Source of the DNA: Vulcanimicrobiota bacterium
Lineage (GTDB): Bacteria > Vulcanimicrobiota > Vulcanimicrobiia > Vulcanimicrobiales > Vulcanimicrobiaceae
NCBI GenBank assembly: GCA_003168375.1
Contig: PMSI01000001.1
Location: forward strand, 992,001 to 1,056,000
DNA length: 64,000 nt
Direction: 5' to 3'
Shown: positions 1 to 64,000 of the stretch, piece by piece
How the letters are laid out: every line of letters starts with the position of its first letter
How positions within the stretch are numbered: the first letter of the stretch is position 1
Position numbers and translations under genes: made by a program
The notes under the pieces: model-generated
Seen by the model: only the letters and a program-made list of their open reading frames with translations
Told to the model about the DNA's origin: nothing
Database searches by the model: none

Positions 1-27
1 GCCGGGCCGACCGAGATCTCGATGCTC

Positions 28-852
28 CTATATTTTCTGCGGTAGAACGAGGACACGTGAGAGTGCCGTGAGGTCTGCTGCAGGTTGCACGATCGCGGTT
101 TGATCGAGCGCGCCCGCCGAGACCGGCTCGAGCTGTTTGATGCGCCCGATCAGGACGCCGGCGCGGAACGAGCGTCCCTCGCCGGTGACGACGCGGTCGC
201 CGATCTTGAGCTTTGCGTCCTGTGAGACGTACTGGAGTTTCACCCGGGTGGACGTGCCGACGGCGATCGCCCACCAGCGGCCGTGCTGTACGACCGCCGG
301 CAGCTTCGAGGTCGCGTCGGTGACGAGCAAGACTTTCGACGAAAGCGGTCCGACCTCGACGATGCGTCCGACGACGCCGCGTCCGGTGACGACGCCGTCG
401 TCGCGGTGCACGTGATCCTTTGCGCCGCGATCGATCGTCACCACGTGCGTCGCGGCCTCGGGATCGTAGCCGATCACCATGGCGGGGATTCCGTCGGGAT
501 GCGCGAGCCGCGCCGCCGCGAGCTCTTGCGTGGCGGGGACGCGCGCGAGCTGTTCCTGCAGTTCGTCGTTCCGCGTGAGCAGCGTCGCGTTTTGGGTGCG
601 TAGCCGCCCGTTCTCCGACGCGAGCCCCGGCGTGCGGACGATCGTGTCGAACGTGCCGCGCACGCCGTTGACGACCACTGCCGCGGCGAGCTGAAGGTAC
701 GCGCTCACCGACGTTACCGTCACCGTGAGCGGCGAGGTTCTACCCGCGCGCGCGAAGTCGAGCTGAAGAAGCGCGATGAGAGCGGCCACGATGACCGTCC
801 CGATTATCGCGAATAGCTTTCTCTCATCCCGATTCGTAACGATTGGTACCAC
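28..852 (-). CDS. mreC: Rod shape-determining protein MreC
   Basis: MreC is the bitopic periplasmic scaffold of the elongasome and links MreB filaments to the wall-synthesis enzymes. The 274-residue protein has a short cytoplasmic N-terminus, one membrane helix at about residues 14-30, a coiled coil at about 78-105, and then the beta-rich MreC domain containing VVTGRGVVGRI and KIGDRVVTGEG. The start is GTG at 852, which lies 49 bp inside mreB. No in-frame start before the membrane helix would shorten that overlap. It is the last gene of the operon in the window; mreD would be expected beyond the left edge. Confidence 0.93.
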   Translation of the reverse strand: MVPIVTNRDERKLFAIIGTVIVAALIALLQLDFARAGRTSPLTVTVTSVSAYLQLAAAVVVNGVRGTFDTIVRTPGLASENGRLRTQNATLLTRNDELQEQLARVPATQELAAARLAHPDGIPAMVIGYDPEAATHVVTIDRGAKDHVHRDDGVVTGRGVVGRIVEVGPLSSKVLLVTDATSKLPAVVQHGRWWAIAVGTSTRVKLQYVSQDAKLKIGDRVVTGEGRSFRAGVLIGRIKQLEPVSAGALDQTAIVQPAADLTALSRVLVLPQKI

Positions 853-1892
853 CTCGTCAGCCGGTCAGCGTGCGGCCGAAGCCGTTCGAGCAGACCAGGC
901 GACGCGAGAATCTCGCCGGCGCCGCGCGCGACGCACCCCAAAGGATCGTCGGCGACGGTCGTCGGCACGTTCGTGCGCGCGCCGATCTCGCCTGCGAGCC
1001 CGTGCACGAGCGCGCCGCCGCCGGTCAGCACGATCCCCGCTTCCATCAGCTCGCCGGCGAGATCCGGCGGGCACGCTTCGAGAATCGACCAAGCGGCGCG
1101 AGCGATGCGATCGATCGCGTCGTGCATCGCGTCGCCGACCAGCGCTTCGTCGACCGCGCGTTTGCCCGGTCGCAAGTTGCGCATGTCGGTGCCGGCGACG
1201 ACGTACGGCTCGCGGCCGGGCGCGCGCCCGGCGAAGCCGCGCTCGATCTTCAATCGTTCGGCCGTCAGCACGCCGATCCCAAAGTAGTCCTGGCGCAGCC
1301 GGGCCGCGATCGCGGCGTCGAACGTGTCGCCGCCGACCTTGATCGAGTGCATCGCCACGACGCCGCACAGCGTCAGAACCGCGATCTCGGTCGTCCCGCC
1401 GCCGATGTCGATCACCATCGCCGGCCGCGTCCCGGTGATGTCGAGCCCCGCGCCGACCGCCGCCGCGACCGCCTGCGGAACGAAGGTCGTCGTCCGCGGA
1501 CCCGCCGCGCGGATCGCTTCTTCGACCGCCTTGCACTCGATATCCGTCGCGCAGCCCGGGACGCAGGCGATCACACGCGGCGCGACGCGCGGCCGAGCGG
1601 CGAGCGCCCGGTCGACGACGGTCTTCACCAGCGCGTGCGCGCCGCGGAAATCGGAGATCGTACCGCCGCGCAGCGGCCGCACGACGCGGATCCGGCCGGG
1701 CGTGCGCCCGTCGAGCTCCTTGGCGGCTTGGCCGACCGCGACGATCGCATCGTCGGTCGTCCGGTACGCCACCACCGACGGCTCGCTGATCAAAATCCCC
1801 TCGTCATGCGAGTACACGACGGTGTTGGCCGTCCCGAGGTCGATCCCGAGATCCGGACTGAACGTCGCTCGAAGGGTGCCGGCCAGGCTCAT
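804..1892 (-). CDS. mreB: Rod shape-determining protein MreB (actin-like ATPase)
   Basis: MreB polymerises on the inner membrane and directs lateral wall synthesis. The 362 residues carry the actin-fold nucleotide motifs: phosphate-1 DLGIDLGTANTVVY (about 14-27), phosphate-2 VIDIGGGTTEIAV, and the adenosine motif GIVLTGGGALVHG near residue 290. The length is slightly above the usual ~345. The start ATG overlaps the maf stop by 4 bp, and the 3' end runs 49 bp into mreC, so translation of the three genes is probably coupled. The MreB family call is firm; whether it is the main MreB or a paralogue cannot be settled here, but the mreC neighbour favours the main one. Confidence 0.93.
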   Translation of the reverse strand: MSLAGTLRATFSPDLGIDLGTANTVVYSHDEGILISEPSVVAYRTTDDAIVAVGQAAKELDGRTPGRIRVVRPLRGGTISDFRGAHALVKTVVDRALAARPRVAPRVIACVPGCATDIECKAVEEAIRAAGPRTTTFVPQAVAAAVGAGLDITGTRPAMVIDIGGGTTEIAVLTLCGVVAMHSIKVGGDTFDAAIAARLRQDYFGIGVLTAERLKIERGFAGRAPGREPYVVAGTDMRNLRPGKRAVDEALVGDAMHDAIDRIARAAWSILEACPPDLAGELMEAGIVLTGGGALVHGLAGEIGARTNVPTTVADDPLGCVARGAGEILASPGLLERLRPHADRLTRWYQSLRIGMRESYSR

Positions 1893-2485
1893 CGCGCATG
1901 GACCTCGGAGTTCATTAGGTGGAGGCGGTAGCCGACGCGGGGGAGCGCTTGGGCGAAGGCGGCGAGCGGGAAGCCGACCACCGTGAAGTAGTCGCCGTCG
2001 ATCCGCTCGACGAGGGTCGCCGCGAAGCCCTGGATGCCGTACGCGCCGGCCTTGTCGAACCCGTCACCGCTGGCCGCGTACGCGCCGATCGTCTCATCAT
2101 CGAGATCGGCGAAACGGACCCGCGTCGACACCACCTCGGAGTACGCCGCGGCGATCGGGTCGCGGCGCAGCGCGAATGCGGTGTGGACGATGTGCCAGCG
2201 CCCGGCGAGCCGGCGGAGCATCGCGCGCGCCTCGGCGGCGTCGGCCGGTTTTCCGAGCGGTTCGCCGTCGAGATCGACGACCGTGTCGGCCGCGACGATC
2301 AGCTCCTGCGAGGGCAGCGCGGCCGCCGCTTTGCCGCGTGCATGCCGGAGCGCGATCTCGGCCGGATCGAGGCCGGGCAACGGCGTCTCGTCGTAAGCGC
2401 TGGGGAGCACGGTGACGCGCAAACCCAGCGACGCGAGCAACTCGCGACGGCGGGGTGATGCGCTCGCAAGCGCGACGGCGTTCAG
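1889..2485 (-). CDS. maf: Maf family nucleoside triphosphate pyrophosphatase
   Basis: Maf proteins hydrolyse non-canonical or pyrimidine NTPs to NMPs. The nearest conventional start is TTG at 2440, but starting there would remove the family's N-terminal substrate loop. In-frame codons upstream read ALASASPRRRELL, exactly that loop, so the gene must begin further upstream. The only plausible start is CTG at 2485 (LNAVALASASPRRR), giving about 198 residues, the usual Maf length. Other family motifs are AADTVV and the GKPADAAEA segment; YGIQG lies near residue 155. It sits between lysA and mreB in one operon. The family call is firm; the exact start is not. Confidence 0.88.
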   Translation of the reverse strand: MNAVALASASPRRRELLASLGLRVTVLPSAYDETPLPGLDPAEIALRHARGKAAAALPSQELIVAADTVVDLDGEPLGKPADAAEARAMLRRLAGRWHIVHTAFALRRDPIAAAYSEVVSTRVRFADLDDETIGAYAASGDGFDKAGAYGIQGFAATLVERIDGDYFTVVGFPLAAFAQALPRVGYRLHLMNSEVHAR

Positions 2486-2585
2486 AGGCGCTCGGTGTTC
2501 GATGGATTCAGTGTACGTGCCGTCGCTCGCGATGACAACGTTTCCCGGTAAAATCCCCGCACGACGCGCGCGAGAGTGACCCGGC

Positions 2586-3830
2586 TCAAACCATGTCGAG
2601 GCGCGTTACGTCGTCGGCGGATTCGCCGCGGATGACGCGGCGATGGTGGCCGCCGCGCACGAAGACGACCGGCGGCCGGCCGAAGCGATTGTAGTTGCTC
2701 GCCATGCTGTAGGTGTAGGCGCCGGTGATTCGCATCGCAACGAGGTCGCCGGCTGCGAGCCCGCGGGGCAGGATGTAGTCGCCCATCTCGTCGTTCTCGC
2801 ACGAGCGGCCGGTGAGGGTCGCCGGTTCGTCCGGGCCCAGGCTGCGCGCGGCCATCACCTCGGGGAGGTGGCGCGCGCCGTAGAGCATCGGGCGTGGATT
2901 GTCTGCCAACCCGCCGTCCAGCACGACGAAACGCCGCCGGCCCTGGGCCTTCACCGTCATCACGCAGTAGAGCGAGCTGCCGGCGCGGGCGATCAGCGCG
3001 CGCCCCGGCTCGATCCCGAGCCGCAAACCGCGCCCCGCGGCGCGCTCCGCGAGCCCGGCGGCGAGCGCTTCGAGCTCGAGCGGGCGCGGGTCGCCGGGGC
3101 CTTCCTCAACGGCGATCCCCCCGCCGCAGATGAGCTCCGCGATCGGATGCCCCTGTGCGACCGCGATCGCGGCCGCGGCCAGCAGCTCGTCGACATTGGC
3201 GAGGAACGGCTCGAGCTCGGCGATCTGCGAGCCGATGTGCGCGTGGAGCCCGATCAGCCGCAGTTGCGGCAGCTCGGCCACCCGGACGAGCGCTGCGGGC
3301 AGTTGCGCGACCGGGATCCCGAACTTGGTATTCTCGCCGCCCGTGCGCACGAAGGCGTGGGTATGCGCCTCGATCCCGGTGTTGATCCGCAGCATGACGT
3401 CGACCGGATCGCTTGCAGGGGCGAGCGCCGCCAGCCGTTCGAGCTCTTCGCGGTTGTCGATCACGTCGAAGGCGACCCGCCGCTCGACGATCGCGCGCAG
3501 CTCTTCGCCGGTCTTGCCGCAGCCGTGGAAGTACATCCGGGCCGAGGGAAAGCCGCCGCGCTCGGCGGTCACGAGCTCGCCGAGCGAACAGACGTCCAGA
3601 CGCAGCGGCGTCGCGGCGAGGTGCTCCGCGAGGGCGGCGCAGAGAAACGCTTTGCCGGCGTAGCCGACGGCGATCTCGCGCGCTCCGAACGCCCGGCCGA
3701 AGCGGTCGATCTCGAGGTCGAGCTCGTCCAGATCGACCACGAACAGCGGCGTCCCGTAGGTCTCGGCCAGCTCGCGGGCGCTGACGCCCCCGAGGCTCTT
3801 GTCGGCAGCGAGCGCGTCGTCGGTTCTCAC
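2586..3830 (-). CDS. lysA: Diaminopimelate decarboxylase
   Basis: This PLP enzyme of fold type III decarboxylates meso-diaminopimelate to L-lysine. The 414 residues contain the PLP-lysine motif VGYAGKAF with Lys60, the HAHIGSQ motif, the phosphate-binding GGGIAVEEG loop, EPGRALIA, and the C-terminal active-site Cys in GRSCENDE followed by GAYTYSMASNYN. The usual C-E-S-x-D motif reads C-E-N-D here, a conservative change. The start ATG overlaps the nadD stop by 4 bp. The downstream maf 5' end is crowded against its stop codon. Length and motifs agree with LysA rather than other group IV decarboxylases. Confidence 0.93.
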   Translation of the reverse strand: MRTDDALAADKSLGGVSARELAETYGTPLFVVDLDELDLEIDRFGRAFGAREIAVGYAGKAFLCAALAEHLAATPLRLDVCSLGELVTAERGGFPSARMYFHGCGKTGEELRAIVERRVAFDVIDNREELERLAALAPASDPVDVMLRINTGIEAHTHAFVRTGGENTKFGIPVAQLPAALVRVAELPQLRLIGLHAHIGSQIAELEPFLANVDELLAAAAIAVAQGHPIAELICGGGIAVEEGPGDPRPLELEALAAGLAERAAGRGLRLGIEPGRALIARAGSSLYCVMTVKAQGRRRFVVLDGGLADNPRPMLYGARHLPEVMAARSLGPDEPATLTGRSCENDEMGDYILPRGLAAGDLVAMRITGAYTYSMASNYNRFGRPPVVFVRGGHHRRVIRGESADDVTRLDMV

Positions 3831-4438
3831 GAGCTATACAACCCGTGTTCGGTGATATAACGATACACCGGCTCGGGGACCAGGTAGCGCACGGTCTTGC
3901 CGGCGTGCAGCCGGTCGCGGATTCGCGTCGCCGACTCGTCGACCGTCGGCAGGTCGAGCTCGTGGATCTTCGTGCGGCGCTCCGGGGTGAGCTCCGCCAG
4001 CGCTGCGTCGACGTCGCCGTGACTGACGCCGCCGCGCGGCGCGACGACCAGCGCCTCGACCATGTCGACCACCTCGTCGAGGCGTTGCCAGCGCGAGCGC
4101 ACGAGCGAGTCGCCGCCGACCACGAAGGTCAGCACCGCACCCGGATACCGTGCCTGCAGACGCGGCAGCAGATCGGCGCTGTAGCCCGTCGCGTCCGGTG
4201 CGAGGTCGCTCTCGTCGAGCGCGAACGCGACGTTGGCCGCGATCGCGAGCCGGATCATCTGCGCGCGGTGCTCTGACGACGCGTTCATCGCGCCGTCGCG
4301 ATAATGCTTGCCTTCGCGCGTCGGCACGAACAGCATCCGGTCGATCGCGCACGCTTCGCGCACCGCTTCCGCGACGAACAGATGCCCGTTGTGAACGGGA
4401 TCGAACGACCCGCCGAAGACGCCTACGCGGAGCGCCAT
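3827..4438 (-). CDS. nadD: Nicotinate-nucleotide adenylyltransferase
   Basis: NadD adenylates nicotinic acid mononucleotide in NAD biosynthesis. The 203-residue protein starts with the nucleotidyltransferase signature GGSFDPVHNGH (residues 9-19), has FVVGGDSL in the middle, and ends with SATRIRDRL, its version of the ISSTxIR motif. The ATG directly follows the obgE stop with no gap. In many bacteria nadD is followed by rsfS; here lysA follows instead, with a 4-bp overlap. Confidence 0.93.
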   Translation of the reverse strand: MALRVGVFGGSFDPVHNGHLFVAEAVREACAIDRMLFVPTREGKHYRDGAMNASSEHRAQMIRLAIAANVAFALDESDLAPDATGYSADLLPRLQARYPGAVLTFVVGGDSLVRSRWQRLDEVVDMVEALVVAPRGGVSHGDVDAALAELTPERRTKIHELDLPTVDESATRIRDRLHAGKTVRYLVPEPVYRYITEHGLYSS

Positions 4439-5716
4439 TTAACTATAGTCGAACTCGACGCCCGCGATGCGCACCGTGTCGCCTTCGTGGACGCCGAGTT
4501 CGCGCAGCTTCTTGTCGACGCCCATCTTCGCGAGGATCTGCTCGAACCGCGCGAGCGCTTCGTCGGAGTCGAAATCGGTCATCTGCGCGAGCCGTTCGAC
4601 GCGGTCGCCGCTGACAACGTAGACACCGTCTTCGATCTCGATCGCGAACGGCTCGTTCGCCGTCAGCTCGATTTGCGCCGGTTCCGGCTGCACGATCGCG
4701 GGGACCGGTGTCGCGCGAATCGTCTCCCAGATCGCGTAGACGAGCTCGCGCACGCCCTCGCCGGTCGGCGCGGAGATGCCGCGCAATCCCGGCAGATCGT
4801 CGCGCAGCGCTTCGTACGTTGCGCGTGCCTCCGGAAGATCGAGTTTGGTGATGACCACGATGATCGGCCGATCGAGCAGCGCTGCGTTCCATGCGCGGAG
4901 CTCGTTCTCGATGGTCTCTTTGTCGGCGAGGACGTCGTGGAGCGGTTTGTCGCCGGCGATCAAATGCACGAGCACGCGCGTGCGCTCGACGTGCCGCAGG
5001 AAGCGGTCGCCGAGCCCCGCGCCTTCGTGCGCGCCCTCGATCAAGCCGGGAACGTCGACCATCACGAACGACTCGAATTCCGCCACGCGCACGACGCCGA
5101 GCTGCGGCTCGAGCGTCGTGAAGGGATAGTCTGCGATCTTCGGACGCGCAGCGCTGACGACCGAGAGCAGCGTCGACTTCCCGGCATTCGGCAAGCCGAT
5201 CACGCCGGCGTCGGCCAGAAGCTTCAGCTCCAAGCGCAACTCGCAGTGCTCGCCCGGCGCGCCTTTCTCGGCGAAGCGCGGCGCTTGACGCGCGGCGGTG
5301 GCGAAATGCTGGTTGCCCTGACCGCCGCGGCCGCCTCGCGCGACCCGCACGCGCTCACCGGCGGTGCTCATATCCGCGAACAGACGTGAATGCAGACGAT
5401 TGCCCTCGGCGTCGAGTTCGGTGCGCGTGACCAGCGTGCCGACCGGGACGCGGATGAGCATCTCCTTGCCGGCCGGACCGGCCTTGTTGTTCTGTCCGCC
5501 CGCCTTGCCGGCTTCGGACGCGAACTGCTTCTTGAAGCGAAAGTCGACCAGCGTGCCGAGTTCCGGATCGGCGAGCAGCATGACATCGCCGCCGCGCCCG
5601 CCGTCACCGCCGGCCGGACCGCCTTTCGGCACGTACTTCTCGCGCCGCCATGCGACGATGCCGTCGCCGCCGTGGCCGGCTGCGACCGTGATCGTCGCCT
5701 CGTCGATGAATTGCAT
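4439..5716 (-). CDS. obgE: GTPase Obg (CgtA), ribosome assembly
   Basis: Obg is a large-subunit assembly GTPase. Domains in order are the glycine-rich Obg fold (residues 1-158, with GGPAGGDGGRGGDV), the G domain with P-loop GLPNAGKST (174-182), the DVPGLIEGA switch II region and the TKLD specificity motif. A C-terminal OCT domain follows at about 345-425, an extension found in Gram-positive, actinobacterial and some other lineages but absent from E. coli ObgE. It lies 108 bp downstream of rpmA, the widely conserved rpmA-obg pairing, and directly abuts nadD. Confidence 0.95.
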   Translation of the reverse strand: MQFIDEATITVAAGHGGDGIVAWRREKYVPKGGPAGGDGGRGGDVMLLADPELGTLVDFRFKKQFASEAGKAGGQNNKAGPAGKEMLIRVPVGTLVTRTELDAEGNRLHSRLFADMSTAGERVRVARGGRGGQGNQHFATAARQAPRFAEKGAPGEHCELRLELKLLADAGVIGLPNAGKSTLLSVVSAARPKIADYPFTTLEPQLGVVRVAEFESFVMVDVPGLIEGAHEGAGLGDRFLRHVERTRVLVHLIAGDKPLHDVLADKETIENELRAWNAALLDRPIIVVITKLDLPEARATYEALRDDLPGLRGISAPTGEGVRELVYAIWETIRATPVPAIVQPEPAQIELTANEPFAIEIEDGVYVVSGDRVERLAQMTDFDSDEALARFEQILAKMGVDKKLRELGVHEGDTVRIAGVEFDYS

Positions 5717-5792
5717 TAAGCTTCCACGGTGATGGACCGAGCGCAGTGGGATCGCGCTTTGGAAGCGATGTCGTTGCGAGGTCGGGTCGGGG

Positions 5793-5815
5793 GCCCCGCG
5801 CCGAAGGCGTGGGGG
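5793..5815 (-). other. GC-rich hairpin between rpmA and obgE
   Basis: A 9-bp stem (5794-5802 with 5806-5814, one G-T pair, GAA loop) lies about 10 nt after the rpmA stop. There is no T-tract on the minus strand, so it is not a canonical intrinsic terminator. It could slow polymerase, protect the rpmA 3' end, or be an RNA-processing site that lowers obgE expression relative to L27. Function is inferred from position only. Confidence 0.4.
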
Positions 5816-5824
5816 GCGCGGAGC

Positions 5825-6115
5825 CTAGGGCGTAGCGCCGCTAGACTCGATGACGTTCACGTGTTTTCGATTCTTCGAGCTGGTGAACGTGACGTGTCCG
5901 CCGACGACCGCGAAGATCGTGTGGTCGCGACCGATGCCGACGCCCCGCCCGGGGTGGAACTTCGTGCCGCGCTGACGGACCAAGATGTTGCCCGGAACGA
6001 CGAGCTCGCCGCCGAAGCGCTTCACGCCGAGGCGCTGGGCGTTGGAGTCACGCCCGTTGCGCGTGGAGCCCGCGCCCTTTTTGGATGCGAATAGCTGGAG
6101 GTCGAACCGGAACAT
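5825..6115 (-). CDS. rpmA: 50S ribosomal protein L27 with Prp-type leader
   Basis: L27 lines the peptidyl-transferase centre with its N-terminus. The reading frame is open far upstream, but the L27 sequence begins at ATG 6115, giving 96 residues. The start [14 protein letters not shown] resembles the Firmicutes form in which the protease Prp removes the segment up to LQ[FL]F, exposing the A-[SH]-K-K N-terminus. The GSTRNGRDS and [10 protein letters not shown] motifs are intact. Unusually, rplU and prp are not upstream: a cytochrome P450 gene ends only 35 bp before. A P450 read-through or a promoter inside the P450 gene must drive this operon. Confidence 0.96.
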
Positions 6116-6150
6116 AGCCGCGAGATCATACCAGAGCGGCTGGTCCCCGG

Positions 6151-7512
6151 TCAAACGGAAACGTGGGCGCTGCGGAACTCCGCCCGCATAATGATCGGCC
6201 GGCCGGGCCGCAGGGTGACGAGCGGGTCGAGCGGGACGCGGGAGGGGTCGAGCCCCTGAAAGCGGATCCGCCGGGCGAGCGTGGCCAGCACGAGGACGGC
6301 CTCGGTCCAGGCGAAGCTCTCCCCGATGCACACCCGGTTGCCGCCGCCGAAAGGGAAGTACGCGAAACGGGGCAGGCGCTCGGTCTCCCCGTTCGACCAG
6401 CGCTCGGGCCGGAACCGCTCCGGCTCGGTCCAAAAACGCGGGTTCCGGTGGGTGACGAGCTGCGAGGTCAGCAGGACCGAACCGGCCGGCACGTCCCAGC
6501 TGCCGAGCCGGATCGGACGGATCACCCGGCGGCCCAGGATCCAGGCCGGCGGGCGCAGCCGCATCGCCTCGGCGACGACGTCGCGGGTGAACGGGAGGCG
6601 CGGGTAGTCGGACGGCACCGGGTCGCGGTCGCCGAGGACCTCGTCCAGCTCCGCGTGGAGTCGCGCTTCGACCGCGGCGTCACGCGCGAGCGCGTCCCAC
6701 GTCCAGGCCAGCGCGTTCGCGGTCGTCTCATGACCGGCGAGCAGCAGCGTCAGCGCCTCGTCGCGGACCAGCTCGGTCGGCATCGCATCACCGTTCTCGT
6801 CACGGGACGAGAGCAGGATCGAGAGCAGGTCGCCGTGGTCGCGCGGGTCGCGGCGGCGCTCCTCGATCAAGCGATAGATCACCGTGTCGAGATCGGCCCG
6901 GGCGGCTTTGAAGCGTCGGGTGGCAGGGTGCCAGGGAACGTGATCGAGCAGCTCGCCGAACGCGCTCAGGCTGGCGGGAAACGCGGCCATCGCGCCGGTG
7001 ACCGCGCGGCCGATCGCGTCGGCGTCGTCGTCGACGTCGGCGGAGAAGAGCGTCGAGGCCGCGATCCGCAGCGCGAGCCTGTTCATCAGCGCGTCGACCG
7101 CGACGGTCTCGCCGTCGGCGAGCGCCTCGGCCGTCTCGCGCGCCGACGCGATCATCGTCGCGGCGTAGCCCGCGACCCGCTCGCGGTGGAACGCCGGCTG
7201 CACGAGCCGCCGCTGGCGCAGGTGGAGCGGCTCGTCGCTGGTCAGCAGACCCATCCCCAGCAGCCGGCGCATCCGGCGCAGACCGCGGCCCTTGATCACG
7301 TCGTAACCGCTGGCGGTCATGATCTGCTCGATCAGCGCCGGCTCGTCGATGAACCAGAAGCGCGCCCGCGGCATCCGCCACGAGGCGACGGGCCCGTACT
7401 CCCGGGCGACCCGCTCGAGGAATCCGGGGACGCGCGAGAGGCTGCCCGAGCTCGCCATCCCGCCGAATGCGGAGAGCGTCGAGGGACCGTCGGGATAGCG
7501 GCGTGCGATCAC
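6151..7512 (-). CDS. Cytochrome P450
   Basis: Haem monooxygenase with all diagnostic motifs: I-helix oxygen-binding AGHETT, K-helix EAMR (ExxR), PERFRPERW, and haem loop [12 protein letters not shown] with the axial Cys about 59 residues from the C-terminus. The open frame extends upstream to 7686, through the tetR start. GTG at 7512 gives 453 residues beginning [10 protein letters not shown], the normal P450 proline-rich start, so it is preferred. The haem-loop form FGGGNRxCIG is typical of bacterial P450s related to the CYP3/CYP4-like clans. No redox partner is adjacent, and the substrate is unknown. It is divergent from a TetR regulator that probably controls it. Confidence 0.92.
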
Positions 7513-7561
7513 GCCGCTAGTGTACTGCGACGCGAGCCGAACGAAACAGGTGGAGGATTTG

Positions 7562-7575
7562 GTTGGTCGACCAAC
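7562..7575. promoter_or_regulatory. Perfect palindrome, likely TetR-family operator
   Basis: GTTGGTCGACCAAC is a 14-bp perfect inverted repeat placed 13 bp before the tetR start and about 50 bp before the divergent P450 start. Its size, symmetry and location fit an autoregulatory TetR operator that could act on both promoters. Assignment is by position and symmetry; no binding data can be read from sequence. Confidence 0.6.
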
Positions 7576-7588
7576 TAAGAGCGCGGGC

Positions 7589-8179
7589 ATGCAGCGCGTT
7601 TCCGGAACCAAGGAGCGGATCGTCGAGCACTCGATGCGTCTGTTCTGGGAGCACGGATACGAGCGTACCGCGATCTCCGAGATCATCGCTGCCGCCGGGG
7701 TGCGCTCCGGGAGCCTCTACCACTTCTTCAAGACCAAGGAAGCGCTGCTGATCGCCGTGCTCGAGGCCTATCTGGAAGGCCTCGAGCCGCAAGTGATGGA
7801 CCCGGCGTTCGCGGTGACGGCGGATCCGGTCGAGCGGATCTTCGCCGTGCTGAACGGCTATCGCCGGGCGATCCTGGTCACCGATTTCCGCTACCGCTGT
7901 CCGATCGGGAGCCTCGCGCTGGAGATGCAGAACGCGTCCGATCGGGCGCGTGCGCTGGTCCACCGCAACTTCTCGGGCTGGCGTGAGGCGATCGCGCGCT
8001 GCGTGCGCGACGCGAAGCCCGTCCTGCGCGAGGACGTCGATCCTGACTCACTCGCGACGTTCGTCCTCACCGTGATGGAGGGCGGCGTGATGCAAGCGAC
8101 CGCTGAGCGTGCGATCGAGCGCTACGACGACTCCGTCCGCCACCTGCGTGCCTATTTCGATTTGCTGAAACGGAGATGA
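7589..8179 (+). CDS. TetR/AcrR family transcriptional regulator
   Basis: A 196-residue regulator with an N-terminal TetR helix-turn-helix: TKERIVEHSMRLFWEHGY, then AISEIIAAAGVRSGSLYHFF, with the family's Y-H-F-F at the recognition helix end, and a helical ligand domain. The ATG at 7589 starts the protein just before the HTH; an in-frame GTG at 7520 would add 23 unlikely residues and run across the palindrome. Its stop overlaps the next gene's start by 4 bp. It probably represses its own operon and the divergent P450. The effector is unknown. Confidence 0.9.
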   Translation: MQRVSGTKERIVEHSMRLFWEHGYERTAISEIIAAAGVRSGSLYHFFKTKEALLIAVLEAYLEGLEPQVMDPAFAVTADPVERIFAVLNGYRRAILVTDFRYRCPIGSLALEMQNASDRARALVHRNFSGWREAIARCVRDAKPVLREDVDPDSLATFVLTVMEGGVMQATAERAIERYDDSVRHLRAYFDLLKRR

Positions 8180-8745
8180 TGATGGTTCCGAAAGCTCTCA
8201 CCGCTCTCGCGCTCGGCGCGGCGCTGCTCGCCCCCGGCCTCCCGGCCGCCGCGCAGACGCGCTCGTTCGACAACGGCCACGTGCACGTCACGACCTCGAG
8301 CGAGCCGAAGCGGCTCGACTTCTCGGTGACCGTCCCGGCCGGCGTCGATCAGGTTTGGGAAGCGTTCACCACCGTCGCCGGCGTGACCAGCTGGCTGGCG
8401 CCGCAGGCGACGGTCGAGCCGTGGGCCGGCGGGAAGTGGGAGGTCGCTTTCGGCCCGGGCACCTCGGTCGGCGGGGGCACGATCCTGCTCGTGCAGCCGA
8501 AGTCGCTGCTGGCAGTCTCGGCGCTCGCTCCGGACCGGTTTCCCACCGTCCGGCGCGAGCGGACGACCGCGGTGTTCCTGTTCGACGCCGCGGGCCCCAA
8601 CGCGACCACGGTGCGGCTGGCCCAGACCGGCTGGAAGACGGGCGACGAGTGGGACAAGGCCTTCGACTACCTCGCGGTCGGGAACGCCCAGCTCCTCGAA
8701 CTGCTCTACCACCGCTTCACGGTCGGGCCGGTCAGCTGGAAATAG
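8176..8745 (+). CDS. Secreted SRPBCC (AHSA1-like) domain protein
   Basis: The protein has 189 residues with a signal peptide (residues 1-27, cleavage after AAA) followed by an SRPBCC ligand-binding fold of the AHSA1 kind: the segments FSVTVPAGVDQVWEAF, GVTSWLAP and the C-terminal helix YLAVGNAQLLELLYHRF. AHSA1-like domains are usually cytoplasmic, so export is unusual. Three ATG codons occur in a row at the start; the first overlaps the tetR stop. Translation is coupled to tetR, suggesting that it handles or senses the same hydrophobic ligand as the regulator and P450. Confidence 0.8.
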   Translation: MMMVPKALTALALGAALLAPGLPAAAQTRSFDNGHVHVTTSSEPKRLDFSVTVPAGVDQVWEAFTTVAGVTSWLAPQATVEPWAGGKWEVAFGPGTSVGGGTILLVQPKSLLAVSALAPDRFPTVRRERTTAVFLFDAAGPNATTVRLAQTGWKTGDEWDKAFDYLAVGNAQLLELLYHRFTVGPVSWK

Positions 8746-8790
8746 GCGGATCCTCGCGCGGAAGCGGCGCTTGCGGGGAGGGGCGCTCCG

Positions 8791-10065
8791 GTGCCCTTAG
8801 AACCGGATTGCGCTTTGGAGAAACGGCGCGTCGTCATCACGGGGCTGGGAGCGATCACACCGCTCGGGAACAGCTGCGCAGCATTCTGGGACGCCCTGAT
8901 CGCCGGCCGCAGCGGGGTTGGAGCGACGACGGCCTTCGACGCCTCGAAGCTGACCACGCGAATCGCGGCCGAGGTCAAGGACTTCGACGCCGACGCGCTG
9001 TTCGGCCGCCGCGAGGCGCGGCGCATGGACCGCTACGCGCAGATGGCGCTCGCCGCGGCGCGCGAGGCACTCGAGGATGCGGCGTTCCCCGACGATCCCG
9101 ACGTGCGCGAGCGCACCGGCGTGATCGTCGCGACCGGGATCGGCGGGATCACCACGATCGAGAACACCCTGTTCGAGGTCGGACCGAAACAGTCGTGGGA
9201 CCGCATCTCGCCGTTCTTCGTGCCGATGCTGATGGGCAATGCCGCTTCCGCCCAGATCTCGATGAACTACGGGCTGCGCGGACCGGTGTTCGCCGTGTCG
9301 TCGGCATGCGCGAGCGCGAACGACGCGTTCTGCGTTGCGTTCGACAAGATCGTCCTCGGCGAGGCGATTGCGGTCGTCACCGGCGGCAGCGAGGCGGCGG
9401 TGATCCCGACCGCGATGGGCGGTTTCTGCTCGATGAAAGCGATGTCGACGCGCAACGACGACCCGACGCGCGCGTCACGCCCGTTCGACAAGGAGCGCGA
9501 CGGTTTCGTCCTCGGCGAGGGGGCGGGGGTCCTCGTGCTCGAGGACCGCGACTTCGCGATCGCCCGCGGCGTGCACATCTACGGCGAGGTGCTCGGGTAC
9601 GGTCAGTCGGCCGATGCGTTCCACATCGCGCAACCAGACCCGGAATCCAAAGGCGTCGTGCTCGCGATGGAGCGCGCGCTGCTGCGGAGCGGTGTCACAC
9701 CGGAACAGGTCGGCTACGTCAACGCGCACGGCACCTCGACCCCGCTCGGCGACGCCGCGGAGTCGCAGGCGATCGAGCGCGTCTTCGGCGAGCACGCCCT
9801 GAGCGGCGGGCTGGCGGTCTCCTCGACGAAGTCGATGCACGGCCACCTGCTCGGCGCCGCCGGCGCGATCGAAGGGATCGCGACGGTGCTCGCGCTGCAT
9901 CACGGGATCCTGCCGCCTACCACCAACTACGAGTTCCCCGATCCTGAGTGCCGACTCGACTACATTCCAAACGTCGCGCGCAAGGCGCAGGTCGGCGTCG
10001 CGATGTCGAACGGTTTCGGCTTCGGCGGCCACAACACGACCGTCGTGTTCGCGCGGCATGCGTAA
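8791..10065 (+). CDS. fabF: Beta-ketoacyl-ACP synthase II
   Basis: FabF condenses malonyl-ACP with acyl-ACP in fatty-acid elongation. The 424 residues contain the Cys-His-His triad: Cys173 in SSACASANDAF, His313 in NAHGTSTPLGD, and His352 in KSMHGHLLGAAGA. The GFGFGGHN C-terminal loop is present. The start is GTG at 8791, which adds about 12 residues before the conserved RRVVITGLG. acpP normally precedes fabF but is absent here; fabF-rnc-smc is otherwise a common order. Confidence 0.94.
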   Translation: MPLEPDCALEKRRVVITGLGAITPLGNSCAAFWDALIAGRSGVGATTAFDASKLTTRIAAEVKDFDADALFGRREARRMDRYAQMALAAAREALEDAAFPDDPDVRERTGVIVATGIGGITTIENTLFEVGPKQSWDRISPFFVPMLMGNAASAQISMNYGLRGPVFAVSSACASANDAFCVAFDKIVLGEAIAVVTGGSEAAVIPTAMGGFCSMKAMSTRNDDPTRASRPFDKERDGFVLGEGAGVLVLEDRDFAIARGVHIYGEVLGYGQSADAFHIAQPDPESKGVVLAMERALLRSGVTPEQVGYVNAHGTSTPLGDAAESQAIERVFGEHALSGGLAVSSTKSMHGHLLGAAGAIEGIATVLALHHGILPPTTNYEFPDPECRLDYIPNVARKAQVGVAMSNGFGFGGHNTTVVFARHA

Positions 10066-10090
10066 CAGCATGACGCCGAAGCGCTAACCC

Positions 10091-10894
10091 ATGCCCGGCG
10101 AACGGCGGCGCGCGCGGCTGCGTGCGCTGCTGAAGGTCGCGGGGGCGGCCGACGTCGACCTCGGGCTGATCGAGCCCGCGTTCGTGCATGCGAGCGCCGG
10201 GAGCGAGAGCGCGCTCGTCTCGAACGAACGGCTCGAGTTCTTCGGCGACGCCGTCCTGGGCTTCGCCGCCTCGCGCTGGCTGATGAGCGCCTATCCGGAG
10301 CTCTCCGAAGGCGCGCTGACGCGGCGCAAAGCGTATTTGGTGAGCGGCACGGCGTGCGCGGAGACGGCGCGCCGGCTGGGCTTCTCGGAGCTCGTCTTGC
10401 TGGGCGCCGGGATGGACCGCATGGGCGGGAGCTCCAACGAGAGCATCCTGGCCGATGCGTTCGAGGCGTTTCTCGCCGCGCTGTACGCGGCGACCGATCT
10501 CGAGCGGGTGACCGGCTTCCTGGAGAAGGAACACATCGTCCCGCTCGATCACCGCAACGTCGGCGAGCGCGACGCGAAGAGCGACCTCCAGGAGTTCGCG
10601 CAGGGCGCCCTGCGCTTGACCCCGCTGTATTTCGAGCGCGCCGAGGGCCCGCCCAACGACCGCCGCTATACCTCGCAGGTGCGGGTCGGCGACGAGATCC
10701 TCGGCGAGGGGATTGGCCCGTCCAAGAAGGCGGCCCAGCAGAGCGCCGCCGCGATGGCACTCTCCACCTTACGCTCGCGCCATCCGGAAGCGCCCACGGC
10801 GCCGGCGTCGAAAGACGACGGCCGGGTGATCGCGCTCGACAAGCGACGTCGTCACCGTTCTCCCCGTAAGCCCGACAGCGGAGCGCCGGTCTAA
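10091..10894 (+). CDS. rnc: Ribonuclease III
   Basis: This dsRNA endonuclease processes rRNA and mRNA. Residues 45-57 are the signature NERLEFFGDAVLG; a second acidic cluster SNESILADAFEAF lies near residue 120. A double-stranded RNA-binding domain follows (about 160-232, ending GPSKKAAQQSAAAMAL). The basic, proline-rich C-terminal tail of about 35 residues is longer than in E. coli RNase III. It lies between fabF and smc on the same strand. Confidence 0.95.
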   Translation: MPGERRRARLRALLKVAGAADVDLGLIEPAFVHASAGSESALVSNERLEFFGDAVLGFAASRWLMSAYPELSEGALTRRKAYLVSGTACAETARRLGFSELVLLGAGMDRMGGSSNESILADAFEAFLAALYAATDLERVTGFLEKEHIVPLDHRNVGERDAKSDLQEFAQGALRLTPLYFERAEGPPNDRRYTSQVRVGDEILGEGIGPSKKAAQQSAAAMALSTLRSRHPEAPTAPASKDDGRVIALDKRRRHRSPRKPDSGAPV

Positions 10895-10900
10895 CTTCTT

Positions 10901-13900
10901 ATGCGTCTCAAGTCCCTCAAAGTCTTCGGCTTCAAGACGTTTGCCGAAGCGACGACGCTCGATTTCGTCGACGGCACGACGGCGGTCGTCGGGCCGAACG
11001 GTTCCGGGAAATCGAACCTCGTCGACGCGATCCGCTGGGTGCTCGGCGAGCAGTCGTCGCGTTCGCTGCGCTCGCAGAAGATGGAAGACGTCATCTTCGC
11101 CGGCAACAATACGCGCAAGCCGCTCGGTATGACCGAGGTCTCGCTCACCTTCGACAACACGGAGCGCGTGCTGCCGTTGGACTTCGCCGAGGTGCAGATC
11201 ACCCGGCGCGCGTACCGGGTCGGCGAGTCCGAGTTCTACATCAACCGCGAGCCGGTCCGTCTGCGCGACGTCCACGAGCTGCTGATGGGGACGGGGCTGG
11301 GGCCGGGCTCGTACGCGATCGTATCGCAGGGTCAGATCGACTCGATCCTGAGCTCGAAGCCGACCGAGCGGCGCGCGCTGTTCGAAGAGACCGCCGGGAT
11401 CGGAAAGTTTCTCGCCCGCAAGAACGAGGCGCTGCGCCGCCTCGAGGCGACGGAGCAGAACGCGATTCGCGTCAACGACCTGATCGCGGAGCTCGATCGG
11501 CGCGTCCCCGAGCTCGAGACCCAGGTGCGGCGGGCGAAGCGTTACCGCAAGGTGACCGCGCGCGTCCGCGACCTCGAGATCCTCGCGTTTCTGCGCGCGT
11601 CCGCGTCGCGCCGTGCCGAGCGCGAGCGCGTCGCGGCGCAGCTCGCCCAGCACGAGAACGCGCGCGCCGCCGCCGCCGCCCGCGCGGCCCAGTTCGGCGC
11701 GCAGCTCTCGGCGCTGCGCGAGTCGCTCTACACGCTGGAGCTCGATCTCGACCGTGACCGTGCCGAGGCCCAGACTGCGCGCGCCGACTTGGCGCGGATC
11801 GAAGCCGATCTTGCGGCGGCGGTCGCGCGCCGCGACGGTCTCGAGCGGCAGTCGAACGCGGTCATCGCCGACCGCGACCGGGTCGAGGGCGAACGGGTCA
11901 CGCTGCGCGAGCAGATCGCCGCGCTTGAGGAGCGGCTCGCGCCGCTGACCGCGCAGACCGAGAGCTCGCGCGAGCGCGAGCTGGCCGCGTCGACCGCGGT
12001 CGCCGACGCGCGCGGCGCGCTCGACGGCGTCTATCAAGAGCTCCGCGCGGTCGAAGCACTCGCCGCAGAGCACGCGGCCAACGAAGCCGAGCGGCGCGCG
12101 CAGATCGCCTCGGCGCGTACGGAGATCGCACGGCTCGAACGCGAACACGCGAGCGCGCTGGCCGACCGCGACGCGCACGCGAAGCAGGCCGAAGAGGCGC
12201 GCGCGGGGTTCTCCGAACGCGAGCTGCTGATCGCGCGGTACGAAGCCGAGGCGACCGCGCAGCGCGAGCGTGCGCGCATCGCTCGCGAACGCGGCGATTC
12301 CGCCGCGCAGCGCGTCGCCGACCTGCAACGGCGTCACCGGGAGATCGCGTCGGAGATCGCGGGCGCCGAGTCGCGCCTGCACACGATCGAAGAGCTGGAA
12401 GCGGCGCTCGAAGGGCACGCGCACGGGACGCGCTCGGTCGTCGAGGCGACGCACCGCGGCCTGCTGCACGGACTGCACGGCGTGGTCTCGAACCTCATCT
12501 CGACCGACGAGCGCTACGCGCGTGCGCTCGATATCGCGTTCGGCGGCGGTCTTTCGAACATCATCGCCGAGACGTCGGAAGACGCGGAGGCCGCGGTCGC
12601 ATATCTGCGCGAGCGCGAGCTCGGCCGCGCGACGTTCCTCCCGCTCGACTCGCTCGCCCGGCGCGAAGGCCGCGAGCTCGGCAGCCTGCGCGGGCGCGCC
12701 GGAGTGATCGGCTACGCGCACACGCTGGTGCGCGCCGAACCACGCTACCGCGGGATCGTCGCGTTCCTGGTCGGCCGGATCCTGGTCGTCGACGAGCTGC
12801 GAACCGGGATCGACCTGACCCGCGGCGAGGGCTTCCGTGACTCGATCGTAACCCTCGAAGGCGACCAGATCGTGGGCGGCGGCGCGATCACCGGCGGCCG
12901 TTTCCGCAAGGAGCGCTCGATCTTGGCACGGCGTGCGCAGGCCGAGACGCTCAAGGAGCGGATCCCGCAGCTGCGCGCCGAGCGGGAGCAGATCGAGCGA
13001 GACGGCGTCGCCGCGAAGGCCGAGTTGGACGCTGCGTCCGCCGAGCACGACGTTGCGACGACGCTCGCCGGCGAAGCTGAGGTCGCGCTGCGCGGCGTGC
13101 GCACGCAGCTGCAGGGGCTCGGGACCGAGATCGAGCGGCTCGACGCCGCGCTCGTCGCGGCGCGCGGACGGATCGACATGCTGGCGAGCGGGGAACACGA
13201 CGTGCGCTCGCGCCTGCACGCCCTGGAGCGCGTCGCCGACGATCACGTCGACCTCTCGGAGCAGCGCAGAGCGCTCGAAGCGCAGCTCGCCGCGGCCCGC
13301 GGGCGGATCGCGCTGGTCGAGGCGGAGCAGAGCGAGGTCGCCGCCGCAGCGAGCGCGCTGCGCGAGCAGATCGCCGCCCTGAGCGCCGAGCACGACGGGG
13401 TCGTGACGCGCCTCGGTCTGCTCGACGCGGACGCGCAGCGGGCGGGTGCCGCGCGCGAGACGATGCTGCGCGAGCTGGACGCGCTGCGTGCGCGCGCCGC
13501 CGAGCTCGACGCGTCGCTCGGAGCTGCGCGCGCGCGCGTCGCCGCGGCCGACGCCGCGGTCGAGAATGCGCGCCGCAAGCGTGAGGCGACCGCCGATGAG
13601 TCGGCGCAGCGCGAGGCCGACGAACGCCTCGCGCAGAGCGAGGATCGTGAAGCGACCGCGGCCGGCGAGTTCGGGCGTCGCCGTCTCGCCGAGATCGACG
13701 CCGAACTCGGGATGCTGCAGCAGACCTTCGCGCAGAACCCCGCCACCGACGAAGAGCAAGGCGACGTCCTCACGCGGTACTCCGGCGAGCCGAGCGAGAT
13801 CGTCGACGAGCTGCCGCGACTGCGCGAAGAGCTGACGCGCCTGCAAGCCAACGTGAACCTGAACGCGGAGGCCGACCGCGACGAGCTGATCGAGCGCGAG

Positions 13901-14497
13901 CGGTTCCTGCGCGAGCAGATGGACGACTTGCACCGGGCGCGCGAGACGCTGCTCGCGACGATCGCCGAGATCGAGACCTCGTGCCAGGTGCAGTTCAACG
14001 AGACGTTCGACGCGGTGAAGAAGCAGTTCAGCACGGTCTTCGAGCAGCTGTTTCCGGGCGGGCAAGCCGAGATGTGGCAGACGAATCCGGAGAATCTCAG
14101 CGAGACGGGGATCGAGATCTCGGTGCAGCCGCCGGGCAAAAAGATGACCGCGCTGGCGGCGCTCTCGGGCGGCGAGCGCGCGATGACGGCGTCGGCGCTC
14201 ATCTTCGCGCTGATCGCGGTGAAGCCGTCGCCGTTCTACCTCCTCGATGAGGTCGACGCGGCGCTCGACGACGCCAACGTCGAGCGGCTCTCGACGAAGA
14301 TCCGCGAGGTCTCGGCGACCGCGCAGATGCTGATCGTCACGCACAACAAGAAGACGATGGAGCTTGCGCAGCGCCTTTACGGCGTGACGATGCAGGAGCC
14401 CGGCGTCAGCTCGGTCATCAGCGCGACGCTCGACGACCACTTGGTCGCGCCGCCGCTGATCGAAGAGCCGCAGCGTGTACCCGCCATCGCCCGCTAA
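10901..14497 (+). CDS. smc: Chromosome segregation protein SMC
   Basis: The condensin ATPase has 1198 residues, full length for bacterial SMC. Walker A is GPNGSGKSN (31-39), and the N-terminal head continues through GPGSYAIVSQGQID. Long Ala/Arg/Glu-rich coiled coils flank the hinge at about 505-650, with FGGGLSNIIAETSEDAEAAV inside it. The C-terminal head has the signature LSGGERAMTAS and Walker B FYLLDEVDAALDD. It runs 23 bp into purH. A 1223-codon open frame on the opposite strand is only the shadow of its repetitive high-GC codons. scpA and scpB are not in the window. Confidence 0.97.
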   Translation: MRLKSLKVFGFKTFAEATTLDFVDGTTAVVGPNGSGKSNLVDAIRWVLGEQSSRSLRSQKMEDVIFAGNNTRKPLGMTEVSLTFDNTERVLPLDFAEVQITRRAYRVGESEFYINREPVRLRDVHELLMGTGLGPGSYAIVSQGQIDSILSSKPTERRALFEETAGIGKFLARKNEALRRLEATEQNAIRVNDLIAELDRRVPELETQVRRAKRYRKVTARVRDLEILAFLRASASRRAERERVAAQLAQHENARAAAAARAAQFGAQLSALRESLYTLELDLDRDRAEAQTARADLARIEADLAAAVARRDGLERQSNAVIADRDRVEGERVTLREQIAALEERLAPLTAQTESSRERELAASTAVADARGALDGVYQELRAVEALAAEHAANEAERRAQIASARTEIARLEREHASALADRDAHAKQAEEARAGFSERELLIARYEAEATAQRERARIARERGDSAAQRVADLQRRHREIASEIAGAESRLHTIEELEAALEGHAHGTRSVVEATHRGLLHGLHGVVSNLISTDERYARALDIAFGGGLSNIIAETSEDAEAAVAYLRERELGRATFLPLDSLARREGRELGSLRGRAGVIGYAHTLVRAEPRYRGIVAFLVGRILVVDELRTGIDLTRGEGFRDSIVTLEGDQIVGGGAITGGRFRKERSILARRAQAETLKERIPQLRAEREQIERDGVAAKAELDAASAEHDVATTLAGEAEVALRGVRTQLQGLGTEIERLDAALVAARGRIDMLASGEHDVRSRLHALERVADDHVDLSEQRRALEAQLAAARGRIALVEAEQSEVAAAASALREQIAALSAEHDGVVTRLGLLDADAQRAGAARETMLRELDALRARAAELDASLGAARARVAAADAAVENARRKREATADESAQREADERLAQSEDREATAAGEFGRRRLAEIDAELGMLQQTFAQNPATDEEQGDVLTRYSGEPSEIVDELPRLREELTRLQANVNLNAEADRDELIERERFLREQMDDLHRARETLLATIAEIETSCQVQFNETFDAVKKQFSTVFEQLFPGGQAEMWQTNPENLSETGIEISVQPPGKKMTALAALSGGERAMTASALIFALIAVKPSPFYLLDEVDAALDDANVERLSTKIREVSATAQMLIVTHNKKTMELAQRLYGVTMQEPGVSSVISATLDDHLVAPPLIEEPQRVPAIAR

Positions 14498-16058
14498 CCC
14501 TGACGCGGCGCTGATCTCGGTCTACGATCGCACCGGCGTCGCCGCGCTCGCGCGCGCGCTCGCCGAGCGCGGCGTACCCATCTACGCGACCGGCGGGACG
14601 CGCGCCCACCTGCACGAGCACGGGATCGACGCGCTCGACGTCAGCGAGCTCACCGGCTATCCGTCGCTGTTCGACGGGCGGGTGAAGACGCTGCACCCCA
14701 ACGTGTTCGGGGGGATCCTCAAGGACCGCGACAGCGCGGTGCATCTCGGCGAAGCGGAGCGGCACGGCATCCCGACGATCTCGACCGTGGTGGTGAACCT
14801 CTATCCGTTCGAGGCGACGGTCGCGAACGAGAGCGCGACGCTGCAGGAGGCGATCGAGCAGATCGACATCGGCGGCGTCGCGCTGCTGCGGGCCGCGGCG
14901 AAGAACTTCGAGCACGTCACCGTGCTCAGCGAGCCGGCGCAGTACGACGCGTTCGTCGTCGCGCTGGGGAGCGGCGGGCTCGACGCCTCGACCCGGCGGC
15001 GCTATGCGACCCGTGCGTTCGAGCGCACCGCGGAGTACGACAGCGCGATTGCGCGCTATATGGAGTCGGGGCTGCTGGCCCACGAGCTGCCCGGTTCGCT
15101 CGCCCTGACGATTCCGATCGAGCAGCCGCTGCGCTACGGCGAGAACCCGCAGGATCGTGCCGCATTCTACCTCGCGCGCGAGGCGCAGCTCCCCGAGCAG
15201 CTCGGTGGCAAGGCCCTTTCGTACAACAACTTGCTCGACCTCGACGCGACGCTGCGGATCTTGGTGCGCGCGCCGCTCGGGTTCGCGCAGGATCCGCCGT
15301 ATGCGCCGCCGCGTCTCGCCCGCGCGGCGATCGTCAAGCACACCGTGCCGTGCGGCATCGCCGAGCGCGCATCGGTCGCCGAAGCGGTGCACTTGGCGCT
15401 CGCCGCCGATCCGGTCTCGGCGTACGGCGGGATCATCGCCGTCGACGGACGGATCGACGCGGATGCCGCGGAGCATCTCGCCGGCTTCTTCCTCGAGATC
15501 GTTGCGGCGCCGGCGTTCGACGATGCCGCGCTGGCGCGTCTGCGCAAGAAGAAGAACCTGCGCATCATGCGCTACAAGCGGGGGACGCCGGAGCGGATCG
15601 CCGCGGAGCTGCGCGTGCGCAGTGCGCTCGGCGGCGTGCTTGCCGAAGACAACGACCCGCAGGCGCCGCCCGAGCGCTGGACCGTCGTTTCGCGGCGCGA
15701 GCCGTCGCCGGACGAGTGGCGCGATCTGATCTTCGCCTGGGACGCCGTGCGGCACGTGAAGTCGAACGGCGTCGTGATCGTGCGCGACGGGGTATCGCGC
15801 GGCATCTGCGCGGGGCAGACGAACCGGGTCAGTGCCGTGCAGATCGCGGCGCACCGCGCGCACGAGCACGTTCGCGGCGCCGCGTGCGCGAGCGACGGTT
15901 TCTTCCCGTTCCCCGACGGGCTGCTCGCTGCAGCCGACGCCGGCTGCACCACGGTCATCGCGCCGCAGGGCTCGATTCGCGACGCCGAGGTGGTCGCGGC
16001 GGCCGACGAACGCGGGATCGCGCTCGTCTTTTCGACCTACCGCTACTTCCTCCACTGA
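14475..16058 (+). CDS. purH: Bifunctional AICAR transformylase / IMP cyclohydrolase
   Basis: PurH catalyses the last two steps of IMP synthesis. The N-terminal MGS-like cyclohydrolase domain (about 1-195) has LISVYDRTGV, TGGTRAHL and GRVKTLHP. The transformylase domain has SYNNLLDLDA, a KH-x-x-PCG motif and VKSNGVVIV...GICAGQTNRV. The usual KHxNPCG reads KHTVPCG here, a change next to the catalytic Lys-His. The GTG start is 23 bp inside smc. The 527 residues match the usual length. Confidence 0.95.
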   Translation: MYPPSPANPDAALISVYDRTGVAALARALAERGVPIYATGGTRAHLHEHGIDALDVSELTGYPSLFDGRVKTLHPNVFGGILKDRDSAVHLGEAERHGIPTISTVVVNLYPFEATVANESATLQEAIEQIDIGGVALLRAAAKNFEHVTVLSEPAQYDAFVVALGSGGLDASTRRRYATRAFERTAEYDSAIARYMESGLLAHELPGSLALTIPIEQPLRYGENPQDRAAFYLAREAQLPEQLGGKALSYNNLLDLDATLRILVRAPLGFAQDPPYAPPRLARAAIVKHTVPCGIAERASVAEAVHLALAADPVSAYGGIIAVDGRIDADAAEHLAGFFLEIVAAPAFDDAALARLRKKKNLRIMRYKRGTPERIAAELRVRSALGGVLAEDNDPQAPPERWTVVSRREPSPDEWRDLIFAWDAVRHVKSNGVVIVRDGVSRGICAGQTNRVSAVQIAAHRAHEHVRGAACASDGFFPFPDGLLAAADAGCTTVIAPQGSIRDAEVVAAADERGIALVFSTYRYFLH

Positions 16059-16059
16059 G

Positions 16060-16335
16060 ATGCTCGGGTTCGTCGTCCGGCTGGTCGGATTCGCAGTGCT
16101 CCTCGGCGTCGCGTCGCGCGTCGCGCAGACGCTGTGGTCCAACGATGGCCTCGACGCCTTCGCGGCGCTGCAGCCGCTGCACGACACCGGCGTCGTCGGG
16201 TTGCTCGTCGCCCCGTGGGTGTTGGCGTTGATCGGGGTCGGAAAGCTCCGCCCGCTCGCCGTCTTCGTCGCGTTTGCCCTGGCGGGTGCCGCGGTCACGG
16301 CGCCGTTCGTCTGCGCGCGCCTCGCCGGCGCATGA
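16060..16335 (+). CDS. Small membrane protein of unknown function
   Basis: This 91-residue hydrophobic protein has three likely membrane helices (about 4-24, 44-62 and 65-85). The ATG lies one base after the purH stop, and the stop overlaps the ATG of the EamA transporter by 4 bp, so it is translated within the same operon. Base composition and codon use match the neighbours. No family is recognised. Confidence 0.7.
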   Translation: MLGFVVRLVGFAVLLGVASRVAQTLWSNDGLDAFAALQPLHDTGVVGLLVAPWVLALIGVGKLRPLAVFVAFALAGAAVTAPFVCARLAGA

Positions 16336-17273
16336 CATTCCCCCGCTCCGCGCAGAACGTCGTCTTCGTCCTTCTCACCGGCCTCGGTTGGGGATTGCTC
16401 GGCCCTGCCAGCAAGGTGCTGTACGCCGCGGAGCCGGGCGTGTTCGACGGCGTCACGGTCTCGGTCGCGCGTGCGGCGTGGGCGCTGCCGATCTTTCTGT
16501 TCGCGCTGGTGCTGGCGTGGCGCATCGATCCGCCGCGGCTCGACGCGAAACGCTGGACGGCGGTCGTCGCGGCCGGCCTGGTGTTCGGGCTCGTCGTCTC
16601 GGTGGTGTTCACCATCGCCGCGCAGTACACGTCGGTCGCGCACATCTCGTTCCTGATCGGCGTCTCGCCGGTGACGAACACCGCGGTCGCGGCGCTGGTG
16701 TTCCGTACCGCGCTCCACCGCCGGCAGTGGACCGCGCTGGTGCTAGGAGTGATCGGCGTCTCGCTGCTGGCGGCGACCCACAGCAGCGACAAGTCGGCGT
16801 TTCTCGGCGACGTGCTGATGATCGTGTGGCTCGCCGCGTTCGCCGCGTACGCGTGTCTGCTGCGTATCGTCGGAACGCGCATGAACGGCGTGATGACGAT
16901 GGCGCTGGTCGGTTCGATCTCGATGGCCGTCCTGCTGGTGCCCGGTCTCGCGCTCGGGAAGGGGACGGCGATCGCGCACGTCGCCGACACGATGCCGATC
17001 GGCTGGTGGTTCTTCGGCGAGTTCGTGCTCGGCTCGACGCTGATCGCGCAGACGACCTACGCCGCTGCGGTGCGGCGCCTCGGCGTCAGCGTCGCGACGA
17101 TCGGCGCGGAGTACACCGCGCTCGCGGTCGGGGTCGCGATGTCGCTGGCGCTCCACGAGGCCTGGACGCCGCTCACCGTCACCGGCGGGCTCGTCCTGTG
17201 CAGCGCGCTCGCGGCGACCTTTGCGCCGATCCCCTGGCTCGGCACGCGGGAAGGGGTCGCCCCGGCCGCGTAG
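16332..17273 (+). CDS. EamA/DMT-family transporter
   Basis: The 313-residue polytopic protein has about ten membrane helices in two related halves, typical of EamA drug/metabolite exporters: LTGLGWGLLGPASKVLY in helix 1, and a second-half GEFVLGSTLIAQTTYAAAVRRLG. ATG 16332 is chosen because it overlaps the upstream stop; the open frame continues upstream only as a shadow of the preceding genes. Substrate cannot be deduced. Confidence 0.85.
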   Translation: MTFPRSAQNVVFVLLTGLGWGLLGPASKVLYAAEPGVFDGVTVSVARAAWALPIFLFALVLAWRIDPPRLDAKRWTAVVAAGLVFGLVVSVVFTIAAQYTSVAHISFLIGVSPVTNTAVAALVFRTALHRRQWTALVLGVIGVSLLAATHSSDKSAFLGDVLMIVWLAAFAAYACLLRIVGTRMNGVMTMALVGSISMAVLLVPGLALGKGTAIAHVADTMPIGWWFFGEFVLGSTLIAQTTYAAAVRRLGVSVATIGAEYTALAVGVAMSLALHEAWTPLTVTGGLVLCSALAATFAPIPWLGTREGVAPAA

Positions 17274-17282
17274 CGCAGCCCC

Positions 17283-17681
17283 ATGCCGCGCTATCTGCAC
17301 ACCTCGATCTTCGTCAACGACATGGCCGAGTCGATCGACTTCTACACCACCAAGATGGGGCTGAAGCTGCTCGGCGGGCCGCACCACTACCCCGGCAACG
17401 CCGACATGGCGTTCGTCGGCTCGAGCTGGGACGCGTACATCGAGCTGGTCTACGACCTGGAAGATCACCCGCCGTACGCGATCGGCAACCGCTACGAGCA
17501 CCTCGCGCTCGAAGTCGACGGCGATCTGGCCGCCTTCGTCGAAAAGGTGCGCGCGCAGGGCGTGAAGATCGTCAAGGAGCCGAAGAAGGCGCCCAGCGGC
17601 ACGCGCGCGATCGCGTTCGTCGAGGACCCGAACGGCATCCCGGTCGAGCTGCTGGAGCCGCGCGAAGGCCCGGTCGCGTAG
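17283..17681 (+). CDS. Glyoxalase I-like VOC metalloprotein
   Basis: A 132-residue single vicinal-oxygen-chelate unit aligned with lactoylglutathione lyase. The four expected metal ligands are present: His6, Glu54, His73 and Glu122 (in PNGIPVELLE). GloA would isomerise the hemithioacetal of methylglyoxal and a thiol. Whether the organism uses glutathione or another thiol is unknown. It begins 9 bp after the transporter stop. Confidence 0.85.
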   Translation: MPRYLHTSIFVNDMAESIDFYTTKMGLKLLGGPHHYPGNADMAFVGSSWDAYIELVYDLEDHPPYAIGNRYEHLALEVDGDLAAFVEKVRAQGVKIVKEPKKAPSGTRAIAFVEDPNGIPVELLEPREGPVA

Positions 17682-17704
17682 AGCCCGAACCGGCCGGGTC
17701 GACC

Positions 17705-18979
17705 GTGAACCCGATCAGCGCCCCTCGCGGCACACGCGACGTGTATCCGCCCGAGTCCGCTCGGTGGAACCGGCTCGAAGCGGACTGCCGCGACATCGCG
17801 CAACGCTTCGGGTACGGCGAGATCCGCACGCCGATTTTCGAAGCGACCGAGCTCTTCCGGCGCGGCGTCGGCGAGACGACCGACATCGTCGAGAAAGAGA
17901 TGTACACGTTCCTCGACAAGGCCGGGCGCAGCATGACGCTGCGCCCCGAGCTGACCGCGGGCGTGGTGCGGGCGCTGCTCGAGCACAAACTGCTGGCGCA
18001 GGGAGCACAGCGGCTCTACTACATCGGCCCGTTCTTCCGCTACGAGCGGCCGCAAGCGGGGCGCTATCGCCAGGCCCACCAGTTCGGCGTCGAGTGCTTC
18101 GGGGTACCGGGCGCCGAGGCCGACGTCGAGGTGATCCAGATCGCGGCGATGCTGATTGCGCGCTACGGGATCGGTGAGGCGGCGCTCAACATCAACAGCG
18201 TCGGCGACCCGGTCTGCCGCCCGCGCTACCGCGAGGCGCTGCTCGCGCACTTCCGGCCGCACGCCGCCGAGCTCAGCACCGACTCGCAGCGCCGGCTGGA
18301 GCGCAACCCGCTGCGGATCCTCGACTCGAAGGACCCGCAGGACGCATCGTTCGTCGCGACCGCGCCGACGATGATCGAGCACCTGTGCGACGACTGCCGC
18401 GCGCATTTCGACGCGCTGCGGCGGTACCTCGACGCGCTGGGCCTTACGTACGAGGTCAACCCGCGGATCGTCCGCGGGCTCGACTACTACACGCGCACGG
18501 TCTTCGAGTTCGTCTCCTCGGCGATCGGTTCACAAGGCACGGTCTGCGGCGGCGGCCGGTACGACGGCCTGGTGGCGGAGCTCGGCGGTCCACCGACACC
18601 TGGGGTCGGCTTCGGGCTCGGCCTCGAGCGATTCCTGATGGTCGTCGAGAAGGTCGCCGGCGAGCACCTGCCGCCGCGCCGTGGGATCCAGGCGATCGCG
18701 CTGGGCGAGGCCGCCCGCGAGCGGCTGATCGCCATCGTGGGCGCGCTCCGCGAACGTTCGGCCGAGCCGGCGTTCGCCGACTGGCAGGATCGCAAGCTGA
18801 CCGCGCACTTCAAGACGGCCGACCGGAACAACGCCCGCTGGGCCGTCATCCTGGGCGACCAGGAGCTGGCCCAGGACCAAATCGTGCTGCGCGACCTGCT
18901 GGCCCGCGAGGACCGGCAACTCCCCTTGGTGGCCTCGGCGGCGGAGGTCGCGCGCCTCCTCGTCGAAGCGACGGGCTGA
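17705..18979 (+). CDS. hisS: Histidyl-tRNA synthetase
   Basis: Class II synthetase. GTG at 17705 (VNPISAPRGTRDVYP) gives 424 residues, the normal length; the frame is open far upstream but that part is a shadow. Visible motifs are motif 2 FRYERPQAGRYRQAHQFGVE, the His-specific RGLDYYTRTVFE and CGGGRYDGL loops, and motif 3 GVGFGLGLER. A C-terminal anticodon-binding domain follows. The stop overlaps accB by one base. Confidence 0.95.
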   Translation: MNPISAPRGTRDVYPPESARWNRLEADCRDIAQRFGYGEIRTPIFEATELFRRGVGETTDIVEKEMYTFLDKAGRSMTLRPELTAGVVRALLEHKLLAQGAQRLYYIGPFFRYERPQAGRYRQAHQFGVECFGVPGAEADVEVIQIAAMLIARYGIGEAALNINSVGDPVCRPRYREALLAHFRPHAAELSTDSQRRLERNPLRILDSKDPQDASFVATAPTMIEHLCDDCRAHFDALRRYLDALGLTYEVNPRIVRGLDYYTRTVFEFVSSAIGSQGTVCGGGRYDGLVAELGGPPTPGVGFGLGLERFLMVVEKVAGEHLPPRRGIQAIALGEAARERLIAIVGALRERSAEPAFADWQDRKLTAHFKTADRNNARWAVILGDQELAQDQIVLRDLLAREDRQLPLVASAAEVARLLVEATG

Positions 18980-19455
18980 TGGAGCACGACGAAGCGGCGC
19001 GCGTCCGCGCGCTCGGCGAGATCGCCGCCGAGTTCGACCTGGACGCGATCCGCGTTCGCACCGGGGAGACCGAGATCGAGATCGTTCGGCGCGATCCTTC
19101 CCTCCACGCTGCGCCGATCGTGTACGCGGCGCCGCCTGCCGCCGCCGGCTCGGGCACCGCGAGTCCCGCCGGCGAGGCGCCCGCGCCGGGCGGGGCGCGC
19201 GCCGCGGCGAGTGCGAACGTCCGCAAAGTCACGGCGCCGGTCGTCGGCGTCTTCTACCGCTCGGCGGCGCCGGGCTCGGATTCGTTCGTCGACGTCGGGT
19301 CCCGCGTCAAGATCGGCGACACGCTGTGCATCCTCGAAGCGATGAAGCTGATGAACGAGATCAACAGCGACTACGACGGCGTCGTCGCGAACATCCTCGT
19401 CGAGAACGGCGAGCTCGTTTCGCTCGGGCAGGACTTGTTTTGGATCGAACCGTGA
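18979..19455 (+). CDS. accB: Biotin carboxyl carrier protein of acetyl-CoA carboxylase
   Basis: The 158-residue carrier has an N-terminal dimerisation segment, an Ala/Pro-rich linker (about 45-80) and a C-terminal biotinyl domain. The biotin lysine is Lys123 in LEAMKLMNEI. It supplies carboxyl-biotin for malonyl-CoA formation. accC normally follows accB but is absent; instead gmhA begins with a 4-bp GTGA overlap, joining lipid and LPS genes in one transcript. Confidence 0.95.
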   Translation: MEHDEAARVRALGEIAAEFDLDAIRVRTGETEIEIVRRDPSLHAAPIVYAAPPAAAGSGTASPAGEAPAPGGARAAASANVRKVTAPVVGVFYRSAAPGSDSFVDVGSRVKIGDTLCILEAMKLMNEINSDYDGVVANILVENGELVSLGQDLFWIEP

Positions 19456-20027
19456 TCGAAGGCCGGCGCGGCTTCGAGGAGCTGCTCGCCGACCGCAAGG
19501 GCCAGCTCGAGCGCCCGCACTACGCCCCGCAGGTCGCTGCGATCGTCGCCGCGATCGCCCGCGCGTTCCGCAACGGCAACAAGGTGCTGTGGTTCGGCAA
19601 CGGCGGCAGCGCCGCCGACGCGCAGCACCTAGCCGCGGAGTTCAGCGGACGCTTTCTGCGCGAGCGCGGCGGCTTGCCGTCGGAGGCGCTGACGGTGAAC
19701 AGCTCGGCGATCACCGCGATCGCAAACGATTTCGGCTACGACCACGTGTTCGCGCGCATGGTCGAGGCGCTCGCGCGCCCGGGCGACGTCGTCGTCGGAA
19801 TCACGACCAGTGGGACCTCGAAGAACGTCGTGCGCGGGCTCGAAGCGGCGAAGAAACTGGGCGCGACGACGATCGCCTTCACCGGCAACGGCGGCGGCAC
19901 CGTGGCGGAGATCGCCGATCTCTCGCTGATCGGTCCGGACGGCTACAGCGCGATCGTGCAAGAAGTCCACATCACGATGGGTCACATCATCTGCGACCTC
20001 GTCGAACAGGAGCTGCTCTTCGCATAA
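19452..20027 (+). CDS. gmhA: Sedoheptulose-7-phosphate isomerase (GmhA)
   Basis: First step of ADP-heptose synthesis: sedoheptulose 7-phosphate to D-glycero-D-manno-heptose 7-phosphate. The 191-residue SIS-domain protein shows FGNGGSAADAQHLAAEF, ITTSGTSKNV and the EVHITMGHIICDLVE C-terminus with zinc-binding His residues. The GTG start overlaps the accB stop. It is followed by gmhB, rfaE1 and rfaE2 in pathway order. Confidence 0.95.
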   Translation: MIEGRRGFEELLADRKGQLERPHYAPQVAAIVAAIARAFRNGNKVLWFGNGGSAADAQHLAAEFSGRFLRERGGLPSEALTVNSSAITAIANDFGYDHVFARMVEALARPGDVVVGITTSGTSKNVVRGLEAAKKLGATTIAFTGNGGGTVAEIADLSLIGPDGYSAIVQEVHITMGHIICDLVEQELLFA

Positions 20028-20028
20028 G

Positions 20029-20613
20029 ATGCAGCGCTCGAAGCCGCACGACCGGCCGGCCGTTTTTCTGGACCGCGACGGCACCCTGATCGAGGAGCGC
20101 GGTTTTCTGGACGACCCCGGCGGCGTCGAGATCTTGCCGACCGTCGTCGATGCGCTTCGCTTGCTGCATCGGCGCGGGTTTGCGACGGTCGTGGTGTCGA
20201 ATCAGTCGGGTGTCGCACGCGGATATTTCGACGACGAGGCCGTACGCGCGGTGAACGGCGAGATCGCGCGCCGGCTGGCGAACGACGGTGTCGCGATCGA
20301 CGCGTGGTACTGGTGCTCGCACTACGACGAGGACTGCGCGTGCCGCAAGCCTGCGCCCGGGATGATCCGCCGCGCGGTCGACGAGCACGGGCTGACGCTC
20401 GACGGCGGCGCCGTCGTCGGCGACCGCGGCACCGACGTCGCGCTCGGACACGCCGTCGGAATCCCCGGGATCCTCTTGCCGGGCCCGTATCCCTACGAGG
20501 GTCCCGAACCGGATTTTCGCGCGGAGACGCTGCTGGAAGCGGCGGAGTGGCTCGCCCTTCGACAAGCTCAGGGTGACATTGGGGTTGCCTCGAAGCGGTC
20601 GGACAGTGGCTGA
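20029..20613 (+). CDS. gmhB: D-glycero-D-manno-heptose-1,7-bisphosphate 7-phosphatase
   Basis: HAD-superfamily phosphatase, the third step of the heptose pathway. Motif I is FLDRDGTL, the zinc-binding Cys cluster is in DEDCACRKPAPG, and VVGDRGTD carries motif IV. The family core ends near residue 173. The last ~20 residues (LRQAQGDIGVASKRSDSG) are encoded by a dispersed repeat copy and the sequence after it, so the C-terminus was probably remodelled by the repeat. Confidence 0.93.
   Translation: MQRSKPHDRPAVFLDRDGTLIEERGFLDDPGGVEILPTVVDALRLLHRRGFATVVVSNQSGVARGYFDDEAVRAVNGEIARRLANDGVAIDAWYWCSHYDEDCACRKPAPGMIRRAVDEHGLTLDGGAVVGDRGTDVALGHAVGIPGILLPGPYPYEGPEPDFRAETLLEAAEWLALRQAQGDIGVASKRSDSG
20555..20577 (+). 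repeat. Dispersed junction repeat, copy 1 (in gmhB 3' end)
   Basis: A 23-base copy of the repeat with core CTTCGACAAGCTCAGG, reading GGTGAC instead of GATGAC at its end. It lies inside the 3' end of gmhB and reads LRQAQGD in that frame. It creates a GTG 33 bp upstream of the probable rfaE1 start. Confidence 0.75.
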
Positions 20614-21589
20614 TCTCATTGCGGCGCCGCGGGCGGCGGAGTTGCTCGGGCGGATGGCGGGCCGGCGGGTCGTCGTGATCGGCGATGTGATGATCGACGA
20701 GTGGATCTGGGGCGACGTCTCGCGGATCTCACCCGAAGCGCCGGTCCCGGTCGTCGCGGTGCGCGAGCACACGTTCACGCTCGGCGGCGCGGGGAACGTC
20801 GCGAGCAACCTGCGCGCGCTCGGCGCGCGGGTCGCGTTCGTCGGCGGGGTCGGCGACGACTCCGAAGGCGCGCGCCTGCGCGCGATGTTCGACGATCTCG
20901 GCGTCGACGCGCGGGCGCTCGTCACCCTCACCGACCGTCCGACGACGCGCAAGACACGGGTGGTCGCGCACAACCAGCAGGTCGTGCGCGCCGACTGGGA
21001 ATCGACCGCCGAGCTGCGCGACGACGACCGGCAGCGCGTCGTCGATCAGGTGAAGCTCAGCGTGCGCGACGCCGACGCGGTCGTGCTGAGCGACTACGCG
21101 AAGGGATTCTTGCACCGCGACATCGTCGATGCCGCGCTGGCGGCGCCGGTCGTGGTGGCCGATCCGAAGCCGGCGAACATGGGAATGTTCGCGGGCGTCA
21201 CCTGCATCGCGCCGAACGTCGCGGAAGCTGCTCGCGCGACCGGGATCGCGATCGTTGACGACGCCTCGCTCGACCGGGCCGCGCGCGCGCTGCTCGACAT
21301 GCTCAGCTGCCGCTATGTGCTGGTCACGCGCGGGGAGCACGGGATGTCGCTGTTCACCGCGGACGCGGCGCGCTTCGACGTGCCGGCCGTCGCGCGCACG
21401 GTGTTCGACGTCTCGGGCGCGGGCGACACGGTCGTCGCAGTGCTGACGCTGGCGCTCGCCGCGAGCATCCCGCCCGAAGCGGCGACCCAGCTGGCGAACT
21501 TCGCCGCCGGCGCGGTGGTCGAGAAGCTCGGCACGGCGACCGCGACGCCGCCCGAGATCGTCGCGCTGATGGACGAGCATGAGCGATAA
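20606..21589 (+). CDS. rfaE1: D-glycero-beta-D-manno-heptose-7-phosphate kinase (RfaE1)
   Basis: PfkB-family kinase phosphorylating C1 of heptose 7-phosphate. The 327 residues have the substrate region GDVMIDEWIWGDVSRISPEAPVPV (split for length: GDVMIDEW, then RISPEAPVPV), GGAGNVASNL, and the catalytic-loop VSGAGDTVVA. The start is taken as GTG 20606, overlapping gmhB by 8 bp; GTG 20573 lies in the repeat and would add 11 unrelated residues. In E. coli this kinase is fused to the adenylyltransferase as HldE; here the two are separate genes overlapping by 11 bp. Confidence 0.93.
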   Translation: MADLIAAPRAAELLGRMAGRRVVVIGDVMIDEWIWGDVSRISPEAPVPVVAVREHTFTLGGAGNVASNLRALGARVAFVGGVGDDSEGARLRAMFDDLGVDARALVTLTDRPTTRKTRVVAHNQQVVRADWESTAELRDDDRQRVVDQVKLSVRDADAVVLSDYAKGFLHRDIVDAALAAPVVVADPKPANMGMFAGVTCIAPNVAEAARATGIAIVDDASLDRAARALLDMLSCRYVLVTRGEHGMSLFTADAARFDVPAVARTVFDVSGAGDTVVAVLTLALAASIPPEAATQLANFAAGAVVEKLGTATATPPEIVALMDEHER

Positions 21590-22070
21590 TACGTTCGAAG
21601 CGCCGCTGCTGAGCGAGGATGCAGCCCTCGCTTGGCGCGAGGCGCAGCGTGCCGCGGGGCGGACCGTCGTCACGACGAACGGTGTCTTCGACCTGCTGCA
21701 CTCGGGCCACGTCGCCTTCCTCGCCTGGGCGCGCGCGCAGGGCGACGTGCTGCTCGTGCTGCTGAACGACGACGCGTCGGTGCGACTGCTCGGGAAAGGA
21801 CCGGACCGCCCGCTGGTGCCGCTCGGCGACCGCGCGCGCGTCCTCGCCGCGCTGCGCAGCGTCGATGCGGTGATCGGGTTCCACCAGCGCACGCCCGAGA
21901 CGCTGCTCGACCGGATCCGCCCCGACGTGCACGTCAAGAGCGCGCAGTACCGCCTCGAAGAACTCCCCGAGCGCCACGTCGTCGAACGGCACGGCGGCAC
22001 GATCGTGCTCGCGCCGCATCAGCCCGGCCGCAGCACGACCGACCTGGTCGCGATCATCAGGTCGCGATAG
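21579..22070 (+). CDS. rfaE2: D-glycero-beta-D-manno-heptose 1-phosphate adenylyltransferase (RfaE2)
   Basis: Cytidylyltransferase-like nucleotidyltransferase with TTNGVFDLLHSGHVAFL (HxGH motif) near residue 33, and a C-terminal APHQPGRSTTDLV ending typical of RfaE2. It makes ADP-D-glycero-beta-D-manno-heptose. The 163 residues are the standalone form of the second HldE domain. The epimerase gene hldD that would follow in the pathway is not in the window. Confidence 0.93.
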   Translation: MSDNTFEAPLLSEDAALAWREAQRAAGRTVVTTNGVFDLLHSGHVAFLAWARAQGDVLLVLLNDDASVRLLGKGPDRPLVPLGDRARVLAALRSVDAVIGFHQRTPETLLDRIRPDVHVKSAQYRLEELPERHVVERHGGTIVLAPHQPGRSTTDLVAIIRSR

Positions 22071-22074
22071 CGCG

Positions 22075-23286
22075 ATGCGCATCGCGATCACCGCGAACGG
22101 CCCCGGCGAGTTCGCGGGCTGGGTACGGCCGCTCGTCGCGGAGCTTCGCGCGCGCGATCCGGCGGTCGAGCTGCACGTCATCGCGGTCCCCGACGATTTC
22201 GCAAGCGGGCGGGAGGCGCGCTACATCGAGGAGCAGTTCCCGGGAGTGCGCGGCTATCCGCCGTCCGATTACCTCCGGCTCGCGCTCGGGCGCGGCGTCG
22301 AAGGACTGCCGGCCGGTGCCGATCGCGTGCAGTATCTCGGCGGCGACCTCTCGCACGCGGCGCGCGTCCACGCACGGCTGGGCGGCGTCGCGACGTCCTA
22401 CAAGTTCTCGCGCAAGCGCTACGCCGCGACGTTTTCGCGCGTGTTCGCGGTCGACGAAGCGAACCGTGAGCAGCTGCGCGGCTGGGGGACCCCGGACGAT
22501 CGCATCCGCGTCGTCGGAAACCTCGCGATCGACGGCGCGCTCGGCGAAGCGTCGGGCGCCTACGGCGATCCGCCGAGCGACGCCGCACGCGACGGGATCG
22601 TGATCTTTCCGGGCTCCCGCAAACACGAGGTCGCGAACCTCTTTCCGATGTTCGTCCGCGTCGCACTGAACCTGCGCCGGATGCTGCCGGGGGTCGCCAT
22701 CGCGTTCGCGGGCTCGCCGTTCGTGTCGGACGAGGCGATCGCCGCGGCGCTGACGCGCGGCGGCGAGCACCCGCTCTCGTACGGCGCGCCGGCCGAACTG
22801 ACCGGCGGCGAGATCGTCGCCGGCGGAGAGCGCTTCCCGCTGGTTCGCGCCGCGATGCGCGCGGCCGCGCTCGCGCGGCTGGCGATCGCACTTCCCGGAA
22901 CGAAGGTGATCGAGCTCGCCGCGCTCGGGATCCCGGCGATCGTCTGTACGCCGTTCAACGCGCCGGAGCTGATCGTCATCGGCGGGCCGCTGCAGTACGT
23001 CGGCAAGCTGCCGGTGATCGGCGCGCCGATCAAACGCGCCGCGGTCCTGGCGGTCGCCAAGCGCTTCGAGCACTTCGCCCAACCGAACATCGACGCCGGG
23101 AAGGAGCTGGACGTCGAGATCGCCGGCACGCTGCTCCCCTCGCAGGTCGCGCACGTCGCGGCCGAGCGCTGGCGCGACACGGGGTGGTGCACCGCGACCG
23201 GCGAGGAGCTGCGCGCACTCTACCGGCACCACGCCGGCGCCGCGGAACGGATGGCGGCGTTCTTGCTCGAATCGGTCTCCCCGTGA
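22075..23286 (+). CDS. LpxB-related glycosyltransferase (lipid-A-disaccharide synthase-like)
   Basis: A 403-residue protein related to the GT19 lipid-A-disaccharide synthase family. It starts with TANGPGEFAGWVRPLVAEL (cf. GEASGD in LpxB), has FPGSRKHEVANLFP (cf. LPGSRxxEI), and LPGTKVIELAALGIPAIV in the sugar-nucleotide site. The signatures are displaced from true LpxB, so it may act on another lipid or saccharide, as in the LpxB-related proteins of cyanobacteria. It sits between heptose synthesis and glycosyltransferases. The family is reasonably clear; the reaction is inferred. Confidence 0.75.
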   Translation: MRIAITANGPGEFAGWVRPLVAELRARDPAVELHVIAVPDDFASGREARYIEEQFPGVRGYPPSDYLRLALGRGVEGLPAGADRVQYLGGDLSHAARVHARLGGVATSYKFSRKRYAATFSRVFAVDEANREQLRGWGTPDDRIRVVGNLAIDGALGEASGAYGDPPSDAARDGIVIFPGSRKHEVANLFPMFVRVALNLRRMLPGVAIAFAGSPFVSDEAIAAALTRGGEHPLSYGAPAELTGGEIVAGGERFPLVRAAMRAAALARLAIALPGTKVIELAALGIPAIVCTPFNAPELIVIGGPLQYVGKLPVIGAPIKRAAVLAVAKRFEHFAQPNIDAGKELDVEIAGTLLPSQVAHVAAERWRDTGWCTATGEELRALYRHHAGAAERMAAFLLESVSP

Positions 23287-24149
23287 CCTTTAGCGTGGTG
23301 ATCGCGACGAAGGACCGGGCGGCGCTCCTCGACGGGGCGCTGGCGTCGTTGCGCGCGCAAGAGAACGCGCCGGAGTTCGAGCTGGTCGTGGTCGACAACG
23401 GCTCGTCGGATGCGACCCCCGAGGTCGCGCGCAGGCACGGCGCGACGTACGCGTTCGTGCGCGAGCCGAACCGCGGCAAAGCGCGCAACGCCGGGATCGC
23501 CCGCGCGAGCGGCGACGTGATCGCGTTCGTCGACGACGACGTCGTGACGCCGCCGCATTTTCTCGCCGCGCACGCCGCAGCGCACGATGTCGAGATCTTC
23601 CCGCTGGCGGTCTCGGGACCGATCGTCAACGTCCCCGATGCGGCGGAGCGTCCGATGCCGACCGCGGCGAACCTCTCTCGCGCCTTTTTCGTGACCTGCA
23701 ACGTCTCGGTCCGCGCCGCCTCGCTGCGCGCCGTCGGCGGCTTCGACGAGAACTTCGACCTCTACGGCTGGGAGGATACCGAGCTCGGCGCACGGTTGCG
23801 CGATCACGGCGTGCGCCGCGCGTTCGCCTGGGACGCCTATCTCTGGCACATCAAACCGCCGACCCCGGAGTCGCTCGAAGACGCGCTCGGCAAAGCGATC
23901 GAGAAGGCGCGCATGGCGGCGCGTTTCGTCGGCAAGATGCCGACGATGCGGGTGAAGCTCGCGACCGGCGCGTACGGCCTCAACCTCGCCCGCGCGCGCG
24001 TCCTCGTCCCCGGTTTCGCGCAGCCGCTGTTCGCCGGGATCGCGACCTCGGCGCGGGTCCCGCCGGTGGTCGCGCAGCTCGCGCGTGGTGCGCTGCTCGA
24101 CAGCGTCTACACCGAAGAGCTCGAGCGGCAGCTGCGCCGCCGCGCATAA
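23283..24149 (+). CDS. Family 2 glycosyltransferase
   Basis: GT-A fold enzyme of 288 residues. It begins TFSVVIATKDRAALLD, has VDNGSSDATPEV, the metal-binding FVDDDVV, and the acceptor-site GWEDTELGARL (ED motif). No membrane helix is evident. The GTG start overlaps the LpxB-like stop by 4 bp. Likely adds a sugar to LPS core or another glycolipid; donor and acceptor are unknown. It resembles the two other GT2 proteins of this cluster. Confidence 0.88.
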   Translation: MTFSVVIATKDRAALLDGALASLRAQENAPEFELVVVDNGSSDATPEVARRHGATYAFVREPNRGKARNAGIARASGDVIAFVDDDVVTPPHFLAAHAAAHDVEIFPLAVSGPIVNVPDAAERPMPTAANLSRAFFVTCNVSVRAASLRAVGGFDENFDLYGWEDTELGARLRDHGVRRAFAWDAYLWHIKPPTPESLEDALGKAIEKARMAARFVGKMPTMRVKLATGAYGLNLARARVLVPGFAQPLFAGIATSARVPPVVAQLARGALLDSVYTEELERQLRRRA

Positions 24150-24152
24150 CCC

Positions 24153-25112
24153 ATGCGCGTTTTGCTCGTGCGGCTCGACGGGCTCGGCGACGCGGCCGTC
24201 TGCGTCCCGCTCATCGCCGCGCTGCGCGACGCGGGACACGAAGTGGGGGTCGCGCTGACGACGCGCAACGCGGGCCTGTTCGCTCCGAACGCGCTCCTCG
24301 CCGAGCACGTGCTCGAACGGATTCCGTGGCCCGCGCACGGTTCGACGCCGGAGAGCACCGACCGCGCGCGCACCGAGATCGCCGCCCGGCGTTACGACGT
24401 CGCGCTGATCGCCAGCGAGGAGCCCGAAGCGTATGCGCTGGCGGCTCGGATCCCGCAGCGCGTCGGCTTCACCACCGGCCGGGCGCGCCCGCTCAAGAAC
24501 CTCTGGGTGCGTGCGAACACGACGCGCACGGTCAGCCGTTCGCAGCGCGTGGGCGGTGAAGACGCGCACGAGGTCGAGGTGTTGTACCGTCTCGGCGCGG
24601 GCCTGGTCGGGAGCGAGAAGCCGCCCTCCGATTGGTTTCGACTTCGCGCCGAGCTGGTCGAAGAGCCGGACGTTCAGGACCTCGAACCACTCGGCGAGGT
24701 GACGAACATCATCGTCCAGACCGGTCCGAAGTGGCTTGCGACGGGCGTTACGGCCGAAACGCAGCGCGCCGTCTTCGCCCGGCTCGCGCCGTACGCCAAG
24801 TTCTTCGCCGCGCCGGGCGAGGCCGCCGCGGTCCGTGAGCTGACCGGCGTCGAACCTCGGACGTTCCCCAGCACCCGCGCCTGGGTCGAGGCGATGAACC
24901 GCGGCGGTACCGTCGTGACGGTCGATACCGGCGCGGCACACGTCGCCGGAATGCTGTGCCGAAACGTCATCGACATCTTCCCGGACGCCCATTTCGAGGC
25001 ACAGGTGCGGCGCTGGCGTCCCTGGGCGTCGAGCTATCGCGCGTTTCGCGCCTCGGAGGTGGACGGCGGTCCGAACAGCCGCTTCATCGAATCGGTGCTG
25101 GATGGATTCTGA
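24153..25112 (+). CDS. Family 9 glycosyltransferase (heptosyltransferase-like)
   Basis: GT-B fold, 319 residues. The N-terminal MRVLLVRLDGLGDAAVCVPL and C-terminal VVTVDTGAAHVAGML match ADP-heptose:LPS heptosyltransferases. The central region is somewhat degenerate compared with WaaC/WaaF. Given gmhA-rfaE2 upstream, ADP-heptose is the likely donor. The next gene overlaps by 11 bp. Confidence 0.82.
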   Translation: MRVLLVRLDGLGDAAVCVPLIAALRDAGHEVGVALTTRNAGLFAPNALLAEHVLERIPWPAHGSTPESTDRARTEIAARRYDVALIASEEPEAYALAARIPQRVGFTTGRARPLKNLWVRANTTRTVSRSQRVGGEDAHEVEVLYRLGAGLVGSEKPPSDWFRLRAELVEEPDVQDLEPLGEVTNIIVQTGPKWLATGVTAETQRAVFARLAPYAKFFAAPGEAAAVRELTGVEPRTFPSTRAWVEAMNRGGTVVTVDTGAAHVAGMLCRNVIDIFPDAHFEAQVRRWRPWASSYRAFRASEVDGGPNSRFIESVLDGF

Positions 25113-26097
25113 GCGTGCGCTGCTCGTCGCGGCCGGCGGCGGGATCGGCGACACGCTCCTGGCGGGGGTGGTCGCGCGCGCGTTGCGGACCCGGTACGAC
25201 GCGGTCGATGCCGTCGTGCTCCCGGCCCACGCCGACCTCGCCGCGCACATTCCGGCGATCGAGCGCGCGATCGTGCTCGGCGCGGCCCTGCCGGAACGCT
25301 ACAGCGCGGCGGTCGTCACCTGGGCGACGCTGCGCACCGCCCTGCTGCCCTGGCTTGCGCGCATCCCCGTGCGCGTCGGACAGGCGCGACGCCTCTATTC
25401 CGTCTTGTTCACCGAGCGCGTCGTCGTGCGAAGCGAAATCGGCGACCGCACGAGCCACTGGACGCAGATCCTGCTCGACTACGCGCGCGCGATCGGATGC
25501 GACGCAGCGGACGCGACGCCCGTCTTCGCGGTGCGCGACGACGAGCGCCGTGCAGTCGACGCGTTACTGCGCGTCCACGATGCCGGCGGCCCGTACTATC
25601 TGCTGCACCCGACGCGCGGGCTCTCCGCGCAGCGCGCGCGCTGGCCGGTCGCCGGGTTCGTCGCGCTGGCGCTGCGGCTCCGCGCGCGCGACGGGATCCC
25701 GCTGTTCGTGACCGGTGCGCCCGAGGATGCGCCGGTCGCGCACGCGATCGCCGAAGGCGCCGGAGCCGGCGTGATCTCCCTGGCCGGGGCGACGTCGATC
25801 GGCGGCTTCGCCGCGCTCGCCGAGCGCGCGCGAGCCGTCATCGCGATGGATTCGGGGCCGATGCACGTCGCCGCGGCGGTCGGCGCGCCGACGGTCGGCA
25901 TCTTCGCGCTGCAGTCGGACGAACCGGACCGTTGGGCGCCGATCGGGCCGCACGTTGCGGTCGTCCGGCCGACCTATCCGTGCCCCCCAGGTCATCGCAA
26001 GGAGACCTGTCCCGACTTCGCATGCGTGCGCGAGCTGAACGAAGCGGCGATCCTCGCGGCCCTCGACGGACTGCTCGTCGCCACCGCCGAACGCTGA
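25102..26097 (+). CDS. Family 9 glycosyltransferase (heptosyltransferase-like)
   Basis: Second GT9 protein, 331 residues: N-terminal LVAAGGGIGDTLLAGVVAR, donor-site YLLHPTRGLSAQRARWPV, and AVIAMDSGPMHVAAAVGAPTVGIF, a better match to classical heptosyltransferases than its neighbour. Two Cys near the C-terminus (CPPGHRKETCPDFAC) recall the disulfide or metal loop seen in some WaaF proteins. ADP-heptose use is inferred from context. Confidence 0.85.
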   Translation: MDSERALLVAAGGGIGDTLLAGVVARALRTRYDAVDAVVLPAHADLAAHIPAIERAIVLGAALPERYSAAVVTWATLRTALLPWLARIPVRVGQARRLYSVLFTERVVVRSEIGDRTSHWTQILLDYARAIGCDAADATPVFAVRDDERRAVDALLRVHDAGGPYYLLHPTRGLSAQRARWPVAGFVALALRLRARDGIPLFVTGAPEDAPVAHAIAEGAGAGVISLAGATSIGGFAALAERARAVIAMDSGPMHVAAAVGAPTVGIFALQSDEPDRWAPIGPHVAVVRPTYPCPPGHRKETCPDFACVRELNEAAILAALDGLLVATAER

Positions 26098-26101
26098 CGC
26101 G

Positions 26102-27385
26102 ATGACGACGACGGCGCAGCGGCTGGAGATCCGTCCGCTCGACGCGCCCGGCGAGGCCCCCGAGATCTTTGCGGCACTGGCGCGGCTGTTCGCCGATGCG
26201 TATCCGATCATGCGCCTTACCACCCCGGAGGCGCTCGAGAAATTCGCCGAACGGATCCGGTCGGGACCCGCGCCGGGAACGTCGGACGTGATCGCCGAGC
26301 GCGATGGTGTGCTGGTCGGCGCGATGCGCTTGTACGACTTCGAGATGAACGTGCACGGGCGCGACGCGCTCACCGGCGGCGTCGGCAGCGTCGCCGTTTC
26401 GCGTGCGCACAAGCGGCAAGGGATCGCGCGCGCGCTGCTCGCGTGGTACCTCGAGCACTATCGCCGGCGCGGGGCGCCCTTCGCGATCCTGCACCCGTTT
26501 CGGCTCGACTTCTACCGCGCGCTGGGCTTCGGCTACGGAACGCCGGCGCATCGCTTCCGGTTCACGCCGGCGACGCTGCGCGACGACGGCGCGCGCGGCG
26601 CGGTCCGCTTGCTGGGCCCGGCCGACTACGACGCGCTCTGCGCGTGCTACGAGCGCGTGCGCGCGATGACGCACGGGCTGATCGCGCGCCATCGCGCGCC
26701 GACCGAACGCGCGCTCGCCGACACGGAGCTCCGCTACGTCGCGGTTGAGCACGATGGCGCGCTGCGCGGCTTCATGCAGACGAACGTCGTAAACGCGCCC
26801 GACGACCGGCTCCGGAACCGCGACGAGCTGCTCGTGCGCGACCTAGCGTACGAGGATGAAACGTACCTCGCCGGACTCCTCGGCTACCTGCGCTCGCAGC
26901 GCGACCAGTTCGCGCGCGTCGTCGTCGAGTCGCAGGACGCGGCGTTCTACCTCGCGGCGAGCGATCCGCGCGACGGATCCGATGAGGCCGTCGCGCCGCC
27001 GGCGACGCATCGCGTGGCGACGACCGGGCTCGGCCTGATGTATCGTATCCTCGACGTGGAGGCCGCGTTCGCGTACCTTCCGCCGGCGAGCCGGCCGTTC
27101 ACCCTGAAGGTCGTCGCCGACGATCCGTTCCTGCCGGCGATCGGCGGAACGTGGACGTACGGGTTCGGGCCCGCCGGTGCGCCAAGGAGCGTCGCCTCGG
27201 CGGGCGCGCCGGATGCGACGCTGACGATCGGGATCGCCGACCTCGCGTCGGTCGTCATGGGCTCGCTCCGGCTCGACGATGTCGTGCGGCTCGGGCTCGC
27301 GAACCTCGAGCCGCGTGAGCAGCTCGGCCTGGTCGACGGCGCGTTCCGCGCCCCCCGCCCGCCGCAGTGCGCGACGCGTTTCTGA
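26102..27385 (+). CDS. Eis-like GNAT N-acetyltransferase with SCP2 C-terminal domain
   Basis: The 427-residue protein has the three-part architecture of Eis: a GNAT domain with acetyl-CoA loop GSVAVSRAHKRQGIARALL (about 92-112), a second GNAT-like domain with YEDETYLAGLLGYLRSQ, and a C-terminal SCP2-type fold (about 320-410, LTIGIADLASVVMGSLRLDD). Eis of mycobacteria acetylates aminoglycosides and protein lysines; substrate here is unknown. Family members normally end in a free carboxylate phenylalanine used in catalysis, and this protein also ends in Phe. Confidence 0.85.
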   Translation: MTTTAQRLEIRPLDAPGEAPEIFAALARLFADAYPIMRLTTPEALEKFAERIRSGPAPGTSDVIAERDGVLVGAMRLYDFEMNVHGRDALTGGVGSVAVSRAHKRQGIARALLAWYLEHYRRRGAPFAILHPFRLDFYRALGFGYGTPAHRFRFTPATLRDDGARGAVRLLGPADYDALCACYERVRAMTHGLIARHRAPTERALADTELRYVAVEHDGALRGFMQTNVVNAPDDRLRNRDELLVRDLAYEDETYLAGLLGYLRSQRDQFARVVVESQDAAFYLAASDPRDGSDEAVAPPATHRVATTGLGLMYRILDVEAAFAYLPPASRPFTLKVVADDPFLPAIGGTWTYGFGPAGAPRSVASAGAPDATLTIGIADLASVVMGSLRLDDVVRLGLANLEPREQLGLVDGAFRAPRPPQCATRF

Positions 27386-27386
27386 C

Positions 27387-28295
27387 GTGCGCCCCAAGCT
27401 CTCGATTCAGCTTTGCACCTACAACCGCGCCGCGCTCTTGGAGCGCGTGCTCGAGGCGTGTTTCGACCAGACGCTGGCACCCGACCAGTACGAGGTCGTG
27501 CTGGTGAACGACGGTTCGCAGGACGACACGCCGGCGGTGATCGAGCGCGCGCGCCGGATCGCGACTTGCGCCTTCACCGTCGTGAACCAGCCAAACGGCG
27601 GGCTCGCGAAAGCGCGGAACGCCGGGATCGCAGGCTGTACCGGCGAGCGCATCGCGTTCATCGACGACGACGTGCTGTCGACGCCGGTCTTCGCCGCCGA
27701 GCACGTGCGATCCGACGCCCGGCACGGCGACGTCGTCGTGCGCGGCGCCGCGATCAACGTCGAGTCCTTCGATGCGCTGCCGGTGCCGGTGTGGACCCCG
27801 AAGGATTACAGCGCGAACTGGTTCTGGACGACGAACGTCTCGGTGCGCCGGTCGCGACTCGACGCGGTCGGCGGCCGGTTCGACGAGTCGTTCAGCGAGT
27901 ACGGCTGGGAAGACATCGAGCTCGGCCTGCGACTGCGCGCGATCGGGACCAAAGCGGTGTTCAACCGGCTTGCGGTCGTCTTCCATTACAAGCCGCGTCC
28001 CAAAGCGAAGAACGTCGAGGGGATGCTGCGGCAGGTACGGGCGCAGGCGCGCACCGCGGTGCGGCTGCAGCGGTTGCACCCGAACTGGCGCGTCGCGCTC
28101 GCGGTCGGCGACACCGTGCCGCAGCGCTTGCTGGGCGACGGGTTGCGCAAGAGCGGTCTCGTCGCGCAACTCGAGCGCGTCGTCGGCACGGCCGGTGGGG
28201 ACGATGAGAAGCTCTCGCCCGCGAAGCTCGCCGCCGCGCATCTGCTCGCGAGCGCCGCCTACTACGCCGAGCTCGACCGCGCAAAACGGTCGTAG
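27387..28295 (+). CDS. Family 2 glycosyltransferase
   Basis: The 302-residue GT-A enzyme starts LSIQLCTYNRAALLERV, has VLVNDGSQDDTP, FIDDDVLSTP and EYGWEDIELGLRLRAIG. GTG 27387 begins one base after the acetyltransferase stop; the frame stays open upstream but is shadow sequence. Close in build to the GT2 genes at 23283 and 29305, suggesting duplications within the cluster. Confidence 0.87.
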   Translation: MRPKLSIQLCTYNRAALLERVLEACFDQTLAPDQYEVVLVNDGSQDDTPAVIERARRIATCAFTVVNQPNGGLAKARNAGIAGCTGERIAFIDDDVLSTPVFAAEHVRSDARHGDVVVRGAAINVESFDALPVPVWTPKDYSANWFWTTNVSVRRSRLDAVGGRFDESFSEYGWEDIELGLRLRAIGTKAVFNRLAVVFHYKPRPKAKNVEGMLRQVRAQARTAVRLQRLHPNWRVALAVGDTVPQRLLGDGLRKSGLVAQLERVVGTAGGDDEKLSPAKLAAAHLLASAAYYAELDRAKRS

Positions 28296-29308
28296 TGCGG
28301 ATCCTGCTTTCGCGGACGGACCGGGTCGGCGATCTGATCCTCTCGACCCCCGCGATCGCTTCGGTGCGGCGCTCGTTCCCGGGCGCCCATGTGACGCTGG
28401 CTTGCAGCCGCTACAACTCGGTCGTGGTCGAGCGCTCGCCCGACGTCGACGCGCTGGCGATGCTCCCCGACGGCGCGAAGCCCGGCGACTTCGGCGCGCA
28501 GTTCCGCGAGGTCGACCTCGCGATCGCGCTCGCGCCGCGCGACGTCGATCACCGCATCGTCGCGGCGACGCGCGCGCGCAAGCGGGTCGGCTACACGTAT
28601 GAGACGCGGTACATCGCGCGGCTCATCCTGCGCACGATGCTCACCGACGTCGTGCTCAGTGCGGCCGACCCCACCGTGGCCGAGCGCCGGCCCGACCGGG
28701 TGGTCGCCCACGAGGTCGATCAGGTCCTGGCGGTCGCCGCGGCTGCGGGCGCGCGGACGCTCGCGCACGAGCTCGTATTGCCGGTCACCGAAGAGGATCG
28801 CGCCGCGGTGGCGCACCTGCCGCCGGACCCGATCGTGATCCAGCTGGGCCGCCGCTGGATCGAGCACGGCTCGACGCGGGCGAGCTGCCTGCAGTTGTTC
28901 AGCGACCTGCGTGCGCTCGGCCGCCCGCTCATCGCGACCTACGGTGAGGATGCGTGCGAGCTCGGGCAGGAAGTCGACCGAGCCGGGGTCGCGGACGCGG
29001 TGCTCGGCGGCCTGCCGTTCCACGTCTGGGCGGCGGTCTTCGAGCGGGCAGCCTGCGTCGTCACCATCGACACCGGTGCGACGCATGTCGCAAGCGCGGT
29101 GCGGGTGCCGACGGTCGTCCTGTTCGAGCACAAGTGGTTTCGCCTCGCCTCGCAGGAATGGTCGCCGTACCGCGTGCCGAACGCGATCTTCCGCAAACCG
29201 CCGGACGAATCCGAGACCTCGCTGCGTGCGTCGCGCGCCGAGATCGTCGAAGCCGCCGGATCGCTCTTACGCTGCTCGCACCCCGGCCCTTCGACAAGCT
29301 CAGGATGA
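28295..29308 (+). CDS. Family 9 glycosyltransferase (heptosyltransferase-like)
   Basis: Third GT9 protein, 337 residues: MRILLSRTDRVGDLILSTPA at the N-terminus and VVTIDTGATHVASAVRVPTVVLF in the C-terminal donor site. GTG start shares one base with the upstream TAG. Its last residues, PSTSSG, and its TGA stop are supplied by a copy of the dispersed repeat, which also supplies the ATG of the next gene. Confidence 0.87.
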   Translation: MRILLSRTDRVGDLILSTPAIASVRRSFPGAHVTLACSRYNSVVVERSPDVDALAMLPDGAKPGDFGAQFREVDLAIALAPRDVDHRIVAATRARKRVGYTYETRYIARLILRTMLTDVVLSAADPTVAERRPDRVVAHEVDQVLAVAAAAGARTLAHELVLPVTEEDRAAVAHLPPDPIVIQLGRRWIEHGSTRASCLQLFSDLRALGRPLIATYGEDACELGQEVDRAGVADAVLGGLPFHVWAAVFERAACVVTIDTGATHVASAVRVPTVVLFEHKWFRLASQEWSPYRVPNAIFRKPPDESETSLRASRAEIVEAAGSLLRCSHPGPSTSSG

Positions 29309-29330
29309 CAGAAGCCAACCTCAGGATGAC
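29287..29330 (+). repeat. Dispersed junction repeat, copy 2, with a partial second copy
   Basis: A full copy (29287-29309) is followed after 10 bases by the partial copy CTCAGGATGAC (29320-29330). The full copy encodes PSTSSG-stop for the upstream GT9 and an ATG (29305) for the downstream GT2; the partial copy offers a second in-frame ATG (29326). Confidence 0.8.
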
Positions 29331-30222
29331 TAGCCCTCGCATCTCCGTCGTCGTTCCGACGTACAACCGCCTCGACACGCTCCGCCACGTCATCCCCTCG
29401 CTGCTCGCGCAGGATCTGCACCGCGGCGAGTACGAGGTCGTGGTGGCGGATTCGAACTCGACCGACGGAACCGCCGAGTACCTCGCCGGCGTGTCGAACG
29501 AGAACCCGTTCGTGCGCCACCTGCCCGGACCGTACACCGGCCGCGCCTCCGCGCGCAACGCGGGGATCGCGGCAGCGAACGGCCGGATCGTGTTGTTCAC
29601 CGACGCCGACATCATCGCTTCGCCCGATCTGCTCTCGCGCCACCTGGTACACCACGAGCAGCCGGGGATGCGCGCCGTCGTCGGGATGGAGGTGCAGGTC
29701 AACTCGTACGAAGAGTACCTCGCCAAGCGCGCCGACGCCGCGAAGCGCACGCCGCTGCACGGCGAGAAGCCGAAGCGGCTGACGTGGCTTTACTTCCTCA
29801 CCGGCAACGCGTCCGCGCCGCGCGCCGAGCTCGATCGCGTCGGCCGGTTCGACGAGGACTTCACCGGCTACGGCCACGAGGATCTCGAGCTCGGCTACCG
29901 CCTGCAGCACGGCGGCGTCCCGATCGAGTACGAGCCGCTCGCGGTGAACTACCACTGGCATCCCGTACCGTGGGACGAGCAGCAGCAGAAGTACGAGCTG
30001 GCTGGAAAGTCGACGGTGCGGTTCTACCGCAAACATCCGGCCTTCGACGTGCAGTTGCGGCTCGGGATGACGCCGGTCTCGCTCGGGTTGCACGGCCTGA
30101 TCGACCGCGTCGGACCACTCAAGAACTGGATCGAGAACGGCGCCGCCAAGCCGGGCTTTGCGCGCACGCTCTCGTACCAATATCACTACCTCACCGGAGT
30201 CAAGGCAGCCCTGCGTGGATAA
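29305..30222 (+). CDS. Family 2 glycosyltransferase
   Basis: The GT-A enzyme opens with RISVVVPTYNRLDTLRHV, followed by VADSNSTDGTAEY, FTDADIIASPDL (metal motif DAD) and YGHEDLELGYRLQ. Two in-frame starts lie in repeat sequence: ATG 29305, overlapping the upstream stop, and ATG 29326, giving MTSPRISVVV. The second looks more natural for the family, but the overlap favours the first. Its end overlaps aspS by 8 bp. Confidence 0.87.
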   Translation: MTEANLRMTSPRISVVVPTYNRLDTLRHVIPSLLAQDLHRGEYEVVVADSNSTDGTAEYLAGVSNENPFVRHLPGPYTGRASARNAGIAAANGRIVLFTDADIIASPDLLSRHLVHHEQPGMRAVVGMEVQVNSYEEYLAKRADAAKRTPLHGEKPKRLTWLYFLTGNASAPRAELDRVGRFDEDFTGYGHEDLELGYRLQHGGVPIEYEPLAVNYHWHPVPWDEQQQKYELAGKSTVRFYRKHPAFDVQLRLGMTPVSLGLHGLIDRVGPLKNWIENGAAKPGFARTLSYQYHYLTGVKAALRG

Positions 30223-31999
30223 TCCGTTGCGAGTCTCGTGCGGCGTGCTGAGCGCCTCCGACGTCGGGAAAACGGTCGAGCTCGACGGCTGGGTGCACCG
30301 GCGGCGCGATCACGGCGGGCTGATCTTCATCGACGTGCGCGACCGCAGCGGGATCACGCAGGTGACGTTCGATCCGTCGAAGGGCGAGACGTTCGCGCTC
30401 GCCGAGACGCTGCGCGGCGAGGACGTCGTCAGCGTGCGCGGCACGGTGCGCCGGCGTCCGGCAGGGACGGAGAACGTGAAGCTCGCGACCGGAGAGGTTG
30501 AAGTCCCGGCCGACGGGCTGGAGATCCTCAACCGCTCCGAGACGCCGCCGTTCGTCATCGCCGCCGAAGAAGAGCCGGCCGAAGAAGTCCGGCTGCGCTA
30601 CCGCTATCTCGACCTGCGCCGGCCGCGCATGCAGCGCAACCTGACGGTGCGGCACAAGATCGTCAAGGCGATCCGCGATTACTTCGACGAGCACGGCTTC
30701 CTCGAGATCGAGACACCGAACCTGATCAAGTCGACACCGGAGGGTGCGCGGGACTACCTGGTTCCCTCGCGCGTGCACCGCGGCTCGTTCTACGCGCTGC
30801 CGCAGTCGCCGCAGATCCTCAAACAGATCCTCATGATCGGCGGACTCGGCCGCTACATGCAGATCGCGCGCTGCTTCCGCGACGAAGACCCGCGCGCCGA
30901 CCGCCAGCCGGAGTTCACCCAGGTCGACGTCGAGATGACGTTTGTGCGGCAAGACGACGTGCTCGAGGTGATGGAAGGTTCGATGCGCTATGTTTGGCGC
31001 AGCGCGCTCGGCCTCGAGATCCCGAGCTCCTTGCCGCGCCTGACGTACGCGGAGGCGATGCGCCGCTACGGCTCCGACAAGCCGGACCTGCGTTTCGAGC
31101 TCGAGCTGCTCGATGTCGCCGACCTCTTCCGCGGCGGTGCGTTCGGGCTCTTTGCCGACCTCGCCGAGAGCGACGCGAACCGCGTGATCGCGCTGCGCTG
31201 GCCCGGCGGTTCGTCGCTCTCCCGCCGCGACTTCGACGCGGTGACCGAGCTCGCGAAGACGTTCGGCGCCAAAGGGCTCGCCTACATCTCGCTCGCGCCC
31301 GACGGGATCAAAGGTTCGATCGCGCGTTTCGTCGACGAACCGCTCGCGGCCGCGTTGCGCGAACGCACCGGCGCGCAGGACGGCGACGCGATCCTGTTCG
31401 TCGGCGACGCGGCGCGCGGCGCGTCGGAGGTCGCCGGCCGGCTCCGGCTCGAGATCGGCGAGCGGCTCGGACTGCGTAAGCCCGATGCGTTCGCGTTCTG
31501 CTGGGTGCTCGGCTTCCCGCTGTTCGAGCGCGACGAAGAGAGCGGCGAGATCACGTTCTCGCACCATCCGTTCACGGCCCCGGCGCCGGGACAGGAAGCG
31601 CTGTTCGACAGCGATCCGCTCGCGATCACCGCGCAGCACTACGACCTCGTTCTGAACGGCTACGAGCTCGGCAGCGGCTCGATCCGCAACCACCAGGCGG
31701 AGTTCCAGCGCAAGGTCTTCAAGCGTCTGGGATTGACCGACGAGCAGATCGACGATCGCTTCGGCTTCTTCATGGAAGCGCTCACGTACGGCGCGCCGCC
31801 GCACGGCGGGATGGCGCTCGGGATCGACCGCATCGTCATGCTGGCCTGCGGCGAGACGAGCATCCGCGACGTCATCGCCTTCCCGAAGAATCAAATGGCG
31901 CGCGACGTGATGATGGACGCCCCGTCCGGCGTCCCCGATCAGGCGCTGAAGGACTTAGGACTGCAAATCCTGTCGATCCCGCCGAAGCCTGCGGAGTAA
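30215..31999 (+). CDS. aspS: Aspartyl-tRNA synthetase, probably non-discriminating
   Basis: Bacterial-type class II AspRS of 594 residues from GTG 30215: N-terminal OB fold, motif 2 FRDEDPRADRQPEFTQVD, a GAD insertion domain, and motif 3 GMALGIDRIVML. The OB-fold segment RRRDHGGLIF carries His33. At this position discriminating enzymes such as E. coli have Leu, while non-discriminating AspRS (e.g. Pseudomonas aeruginosa His31) have His. This predicts that it also charges tRNA-Asn, to be corrected by GatCAB. The gene's 3' end appears to be the site of a later insertion. Confidence 0.96.
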   Translation: MDNPLRVSCGVLSASDVGKTVELDGWVHRRRDHGGLIFIDVRDRSGITQVTFDPSKGETFALAETLRGEDVVSVRGTVRRRPAGTENVKLATGEVEVPADGLEILNRSETPPFVIAAEEEPAEEVRLRYRYLDLRRPRMQRNLTVRHKIVKAIRDYFDEHGFLEIETPNLIKSTPEGARDYLVPSRVHRGSFYALPQSPQILKQILMIGGLGRYMQIARCFRDEDPRADRQPEFTQVDVEMTFVRQDDVLEVMEGSMRYVWRSALGLEIPSSLPRLTYAEAMRRYGSDKPDLRFELELLDVADLFRGGAFGLFADLAESDANRVIALRWPGGSSLSRRDFDAVTELAKTFGAKGLAYISLAPDGIKGSIARFVDEPLAAALRERTGAQDGDAILFVGDAARGASEVAGRLRLEIGERLGLRKPDAFAFCWVLGFPLFERDEESGEITFSHHPFTAPAPGQEALFDSDPLAITAQHYDLVLNGYELGSGSIRNHQAEFQRKVFKRLGLTDEQIDDRFGFFMEALTYGAPPHGGMALGIDRIVMLACGETSIRDVIAFPKNQMARDVMMDAPSGVPDQALKDLGLQILSIPPKPAE

Positions 32000-32020
32000 T
32001 CCGGTAGCTAACGCGGCTGT

Positions 32021-32341
32021 TCATGCACCGCGGGGGAGGGCACACCGGCCTGCCCCCACCGACATAGTTGCGGGTCCGTCGATTTGGTCCGAAGTGGCGA
32101 GGATGGTCTCTACACGTTCGTAGTGCACAGCATACGCCTGGACGCGAAAGCGTACGACGTTGCGCCGGATGCGTTCGCGGACGAGGCCGGTCGCGGCGGC
32201 GAGCACATGGCCGTTACCACATGCGATCGTGGCGACATCGCGGAACGTGACGTGAATGTTCCCCCAGCCGTGGCATCCGGGAGCACCGCACGCTCCTTCT
32301 CCGAAGGAGCTCAGACTTACGTCCACGCGATAGGTTACCAA
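32021..32341 (-). CDS. Small Cys/His-containing protein of unknown function
   Basis: A minus-strand frame of about 106 residues with mostly G/C third positions. Cys and His sit in ACGAPGCHG and IACGNGH, followed by a basic helix (LVRERIRRNVVRFRVQAYAVHYERV). TTG 32341 gives MVTYRVDVSLSS; GTG 32326 is the alternative, giving 101 residues. No family is recognised; a small metal-binding protein is possible. It lies between aspS and the divergent DpnI-like gene, within the proposed insertion. Confidence 0.45.
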   Translation of the reverse strand: MVTYRVDVSLSSFGEGACGAPGCHGWGNIHVTFRDVATIACGNGHVLAAATGLVRERIRRNVVRFRVQAYAVHYERVETILATSDQIDGPATMSVGAGRCALPRGA

Positions 32342-32502
32342 GCTTGTTCCTCGAGACGGCGATGATGGCGAGGAGCCGGAGTGGGACGTACGTCGAGCGC
32401 ATACGGACGGCCTTCGGCGAGAGACCGCGGGCCCGGTGGACTCCAGGATACTGCGGTTTCGACTGCCGGATTCGGTGGCGTGCCGGACGAACTGCAGAAA
32501 AT

Positions 32503-33267
32503 ATGCCGAATACGGGCCGGACGTGGAAAACGATCGTCCAAGACGTCGTGGAAAAGCAGCCGCGCGTGTTTCATCTCGCGGATATCCTTCAACATGCGGA
32601 TGAGCTTGCCGCAGAATATCCGGCGAATCGGTTTGTCGACGCAAAGATACGCCAAAGCTTGCAAGTTCTTCGTGACCAGGGCGTGCTGCGATTCCTCGGC
32701 GCGGGCCGCTATGAGCGGCTTGACGCTCAACCAGCATTTAGCCCGTTCTTCGACCCCTCTCTCGCGGGGGGCTACACGAATCGCGCACAGGTCGCGCGCG
32801 TGCTGATCGAAACCTGGGCCGAGATGAATCTCTATTGCCTGCACTGTACGCGCGATGCATTGGCGCGGTTGCCGCCCAACACACCGGTCGCGGATTTTGC
32901 TTGCCCTAGTTGCGACGCGACATACCAATTAAAGGCAAAGGATGGGCGGTTTGGCAGTTTGCTCATAGGCGCGGCGTACCACACCACGTTGCGCGCAGTG
33001 CGCGAGGGCAAGATGCCCGCGCACATTTTGGTCGAATTCGACCGGCGCCGGGCGACGGTCGTTTATGCGGATGGGCTGCCGGGGGCACTCATCGATGAAG
33101 CACGGGTGATCGCACGTCGCCCGCTATCATTGAACGCGCGGCGCGCCGGATGGCAAGGCTGCAACATTGATGTATCCGGCTTGCCGTCGGTCGCAATTGT
33201 GCAGCCGGCGGGGACGGATCGCACGGATGCGCGGCGCCACTGGCGGACACTGACCACCAAGCCTTAG
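32503..33267 (+). CDS. DpnI-like restriction endonuclease with swapped domain order
   Basis: The 254 residues resemble DpnI and the Dam-replacing family, but in reverse order. Residues 5-75 are winged-helix-like: FHLADILQHADELAAEYPAN then KIRQSLQVLRDQGVLRFLG, as in the DpnI C-terminus. Residues 105-235 are nuclease-like: CLHC (Cys112, Cys115), NTPVADFACPSC (Asp131, Cys134, Cys137), YQLKAK (Gln142, Lys144) and LNARRAGWQGCNI. Spacing matches DpnI Asp53-Glu64-Lys66, with Gln in place of Glu. DpnI cuts G-methyl-A-TC and needs no cognate methyltransferase; none is nearby. GC and codon use differ from neighbours. Confidence 0.8.
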   Translation: MPNTGRTWKTIVQDVVEKQPRVFHLADILQHADELAAEYPANRFVDAKIRQSLQVLRDQGVLRFLGAGRYERLDAQPAFSPFFDPSLAGGYTNRAQVARVLIETWAEMNLYCLHCTRDALARLPPNTPVADFACPSCDATYQLKAKDGRFGSLLIGAAYHTTLRAVREGKMPAHILVEFDRRRATVVYADGLPGALIDEARVIARRPLSLNARRAGWQGCNIDVSGLPSVAIVQPAGTDRTDARRHWRTLTTKP

Positions 33268-33277
33268 AAGCGAGGCG

Positions 33278-33335
33278 CGCCCGATCCAGGCGCTGAAAAA
33301 GATCTTGGCTTGAAGATCGTGTGGCCACCGCCGGG
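33278..33335 (+). pseudogene. Degenerate copy of an aspS 3' end
   Basis: The bases from 33281 resemble the true aspS 3' end (31936-31985): both share CAGGCGCTGAA, and with two small indels the copy reads DQALK then DLGLKIVWPPPG, against DQALKDLGLQILSIPPKP in AspS. It is not an exact duplicate, so it looks like the end of a different or older aspS allele. Together with the intact gene end it brackets the DpnI-like segment, as expected for an insertion that replaced the gene's 3' end. Confidence 0.6.
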
Positions 33336-33361
33336 TTTACGACGTACGATCGTCGGGCGAT

Positions 33362-33529
33362 TCACCTCGTGAGCACCGCGATGACGATTCCGGCAACGAC
33401 GAACGCGGCGAGCACGATCAGCGAGCCAGCTACCGACGCGCCGCGGAGCGGCGTCGAATTCGACACGATGAAGGGATCGCGCGAAGGGTCGCGCGGGGGC
33501 TCGCTGCCGAGATGATTCGGTTCACCCAT
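33362..33529 (-). CDS. 55-residue single-pass membrane protein
   Basis: A short minus-strand gene from ATG 33529: a polar N-terminus MGEPNHLGSEPPRDPSRDPF, then one membrane helix at the C-terminus (about 35-53, SLIVLAAFVVAGIVIAVL) ending LTR. A GAGGT Shine-Dalgarno lies 4 bases before the start. Codon use is GC-rich as in true genes here. Function unknown; it follows the terminator of the UDG operon, so it needs its own promoter. Confidence 0.6.
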   Translation of the reverse strand: MGEPNHLGSEPPRDPSRDPFIVSNSTPLRGASVAGSLIVLAAFVVAGIVIAVLTR

Positions 33530-33601
33530 GCGACCTCACCACGACCGCTGATACCGTGGCGGCGGGCGCGAGTTACGCCGACGGCCCCTTGGTGGGCATC
33601 C

Positions 33602-33640
33602 AGAAACGAAAACGGGGACGAGTCCGAAGACTCGTCCCCG
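33602..33640 (-). terminator. Strong Rho-independent terminator with UUCG loop
   Basis: On the minus strand a perfect 12-bp stem (33613-33624 pairing with 33629-33640, core GGGGACGAGTC) closes on a TTCG tetraloop and is followed by GTTTTCGTTTC. It ends the transcript of the small gene at 33670 and udg upstream of it. This is the clearest intrinsic terminator in the window. Confidence 0.9.
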
Positions 33641-33669
33641 CTGCTTCGGGGCAACGTGCGTAAAAACGC

Positions 33670-33867
33670 TCAGAACGGATGCGCGTTGCGGCGCGTCTCG
33701 CGGAACAGCATCTTCCGGTTCAGCTCGCGCAGTGCGTCGATCGATTTCTTATGCTCATCCGAGCGGCCGTACTTGTTGGCCGCGCGCAGCGAGGCGTCCA
33801 GACTCCGTTCGCGTGCCGCGTAGACGAGGAAGGCGCTGAGGTCGCGATCGTCGATCTGGAAGTTCAT
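33670..33867 (-). CDS. Small charged protein of unknown function
   Basis: The 65-residue protein from ATG 33867 (MNFQIDDRDLSAFLVYAARE) is helical and basic, with SDEHKKSIDALRELNRKMLF. An upstream in-frame ATG at 33888 adds MGITART. It lies 91 bp downstream of the uracil-DNA glycosylase gene and directly before a strong terminator, so the two form an operon. No family recognised. Confidence 0.65.
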   Translation of the reverse strand: MNFQIDDRDLSAFLVYAARERSLDASLRAANKYGRSDEHKKSIDALRELNRKMLFRETRRNAHPF

Positions 33868-33958
33868 GGTACGCGCCGTTATGCCCACCTGCGGCGCGCG
33901 TTATTCACGCTCGCAGCCGGCGTGGGACGTCCGACTCTGAGTCCCCTCCCCGAAAGGA

Positions 33959-34669
33959 TCAAACTTCCTTGGCAGGACTAGGACCAAGCAGCGAACGCGC
34001 CCGGCTGAATACGGCGTCGAGCATCGATTCGGTGAGGACGCCGGTGTTCGTATTCTGCCGGCTCGGGTGGTACGAAGCGAGCAGCGTCACACCGGCACGC
34101 CCGGGCAGATCGACGACCGTCTCGGCCAGATGGGCGAACGGCCCGCGCGGGCCGCAGTACGTCCCGATCTCTTTGGCCAGCGCGTGGACGGCGTCGTCGG
34201 CGATCTTGCCGAGCGTCACCACGACGCGAACGTTTCGCAGCGCCGCGAACTCGTCGCGCAAGTACGGGGCACAGTTCGCCCGCTGCTCGGGCGTCGGCTT
34301 GTTGGCGGGCGGCGCGCAGCGGACCGCGGCGGTGATGAACGTGTCGCGCAGCACCAGCCCGTCGTCGCGATGCGAGGCGTTCGGCTGGCTGGCGAAGCCC
34401 GCGCGGTGCAGCGCCCGGTAGAGCCACTCGCCGCTCCCGTCGCCGGTGAAGACGCGGCCGGTCCGGTTGGAGCCGTGGGCACCCGGGGCGAGGCCGACGA
34501 GTACGACCCGTGCCCGCGGGTCGCCCCAGCCGGGCACGGGGCGCGACCAGTAGTCCTGGTCCAGGAATGCGCGCTTCTTCACGCGCCCGATCTCGGCGCA
34601 GTACGCCCGCAGCTCGGGGCACTTGCGGCACGCGACAACGCGCCGCTCGATCGTCTCGAGGGTGGGCAT
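33959..34669 (-). CDS. Family 5-like uracil-DNA glycosylase (UDGb)
   Basis: Base-excision repair glycosylase of 236 residues. The motif GLAPGAHGSNRTGR (59-72) and the C-terminal SYHPSRQNTNTG are those of UDGb, which removes uracil, hypoxanthine and xanthine. Four Cys (14, 17, 118 and 133) fit the iron-sulfur cluster of families 4 and 5. Family 4 would show GEAPGxxE instead. It is the first gene of a two-gene operon ended by the terminator at 33602. Confidence 0.92.
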   Translation of the reverse strand: MPTLETIERRVVACRKCPELRAYCAEIGRVKKRAFLDQDYWSRPVPGWGDPRARVVLVGLAPGAHGSNRTGRVFTGDGSGEWLYRALHRAGFASQPNASHRDDGLVLRDTFITAAVRCAPPANKPTPEQRANCAPYLRDEFAALRNVRVVVTLGKIADDAVHALAKEIGTYCGPRGPFAHLAETVVDLPGRAGVTLLASYHPSRQNTNTGVLTESMLDAVFSRARSLLGPSPAKEV

Positions 34670-34903
34670 CGGTGCGTGCCTTCGACGCCGGCGGCGAATG
34701 CCTGGGATATGCCGAACGGCGGGGCCGCCCAGCCCGGCGCCGGCCGCGGCGCCGACGCCGTGCTCGCCCGCAGGACCGACCGGCGCACGTCGTAGCCGGG
34801 CGCGTAATGCGTTCGACAGTGAGCGTGTAAGCGGGCGGTAATCTCCTCGTGGTTCGCTGCGGGTCGGCGGCTACGAACCGCTATCCGAACAAGGAGCATT
34901 CCC

Positions 34904-35794
34904 GTGCCCAACACCGCAATTCTCAAGGCGAGCGTTTCGTCGTTGGTTTTCGACGGCGACCTCAAGCAAACGTTCAGCGTGCAGAACACCGGCAACGCCG
35001 ACGTTCACGTCGCGTCGATCGGTGTCACCGGCCCGAACGCCGCGTCGTTTCACGTCAAGATTCCCGTCAACTTCGTCGTGCACAAGAACGCGAACCACAC
35101 CGTCGAGGTCGATCTCGCGGGGGGCCTCAACAGCCACATCGCGGCTCACGCGAGCCTGACCGTCCACAGCAACGCGCCGGACGTGCACGTCTCCCTGACC
35201 AAGCTCGCCCAAAAAGTTCCGCACGGTTCCTCACCGAGCCCCGGCCACGGCGAGGATCCGTCGACCGGCCCAAATGAGAACGATCCGAGCGGCACCGGCT
35301 GGGGAGTCCCCGGCGGCGGCTGCTTCGCGGCTGGGACGCACGTCCTGATGGCGGACGGCACGCCGCGGCGAATCGAGGACGTCGGCGTCGGCGACACGAT
35401 CCTCGCGATCGCCGAGCGCGACCACGCCGAGCAGAGCGCGCCATCAGCCGGAACCGCCCGCATCGAACGCGTGCTGCGACATGGCGGCGGCCACCCGCTG
35501 CTCGACGTCGACGGCATCCTGGCGACGCCGGTGCATCGCTGGGCCGTGCGCGACGGCGGCGACCGCGCAGGCTTCTTGCGCACCGACCAGCTCGTAGCAG
35601 GCGCGACCGCGCTTCGCGTCTACGACGGCGGCGCTGCGGCGTGGCGCCCGGCGGCCGAAGCCGTGCCGTCCGGCTCCGCGGAGACCGTCTACAACTTCAC
35701 GACCAGCGCACGCACCTATCTCGTCGGGGCTCGCGCCGACGGTCCGTGGTACGTCGTCCACAACGATAAGAACGAGCAGACCGAGAAGACGTAA
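34904..35794 (+). CDS. Solitary HINT-domain (PT-HINT/intein-like) protein
   Basis: The 296-residue protein has an Ig-like ASPM/Hydin-type domain (about 1-100, FSVQNTGNADVHVASIGVTG), a Gly/Pro/Asp-rich linker (105-138), and a HINT domain (140-287). HINT features are the nucleophile Cys140 in GGGCFAAGTHVLMADG, block B TPVH (208-211), and the C-terminal TYLVGARADGPWYVVHN, matching the pretoxin-HINT form of polymorphic toxins. Only nine residues (DKNEQTEKT) follow His-Asn, so no toxin domain is present. Start GTG 34904 follows AAGGAG at good spacing. No signal peptide is evident. Self-cleavage at Cys140 or Asn287 is predicted but not shown. Confidence 0.82.
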   Translation: MPNTAILKASVSSLVFDGDLKQTFSVQNTGNADVHVASIGVTGPNAASFHVKIPVNFVVHKNANHTVEVDLAGGLNSHIAAHASLTVHSNAPDVHVSLTKLAQKVPHGSSPSPGHGEDPSTGPNENDPSGTGWGVPGGGCFAAGTHVLMADGTPRRIEDVGVGDTILAIAERDHAEQSAPSAGTARIERVLRHGGGHPLLDVDGILATPVHRWAVRDGGDRAGFLRTDQLVAGATALRVYDGGAAAWRPAAEAVPSGSAETVYNFTTSARTYLVGARADGPWYVVHNDKNEQTEKT

Positions 35795-35863
35795 AGCCGA
35801 CCCTACGGCGCTTCGACCATCGTCTTTGGCGATTCCGGCGCCGCGTGCGACCATGGACGGACC

Positions 35864-37060
35864 TTGTCCCGCCTCGACGTCCGCTCCATGGTCCTCCTCG
35901 CATCGGCGCACCTAGCCGATGACGTCAACCAGAGCTTCATCCCGGCGCTGCTCCCGATCCTAATCGTCCACTGGCACATCTCGCACGCGACGGCGGGGAC
36001 GCTGGTGCTCTGCCAAGCGATTTCCTCGTCGGTCGTCCAGCCGGGGATCGGGCACTTGGCCGACCGCCGCTCGATGCCGTGGCTGATCCCGCTGGGGATG
36101 TTCTTGGCGGGGAGCGGCGTCGCGTTGCTGGGCGTGCTCCCGACGATGCCGCTGTTGTTCCTGGCCGCACTGGTGAGCGGGATCGGGGTGGCGGCGTTCC
36201 ATCCCGAGGCGGCGCGGTTCGCCAACTACGTCTCGGGCGCGAAGAAGGCCAGCGGGATGCGCTGGTTCACGGTCGGCGGAAACCTCGGGTTCGCGATAGG
36301 GCCGGCGTTCGCCACCGTCGCGATCGCGGCGTGGGGGCTGGCGGGGACGCTCGCTGCGGCGATCCCGGTCACGCTCATGGCGATGGTATCGCTGATCGAA
36401 CTCCCGCGGCTCAGCCGCTTCGCGCCCGTGCGAGGCAAAAAGCGCGTCTCGGACGGCCGCGACGACTGGACTTCGTTCGGGAAGCTCAGCGGGTTCGTGA
36501 TCGTCCGCTCGATGGCGTACCTCGGGATGGTCGCCTTCATCCCGCTCTACGTGGTCGAAGTGCTGCACGGGTCGGCGGCGGTCGGCGGCCTCACCGACAC
36601 CGCGTTCCTGCTGGCCGGCGCGGCGGGGACGATCGCCGGCGGGCCGATCGCCGACCGCGTCGGCCGCAAGCCGGTGCTGATCTGGTCGACCGGCCTGACC
36701 GTCATCATGGTCGCGGTGCTGGTCGTGCTGACCGGCGGCGGCGGGCCGCTGCCGCTCGCGATCGGGATCCTGATCCCGACCGGCTTCGTGCTGGTTGCCT
36801 CGCAGGCGTCGTTCGTCGTGCTCGGCCAGGAGTATCTGCCGAACCGGGTCGGCCTCGCCTCCGGGGTGACGCTCGGGCTCGCGGTCTCGCTCGGCGGCGG
36901 CCTCTCGCCGGCACTGGGCGCGATCGCCGACCATTTCGGCGTCGGCGCGACGCTGCTGACCGTCTCCGGACTCGCGCTCGCCGCGACGCTGATCGCGTTC
37001 ACGCTCCCCGGTGAGACGCGCCGCACCACCCGTCCGTCCGACGCGGTCGCCCCGACCTGA
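35864..37060 (+). CDS. MFS transporter, fosmidomycin-resistance (Fsr)-like
   Basis: A twelve-helix major facilitator of 398 residues. LADDVNQSFIPALLPIL in helix 1 and HPEAARFANYVSGAKKASGM after helix 4 are characteristic of the Fsr subgroup; ADRVGRKPVL is the repeat of MFS motif A. TTG 35864 gives eight residues before ATG 35888, which is an equally good start. Exported compound unknown. It converges with trmL. Confidence 0.85.
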   Translation: MSRLDVRSMVLLASAHLADDVNQSFIPALLPILIVHWHISHATAGTLVLCQAISSSVVQPGIGHLADRRSMPWLIPLGMFLAGSGVALLGVLPTMPLLFLAALVSGIGVAAFHPEAARFANYVSGAKKASGMRWFTVGGNLGFAIGPAFATVAIAAWGLAGTLAAAIPVTLMAMVSLIELPRLSRFAPVRGKKRVSDGRDDWTSFGKLSGFVIVRSMAYLGMVAFIPLYVVEVLHGSAAVGGLTDTAFLLAGAAGTIAGGPIADRVGRKPVLIWSTGLTVIMVAVLVVLTGGGGPLPLAIGILIPTGFVLVASQASFVVLGQEYLPNRVGLASGVTLGLAVSLGGGLSPALGAIADHFGVGATLLTVSGLALAATLIAFTLPGETRRTTRPSDAVAPT

Positions 37061-37064
37061 CGGC

Positions 37065-37586
37065 CTAGGTCAAGCCCGGGAACCCGAGCCGCGCCAGCGC
37101 GGCGTACGTCACCACGCCGGCCGCCGTCGAGAGGTTGATCGAACGGACGGAGCCCGGCCGCATCGGGATGCGGAGCGCGCGATCGGGGTGCGCGTCGAGC
37201 AGCGCTTGCGGTAAGCCCGCCGTCTCCTTGCCGAACACCAGCGCGTCGCCGCGCGCGAACGCGGCGTCCGCGTAGCCGCGCGCCGCGCGCGTCGAGAGCA
37301 GCCACAGCCGGTCGGCGGCGAAGGTGGCGAGGAACGCGTCGAGCGACGGATGGACGACGACGCCGACCGCGTCCCAGTAATCGAGCCCGGCGCGCTTGAG
37401 CTCGCGGTCGTCGATGCGAAACCCGAGCGGTTCGACAAGGTGCAGCGCGCAGCCGGTCGCCGCACACAGCCGCGCGACGTTCCCGGTGTTCGGCGGTATC
37501 TCGGGCTCGACGAGCACGACGTGCAGCGGCGCATCGCGCACCGCCTCCGGCGCGACCAGACGTCCGCGCGGCTGCGTTTTTGTCAT
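37065..37586 (-). CDS. trmL: tRNA (cytidine/uridine-34-2'-O)-methyltransferase TrmL
   Basis: SPOUT methyltransferase of 173 residues acting on the wobble ribose of tRNA-Leu. Motifs are LVEPEIPPNTGNVARLCAATG (21, split as LVEPEIPPNTG and NVARLCAATG), FGKETAGLP, and the knot RIPMRPGSVRSINLSTAAGV. The ATG lies within a dispersed repeat copy and overlaps the upstream protease stop by 4 bp. The first ~20 residues before LHVVLVEPE are longer than in E. coli TrmL. Confidence 0.92.
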   Translation of the reverse strand: MTKTQPRGRLVAPEAVRDAPLHVVLVEPEIPPNTGNVARLCAATGCALHLVEPLGFRIDDRELKRAGLDYWDAVGVVVHPSLDAFLATFAADRLWLLSTRAARGYADAAFARGDALVFGKETAGLPQALLDAHPDRALRIPMRPGSVRSINLSTAAGVVTYAALARLGFPGLT

Positions 37587-37604
37587 CCTGAGCCTGTCGA
37601 AGGG
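37582..37604 (-). repeat. Dispersed junction repeat, copy 3
   Basis: Minus-strand copy of the repeat with one base changed (CTTCGACAGGCTCAGG). As with copy 2 it encodes PSTGSG-stop for the upstream gene (C39-like protease) and the ATG of the downstream gene (trmL) in the same ATGA overlap. Confidence 0.8.
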
Positions 37605-38479
37605 GCGGCGCCGTTCGCCAGCGCCACCAGCTCGGCGGTCCGCTCGCGTGGCGCGACGAGATACGCGACGCCGCCGTGCGCGCGGAAGACGAGGTCGAGC
37701 GCGGCGCGCGGATAGCGCGTCGCGATCGACGGGTGCGCGGGATCGTTCACGGCGACGTGCGAGGCGTCGATGCCGCGCACGACGAGCAGATGACCCTCGC
37801 TGTGCTCGAGCGGCGCGCCGGGCAACTCACCGGCGTTCCAGCCGATCGAGATCGCGACCGGGAGTCCCGCCTCGATGAACGCGGCCACGTGGTCGATCCC
37901 GCGCAGGTACGCGACGACGCCGCGCAGCCCGCGCGCGCCTGCGTACGCCGCATTGAACGCCCAGTTGCCCGTCCCGCCGTACGCGTCGTCGTACACGCCA
38001 CGCGCGACCTCGGGGACACCGGCCGCGACACCATGGTACCGGAGCAGCATCGCGAGCGCCGCCGCCGAGCACCAGCCGTGCGCGTCGGGATAGGCCGAGG
38101 AGTACTGCGAGACGCGCGGGACGTCGAGCTCGCCGGTGGGGACGCGTGCGGCGGCGGGCGCGCCGGGCGGTGGCGGAACGGCGACCGCGACCGCGTCGAG
38201 CTCCACGCTGCTCGCGATCCCGATCGCCGAGACCGCGACGTCGCTCTCCACGACGTCGACCTCGATCCGCGTTATTTGGTCGGCGCCGTTCTCGGACCGG
38301 CGCGCCTCGGGCGACCAGCGCGCGTACGGCAACGGCGGCGAGACCGTACCGCCGGCGCGGTATGCGATCAGCGCGATCCCGCCCGCCGGCGCGTCGCTGT
38401 TCCACGACACGACGGCGCGCCTCGACGGCAGCACGCGCACCAGGGCGTGCGCTCCCGGGCGTTCGATCAGCCGCAGCAC
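37583..38479 (-). CDS. C39-like cysteine peptidase
   Basis: The 298 residues have an N-terminal beta-rich region (about 1-110) and a C-terminal papain-like Peptidase_C39_2 domain. Candidate catalytic residues are Cys in HGWCSAAALAMLLRYHG, His in EGHLLVVRGID and Asp in VNDPAH. No signal peptide is evident. It starts with GTG one base after the end of the peptide-binding protein. A role in trimming peptides taken up by the neighbouring system is plausible. The C-terminal PSTGSG comes from the repeat. Confidence 0.8.
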   Translation of the reverse strand: MLRLIERPGAHALVRVLPSRRAVVSWNSDAPAGGIALIAYRAGGTVSPPLPYARWSPEARRSENGADQITRIEVDVVESDVAVSAIGIASSVELDAVAVAVPPPPGAPAAARVPTGELDVPRVSQYSSAYPDAHGWCSAAALAMLLRYHGVAAGVPEVARGVYDDAYGGTGNWAFNAAYAGARGLRGVVAYLRGIDHVAAFIEAGLPVAISIGWNAGELPGAPLEHSEGHLLVVRGIDASHVAVNDPAHPSIATRYPRAALDLVFRAHGGVAYLVAPRERTAELVALANGAAPSTGSG

Positions 38480-38480
38480 C

Positions 38481-40115
38481 CTAGATCGACCACTCCCAGC
38501 AGTTCCAGTAGTCGGAGATGTACGAGGCCGGCTTCCAGTTCTTGAGGTCGCTATTGACCGCGGTGAACGAGTTCTGCCAGTACAGGTAGACGGCCGGGGT
38601 CAGCTCGCGGATCCGGTCGGCCTGGCGCTGATAGAGCGCTTTTCGTTTGGCGCGGTCGACGGTGAGGTTCGCGTCGTGGCTGACTTGCGTCAGCAGCGGA
38701 TCGTTCAGCCACGACGCGTTCGAACCGTGCGGGGGGATCATCTTCCCGCTCCAGAGACCCTCGTTGTCGGGGTCGGGTCCCTGCGTCTCGATGGTGAATT
38801 CAGAGTCGTACTTTCCGCTGTAGATCGGCCCGGTCTGCGCGAAGAGCAGGCTGGTCTGATAGTTCTTCGGCTCGAGGCGCACGCCGACGTCCTTGAGGTC
38901 TTGCTGCATCTGGAGCTCGGCCTGAATGTTCGCCGGCTTCGACACGGTCGTGGAGACGGTAAATGCCAGCGGGACGCCGTCTTTCACGCGCGTGCCGCCG
39001 GAGCCGGCCTTCCAGCCTGCAGCGTCGAGCAGCCGCCGCGCGTCGGCCAGGTCGCGCTTCATCGGCGCGATCCCGGTCGGTGCGGCCCATGAGAGCGGGA
39101 AGATCTCCGTCGCCGCGCGCTGGTTGTAACCGTGGTAGATCGTGCCGTTGATGCGGTCCCAGTCGATCGCCTCGCCGATCGCGCGCCGCACGCGCGGATC
39201 GGAGAGCTGCGGCTTCGCGGTATTGAACTGCAGCCGCCGCAGGTTCGCGATCAGGCGTTTCGTCACGATGAAGCCGCTGAGCGACTTGAGCCGGTCGATC
39301 TGCGATTCCGTGACGCTGTCGAAAAGGTCGACGTCGTGGGTCTGCAAGAGCGTGAACAGGGTGTCGGCATTCGGGATGATGCGATATGTGACGCGGTCGA
39401 GTGCCGGCTTGCCGCGCCAGTACAGCGGGTTCGCGGCGAGCTCGAGCGACGAGCCGTGGTTCCACGCAGTGAGCACGAACGGTCCGCTCGAGATCGGCTT
39501 GCTGTTGTATGGCGCGTGGTTGAGATCGGGCAGCTTCTCGAGCAGATGCGCCGGGAGCGGCGGATAGCCGGCGCCGCCGCAGGCGAAGATCCCCATGATC
39601 CCGCCGTACGGTTTCTTGAGGTGCACGACGACGGTGTTGGGGTCCGGCAGATCCATCGACCTGATGTCGTCCCAGCCGGTCGTGAGCCGCGTGTTGTTGC
39701 GCGGGTTCATGACGGCTTTCCACGTGAACACGAGATCGCGGCCGTCGTACGGCGCGCCGTCCGACCACTTCATCCCCTTCCGGATGTGCAGCGTGATCGT
39801 GTGCTGGTCTTTCGAGATGCCGCCGTTCTCCAGGGTCGGCACCTCGGTCGCAGCGGCGGGGAGATACTCGCCCGCCTGGCCGTAGCGGAAGAGCGGCTCG
39901 GAGATGAACTGCGCGATTTGGTCGGCCGCGTCGGTGTTCGCGAACAGCTTGTTCAGCGTGTCGGGTTCCTCGCCGGCCGCGCCGATGACGAGATGCCCGG
40001 GGCGCGTCCACGCGTGGCGGCCGCCGGGCTGGTTCTGATCGACCTTCGTGCAGGCGCCGAGCAGCACGGCGCATGCGGCCAGCGCCGCGAGGAACTGGGT
40101 CTCCACGTTACGCAC
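38481..40115 (-). CDS. ABC-type peptide-binding lipoprotein (SBP family 5)
   Basis: The 544-residue periplasmic solute-binding protein has a signal sequence with lipobox LLGAC (Cys22), followed by the DppA/OppA fold: HLVIGAAGEEPDTLNKLF, ISEPLFRYG, and the family segment KWSDGAPYDGRDLVFTW. No permease or ATPase genes lie nearby, so it is an orphan binding protein or its transporter is elsewhere. With DgcA/DgcN-like enzymes upstream, murein peptides are a likely ligand. GTG start overlaps the upstream gene by 8 bp. Confidence 0.9.
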   Translation of the reverse strand: MRNVETQFLAALAACAVLLGACTKVDQNQPGGRHAWTRPGHLVIGAAGEEPDTLNKLFANTDAADQIAQFISEPLFRYGQAGEYLPAAATEVPTLENGGISKDQHTITLHIRKGMKWSDGAPYDGRDLVFTWKAVMNPRNNTRLTTGWDDIRSMDLPDPNTVVVHLKKPYGGIMGIFACGGAGYPPLPAHLLEKLPDLNHAPYNSKPISSGPFVLTAWNHGSSLELAANPLYWRGKPALDRVTYRIIPNADTLFTLLQTHDVDLFDSVTESQIDRLKSLSGFIVTKRLIANLRRLQFNTAKPQLSDPRVRRAIGEAIDWDRINGTIYHGYNQRAATEIFPLSWAAPTGIAPMKRDLADARRLLDAAGWKAGSGGTRVKDGVPLAFTVSTTVSKPANIQAELQMQQDLKDVGVRLEPKNYQTSLLFAQTGPIYSGKYDSEFTIETQGPDPDNEGLWSGKMIPPHGSNASWLNDPLLTQVSHDANLTVDRAKRKALYQRQADRIRELTPAVYLYWQNSFTAVNSDLKNWKPASYISDYWNCWEWSI

Positions 40116-41130
40116 CAGAGACCTCCGAGAGCTGCCATATCTCCGCGCTGAACCGATAGCTGCGCAGGCCGTCGACCCCGGTCCATGCCGAGTGATAGCG
40201 CGTGTAGACGTCGCGCGAACCGCCCCAGGTTCCGTCGGGACGCTGGCTCGCGACGAGAAACGCGATCCCGCGGCGCACGAGCGGTTCGCGACCGTCGAAC
40301 CCGAACGCCTTCAGCGTGTCGAGACCCTCGCCCACCATCTCGGCGTCGCGCCGGGCGATGCCGAGCGCGAGGCCTCGTCGGATGAACGCAACTTCGGCCG
40401 GCAGCAATCGCGGGGCGATCCGTTTGGCGCCGTAGCCGTTCAACGTATAGACGACGTGCGTGACCGCGTAGAACGTGTCGGAAAACGCCTTGCCTGACGG
40501 TGCGTACGGCCGCATGTGCGGCAGCCAGCGGATCACCTCGCGGTACGGCGCGCCCAGCCGGATCCCGTAGGCGTCGCCGGAGTACGTGGCGATCAGCGCG
40601 TCGGTGAAGGTGCCGAATTCCGGCGGCGGCCCCACCGCCGGATCGAAGCGCAGATAGTCCGACGCCGTGAACCGGCGCGCGGCGACGCGTAGCTGCCGTT
40701 TGAAACGCGAGTCGGTGATGCCGAGCCGATCGGCGCCGAGAGCGCCGTACACCAGATCGGCGACGTCGTCGGCGGTCGCGTTCGGCGGAACGAAGCGATG
40801 CTCGCGCCGCCATTGCCGGGCACGTTCGCGACCCATCGCGAGCGCGGCACGCGCGAGCTCGGGATCGCGCGCGGTGTGCGCGATGGTGGCGAAGCACCAC
40901 ATGTAGTCGTCGCCGTGCTCGCGAAAGTTCGCCGCGTTCGACGCCGACCGGTAGACGTAGTCGAGCGCGCGCCGGATCGTCCGCGAAACTGCCGCGTCGG
41001 GCACGTCCGTCGCCGCGGGTGCGGGCGGCGCAGCCGGCCTCGCGCTCGAGCTCGCGGTCGCGGCGAGCAACGCCACGCACGCCGCCGCCAGCATCGCGCG
41101 GAACACCACCGGCTTCGACCGCGCGCTCAT
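40108..41130 (-). CDS. Secreted alpha-helical protein, prenyltransferase-like repeats
   Basis: The 340 residues begin with a signal peptide (about 1-30, VFRAMLAAACVALLAATASS). The rest is helical; the C-terminal RRGIAFLVASQRPDGTWGG is the QW-like repeat of alpha/alpha-barrel proteins such as squalene cyclases and terpenoid cyclases. No DxDD motif is visible, so catalysis is doubtful. ATG 41130 overlaps the dgcN-like stop by 4 bp. Function unknown; probably a periplasmic binding or structural protein of this operon. Confidence 0.7.
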   Translation of the reverse strand: MSARSKPVVFRAMLAAACVALLAATASSSARPAAPPAPAATDVPDAAVSRTIRRALDYVYRSASNAANFREHGDDYMWCFATIAHTARDPELARAALAMGRERARQWRREHRFVPPNATADDVADLVYGALGADRLGITDSRFKRQLRVAARRFTASDYLRFDPAVGPPPEFGTFTDALIATYSGDAYGIRLGAPYREVIRWLPHMRPYAPSGKAFSDTFYAVTHVVYTLNGYGAKRIAPRLLPAEVAFIRRGLALGIARRDAEMVGEGLDTLKAFGFDGREPLVRRGIAFLVASQRPDGTWGGSRDVYTRYHSAWTGVDGLRSYRFSAEIWQLSEVSGA

Positions 41131-42191
41131 GCCTGCAGCACCGCGGTCTTCACCAGGGCGGGGGCGATCGCGTCGTAGAGCGCCTGCGGGCCGTTTCGGA
41201 CGACGTCGTCGCACGGCAGCCCGGTCTCTGCGCGCGCGCGCTCGATCTCTGCGCGCGCCTCCTCGTCGCTGCAGTCGCGCGTGTTGAGCGCGATCCCGAC
41301 GACACGGGCCGGCTTCACCGTCGCGCACAACGCTTCGTAGGTGCGGATGAGCGCGCGGTACGAGAGGATCGGAACGTCGTAGTCTTCGATGCGGTCGCGC
41401 GAGACGTTGTGCACGAGCACGAGCGCGTCGGGCGCGCCGCCGAACAGCAGGGCGAGCGTTACCGGCGCGAACGCCGGATTGTTGATCCCGCCTTGGCCTT
41501 CGAGGAACAGCAGTTCGCGCGCGCGCCGCTCGCCTTCGAGGACGAGCTGCTCGGCGGCGCCGGGCGCGAAGTCCGCGACGACGCGGTCGATCGCGGTCCC
41601 CCAGCCGGCGATCGCGATCCCGATCTGCCCGGTCGGCACGAAGGCCGCGTCGACGCCGCGCGCGCGCGCCGCCCGCAGCAGCTCGAGCGCCGCCGTCATC
41701 TTGCCGACCGCGGCGTCGCTCCCCACCGTCAGCACGATCTTCGCTTTGACGTCCCACGCCGCGCCGGAGAACAGCGGCGCCGCCGGCGGCAGGCGCAGGT
41801 CCCAGATGCGCGTGTCGTGCTCGCGGGCGAGCGCGGCAAACTCCTCGTCGTCGTTGAGCATCGCGTGCAGACCGCTCACGACCTCGAGCCGCGCCCGCAG
41901 CGCGCTGCAGATCGCCGCGCGAAAATCGTCCGGCAGCTTCCCGCCGGCCGGCGCGATCCCGACCAGCAGCGCGGTCGGCGCGAACGCCATCCCTTCTTCG
42001 AACGTCGCGACGATCGGCGCGTCGCTGGCGAGGTGCGGCATCACCTCGCGCACGCGGCGGCCGGCGAGCGCCGGGTCGACCACGGCGACCACGGTATCCG
42101 ACGAGTACGCGATCACGCCGTGCGCCATCTTCGCCGCGCGCGAGGTGAACGCGCGCGGCGCCAGGACGATGTACCGGCGCCCCTTCGACAA
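41127..42191 (-). CDS. DUF1611 protein, DgcN-like (D-glutamate N-acetyltransferase family)
   Basis: The 354-residue protein has an N-terminal Rossmann-like part (YIVLAPRAFTSRAAKMAHGV) and a P-loop-like LTVGSDAAVGKMTAALELL. DUF1611 proteins paired with a dipeptide-epimerase homologue have been described as DgcN, which N-acetylates D-glutamate. No ATG or GTG lies upstream in frame; the best start is TTG 42191, inside a dispersed repeat, whose arrival may have replaced the original 5' end. The dgcA-like gene is directly upstream. Confidence 0.82.
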   Translation of the reverse strand: MSKGRRYIVLAPRAFTSRAAKMAHGVIAYSSDTVVAVVDPALAGRRVREVMPHLASDAPIVATFEEGMAFAPTALLVGIAPAGGKLPDDFRAAICSALRARLEVVSGLHAMLNDDEEFAALAREHDTRIWDLRLPPAAPLFSGAAWDVKAKIVLTVGSDAAVGKMTAALELLRAARARGVDAAFVPTGQIGIAIAGWGTAIDRVVADFAPGAAEQLVLEGERRARELLFLEGQGGINNPAFAPVTLALLFGGAPDALVLVHNVSRDRIEDYDVPILSYRALIRTYEALCATVKPARVVGIALNTRDCSDEEARAEIERARAETGLPCDDVVRNGPQALYDAIAPALVKTAVLQA

Positions 42192-42203
42192 GCTCAGGAT
42201 GAC
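42181..42203 (+). repeat. Dispersed junction repeat, copy 4 (dgcN-like 5' end)
   Basis: A perfect copy of the consensus, here opposite in orientation to the surrounding minus-strand genes, unlike copies 1-3. In the dgcN-like frame it reads VILSLSKG and contains the TTG used as start. It sits between the dgcA-like stop (42220) and the dgcN-like coding region. Confidence 0.8.
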
Positions 42204-42219
42204 ATGCCCTTCGATGAAC

Positions 42220-43230
42220 TCACGAGTGGCTCGCCGCGGGTTCACGTACGCCGAGTCCCGGGCCGTCGGGCAGCACGATCTTGCCGTCCGCGTAGGTGAT
42301 CCCGGCGAACGGATCGCGGGCGGTGAGGAAGGGCCCATCGAGATCGGCCCAGTCGACCAGCGGGCTGAGATGCGCGGCGGCGGTGGTGAGGATCTGCGAC
42401 TCGACCATGCAGCCCAGCATGATCTTGAACCCCATCGCGCGCGCGGTGTGGATCATCGCCAGCGCGCCGCGGATCCCGCCGCACTTCGCGAGCTTGACGT
42501 TGATCCCGTCGACGCAGCCGAACAAGGCAGGGAGGTCGCGCGCGTCCTTGGAGTCCTCGTCGGTGACGATCGGGATCGGCGAGCGCTCGCGAATCCAGCG
42601 CAGTTTCTCCGGCGATCCGGCCGGGATCGGCTGCTCGCAGAACTCGATCGCGTGCTTCGCGAGCTCGGTGAGGATTTCGACCGTCTGCTCCGGGGTCCAG
42701 GCTTCGTTCGCGTCGACCCGGATCGTACCGGCGTAGACCGAGCGGATCGCCTCGACCGTCTCGATCTCCGCACCCTTGCCCAGCTTGACCTTGATGACCG
42801 GGTGCGTACCGACCTCGCGCACCTTCGCGAGCGTCTCGGCGAGCGGCGCGATCCCGATCGTGAACGAGCTGCGGGGCGTGCGTGCCGGATCGAGCCCGAG
42901 CAGACGCCACAGCGGCCGGTCGAGATCCTTTCCGATCAGATCGTGCAGCGCGATGTCGAGCCCGCACATTTGCGCGGGGCTGAGCCCGTCCAGCAGCCGC
43001 TCGAACGCGTACGGGTCATCTCCGAGCCGCCGCGCGCGCAGGCCGGCGATCGCGTTCTCGAGGCTCTCGCCGTAACGCGGGATCGGCGCGGTCTCGCCGA
43101 GACCTTCAAGCCCGTTCCAGCGCAGTCGCACGACGGCGGTGCGTGCGATGTTCTCGGACGAACGCGCGATGGTGAAGGTGTGCTTGAGCGGCAGGTCCAG
43201 CGGTTCGACGGTGAGCTGCATCGGGTCCAC
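42220..43230 (-). CDS. L-Ala-D/L-Glu epimerase / N-acetyl-D-glutamate racemase (DgcA-like)
   Basis: Enolase-superfamily enzyme of the muconate-lactonising branch, 336 residues. Catalytic Lys residues are in IKVKLGKG and VKLAKCGG; metal ligands lie in VDANEAW, FCEQPI and TDED. Such enzymes epimerise Ala-Glu from murein; the DgcA subgroup, paired with DUF1611, racemises N-acetyl-D-glutamate. Context supports D-Glu or murein-peptide use. GTG 43230 or ATG 43221 may be the start. Confidence 0.88.
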   Translation of the reverse strand: MDPMQLTVEPLDLPLKHTFTIARSSENIARTAVVRLRWNGLEGLGETAPIPRYGESLENAIAGLRARRLGDDPYAFERLLDGLSPAQMCGLDIALHDLIGKDLDRPLWRLLGLDPARTPRSSFTIGIAPLAETLAKVREVGTHPVIKVKLGKGAEIETVEAIRSVYAGTIRVDANEAWTPEQTVEILTELAKHAIEFCEQPIPAGSPEKLRWIRERSPIPIVTDEDSKDARDLPALFGCVDGINVKLAKCGGIRGALAMIHTARAMGFKIMLGCMVESQILTTAAAHLSPLVDWADLDGPFLTARDPFAGITYADGKIVLPDGPGLGVREPAASHS

Positions 43231-43320
43231 GACGCTGCGCTTCTCGCCGCGAACGGACGGCTCCGCCCCCGCGCGCGTTTGTCCCGAGGTGCGCGGCGGT
43301 GAGACGCGAATCGGCGCGCT

Positions 43321-44160
43321 ATGTACCGGGTGGCCTGGTCGGCGGGTTTCGTGCTCGCGCTTGCATCGTTTGGAATCGCTCCGGCGGCACAGCCTTCGGC
43401 TGCGAGCGGTTGGTGTTCGGGATTCGTCGCGCGCGTCGAGCCCCTAGATAGGCTCGGCAATCGCTATGCGGTCGCGCTCGCTACGCACGACGGGTCGCAT
43501 CGGACGTCTGGCACGCTCGCGTTGTATCACGGGGGCGACCGATACGACGTTTGCTTCAGCGGCGCAAACGCGTTCGACCCGCGCGATGAGAACGCGATCC
43601 CGAGCGCGATCGTGGTGCGCTTCCCGGCGCCGGTTGCGATCGAAGAGGCGACGGTAACCAGCATCGACGGAACAGCGTGCGCGCCGCTGAGCGAGCCGTG
43701 GTTGTCGGGCCGGCCGGTCACGCCGCTGATCGGCAGCATTCGCGTTGGACTTGGCGCGCGAGCTCGCGGGGCCGCCCGGATCAGCGATAACGCGGAGTTC
43801 TGGACGCGCTGGAGCGCTGCGGCGATCTCCGCACCGGAGTCCGCGGTGACCGACGCGGTCGCGGGCGACGCGCGTATCGAGTGCCGGCGCCCGCCGATTC
43901 GAGCGACGACGACCCACGCGATCGGGCCGCAGCTCTCGCCGGAGGCGGAAAACCGGAATCTTTCCGGTCACGTGCAGATTCTCGTGACGCTCGACGACAA
44001 GAACGCGGTCATGACGACGCGGGTCGAACGCTCGTCGGGTTTCGCCGAGCTCGATCGCAGCGCGCTGCAGATCGCGCAGGGCTCCGAGTTCCGATCGCCG
44101 GTGCTCCACTGCAGCGCGTACGGCGGGAGCTATATCTTCGACGCCCTGTTCGGGACCTGA
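43321..44160 (+). CDS. Secreted protein with TonB C-terminal-like domain
   Basis: The 279-residue protein has a signal peptide (about 1-29). The C-terminal ~70 residues, GHVQILVTLDDKNAVMTTRV then SGFAELDRSALQIAQ, match the TonB_C fold used in many energy-transducer-like secreted proteins. No N-terminal anchor or proline-rich spanner of true TonB exists. Cys are in SGWCSG, YDVCFS, TACAP and LHCSAYG, suggesting periplasmic disulfides. Divergent from the dgcA-like gene. Confidence 0.75.
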   Translation: MYRVAWSAGFVLALASFGIAPAAQPSAASGWCSGFVARVEPLDRLGNRYAVALATHDGSHRTSGTLALYHGGDRYDVCFSGANAFDPRDENAIPSAIVVRFPAPVAIEEATVTSIDGTACAPLSEPWLSGRPVTPLIGSIRVGLGARARGAARISDNAEFWTRWSAAAISAPESAVTDAVAGDARIECRRPPIRATTTHAIGPQLSPEAENRNLSGHVQILVTLDDKNAVMTTRVERSSGFAELDRSALQIAQGSEFRSPVLHCSAYGGSYIFDALFGT

Positions 44161-44191
44161 CGCCCGGTCGAGTCGAAGCGTTGCGCGGTCG

Positions 44192-44221
44192 CTGTCAAGT
44201 CCTTGACGGGTGGTATACGAT
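44192..44221 (+). promoter_or_regulatory. Sigma-70-type promoter for the 6S-like RNA
   Basis: A -35-like CTGTCA (44192-44197) and a -10-like TACGAT (44216-44221) are separated by 18 bp; TATACG at 44214 gives a 16-bp alternative. The predicted start 7 nt after the -10 falls on G44228, the first base of the long closing stem of the RNA below. The match between promoter and RNA end supports both. Confidence 0.5.
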
Positions 44222-44227
44222 ACAGCA

Positions 44228-44415
44228 GCGACGGCGACTGCGGTGGTTCGCGTAGGTCCCAGGTGGTTGGCCAACGTCGAAACCAAGGGAGCATCAGCTC
44301 CGGATACGACCGGTTGTCCGGCTTCTCGCTGGACACTGGGCGCCCGGGCCGCACCCACCTGCTACAGGCAGGTCTTCAACCGGGTTCCAGACGGCCGCTG
44401 CGGTCACGTCGCATC
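44228..44415 (+). ncRNA. Structured RNA, probable 6S (ssrS-like) RNA
   Basis: About 188 nt without coding signal. Its ends pair: GCGAC (44228-44232) with GTCGC (44408-44412), and ACTGCGGTGG (44237-44246) with CCGCTGCGGT (44395-44404). Inside are a 3'-side hairpin ACCTGC-TACAG-GCAGGT, a stem CCCAG/CTGGG, and apical hairpins GGAGC-ATCA-GCTCC and GTCC...GGAC. A long rod with a central bubble and 3' hairpin, of 180-200 nt, is the layout of 6S RNA, which binds sigma-70 polymerase. No T-tract follows. The identity is inferred from shape and size, with only weak sequence likeness. Confidence 0.5.
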
Positions 44416-44422
44416 TCCAGAC

Positions 44423-45142
44423 CTACGTCCCGGCCGTGAGCCGGCGCTCCGCCTCCGCCTTGCGGAGCGCCGCGATCGCGTTGCCGACCAGGTCCCACGG
44501 CCGCTCGTCCGGCGGCGCGTCGAGGATCACCCACGCTCCGCTCCGGAGCGCGACGACGAGCCTCGGATCGTCGTCCGGGGCCGCGACGAAGGCCGGATAG
44601 CGGTCCTTCACGCCGAGCGCCGCGTCGTCGGCCAGGGCGCTCGGGCATGCCCGCAGCCAGGCGCTGTCGACGTCTTTGAGCAGGTGCTTGACCCCGGCGA
44701 GGTCCGCGCCGAGCGTCCCCGGCGCCGTGGCGAGCACCACGGTGACGTTGATGGCCTTGGCGGCACGGCTCAGCGCCTTGGCCGCCCCGACCGTCTCGGC
44801 GAAGGTTGCCGGCGGGACCGGGCCCGGCGCCGGGAGCACGGTGCGGATCACGGCCGTGCCGAGCCCCGCGGCGAGCGCGAGGACGGTATCCCGCGCGTCC
44901 GCGGCGGCGGCCGGCGCGAGCAGCGTGGGGCTGTCGAGCCCGAACGGGACCATCCCGAGGTCGATCGTAACCTTGCGCAGCTGCGCCGCGTATTCAGCGT
45001 CGGTGCGGGGAAAATGCGCGGTGTCGAAGAGCAGTCCGTCGGCGTCGAGCAGCGTCGCGCAGCGCTCGATCCATTCCAGCTGCGTCAGCGTTCTCGCCTC
45101 GAGCGGTTCCCGGAACGAGGAGCTGGAAACAGCGATGCGCAC
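44423..45142 (-). CDS. TIM-barrel (xylose isomerase-like) protein
   Basis: The 239-residue protein from GTG 45142 (VRIAVSSSSFREPL) has the alternating beta/alpha pattern and size of AP-endonuclease-2-type sugar isomerase barrels: DGLLFDTAHFP early, ATAPGTLGADLAGVKHLL later. Metal-binding Glu/His residues of true isomerases are not all apparent, so it may be non-catalytic or divergent. The frame is open to TTG 45202, but that would reach the divergent gene's start. Substrate unknown. Confidence 0.6.
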   Translation of the reverse strand: MRIAVSSSSFREPLEARTLTQLEWIERCATLLDADGLLFDTAHFPRTDAEYAAQLRKVTIDLGMVPFGLDSPTLLAPAAAADARDTVLALAAGLGTAVIRTVLPAPGPVPPATFAETVGAAKALSRAAKAINVTVVLATAPGTLGADLAGVKHLLKDVDSAWLRACPSALADDAALGVKDRYPAFVAAPDDDPRLVVALRSGAWVILDAPPDERPWDLVGNAIAALRKAEAERRLTAGT

Positions 45143-45201
45143 CGGCGCTGCGTTCTTCAGTGAGGTGACCCGATCATCGTGACCGACCCGCCCTCGCCGC
45201 A

Positions 45202-45462
45202 ATGACCGTCGACCGTCAGACGCTTGGCAACCTCGTCCCGCTCGCGGCAGTCGTCATCGCGCTCGCTGAATATCTGTTCGACCACACCACGCCGCGCTAC
45301 GCGGGCCCGTGGTTTTGGATCGCGCTCGGCACGACCGTCGGCCTGCTGGTCCTGGTCCAGGTTCTCCGCTTCACCGGGGCGCGCGGTACCACCGCGGCGA
45401 AACCCGACTACTCGGCGACGACGCTGATCCGCCGCCGCTCCGACCCCGACGACCGAGGCTGA
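45202..45462 (+). CDS. Small membrane protein of unknown function
   Basis: The 86-residue protein has two membrane helices (about 10-26 and 36-57) and a basic cytoplasmic tail (TTLIRRRSDPDDRG). ATG 45202; the next gene, glyA, starts 9 bp after its stop, so they form an operon. No family recognised. Confidence 0.7.
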   Translation: MTVDRQTLGNLVPLAAVVIALAEYLFDHTTPRYAGPWFWIALGTTVGLLVLVQVLRFTGARGTTAAKPDYSATTLIRRRSDPDDRG

Positions 45463-45471
45463 ACAACCGAC

Positions 45472-46719
45472 ATGCAACTGCTCGAACCCCAGACGCTCGC
45501 CGCTGCGGATCCCGAGGTCGCGGCTGCGATCGCGGACGAAGAGCGCCGCCAGCGCGACAATCTCGAGCTGATCGCGTCGGAGAACTACGCGAGCCGGGCG
45601 GTGCGCGAAGCGACCGCCTCGGTGATGACGAACAAATACGCCGAAGGGTATCCCGGGAAGCGTTACTACGGCGGTTGCGAGTACGTCGACGTCGCGGAGA
45701 CGCTTGCGATCGAGCGGCTGAAGCGGCTGTTCGGCGCGGAGCACGCCAACGTGCAGCCGCACGCCGGCGCGCAGGCCAACATGGCCGTGCTGATGGCGGT
45801 GCTGAAGCCGGGAGATACGATCCTCGGGATGTCGCTTGCGCACGGCGGGCACCTGACGCACGGCACGAAGGTCTCGTTCAGCGGCAAGCTCTACAACGCC
45901 GTCGCGTACGGCGTTCGCAAGGACACGGAACTGATCGACTTCGACCAGGTGCGCGAGCTCGCGCGCGAGCACAAGCCGAAGCTGATCATCGCCGGCGCGA
46001 GCGCGTATCCGCGCACGATGGAGTACGCCCCGTTCCGCGAGATCGCGAGCGAGATCGGCGCGACGTTCATGGTCGACATGGCGCACATCGCGGGGCTGGT
46101 CGCGACCGGCCTGCACCCCTCGCCTGTCCCGTTCGCCGACTTCGTGACGTCGACGACCCACAAGACGCTGCGCGGCCCGCGCGGCGGCCTGATCCTGAGC
46201 ACCGCGCAGTACGCGCAGGCGGTCGACAAGAGCGTCTTCCCGGGGATCCAGGGTGGTCCGTTCATGCACGCGATCGCAGCGAAGGCGGTCGCATTCGGCG
46301 AGGCGCTCCACGCCTCGTTCACGACGTATCAGCGGCAGGTGATCGACAACGCGCGCGTGATGGGCGAGGAGCTCCAGCGCGCCGGCGCGCGGCTCGTCGG
46401 CGGCGGCACCGACACGCACTTGCTGCTGGTCGACCTGACGCCGAAGAACCTCACCGGGAAAGCGGTCGAACAGTACCTCGACGAGATCCGGATCACGGTG
46501 AACAAGAACGCGATCCCGTTCGACCCGCAGAAGCCCGCCGTCACCAGCGGGATTCGCATCGGATCGCCGGCGATCACATCGCGCGGCTTCAGCGAGGACG
46601 ATGCGCGCGAGGTCGGCCGCATCATCGGCGAAGCGCTGACCGACATCGAGACGGGAGCGAAGAAGCAGGCGTTGCGCGCGCGGGTCGCGGAACTCACCGC
46701 GCGGCACGACGTGCCGTAG
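45472..46719 (+). CDS. glyA: Serine hydroxymethyltransferase
   Basis: PLP enzyme converting serine and tetrahydrofolate to glycine and methylene-THF. The 415 residues carry [28 protein letters not shown], the PLP lysine Lys231 in [14 protein letters not shown] and [16 protein letters not shown]. Full length. It is the main one-carbon source in the region; purH, which consumes formyl-THF, lies about 30 kb away. Confidence 0.97.
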
Positions 46720-46748
46720 CGGCGGGGCGCTCCACCAACGGAGGAGAG

Positions 46749-47516
46749 ATGTCGATCCAAACCCCGCTGCGCATCGTCGCTGCGCTCGTCATGGCGGCGG
46801 TGTTCGCGCTGCCCGTAGTGCCCGCCGCGGCGCAGCCGCAACCGGCGTTCAAGGCCGGCGACCGGGTCGAGGTCGACACGATCGAAGCGTCGAGCCCCTC
46901 GCGCGCGATCTGGAAGAAGGGCGTCGTCTTAAAAGTCGACCTCACCAGCATGGCGTACATCATCCAGCTCGATCCGTTGCCCGGCCAACTGCCGAAAACG
47001 ATGGCGATCCCGATTCGCCCCTACGCCGCGGGTTGGATTCACCCGGCGGGCGGCGCGGCGCCGCACGTCGCCGCCGACCGGCTGCGCGTCGACGCGAACG
47101 GGACCGTTCTCGCCGATCGGCCGCTGCTGCCCTGCGACCAGATCGTGCAGCCGCCGGCCCGAAACGGTCAGCCGCTCCCCGTCGCACTCGCGCGCACTTT
47201 GATCCGCTGCCTGTACGAAAAGGCGCCGGTGCCCGGGTCTGATGGCGCCACGACGATGGACGTCGTGCAGTTCGTCCCCGGCCCCCCGCACCGCTGGAAC
47301 AAGAACGTCGATTCCGGTGCAGGCGGAACGATCGATACGGTGGTCTTCCCGGTGCGCGTGACGTGGAACCAGAAGACGTTCTACCGGACGTACGACGAGA
47401 CACAAACGAGCAACGCGCGCGTTTTCACCTGCTACGTCGACGTCGACAAGTGGTTCTGCGGCTCGGCGCAGTTCATCCGTGACGGAGCGAAGCGGCAGAT
47501 CCCGGTCGCGTCGTAG
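46749..47516 (+). CDS. Secreted protein of unknown function
   Basis: ATG 46749 follows GGAGGAGAG. The 255 residues have a signal peptide (about 1-28, ending VPAAAQ) and a beta-rich remainder starting FKAGDRVEVDTIEASSPSRA, which recalls SH3-like folds that follow KGVV. Four Cys (in LLPCDQ, IRCLYE, FTCYVD and WFCGSA) may form two disulfides. Its TAG abuts the stop of the convergent beta-lactamase-like gene with no spacer. No family recognised. Confidence 0.7.
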   Translation: MSIQTPLRIVAALVMAAVFALPVVPAAAQPQPAFKAGDRVEVDTIEASSPSRAIWKKGVVLKVDLTSMAYIIQLDPLPGQLPKTMAIPIRPYAAGWIHPAGGAAPHVAADRLRVDANGTVLADRPLLPCDQIVQPPARNGQPLPVALARTLIRCLYEKAPVPGSDGATTMDVVQFVPGPPHRWNKNVDSGAGGTIDTVVFPVRVTWNQKTFYRTYDETQTSNARVFTCYVDVDKWFCGSAQFIRDGAKRQIPVAS

Positions 47517-48977
47517 CTACTCCGCCGGTTTGAACCAGATCCCGTTGATCTTGCCCGCCGGATCGAGGCTGTAGACGAGCGAGACCGTCGCGGCGGGCGT
47601 GACGACGCGGTACGTGTAGGCGGTGCCGCCGTTGTTCGGCAGCGCGGCTTTGCCGCTGTACACGAACGCCGTCGGCGCGCCGAGCGGCGCGAGGCCGGCC
47701 GCGACCTGCTGCACGGTCCCCTCGTTCAGTGCCGCTCGCATCGTCGCGTCGTAGCGCGCGAAGTCGACCTTGCCGGCGCGCCAGCGTTCGTATTCCGCGC
47801 GCACGGCGGCGGTGATCGCCGGGTCCTCGCCGGCCGCGGGCTTCGTGTCGCGCTCGCGCTCGGCTGCGAGCTGCGCCTCGGTCGGCGGTACTTGCGAACG
47901 GAACGCTTCGCGAACGATCCGCGTCTCGTCGAACCCGGCGGTGTTGGCGAACACGACGACGCTGATACGCTGATCCGGAAAGTACGCGTTGCGCGTGTTC
48001 GCCCCGATCACCCCGCCGTTGTGCCACACCAGCGGATAGCCGTCGAGCGATTCGCGGATCCAACCCATCGCGTAGCTCGTCGCGCCGCCGCCTGGCAGTT
48101 GCGGCGGCGTGGTGAGCAACCTGACCGCCGGCGCGTCGAGCAGCCGTCCGCCGAAGAACCCTTCGTCCCAGCGCACGAGATCGGCGGGTGAGGCGTAGAG
48201 CCCCCCGGCGGCGTAGGTCGATTGCGGCGTCCACGGGGTCACTGCGGTGCCGCCGGTCGACGGCTCGTAGCCGCGGGTCACGTTCGCAACGCCGTGCGGC
48301 GCTCCGAACGTCAGATGCGAGAGCCCGAGCGGCGCGGCGATGCGTTCGCCGATGAAACGCCCGTACGGAACGCCGGCCGCCGCTTCGACGATCATCCCGA
48401 GCACAACGTAGTTCGTGTTGCTGTACGCGAAGCGCGTCCCCGGTGCAAAGGCGAGCGGCGCGCTCGCGACGAGCGCGACCAGGCCTTCGGGAGTGATCGT
48501 CGCGGACTCGGCGACCGTGGTGAGAAATCCGGGGACGGCGGTGTAGTTCGCCAGACCGGTCGTCTGCTGCATCAGCTGACGCACGGTGTAGTCGGTCCCG
48601 TGCGGCGCGAGCGGCACGTAGAGCGCCGCCTTCGCATCGAGATCGACGCGCCGGTCGCGCACCAGCAGCATGATCGCGGCCGCCGTGAACTGCTTGGTGA
48701 TCGAACCGATCGGAAAGATCGTCTCCGCATCGACGGGCAGTTTGGCCCCGAGGTCGCGCACGCCGAAGCCGTTCGCGTAGACGATCTCTCCGGCGCGCGC
48801 TACGGTGACGCTGGCCCCGCGCGCTCCGGCGGCGGCCATCGCTTTCGCGACCGACTCCTCGATCGGCGCCCGCTGGGCGGCCGAGAGCGTCGCCGGTCCG
48901 GCGGCGCGGGCGGCGGCCGGCAGGGCGGCCAGACCCGCGCTCGCGATTGCCGACCCGATGAAGCGCTTGCGGAGCAT
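47517..48977 (-). CDS. Serine beta-lactamase-like (class C/esterase) protein
   Basis: The 486 residues from ATG 48977 start with a Tat- or Sec-type signal (LRKRFIGSAIASAGLAAL). Penicillin-binding fold motifs are SITK (SxxK), YSN (YxN), and HNGG (HxG). A C-terminal beta domain (about 370-486) follows, as in the DUF3471-containing members. These proteins can be esterases, D-aminopeptidases or carboxypeptidases; true cephalosporinase activity is unlikely to be assumed. The frame is open upstream past the signal only as shadow. Confidence 0.85.
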   Translation of the reverse strand: MLRKRFIGSAIASAGLAALPAAARAAGPATLSAAQRAPIEESVAKAMAAAGARGASVTVARAGEIVYANGFGVRDLGAKLPVDAETIFPIGSITKQFTAAAIMLLVRDRRVDLDAKAALYVPLAPHGTDYTVRQLMQQTTGLANYTAVPGFLTTVAESATITPEGLVALVASAPLAFAPGTRFAYSNTNYVVLGMIVEAAAGVPYGRFIGERIAAPLGLSHLTFGAPHGVANVTRGYEPSTGGTAVTPWTPQSTYAAGGLYASPADLVRWDEGFFGGRLLDAPAVRLLTTPPQLPGGGATSYAMGWIRESLDGYPLVWHNGGVIGANTRNAYFPDQRISVVVFANTAGFDETRIVREAFRSQVPPTEAQLAAERERDTKPAAGEDPAITAAVRAEYERWRAGKVDFARYDATMRAALNEGTVQQVAAGLAPLGAPTAFVYSGKAALPNNGGTAYTYRVVTPAATVSLVYSLDPAGKINGIWFKPAE

Positions 48978-49036
48978 CGCTCCTCTGTATCGCGGGGACC
49001 GCGTTCGAGTTGCAGGGCGGGCGAACCGCGGCCCCG

Positions 49037-49708
49037 ATGACTTCCCTCGTGGCCACCGCTCCGCAGGTCGTCGACCATCCCGCCGTCCAGGACCGGCTCG
49101 CGCGGCTGCGCGACGCGACGACGGCGACCCCGGTCTTCCGCCGGCTCGTCGAAGAACTGGGCCAGCTCCTCGCGTACGAAGCGACCCGCTCGCTGCCGTT
49201 GACCGACATCGAGTTGCAGACGCCGGTCGCGCTGGCGAAGGTGCAGCGCATCGCGACGCGACCCGTCGTCGCGCCGATCCTGCGCGCCGGGCTCGGCCTG
49301 CTGCCCGGATTTCTCGCCGTCGTCGACGACGCCGTCGTCGCGCACCTCGGCTTCTACCGCGACCCGAAGACGCTGGCCGCGATCCCTTACTATGCGAACT
49401 TGCCCGACGATCTCGCCACGCGCGAGGTCTTCGTGCTCGACCCCATGCTCGCGACCGGCCACTCCGGCTCGGCCGCACTCTCGATGCTCGCCAAGCGCGG
49501 CGCGAGAGCACCGGTCTTCGTGTGCATCATCGCGGCGCCCGAGGGGATCGCGACGCTAGCGCGCGAGCACCCCGGCGTGCGCATCGTCACCGCCGCGGTC
49601 GACGAGCGCCTCAACGATCACGGCTACATCGTCCCCGGACTCGGAGACGCGGGCGATCGGATGTTCGGCTCGACCAGCTCGGTCCCGGTCAGCACCGGCG
49701 CGCCGTAG
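49037..49708 (+). CDS. upp: Uracil phosphoribosyltransferase
   Basis: Pyrimidine salvage: uracil plus PRPP to UMP. ATG 49037 gives 223 residues starting MTSLVATAPQVVDHPAVQ; GTP- and uracil-binding segments are visible as PILRAGLGLLPG and YIVPGLGDAGDRMFG, and the PRPP loop as LDPMLATGHS. Divergent from the beta-lactamase-like gene with 59 bp between. Confidence 0.94.
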   Translation: MTSLVATAPQVVDHPAVQDRLARLRDATTATPVFRRLVEELGQLLAYEATRSLPLTDIELQTPVALAKVQRIATRPVVAPILRAGLGLLPGFLAVVDDAVVAHLGFYRDPKTLAAIPYYANLPDDLATREVFVLDPMLATGHSGSAALSMLAKRGARAPVFVCIIAAPEGIATLAREHPGVRIVTAAVDERLNDHGYIVPGLGDAGDRMFGSTSSVPVSTGAP

Positions 49709-49776
49709 CGCCCGCTAGGACTAGTACTTGGTCGGAGGAGCCGGGAAGCACCCGGCTTATCGCGTATCGTTTCGAC

Positions 49777-50277
49777 GTGGGTGCCCACGAGGCGTACGCC
49801 GGCGTTGGCTCTTGCCGAAAGCTGGCGTGGCCGAGCCTTCTTGTCGGCTTTATCGTGCTGTCGACGCTCGCGCTCGGATCGGCCGCGCGGGTCAACGCGA
49901 ACTGCGATATCCGTACTCTTCGGCTGGCGACGCATACTGGTCCCTACCAGATCGTGGCTTCGAAAGAGCTTGGGGATTTTCGAAATGCCGCCCCATATAT
50001 CCGGGTCCGCATCATCAATCCCAGTGCTCATCGCATCGTCGTCGGCGGATCGTCTCCACGCACCAGGGTGACCTTGAACTTCGTGACGCCTCGGTCGCGC
50101 GGGATCTTGGCGGTGGCAATCGATGCGAACGGTCGGGGCAAGACCGTCCGTCCGAAATCCAGCGTCACCTTCGACGTAACCTACCCCTACCGGCTCGGCA
50201 GACCGGGGCTTTACGAGTTCAACGTTTCATACGACGGGTCGAGCTCCAACATCGTCAGATACGTCGTCGCTCAGTAG
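49777..50277 (+). CDS. Secreted protein of unknown function
   Basis: The 166 residues from GTG 49777 have an N-terminal helix (about 17-36, LLVGFIVLSTLALGSAA) acting as signal peptide or anchor, and a beta-sandwich-like C-terminal region (ITPS-type strands VTLNFVTPRS, SVTFDVTYPYRLG, YEFNVSYDGSS). A GGAGGAG sequence at 49734 is not spaced for this start. AT content and codon use are less biased than neighbours. No family recognised. Confidence 0.55.
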   Translation: MGAHEAYAGVGSCRKLAWPSLLVGFIVLSTLALGSAARVNANCDIRTLRLATHTGPYQIVASKELGDFRNAAPYIRVRIINPSAHRIVVGGSSPRTRVTLNFVTPRSRGILAVAIDANGRGKTVRPKSSVTFDVTYPYRLGRPGLYEFNVSYDGSSSNIVRYVVAQ

Positions 50278-50418
50278 GAATCAGAAGCGCCTTGCGGGGT
50301 AGGCCCATTCCGCCTGACTGGGCTCCACCTTGGGTGAGGACGCTGGCGGCTCCGGCGTGAACGGGCCGAGAATGCGGCCCTGGCGAATGTGCAGCCTCCG
50401 GTGCATCACGACGACGGA

Positions 50419-50889
50419 ATGAAGAGCGCTCGAGGGAGACGTAGCGAAGCGCGGCCGGGCTGGGACGAGTATTTCATGGAGATCGCGCGGACCGTCGCGA
50501 CCCGGGCGACCTGTCCCCGGGCGAGCGTCGGGGCCGTGCTGACCCGGAAGAAGCGGATCCTCACCACCGGCTACAACGGCGCGCCGCGCGGGGTCGCGCA
50601 CTGTCTCGAGGTCGGCTGTACCATGGTCGACGGGCACTGTCTGCGGGCGACCCACGCCGAGGCGAACGCGATCGTCCAGGGGGCGCTCCACGGCGTCTCA
50701 CTCGAAGGCGCGACCGCGTACTGCACCCACCAGCCGTGCGCGGGGTGCTCGAAGCTGCTGATCAGCGCCGGCGTCGTGCGGATCGTCTACCGCGACGCCT
50801 ATCCCGATCCGGTCGCCGAGATGCTACTCGACGAGGCGCAGGTCGCGCTCGAGCAGTTCGCGCCCGATCCGCTGCGAGCCGCGACGTGA
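50419..50889 (+). CDS. dCMP deaminase (ComEB-like)
   Basis: Zinc deaminase of 156 residues converting dCMP to dUMP. Zinc ligands are His79 in THAEANAI (with catalytic Glu81) and Cys107/Cys110 in HQPCAGC; the upstream CPRASVGAVL and TGYNGAPRG are those of dCMP deaminases. GTGA overlap with wecA begins a long chain of overlapping genes running to atpB. Confidence 0.9.
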   Translation: MKSARGRRSEARPGWDEYFMEIARTVATRATCPRASVGAVLTRKKRILTTGYNGAPRGVAHCLEVGCTMVDGHCLRATHAEANAIVQGALHGVSLEGATAYCTHQPCAGCSKLLISAGVVRIVYRDAYPDPVAEMLLDEAQVALEQFAPDPLRAAT

Positions 50890-51896
50890 GCCCGCTCGTC
50901 GTCCTGGCTGCGGCGCTGATCGCGTTCGCGACCTCGATGTTCACCACGCCGTACGTTCGGCGCCTCGCGCTGAACGTCGGGATGCTCGACGCGACCGGCG
51001 AGCGGCGCATGCACGACCAGCCCAAGCCGCGTATCGGCGGGATCGCGGTCTACCTCGGTTTCGCGTTCGCCCTGTTCTCCGCGCTCGGGTACTTGATCAA
51101 GACGAAACAGTTCGGCGATCTCGCGAACCTGCACGATGTCGTCGGCCTGATCTTCGGCGGCACGCTGATCCTGATGGTCGGGATCTGGGACGACGTCATG
51201 GGGATGTCGCCGCGCACCAAGCTCTTCGCGCAGATCGTCGTCGCCGGCATCTCGATGCTCTACGGCTTTGTCGTCCCGACGTTCTTCAGCAACCCGCTGC
51301 ACCACGGGCAGACGCTCTTTCTCCCGCACGGCTTCGAGTGGCTCGTGTACCCGCTGACGCTGTTTTGGTACGTCGCGATGATGAACGCGATCAATTTCAT
51401 CGACGGTTTGGACGGATTGCTGTCGGGGGTCACCGTGATCTCCGCGACGTCGCTGCTGGTCATCGATCTCACGCGGGGGCACGCGGAGATCGCACTCGTG
51501 CTCGCGGCGCTCGCCGGCGCGGCGCTCGGATTCCTGCGCTACAACTGGAACCCGGCGAAGATCATCCTCGGCGACTCCGGAGCGCTGTTCATCGGATACG
51601 TCTTCGCGACGGTGTCGATCATCGGGGTGAGCAAGACCGCGTTCGCAATCTCGCTGCTCGTGCCGCTCCTCGTCTTGGCATTGCCGGTCGCCGACACGGC
51701 GGTTTCGATCATTCGCCGGACGCGCGCCGGGAAGAAATTCTACGAAGCGGATCGCGGGCATTTCCATCACCAGCTCGTGTTCCGGTTCGGTCTCAACGTT
51801 CGCCAGGCGGTGCTGCTGATCTACGCGGTGTGCCTCGTCCTCGGCGTCGTCGCCTATCTCCTCACCACCGGCATCGTGCCCCTCAAGCTCGCGTGA
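50886..51896 (+). CDS. Undecaprenyl-phosphate glycosyl-1-P transferase (WecA/TagO-like)
   Basis: The 336-residue polytopic membrane enzyme transfers HexNAc-1-phosphate to undecaprenyl phosphate, starting a cell-surface polymer. Motifs are the cytoplasmic GIWDDVMG, the MNAINFIDGLDGLLSG loop, LGDSGALF, and DRGHFHHQL. About eleven membrane helices. GTG 50886 overlaps the dCMP deaminase stop. wecB follows with a 4-bp overlap, consistent with UDP-GlcNAc/ManNAc use. Confidence 0.92.
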   Translation: MSPLVVLAAALIAFATSMFTTPYVRRLALNVGMLDATGERRMHDQPKPRIGGIAVYLGFAFALFSALGYLIKTKQFGDLANLHDVVGLIFGGTLILMVGIWDDVMGMSPRTKLFAQIVVAGISMLYGFVVPTFFSNPLHHGQTLFLPHGFEWLVYPLTLFWYVAMMNAINFIDGLDGLLSGVTVISATSLLVIDLTRGHAEIALVLAALAGAALGFLRYNWNPAKIILGDSGALFIGYVFATVSIIGVSKTAFAISLLVPLLVLALPVADTAVSIIRRTRAGKKFYEADRGHFHHQLVFRFGLNVRQAVLLIYAVCLVLGVVAYLLTTGIVPLKLA

Positions 51897-53062
51897 CGCG
51901 TCCGCTCCGCGTGATGGCGGTTATGGGGACTCGGCCGGACACGATCAAGATGGCTCCGGTCGTGCAGGCGCTGCGCGCCGCGCGGCCCGCGATCGAGCCG
52001 ATCGTCTGCGTCACCGCGCAGCACCGCGAGATGCTGGACGAAGTGCTCGACCTGTTCGGCATCACGCCGGACATCGATCTCGACATCATGACGAAGGTCC
52101 AGTCGCTCACCGACATCACGACGCGCGTGCTGATCGGGATGGAGCGCGCGCTGACCGAGGCGCGGCCCGACGTCGTGCTCGTCCACGGCGACACCACGAC
52201 CTCGACGGCGGCTGCACTGGCCGCCTTCTATCAGAAGATCCCGGTCGGCCACGTCGAGGCGGGCCTGCGCACCTCGACGATCGCCGAACCGTACCCGGAG
52301 GAGGCGAACCGCCGCCTCACCGGCGTGCTGACCTCGTTCCACTTCGCCCCGACCTCACGGGCCAAGACGAACCTGCTCGCCGAGCGCACCGATCACGCGC
52401 ACGTCGTCGTCACCGGCAACACGGTGATCGATGCGTTTCTGGCGACCGAGCGGCGCATTCGCGAGACCGCGATCGCGACGCCCTCGCTCGAGGGCCTCGA
52501 TCCGGCGCGCCCGCTGATCTTCGTCACCGCGCACCGGCGCGAGAACCACGGCCAGATGGGCGAGATCGCCCGCGCGATCGGGACGATCGCCGGCTTCCCC
52601 GAGCGGCCGCAGATCCTCTGGCCGGTCCACCCGTCGCCGCAGGTCCATCCCGTGGTCCACGCCGCGCTCGACGGGGTCGAAGGCGTCCGGCTCGTCGAGC
52701 CGCTGAACTACGCCGAGACCGTCGCCGCGGTCGCCCGCTCGCGGTTCGTGCTGACCGACTCCGGCGGGCTGCAGGAGGAGGCACCGACCCTGGGCCGGCC
52801 GGTCCTGGTCATGCGGCGCGAGACCGAGCGGCCCGAGGGGCTCGAGGCCGGGACGCTGCGGCTCATTGGTGCCGAGTACGCCGACATCGTCGAGGAGACG
52901 CGCCGGCTGCTCACCGACGAGGCGCTCTACGCCCGCATGTCGCACGCCTCGAACCCCTACGGCGACGGCCGCGCCGCCGAACGTATCGTCGCCTGGCTGC
53001 TTCACGTCCTGCGCGAGGGGCCGGCCCCGGACGAGTTCGGGCCCTCGCCGGCTGCAGCGTGA
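51893..53062 (+). CDS. wecB: UDP-N-acetylglucosamine 2-epimerase (non-hydrolysing)
   Basis: Converts UDP-GlcNAc to UDP-ManNAc. The 389-residue GT-B-like enzyme has VMGTRPDTIKMAPV, VHGDTTTSTAAALAAF, GHVEAGLRT, TAHRRENHG and TDSGGLQEEAPTLG, all standard. GTG 51893 overlaps wecA by 4 bp. With wecA it supplies teichoic-acid-like or enterobacterial-type surface polysaccharide precursors. Confidence 0.94.
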   Translation: MTRPLRVMAVMGTRPDTIKMAPVVQALRAARPAIEPIVCVTAQHREMLDEVLDLFGITPDIDLDIMTKVQSLTDITTRVLIGMERALTEARPDVVLVHGDTTTSTAAALAAFYQKIPVGHVEAGLRTSTIAEPYPEEANRRLTGVLTSFHFAPTSRAKTNLLAERTDHAHVVVTGNTVIDAFLATERRIRETAIATPSLEGLDPARPLIFVTAHRRENHGQMGEIARAIGTIAGFPERPQILWPVHPSPQVHPVVHAALDGVEGVRLVEPLNYAETVAAVARSRFVLTDSGGLQEEAPTLGRPVLVMRRETERPEGLEAGTLRLIGAEYADIVEETRRLLTDEALYARMSHASNPYGDGRAAERIVAWLLHVLREGPAPDEFGPSPAAA

Positions 53063-53244
53063 TCCGCCTGCTCGCGGCCGGGGGCGCCTTCACCGGGACG
53101 GTCGTCGGCGGCTTCCTGATCGGACTGTTTCTCTGGCGGACGACCGGGGCAAGCTGGTGGGTAGCGGTAGGGCTCCTCGGAGGCCTGCTGCTCGGGATCG
53201 TCGTCGTCGTCGCCGCCGTACGGCCCTTCTTGCGATCGAATTGA
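53059..53244 (+). CDS. Small two-helix membrane protein at the head of the ATP synthase operon
   Basis: The 61-residue protein from GTG 53059 has two helices (GGAFTGTVVGGFLIGLFLW and VGLLGGLLLGIVVVVAAV). Short AtpQ/AtpI-type proteins in this position help c-ring assembly in other bacteria; that role is inferred from location. Overlaps wecB by 4 bp and the next gene by 4 bp. Confidence 0.65.
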   Translation: MIRLLAAGGAFTGTVVGGFLIGLFLWRTTGASWWVAVGLLGGLLLGIVVVVAAVRPFLRSN

Positions 53245-53690
53245 CGCTCCATGCGAGAAACGTCGAGGAGGGAGCGGTCCTGAGCGGGCACAAGAAGGGC
53301 GGCGCCGACCCGACGGCCGAGCTGCTGGCATATCATGCCCGCAAGCGGCTGATCACCGTGCGGACGTCGCTCTTCTTCGTTCCGCTCGTCGTTATCGCGA
53401 CGTGGCGGAATCCGGTCGCCGGTCTCCAGCTGGCGCTGGGCGGGGTAATCGGTGTCCTCAACATGTTGGCGACGATGCGCGCGAACGAGCGGCTGCTGGA
53501 AGGCCGCAGCAATCGTGCGATCTTCGCCCTCAACGCTCAAATCCGCATTTTCGCGGTCGGCATGCTGCCGGTCGCGGTCGCGATCCGCCTCGGAGAACCC
53601 TGGACGGTCGCGCTGTACATCGCCGGGTTCTTCACGCCGCTCGCGCTCTACGCGCTCGCTTATCACCGAACCGTCAAACAGGAAGCCTAG
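53241..53690 (+). CDS. atpI: ATP synthase subunit I-like membrane protein
   Basis: About 149 residues from TTG 53241 (TTGA overlap), or 136 from CTG 53280, which has GGAGGGA six bases before it. Four membrane helices, beginning LITVRTSLFFVPLVVIAT and ending ALYIAGFFTPLALYALAYH. Size and place immediately before atpB fit the AtpI/UncI family, which assists c-ring assembly. The stop shares one base with the atpB start. Confidence 0.7.
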   Translation: MTLHARNVEEGAVLSGHKKGGADPTAELLAYHARKRLITVRTSLFFVPLVVIATWRNPVAGLQLALGGVIGVLNMLATMRANERLLEGRSNRAIFALNAQIRIFAVGMLPVAVAIRLGEPWTVALYIAGFFTPLALYALAYHRTVKQEA

Positions 53691-54421
53691 TGCACGAAAA
53701 GATCGGCGAGCATTCGCTCTGGCACGTTCCGGTCCTCGGAACGCTCCACGCCGACACGATCCTCACCACCTGGGTGGCGATGCTCATCGCGATCGCCTTC
53801 TTCTGGTGGCTCGGCAGCTCGTACAAGACGAACCGCGTGCGCAAGACGCAGGCCACGTTCGAAGGGATCATCCAGTTCCTTTCGGACCTCGCCGTCGGAA
53901 CGATCGGCCCGAAGGGCGAGCAGTTCGTGCCGATCTTCGTCGGCATCTTCCTGTTCATTTGGATCCTGAACGAGTTCGGCGTCCTCTTCATCAAGGCGCT
54001 CGGCCTCCCGTTCGGGGGCTCGCCGACCGCGGATCTCAACACGACGGCCGCCTTCGCGCTGTGCGTCTTTTTCGGCATCCAGTTCCTGGCGATCCGCAAG
54101 AGCGGGATCAAGGCCTACGCGCATCTTTTCAAGCCGTACGCCTGGCTCTTCCCGATCAACCTGATCGAGGAGATCGCGCGACCGGTCGTGCTGGCGATGC
54201 GCCTCGCGTTCAACATCCTGGCCGGCGAGCTGCTGCTCTTCGTGATCGCGACGATCATCGTCTCGAACGTCGTCGTGGGTCCGGTGAACATTTCGGTGAT
54301 CTCCGCGGTAGCACCGATCGGGATCGAATTCTTCAATTTTCTGATCGGAACGATCCAGGCGTTCGTCTTCACCCTGCTAAGCATCGTCTATCTCTCGTTG
54401 GCCACGGCCGACGAGCACTAG
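53690..54421 (+). CDS. atpB: ATP synthase F0 subunit a
   Basis: Stator half of the proton channel, 243 residues. The essential arginine is Arg171 in VVLAMRLAFNILAGE, in the same helix setting as E. coli Arg210. Five to six helices. Starts at GTG 53690. First core gene of a full F-type operon in the standard order a-c-b'-b-delta-alpha-gamma-beta-epsilon. Confidence 0.95.
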   Translation: MHEKIGEHSLWHVPVLGTLHADTILTTWVAMLIAIAFFWWLGSSYKTNRVRKTQATFEGIIQFLSDLAVGTIGPKGEQFVPIFVGIFLFIWILNEFGVLFIKALGLPFGGSPTADLNTTAAFALCVFFGIQFLAIRKSGIKAYAHLFKPYAWLFPINLIEEIARPVVLAMRLAFNILAGELLLFVIATIIVSNVVVGPVNISVISAVAPIGIEFFNFLIGTIQAFVFTLLSIVYLSLATADEH

Positions 54422-54459
54422 CTCGCAAACCCTGTTGCTAACCCACCGAAAGGTCAATC

Positions 54460-54756
54460 GTGAGTCCTGATTCCGTCGTTGCCGCAGTCCTGATCCTGGG
54501 CTTCGCCCTGATCGTCGCGGCCGTCGCCCTGGGTTCCGCCGTCGGCGACGGTATCGTCGCGTCGAAGGCGGTCGAGTCGATCGCGCGCCAGCCCGAAGCG
54601 CGCGGCAACATCTTCACGTTCTTCTTCCTGGGCGTCGGTATTCTGGAGGCGTTCCCGATCATCGGGCTCGTGCTCGGATTCTTCCTGTTCTTCGCGGTCG
54701 GCGGCGGCGTGCTGCCGCTCGTCACGAAGATCCTCGGCGCCGGCGCCGCGCACTAA
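54460..54756 (+). CDS. atpE: ATP synthase F0 subunit c
   Basis: Two-helix rotor protein of 98 residues. The loop has SIARQPEARGN, and the ion-binding Glu63 lies in GILEAFPIIGLVLGF. The residue after Glu is Ala rather than Ser/Thr and helix 1 lacks the P-x3-Q of sodium-type rings, so proton coupling is likely. A GTG start; AAAGG lies before it. Confidence 0.95.
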   Translation: MSPDSVVAAVLILGFALIVAAVALGSAVGDGIVASKAVESIARQPEARGNIFTFFFLGVGILEAFPIIGLVLGFFLFFAVGGGVLPLVTKILGAGAAH

Positions 54757-54778
54757 CTAGGAAACACAGCACCTCTCG

Positions 54779-55204
54779 ATGCTTGAACTCGACGGGACGC
54801 TCCTCGTCCAGCTCGTCAACTTCATCGTCTTCCTGGCGATCCTCAACGTGATCTTCTTCAAGCCCGTCGGGGCAGCGATCGCGCGGCGCCGGGCGTACGT
54901 CGATGGGCTGAAGCACGACATCGAGCAGTTGCAAACCGACGCGAAATCGCTCCGCGGCCAAGCCGAGGAGCATCGCGCCGCCGCGCGCCGCGAAGCCGAC
55001 GAGGCGATCGGGCGCGCTCGCGTCGAGGCCGGCAAGGAGGCCGACGCGATCGTCGGCGCCGCCCAGACTCGTGCGTCGGAGATCGTCGTTCAAGCCCACG
55101 GCGAGGTCGCGCGCGAGCTCACGGCGGCGCGTGCCGACGAGCCGCGCATCGTCGGCGTGCTCGCCGACGAGATGCTCGCGCGCGCGCTCGGAGGGCTCGC
55201 ATGA
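54779..55204 (+). CDS. atpF': ATP synthase F0 subunit b' (first b-type subunit)
   Basis: The 141-residue protein has one N-terminal helix (QLVNFIVFLAILNVIFFKPV) with the conserved N-F...F-K-P pattern, then a long Ala/Arg/Glu coiled coil. A second b-type gene follows, so the peripheral stalk is a b/b' heterodimer, a state found in cyanobacteria, phototrophs and some other lineages. Which copy is b' is a naming choice. Confidence 0.88.
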   Translation: MLELDGTLLVQLVNFIVFLAILNVIFFKPVGAAIARRRAYVDGLKHDIEQLQTDAKSLRGQAEEHRAAARREADEAIGRARVEAGKEADAIVGAAQTRASEIVVQAHGEVARELTAARADEPRIVGVLADEMLARALGGLA

Positions 55205-55689
55205 GCCTGGAAACGCTCGCCCAAGTCTCGCAGATCGTCGGCGCCGTCGTCTTCATCATCGCAGCGATCGTCATCTGGAACAAGTACATCGCGCCCGGCG
55301 TGCAGGCGTACCAGGCTGCGAAGAACGCCGAACTCGCCGAGGCGGAGTCACGTCGCGAGCGCATGCGTGCCGACGTGAGCGCCGCGCGCACGGAAGTCGA
55401 GACGGCCGACGCGGCCGCCCGGATGATCCGCGAGCGGGTCGAGGCCGCGGCTGCGCGCGATCGCGCCAAGGCGCTCGAGGAAGCGAAGCACGAAGCCGAC
55501 CGGATCGTCCACAACGCCGAGGGCGAGCTCGATCGCGCGCGCCTGGCGGCACGCGACCGGCTGCGCGTCGAGTTCATCGAGAAGGCGCTCGCGAAAGCGC
55601 GCACCGAGGCGCCGGCTCGCGTCGACGACGCGACGAACCGCAAGCTGGTCGAGACGACGGTCGCGGACCTCGTCCGAGGGAAGATCTGA
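55201..55689 (+). CDS. atpF: ATP synthase F0 subunit b (second b-type subunit)
   Basis: The 162-residue protein has an N-terminal helix (IVGAVVFIIAAIVIWNKYIAP) and then a charged coiled coil with a C-terminal segment (RKLVETTVADLV) that would contact delta. Its helix lacks the N-F/F-K-P signature of the first copy, so the two have clearly diverged. ATGA overlap upstream; one-base overlap with atpH. Confidence 0.88.
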   Translation: MSLETLAQVSQIVGAVVFIIAAIVIWNKYIAPGVQAYQAAKNAELAEAESRRERMRADVSAARTEVETADAAARMIRERVEAAAARDRAKALEEAKHEADRIVHNAEGELDRARLAARDRLRVEFIEKALAKARTEAPARVDDATNRKLVETTVADLVRGKI

Positions 55690-56225
55690 TGCCGAACGAG
55701 ACCCTCGCCCGCCGCTACGCGACGGCGGCCTTCCAGCTCGCGCAGGAAGCCGGCAACGTTCCGGGCGTCCAGCACGACCTGCACACCTTCACCGCGACGC
55801 TCGCCACGGACGAAACGGTCCGCAAGTTCTTCCGTTCCCCGGTCGTCGACCGCAAGGAGAAGACGGCGATCGTCGCCGAGGCATTCTCGAAGATCGACCC
55901 GATCGCTCTGCACACGATCCTGCTGCTGATTCGCAAGCGCCGCGAGAACGTGGTCGAGGAGATCGTCACGCAGTTCGATGTGCTCGAACGGCAGGCGCGC
56001 GGCGCCGAAGTGCTGCGCGTGACCAGCGCGCGGCCGCTCGCCCAGGGCGAGCTCGACAGCCTGGTCCAAAGACTCTCCGCCGCATACCGCACGAAGTTCG
56101 ACGTGACGCAATCGGTCGATCCGCGATTGATCGGCGGCGTTCGCATCACCATGGGCGACAGAGCCGCCGACGGCACGATCGCCGGCCGCCTCGACGACAT
56201 CGCCCGCCTGCTCAGCACGAATTAG
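55689..56225 (+). CDS. atpH: ATP synthase F1 subunit delta
   Basis: The 178-residue OSCP/delta subunit joins the b stalk to the alpha3beta3 head. N-terminal LARRYATAAFQLAQEAG and C-terminal VDPRLIGGVRITMGDRAADGTIAGRLDDI are diagnostic. Normal length. ATG 55689. Confidence 0.94.
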   Translation: MPNETLARRYATAAFQLAQEAGNVPGVQHDLHTFTATLATDETVRKFFRSPVVDRKEKTAIVAEAFSKIDPIALHTILLLIRKRRENVVEEIVTQFDVLERQARGAEVLRVTSARPLAQGELDSLVQRLSAAYRTKFDVTQSVDPRLIGGVRITMGDRAADGTIAGRLDDIARLLSTN

Positions 56226-56240
56226 GACCTAAGGAAACAT

Positions 56241-57740
56241 ATGATCAACGCCGATGAAATCGCCGGAATCATCAAACAGCGCATTGCCAGCTATGCGACG
56301 GGGACGAACGAAGCCGAGATCGGCACCGTGATCGAGGTGGGCGACAACATCGCCCGCATCTACGGTCTCGACAACGCGCAGTCGTCCGAGCTCGTCGAGT
56401 TCCCCAACGGCCTCAACGGGATCGTGCTCAATCTCGAAGAGGACAGCGTCGGCGTCGCGATCATGGGCCCCGACACGGACATCAAGGAAGGCGACAAGGT
56501 TCGCCGCACCGGCCGCATCGCGTCGGTCCCGGTCGGCGAGGCGATGCTCGGGCGCGTGGTGAACCCGCTCGGTCAGCCGGTCGACGGCAAAGGCGAGATC
56601 CGCGCGAGTGAATACCGGACGATCGAGAACACGGCGCCGACCGTGATCGAGCGGCAAGGGGTGAAGCAGCCGCTGCAGACCGGTATCCGCGCGATCGACG
56701 CGCTGATCCCGATCGGCAAGGGGCAGCGCGAGCTGATCATCGGCGACCGCGGCACCGGCAAGACGGCGATCGCGATCGACACCATCATCAACCAGCGCGG
56801 TCAGAACGTGATTTGCATCTACGTCGCGATCGGCCAGAAGAACTCGACCGTCGCCGCGTTGCAGCAGACGCTCGAGAAGCACGATGCGATGGAGTATACC
56901 ACCATCGTCGCCGTCTCGGCCGCCGAGCCGGCCTCGCTGAAGTGGATCGCGCCGTTCGCGGGCTGCGCGATGGCCGAGTACTTCATGTACCAGGGCAAAG
57001 ACGTGCTGGTGATCTACGACGACCTGACGCGTCACGCGCAGGCGTACCGTGAAGTCTCGCTGCTGCTGCGCCGCCCGCCGGGGCGTGAAGCCTATCCGGG
57101 CGACATCTTCTTCCTGCACTCGCGCCTGCTGGAGCGCGCCGCCAAGCTCTCCGACGAGAAGGGCGCCGGCTCGATCACCGCGCTGCCGATCATCGAGACG
57201 CAGGCCGGCGACGTCTCGGCGTACATCCCCACCAACGTCATCTCGATCACCGACGGCCAGATCTACCTGCAGAACGGACTGTTCTTCCAAGGGATCCGTC
57301 CCGCCGTCGACGTCGGGATCTCGGTCTCGCGCGTGGGTTCGTCGGCGCAGACGAAGGCGATGAAGTCGGTCGCCGGCCGCCTCAAGCTCGACCTCGCGCA
57401 GTACCGCGAGTTGGCGGCGTTCTCGAAGCTCGCCTCCGACCTCGACAAGGCGACGCAGCAGCAGCTGAACCGCGGCGACAAGATGACGCAGGTCCTCGTG
57501 CAGCCGCAGCTCTCACCGCAGCCGATGGAAGACCAGGTCGCGGTGATCTTCGCGGCGACCCGCGGCCACCTCGATGCGATCGCGACCAACCGCATTGGGG
57601 ACTGGGTGAAGCGCTTCGTCGGGTACGTGCACGAAAAGCACTCGGCGGTCGCCGACACGATCCGCGAGACGGGCGCGCTCTCGGCCGACGCCGAGAAGCA
57701 GCTCATCGCCGCGATCGAAGATTTCAACAAAGGATTCTAG
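56241..57740 (+). CDS. atpA: ATP synthase F1 subunit alpha
   Basis: The non-catalytic nucleotide-binding subunit, 499 residues. P-loop [41 protein letters not shown] (written as EYFMYQGKD and [12 protein letters not shown]) and [15 protein letters not shown]. Normal length. AAGGAAA precedes ATG 56241. Contiguous with atpG. Confidence 0.97.
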
Positions 57741-60127
<2,387 letters not shown>

Positions 60128-60129
60128 TC

Positions 60130-60549
60130 TTGGCGAACGCGATTCCGTTTCAACTGATTACCCCGCTGTCGGTGAAGTTCGACGGCGAGGCGGAGCTCGT
60201 CATCGCCGTCGGCACCGAAGGCGAAGTCGGGATCCTGCCCTCGCACGCACCGTACCTCACCGCGCTGCGCCCCGGCGTGCTGCGCGCCAACGTACACGAA
60301 GCCGGCGGCGCAACGCGCCGCCTCGAGCTTGCGCTCAGCGAAGGCTTCATGCAGGCGCTGCCGGGCAAGGTGACGATCCTCGCCGACGCAGCGCTCGACC
60401 GCGACGAAATCGACATCGCGCAAGCCCGCGCCGACCTCGCCGCCGCCCAAGAAGAACAAAAAGCCGCCGGCGGCGACCTCTACGCCCAGCGCCGCGCGCT
60501 GGTGAAAATCGATTACGCCAACGCCAGACTCGCAGTAGCCGGCGTTTGA
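60130..60549 (+). CDS. atpC: ATP synthase F1 subunit epsilon
   Basis: The 139-residue rotor subunit and inhibitor has PFQLITPLSVKFDGEAE and GEVGILPSHAPYLTALRPG in the beta sandwich, and a C-terminal helical hairpin rich in Ala/Glu. The start is TTG 60130, two bases after atpD; TTG 60115 is possible but lies inside atpD. Last gene of the ATP synthase operon. Confidence 0.94.
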   Translation: MANAIPFQLITPLSVKFDGEAELVIAVGTEGEVGILPSHAPYLTALRPGVLRANVHEAGGATRRLELALSEGFMQALPGKVTILADAALDRDEIDIAQARADLAAAQEEQKAAGGDLYAQRRALVKIDYANARLAVAGV

Positions 60550-60667
60550 TTGCAGTCACCGATTCTGAGCGACTTGTGGCCGACGCACGCTAGGACAGGA
60601 CGGGCGAAAGCTCCCAGCGATGCCACGTGAGACGCCCATTTTCAGTAAACGACTCCAGGATCCGCCG

Positions 60668-60697
60668 TTGACAATGTGTCCTCAGCTGTGGCACAAT
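60668..60697 (+). promoter_or_regulatory. Sigma-70-like promoter
   Basis: A perfect -35 TTGACA (60668-60673) and a -10-like CACAAT (60692-60697), 18 bp apart. It points toward the two unknown genes, separating their expression from the ATP synthase operon. Confidence 0.55.
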
Positions 60698-60852
60698 CGG
60701 TCCGTTACGCCTCCACGGTGCAATTTGCCGTATGGCTTAACCCCCGGATTGAGAAAGGGCTCAGGCGGTGTGATTTGCGAAGCTTGCTTAGCAAATTATG
60801 GGGCCCGGTTAATAGCCCGCTCGACCACAAGGCAAGCACGTTAATGTAGGAT

Positions 60853-60883
60853 GAGCGTCTCGCGGACATTTAGCGAGGCGCTC
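60853..60883 (+). other. 11-bp hairpin before the unknown gene pair
   Basis: GAGCGTCTCGC pairs with GCGAGGCGCTC around a 9-base loop, followed by TTCCAATTTAAA, a poor but AT-rich tail. It ends 22 bases before the ATG at 60906 and could be an attenuator, a weak terminator or a protein-binding leader structure. Confidence 0.5.
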
Positions 60884-60905
60884 GTTCCAATTTAAAGGGA
60901 CCGCA

Positions 60906-61664
60906 ATGCTCGAGAACTATGGCCAAGCAGTTGAAAGCGCTCTGAGAGATCTCGGCGGACAAGAACACTATGTAGCTGGTGCCCAGCTCTTGGTTGCCGT
61001 GCAGAAGGAAGCCGAGCCGATCGGAGATTTTCGCGGCGAGCTCCGCGCCGCAAACATAAAATTCAGCAAGTATCTTCGTCAATATCTGCCACATCTCCGC
61101 GTACATCTTCGCGGGGCGGCTGATATGATGATTGGCTTTGACGGAGCCCGCTTTGAAGTACCTGGTGGAGCGGGCGAGTTTCGACCGGACGTGTATAACG
61201 CATTTGCCAAGGCATCGCCCCAGCCCGTCGTGTACGACGTCCCAAACGATGAGTTCACGTCGAGCAATGTAAATGGTATTCCGGTGCCGCAGGCCGATAG
61301 AGCGGAGCTACTTTCAGAGCGGTCGCGATTCATCGCATCAATAGCCATTGACCAACACGCGAAGAACGTACTGACAGCTGCGCTGAATGGTGAAAACCCG
61401 TTTGCGGCATTTCGCGATGCGCTAGAGTCCTCCGGACTGTTAAGCGCTTGGTATGTATACAAGAATCGGCAGACGCGAACTGCGATCGAGAAGTGGGCAA
61501 TTGACAACGGCCTTCCCTTAAAGGAGTCGTGGTTCCGGTCCGCAGCGAAGCTCGACGTAAAGTCTGCAATGATTCGTATGATTGCGCTGATGACGGACGA
61601 TGAGGTTCGCTCACTACAGGTCCCGTTCCGCGTGGTTGAAGCTCACCTTAGAGAACGAACCTAA
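60906..61664 (+). CDS. Protein of unknown function, first gene of a low-GC pair
   Basis: ATG 60906 follows AAAGGGA. The 252-residue soluble protein has an N-terminal region (about 22-78, QLLVAVQKEAEPIGDFRGEL then FSKYLRQYLPHLRVHL) with weak likeness to OST-HTH/LOTUS RNA-binding domains. The C-terminal half is helical, ending DDEVRSLQVPFRVVEAHLRE. Codon use is much less GC-biased than in the ATP synthase genes, suggesting transfer. The next gene overlaps by up to 65 bp, so the two probably act together. No function can be assigned. Confidence 0.75.
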   Translation: MLENYGQAVESALRDLGGQEHYVAGAQLLVAVQKEAEPIGDFRGELRAANIKFSKYLRQYLPHLRVHLRGAADMMIGFDGARFEVPGGAGEFRPDVYNAFAKASPQPVVYDVPNDEFTSSNVNGIPVPQADRAELLSERSRFIASIAIDQHAKNVLTAALNGENPFAAFRDALESSGLLSAWYVYKNRQTRTAIEKWAIDNGLPLKESWFRSAAKLDVKSAMIRMIALMTDDEVRSLQVPFRVVEAHLRERT

Positions 61665-62442
61665 TCCATTGCCTTTCTCGGCGTTCGTTGCGGGCCTTGG
61701 CCTCGAATTTTATGGCGCGTTCCGCGGGCATGGGGCAACGGCTCCGAATTGGAAGATACGAGTACTCCCGTCACGCCGCCGATCGAACGATCTTGCGTCC
61801 TGCTTGTCGGAACTGCAAGACTTACTCGAGAGCGAAGTTGACAATGCAAATGGGTCGCATGTTATCGGCTTTCATTCTGTGCGTACAGAGCAAGAGGCGC
61901 TGAAGAAAACACTTACCCCAACGACCAGATTGATTTGGTCCGATCGCGCGCACGCGCAGACCTTCGGCACCGACACATTTGATCAGCGGCTCACCCAACT
62001 GTTGCTCCTTGAAGGGGAGTGGCGCAATCACGTGCGGCCACCCAATGTCCGCTCGCCGCTGCTCTTGCCGAACCGAATCTTTGATGCGGTGGCTCCTTTC
62101 AACGAGATATGGAGCCGCGCAAATGATGCAAGATCGCTTGCCGAGATTCAAGATACGGGGGGCCGCATTCGTCGATTTCACGACGAATACTACGATAACG
62201 GCCGGTACACTTCTGCAGCATCGCTTGAGTTTATGCCTCCCAAGCCGACTAAGTGGCACGGCTTCCATGTCCTGTGGCATCAGAACCACAAATATACGTT
62301 TCGTATTCCAAATGGCTTCCATTATGACGTCAAGCGGAGCGATGACGCGCGATTTTCGCTAACGTCTGTTAACGAGGGTTTACGATCGTACGCCGCGTAC
62401 GCGAACGTTGACCCCTATGGCCATACTCGCGGCGGAAAGTAA
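61600..62442 (+). CDS. Protein of unknown function, second gene of a low-GC pair
   Basis: The 280 residues from ATG 61600 overlap the first gene by 65 bp. TTG codons nearer its end would shorten the overlap, so the start is uncertain. The protein is soluble, rich in aromatic and His residues toward the C-terminus (KWHGFHVLWHQNHKYTFRIP; FHDEYYDNGRY). No motif of a known nuclease, toxin or methylase is visible. Shares the low GC of its partner. Ends 66 bp before the convergent ABC ATPase gene. Confidence 0.7.
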   Translation: MRFAHYRSRSAWLKLTLENEPNPLPFSAFVAGLGLEFYGAFRGHGATAPNWKIRVLPSRRRSNDLASCLSELQDLLESEVDNANGSHVIGFHSVRTEQEALKKTLTPTTRLIWSDRAHAQTFGTDTFDQRLTQLLLLEGEWRNHVRPPNVRSPLLLPNRIFDAVAPFNEIWSRANDARSLAEIQDTGGRIRRFHDEYYDNGRYTSAASLEFMPPKPTKWHGFHVLWHQNHKYTFRIPNGFHYDVKRSDDARFSLTSVNEGLRSYAAYANVDPYGHTRGGK

Positions 62443-62508
62443 CACGAGAGCCGTGTTGCTACTACCGCTGGGTCGCTTAGCTCCGCGGCCTGGACGGGTG
62501 TTCTGCGG

Positions 62509-63600
62509 TCAGTCGGGGACGATACGGCAAGCCTCTACCGGAACATCCAGGTGGATCGTGCTGCCGACGGTGCGGTCGACGGAGGGAGGGGCGGCGACGC
62601 GGATTTGGGTGCCGCCGAGGTCGATGAGGTAGTCGCGCGCGTCGCCGAGGTACGTTTGCCGCAGGACCGTGCCCGCGATGCGGTTGGTGCCGTTTTCGCG
62701 GTAGCCGACGGCGGTGTCGCCGTTCACCTCAGCGATCGCGATCGCGTGCGGGCGGATGCAGAGCGTCACCGGACCGCGTGCCGTTGCCGCGAAGTCGTCG
62801 CGCACGCGCAGGCGGGCGCCGCCGAATTCGACGATGTGCGGCTCGACGAGCGTCACCGGGAGCGTGTTCGTGCCGCCGACGAAGGTGGCGACGAACGCGC
62901 TGGCCGGCTTCTCGTAGATGTCGTGGGCGGTGCCGACCTGCGCGATCTTCCCGGCGCGCATCAGCGCGATGCGGTCCGCGGCGACCATCGCTTCGGTCTG
63001 GTCGTGGGTCACGTAGACCATGGTGATCCCGGTCGCCTCGTGGATGCGGCGGATCTCGAACCGCATCTCCTCGCGCAGGTTGGCATCGAGGTTCGAGAGC
63101 GGCTCGTCGAGCAGCAGCGTCTCGGGCTTCACCACGACGGCGCGAGCGAGCGCGACGCGCTGCTGCTGGCCGCCTGAGAGCTCCGAAGGATAGCGTTGCG
63201 CGAGATCGGTCATGCGGACGCTGCGCAGCACCTCGCGCGTGCGGTCCTCGACCTCGGAACGCGAGAGCTTCATCACGCGCAGTCCGTAGGCGACGTTGTC
63301 GAACACCGTCATGTGCGGCCAGACGGCGTAGCTCTGGAAGATCAGCGACATCCGGCGCCGTTCCGGCGGCACGACGTGCTTCGCCGAGGAGACTTCGCGA
63401 TCGCCGACGGTGATCGTCCCCGCGTCGGGCTTCAGGAAACCGGCCAGCAGTTGCAGCGTCGTCGTCTTGCCGCAGCCCGACGGCCCGACCAGCGCCATCA
63501 CCTCGCCGTCGGCGATCGCGAGGTCGATGGCGTCGACGGCGCGTGCCGCGTTCTTGCCGGCGTACGATTTGGTGAGTCCGGCGATGTCGATGCGAGCCAT
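62509..63600 (-). CDS. ABC transporter ATP-binding protein (iron(III)/polyamine type)
   Basis: The 363-residue ATPase has Walker A GPSGCGKTT (39-47), signature LSGGQQQRVALARA, Walker B LLLDEPLSNLD, the H-loop VYVTHDQTEAM, and a C-terminal TOBE domain (about 245-360) as in FbpC, PotA and UgpC-type importers. The neighbouring permease, of the two-domain iron/polyamine style, supports an Fe(III) or polyamine role; the ligand is not fixed. Confidence 0.9.
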   Translation of the reverse strand: MARIDIAGLTKSYAGKNAARAVDAIDLAIADGEVMALVGPSGCGKTTTLQLLAGFLKPDAGTITVGDREVSSAKHVVPPERRRMSLIFQSYAVWPHMTVFDNVAYGLRVMKLSRSEVEDRTREVLRSVRMTDLAQRYPSELSGGQQQRVALARAVVVKPETLLLDEPLSNLDANLREEMRFEIRRIHEATGITMVYVTHDQTEAMVAADRIALMRAGKIAQVGTAHDIYEKPASAFVATFVGGTNTLPVTLVEPHIVEFGGARLRVRDDFAATARGPVTLCIRPHAIAIAEVNGDTAVGYRENGTNRIAGTVLRQTYLGDARDYLIDLGGTQIRVAAPPSVDRTVGSTIHLDVPVEACRIVPD

Positions 63601-64000
63601 TAGGTGCTGGTCTTCTCCATGAAGTCGCGGCCGAGGAGGCGATATGCCGCCGACACGATCACCAGGGTGATCGCCAGGATGATGATCGCGAGGGTCGCGA
63701 CCGCCTCGTAGTTGCCGGCGTCGGTGAAATCGAAGATTTGCGTCGTCATCGTCGCGGTGCGCGGCGTGAACAGGAAGATCGCCGAGCTGAGCTCGCGGAT
63801 CGCCGGGATGAACACCAGCAGCCAGCTCGCCAACAGACCCCGGCGCAGCAGCGGCGCCGTGATCGTGCGCAGCGCGCGCAGCCGGGTTGCGCCGAGCGTG
63901 CGCGCGGCGTTCTCGAGGTCGGTGTTGATCGCGGCGACCATCGTGTTGAGGTTCGAGTACGCGATCGGAAGAAAGCGCGTGGTGAACGCGATGATGAGGA
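63600..64000 (-). CDS. ABC transporter permease, 5' part beyond the window
   Basis: The C-terminal 133 residues of an integral membrane permease. The EAA loop (NTDLENAARTLGATRLRALR, then TITAPLLRRGLLA) contacts the ATPase; two to three helices follow (LLVFIPAIRELSSAIFLF; LAIIILAITLVIVSAAY). The frame is open to the right edge, so the gene starts beyond it. Its stop shares one base with the ATPase start (TAATG). FbpB-like permeases show this pattern. Confidence 0.9.
   Translation of the reverse strand, partial: LIIAFTTRFLPIAYSNLNTMVAAINTDLENAARTLGATRLRALRTITAPLLRRGLLASWLLVFIPAIRELSSAIFLFTPRTATMTTQIFDFTDAGNYEAVATLAIIILAITLVIVSAAYRLLGRDFMEKTST

Follow-up and report, generated by a model that had tools for sequence, protein, structure and literature searches.

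The gene at positions 32503..33267 (+) of the window, the 64,000-nucleotide stretch of DNA analyzed here, encodes a protein of 254 aa that is, judged by its sequence matches, a genuine DpnI-family nuclease carrying a DpnI-type winged helix, with the two domains in the order opposite to that of DpnI. The winged-helix-first form is an inherited family within one bacterial phylum, Eremiobacterota, where it makes up a single clade. Because its catalytic and methyl- and GATC-contact residues are conserved, the protein is probably a stand-alone, chromosomally inherited N6-methyladenine (6mA)-dependent restriction endonuclease from the DpnI (Dam-replacing) family, its PD-(D/E)XK nuclease preceded by a methyl-reading winged helix.

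Domain order and fold of the window protein

We translated the span 32503-33264 (254 aa) and compared the protein with Pfam and, by phmmer, with the PDB. The results revealed an N-terminal winged helix (DpnI_C, PF17726; aa 6-71; 32518..32715, +; E=4.2e-18) scoring 65.7 bits against a curated cut-off of 23, followed by an 8-residue linker (aa 74-81; 32722..32745, +) and a PD-(D/E)XK nuclease domain (DpnI, PF06044; aa 82-233; 32746..33201, +; E=2.2e-39) scoring 135 bits against a curated cut-off of 26.7. The C-terminal strand and helix (aa 234-254; 33202..33264, +) correspond to the last part of the nuclease domain in DpnI, up to about residue 179. DpnI (4esj/4kyw) was the sole strong PDB match and aligned in two segments of swapped order: query residues 82-231 matched DpnI chain residues 7-155 (2e-24), and query residues 6-73 matched chain residues 189-257 (7.6e-5), where the PDB chain numbering in the phmmer output equals the published DpnI numbering + 3. 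In this alignment, Asp131, Gln142, and Lys144 fell on DpnI Asp53, Glu64, and Lys66, giving Asp-Gln-Lys in place of the catalytic Asp-Glu-Lys triad, within an active-site stretch that also contains Cys134 and Cys137 (32893..32934, +). PADLOC matched the protein as a 'Type II methyl-directed restriction enzyme' (E=9.5e-43). A preliminary description of the gene had proposed the reversed order, the DpnI-like active-site spacing, and a length about that of DpnI (254 aa), all of which these comparisons confirmed, and the profile searches that it recommended identified each half as a Dam-replacing (DpnI) family domain far above cut-off.

The AlphaFold model of the protein had a mean pLDDT of 87.4 and a pTM of 0.69. 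Residues 78-254 aligned with DpnI 1-179 (4kyw) at Z=21.6 and 2.4 A over 175 residues, as expected of a DpnI nuclease fold, while residues 1-75 formed a winged-helix fold that a fold search placed among winged helices. In fold searches of the PDB and BFVD, DpnI alone was a strong nuclease match, the lack of others carrying no weight. Structural aligners follow chain order and cannot superpose both domains on DpnI together, so it is the sequence match that supports a probable kinship between the N-terminal winged helix and the one in DpnI. The superposition suggested earlier thus succeeded for the nuclease, and for the N-terminal region it gave the fold but not the kinship. Nothing was concluded from how the model places the two domains relative to each other.

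Distribution, conservation, and origin of the swapped order

We surveyed homologues in part of the known phyla, covering Eremiobacterota, three other groups (the phyla to which a Bacteroidaceae bacterium and a Thermoplasmata archaeon belong, plus one further phylum), and about 96 more genomes. A PF06044 match was present in 18 of the 149 Eremiobacterota genomes, and every readable DpnI-family copy of this phylum was winged-helix-first, giving 17 distinct full-length proteins (the window protein and 16 loci) and one frameshifted copy. The nuclease-then-winged-helix order was reversed in all 17, each having a linker of 8 or 9 residues, whereas 23/23 full-length homologues from the three other groups were nuclease-first and, where measured, had 31 or 32 residues separating the equivalent domain edges. 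The about 96 further genomes outside Eremiobacterota yielded no match. Phage and plasmid records contained no winged-helix-first copy, their matches being to Neisseria and to winged helices alone, and viral contigs scanned with the winged-helix-first alignment likewise contained none. Most relatives from named records were titled 'Candidatus Eremiobacterota', and in the nuclease tree the winged-helix-first proteins formed one side of a branch with support 100/99. In genome G042 the winged-helix-first gene (L025/L027) is frameshifted, and the same genome carries a D12 methylase (L101). A divergent winged-helix-first protein from G107 (L026) has lost one zinc-type cysteine and keeps the Asp, Gln, Lys, and methyl-cleft residues.

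In DpnI, Leu129, Arg135, Trp138, and Gly140 contact the methyl group, and Arg126 and Arg135 contact the G bases (PMC4117772). The equivalents of Arg126, Leu129, Arg135, Trp138, and Gly140 were invariant in 17/17 winged-helix-first proteins, as were the active-site Asp, Gln, and Lys, three of the four cysteines, and the winged-helix residues Lys229, Arg231, Gln232, and Gln235 (DpnI numbering). Gln18 and Asn48 (DpnI numbering) were kept in 16/17, and the Ser17 position held Ala, Ser, or Thr. The nuclease sequence therefore gives no sign that another modification is read, as had been suggested: apart from Ser17, the residues of the methyl cleft and those contacting GATC vary little or not at all. 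At position 233 in the recognition helix, Ser or Thr occurred in all winged-helix-first proteins, against Gln (once Lys) in the nuclease-first proteins examined. Where it could be estimated, the dN/dS of the winged-helix-first genes was about 0.06-0.14, with dS close to saturation. Since 17 distinct homologues share the order, the linker, and the active site, with codon signs of purifying selection, chance and an assembly or reading-frame artefact are excluded.

The window gene is flanked by aspS (30158-31999) and a uracil-DNA glycosylase gene (33959-34669, -), and in several other genera the winged-helix-first gene lies between the uracil phosphoribosyltransferase and serine hydroxymethyltransferase genes. 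Because no partner gene is conserved across all winged-helix-first loci compared, the gene looks stand-alone and largely vertically inherited.

The arrangement had been called circular-permutation-like, a term that holds for the architecture. As to its origin, the swap may have arisen either through circular permutation within a DpnI gene or because a separate winged helix was newly fused in front of a nuclease. In one tree of the short winged-helix domain, the winged-helix-first sequences grouped with two short winged-helix proteins of viral contigs (96/85); AU tests rejected none of the groupings tested (p=0.26-0.54), this tree being too short to tell them apart. Viral contigs (L076, L078, L080, L083) carry open frames of 74-85 aa with little beyond a DpnI_C-like winged helix, possibly stand-alone 6mA readers or decoys, and two additional winged-helix scans of viral contigs returned the same contigs. 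In G173, from the phylum of the Bacteroidaceae relative, a DpnM-like methylase gene is followed 1 base later by the start of a nuclease-first DpnI gene (L033:546-1499 and 1501-2280), and the C-terminal end of this methylase does not align to DpnM, as if replaced by the DpnI gene.

Proposed function and rival explanations

We infer activity, Gm6ATC specificity, and a defence role for the winged-helix-first protein from its sequence. Each of the two domains would bind a GATC-like site with a methylated adenine, with the winged helix perhaps serving as an effector or tether, and the nuclease would cut inside its own site via Asp131, Gln142, and Lys144. Dam-methylated foreign DNA would be cut and the unmethylated host chromosome would be safe. 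A search for D12-class matches found no Dam/DpnM-type methylase in the window's own genome, which carries two PF01555 methylases not of evident GATC type. Three points count against a 6mA-dependent endonuclease: the Gln in place of a metal-binding Glu, the Ser/Thr of the recognition helix, and the presence of DpnII systems in two host genomes.

The replacement of the metal-binding Glu by Gln in 17/17 proteins would suit a catalytically weak or dead binder of methylated DNA, but conservation of the Asp and Lys would be superfluous in a protein that only binds, and both stay invariant even where identity falls to 37%; we regard such a binder as very improbable. The same Gln occurs at the Glu64 position of many nuclease-first Thermoplasmatota proteins (QMK/QLK), and PD-QXK active sites are described for Mrr-type nucleases (PMC11037411); Gln142 is therefore not evidence of inactivity. 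Nor is it a mark of the domain swap, beside which the preliminary description had placed it. That description had also called for a survey of homologues for domain order and the Glu/Gln position, which returned Gln in every winged-helix-first protein, and the archaeal nuclease-first homologues rule out a link specific to the swapped order.

Two genomes, G050 and G109, carry an intact winged-helix-first gene together with a complete DpnII-type restriction-modification system, consisting of a DpnII endonuclease (PF04556), a PF01555 (DpnA-like) methylase, and a DpnM-like D12 methylase. In G050 the two lie 3.3 kb apart on one contig (L092:1769-4857 and L092:8165-8932), and in G109 about 120 kb separates them on a single contig of 1.75 Mb (L102, L109, L009). 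A DpnII system is expected to methylate GATC, so a co-resident winged-helix-first enzyme should be lethal if it cut Gm6ATC, and pneumococci are described as having either DpnI or DpnII (PMC3573125). Across the 149 genomes of the phylum, four bear DpnII and two of these four have the winged-helix-first gene, an overlap for which a hypergeometric estimate gives about 7% by chance for two or more; the co-occurrence shows only that DpnI/DpnII exclusion is not seen. The clade may have a changed requirement (sequence context, a hemimethylated or two-site substrate, the modification, or the trigger) that leaves fully methylated GATC uncut in the cell, and the presence of Gln142 and Ser/Thr52 throughout it would fit. 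We nevertheless consider this unlikely, since the nuclease residues for methyl and GATC readout are conserved and only two genomes are concerned, in which the methylases may be inactive, the assemblies can merge strains, and the genes may be silent. Any of the following could account for the coexistence: unexpressed genes, methylases without activity, assemblies that mix strains, or a shift in specificity. Because of these two genomes, cleavage may be altered, as raised in the preliminary description; if the coexistence is real, it runs against the incompatibility expected of the two systems and suggests that the trigger has changed. It is a speculative and rather improbable extension that a swapped DpnI lineage at the level of the phylum has been freed from GATC-methylation exclusion, responds to another DNA state, and lives with DpnII as a second defence layer. 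The 6mA-dependent restriction endonuclease is the reading that we prefer.

Comparison with known systems

The fusions listed in PMC11037411 comprise PD-(D/E)XK-wH, PUA-wH-HNH, wH-HNH, wH-GIY-YIG, and PLD-wH (wH, winged helix) and NTPase fusions including wH-Mrr-NTPase; a winged helix before a DpnI-type nuclease is absent from these architectures. Open-licence papers searched by the Pfam names, or by Eremiobacterota with restriction endonucleases, gave nothing relevant on the winged-helix-first order and no description of it, and from this absence of evidence we take it as a variant of the DpnI family without a published description found. The wH-HNH and wH-GIY-YIG endonucleases also place a winged-helix methyl sensor before the nuclease, but their nuclease folds are unrelated, and those wH-GIY-YIG enzymes that have been tested cleave DNA outside of their methylated site (PMC11037411). 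FcyTI and Psp4BI are PD-(D/E)XK-wH Gm6ATC endonucleases 58-59% identical to DpnI (PMC11037411).

The Thermoplasmatota Dam-replacing proteins (such as L039-L048) combine a PF06044-type nuclease with a DpnI_C-type winged helix and in many cases share the Gln, but are nuclease-first. The Neisseria Dam-replacing protein, Drg, has the nuclease-first order as well. It belongs to the same family and is encoded by a stand-alone gene (PMC4269198; match in the plasmid collection), but unlike the window gene it lies in a leuS/dam locus (PMC4269198).

New 6mA-dependent nucleases are useful for methylome work. DpnI is a widely used enzyme and a model for 6mA-dependent cleavage. The window protein resembles R.DpnI of S. 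pneumoniae in the homology of both domains, the active-site spacing, the zinc-type cysteines, the methyl-cleft Trp, Arg, Leu, and Gly, most GATC contacts, and the length of 254 aa. It differs in the reversed order, the Gln for Glu64, the Ser/Thr for Gln233, and a linker of 8 residues compared to 31 in R.DpnI between the same domain edges, and the two nuclease domains are about 30% identical. Crosstalk between the two DpnI domains has been reported (PMC4117772), and the same modules in the opposite order allow the dependence of this crosstalk on order and linker to be tested.
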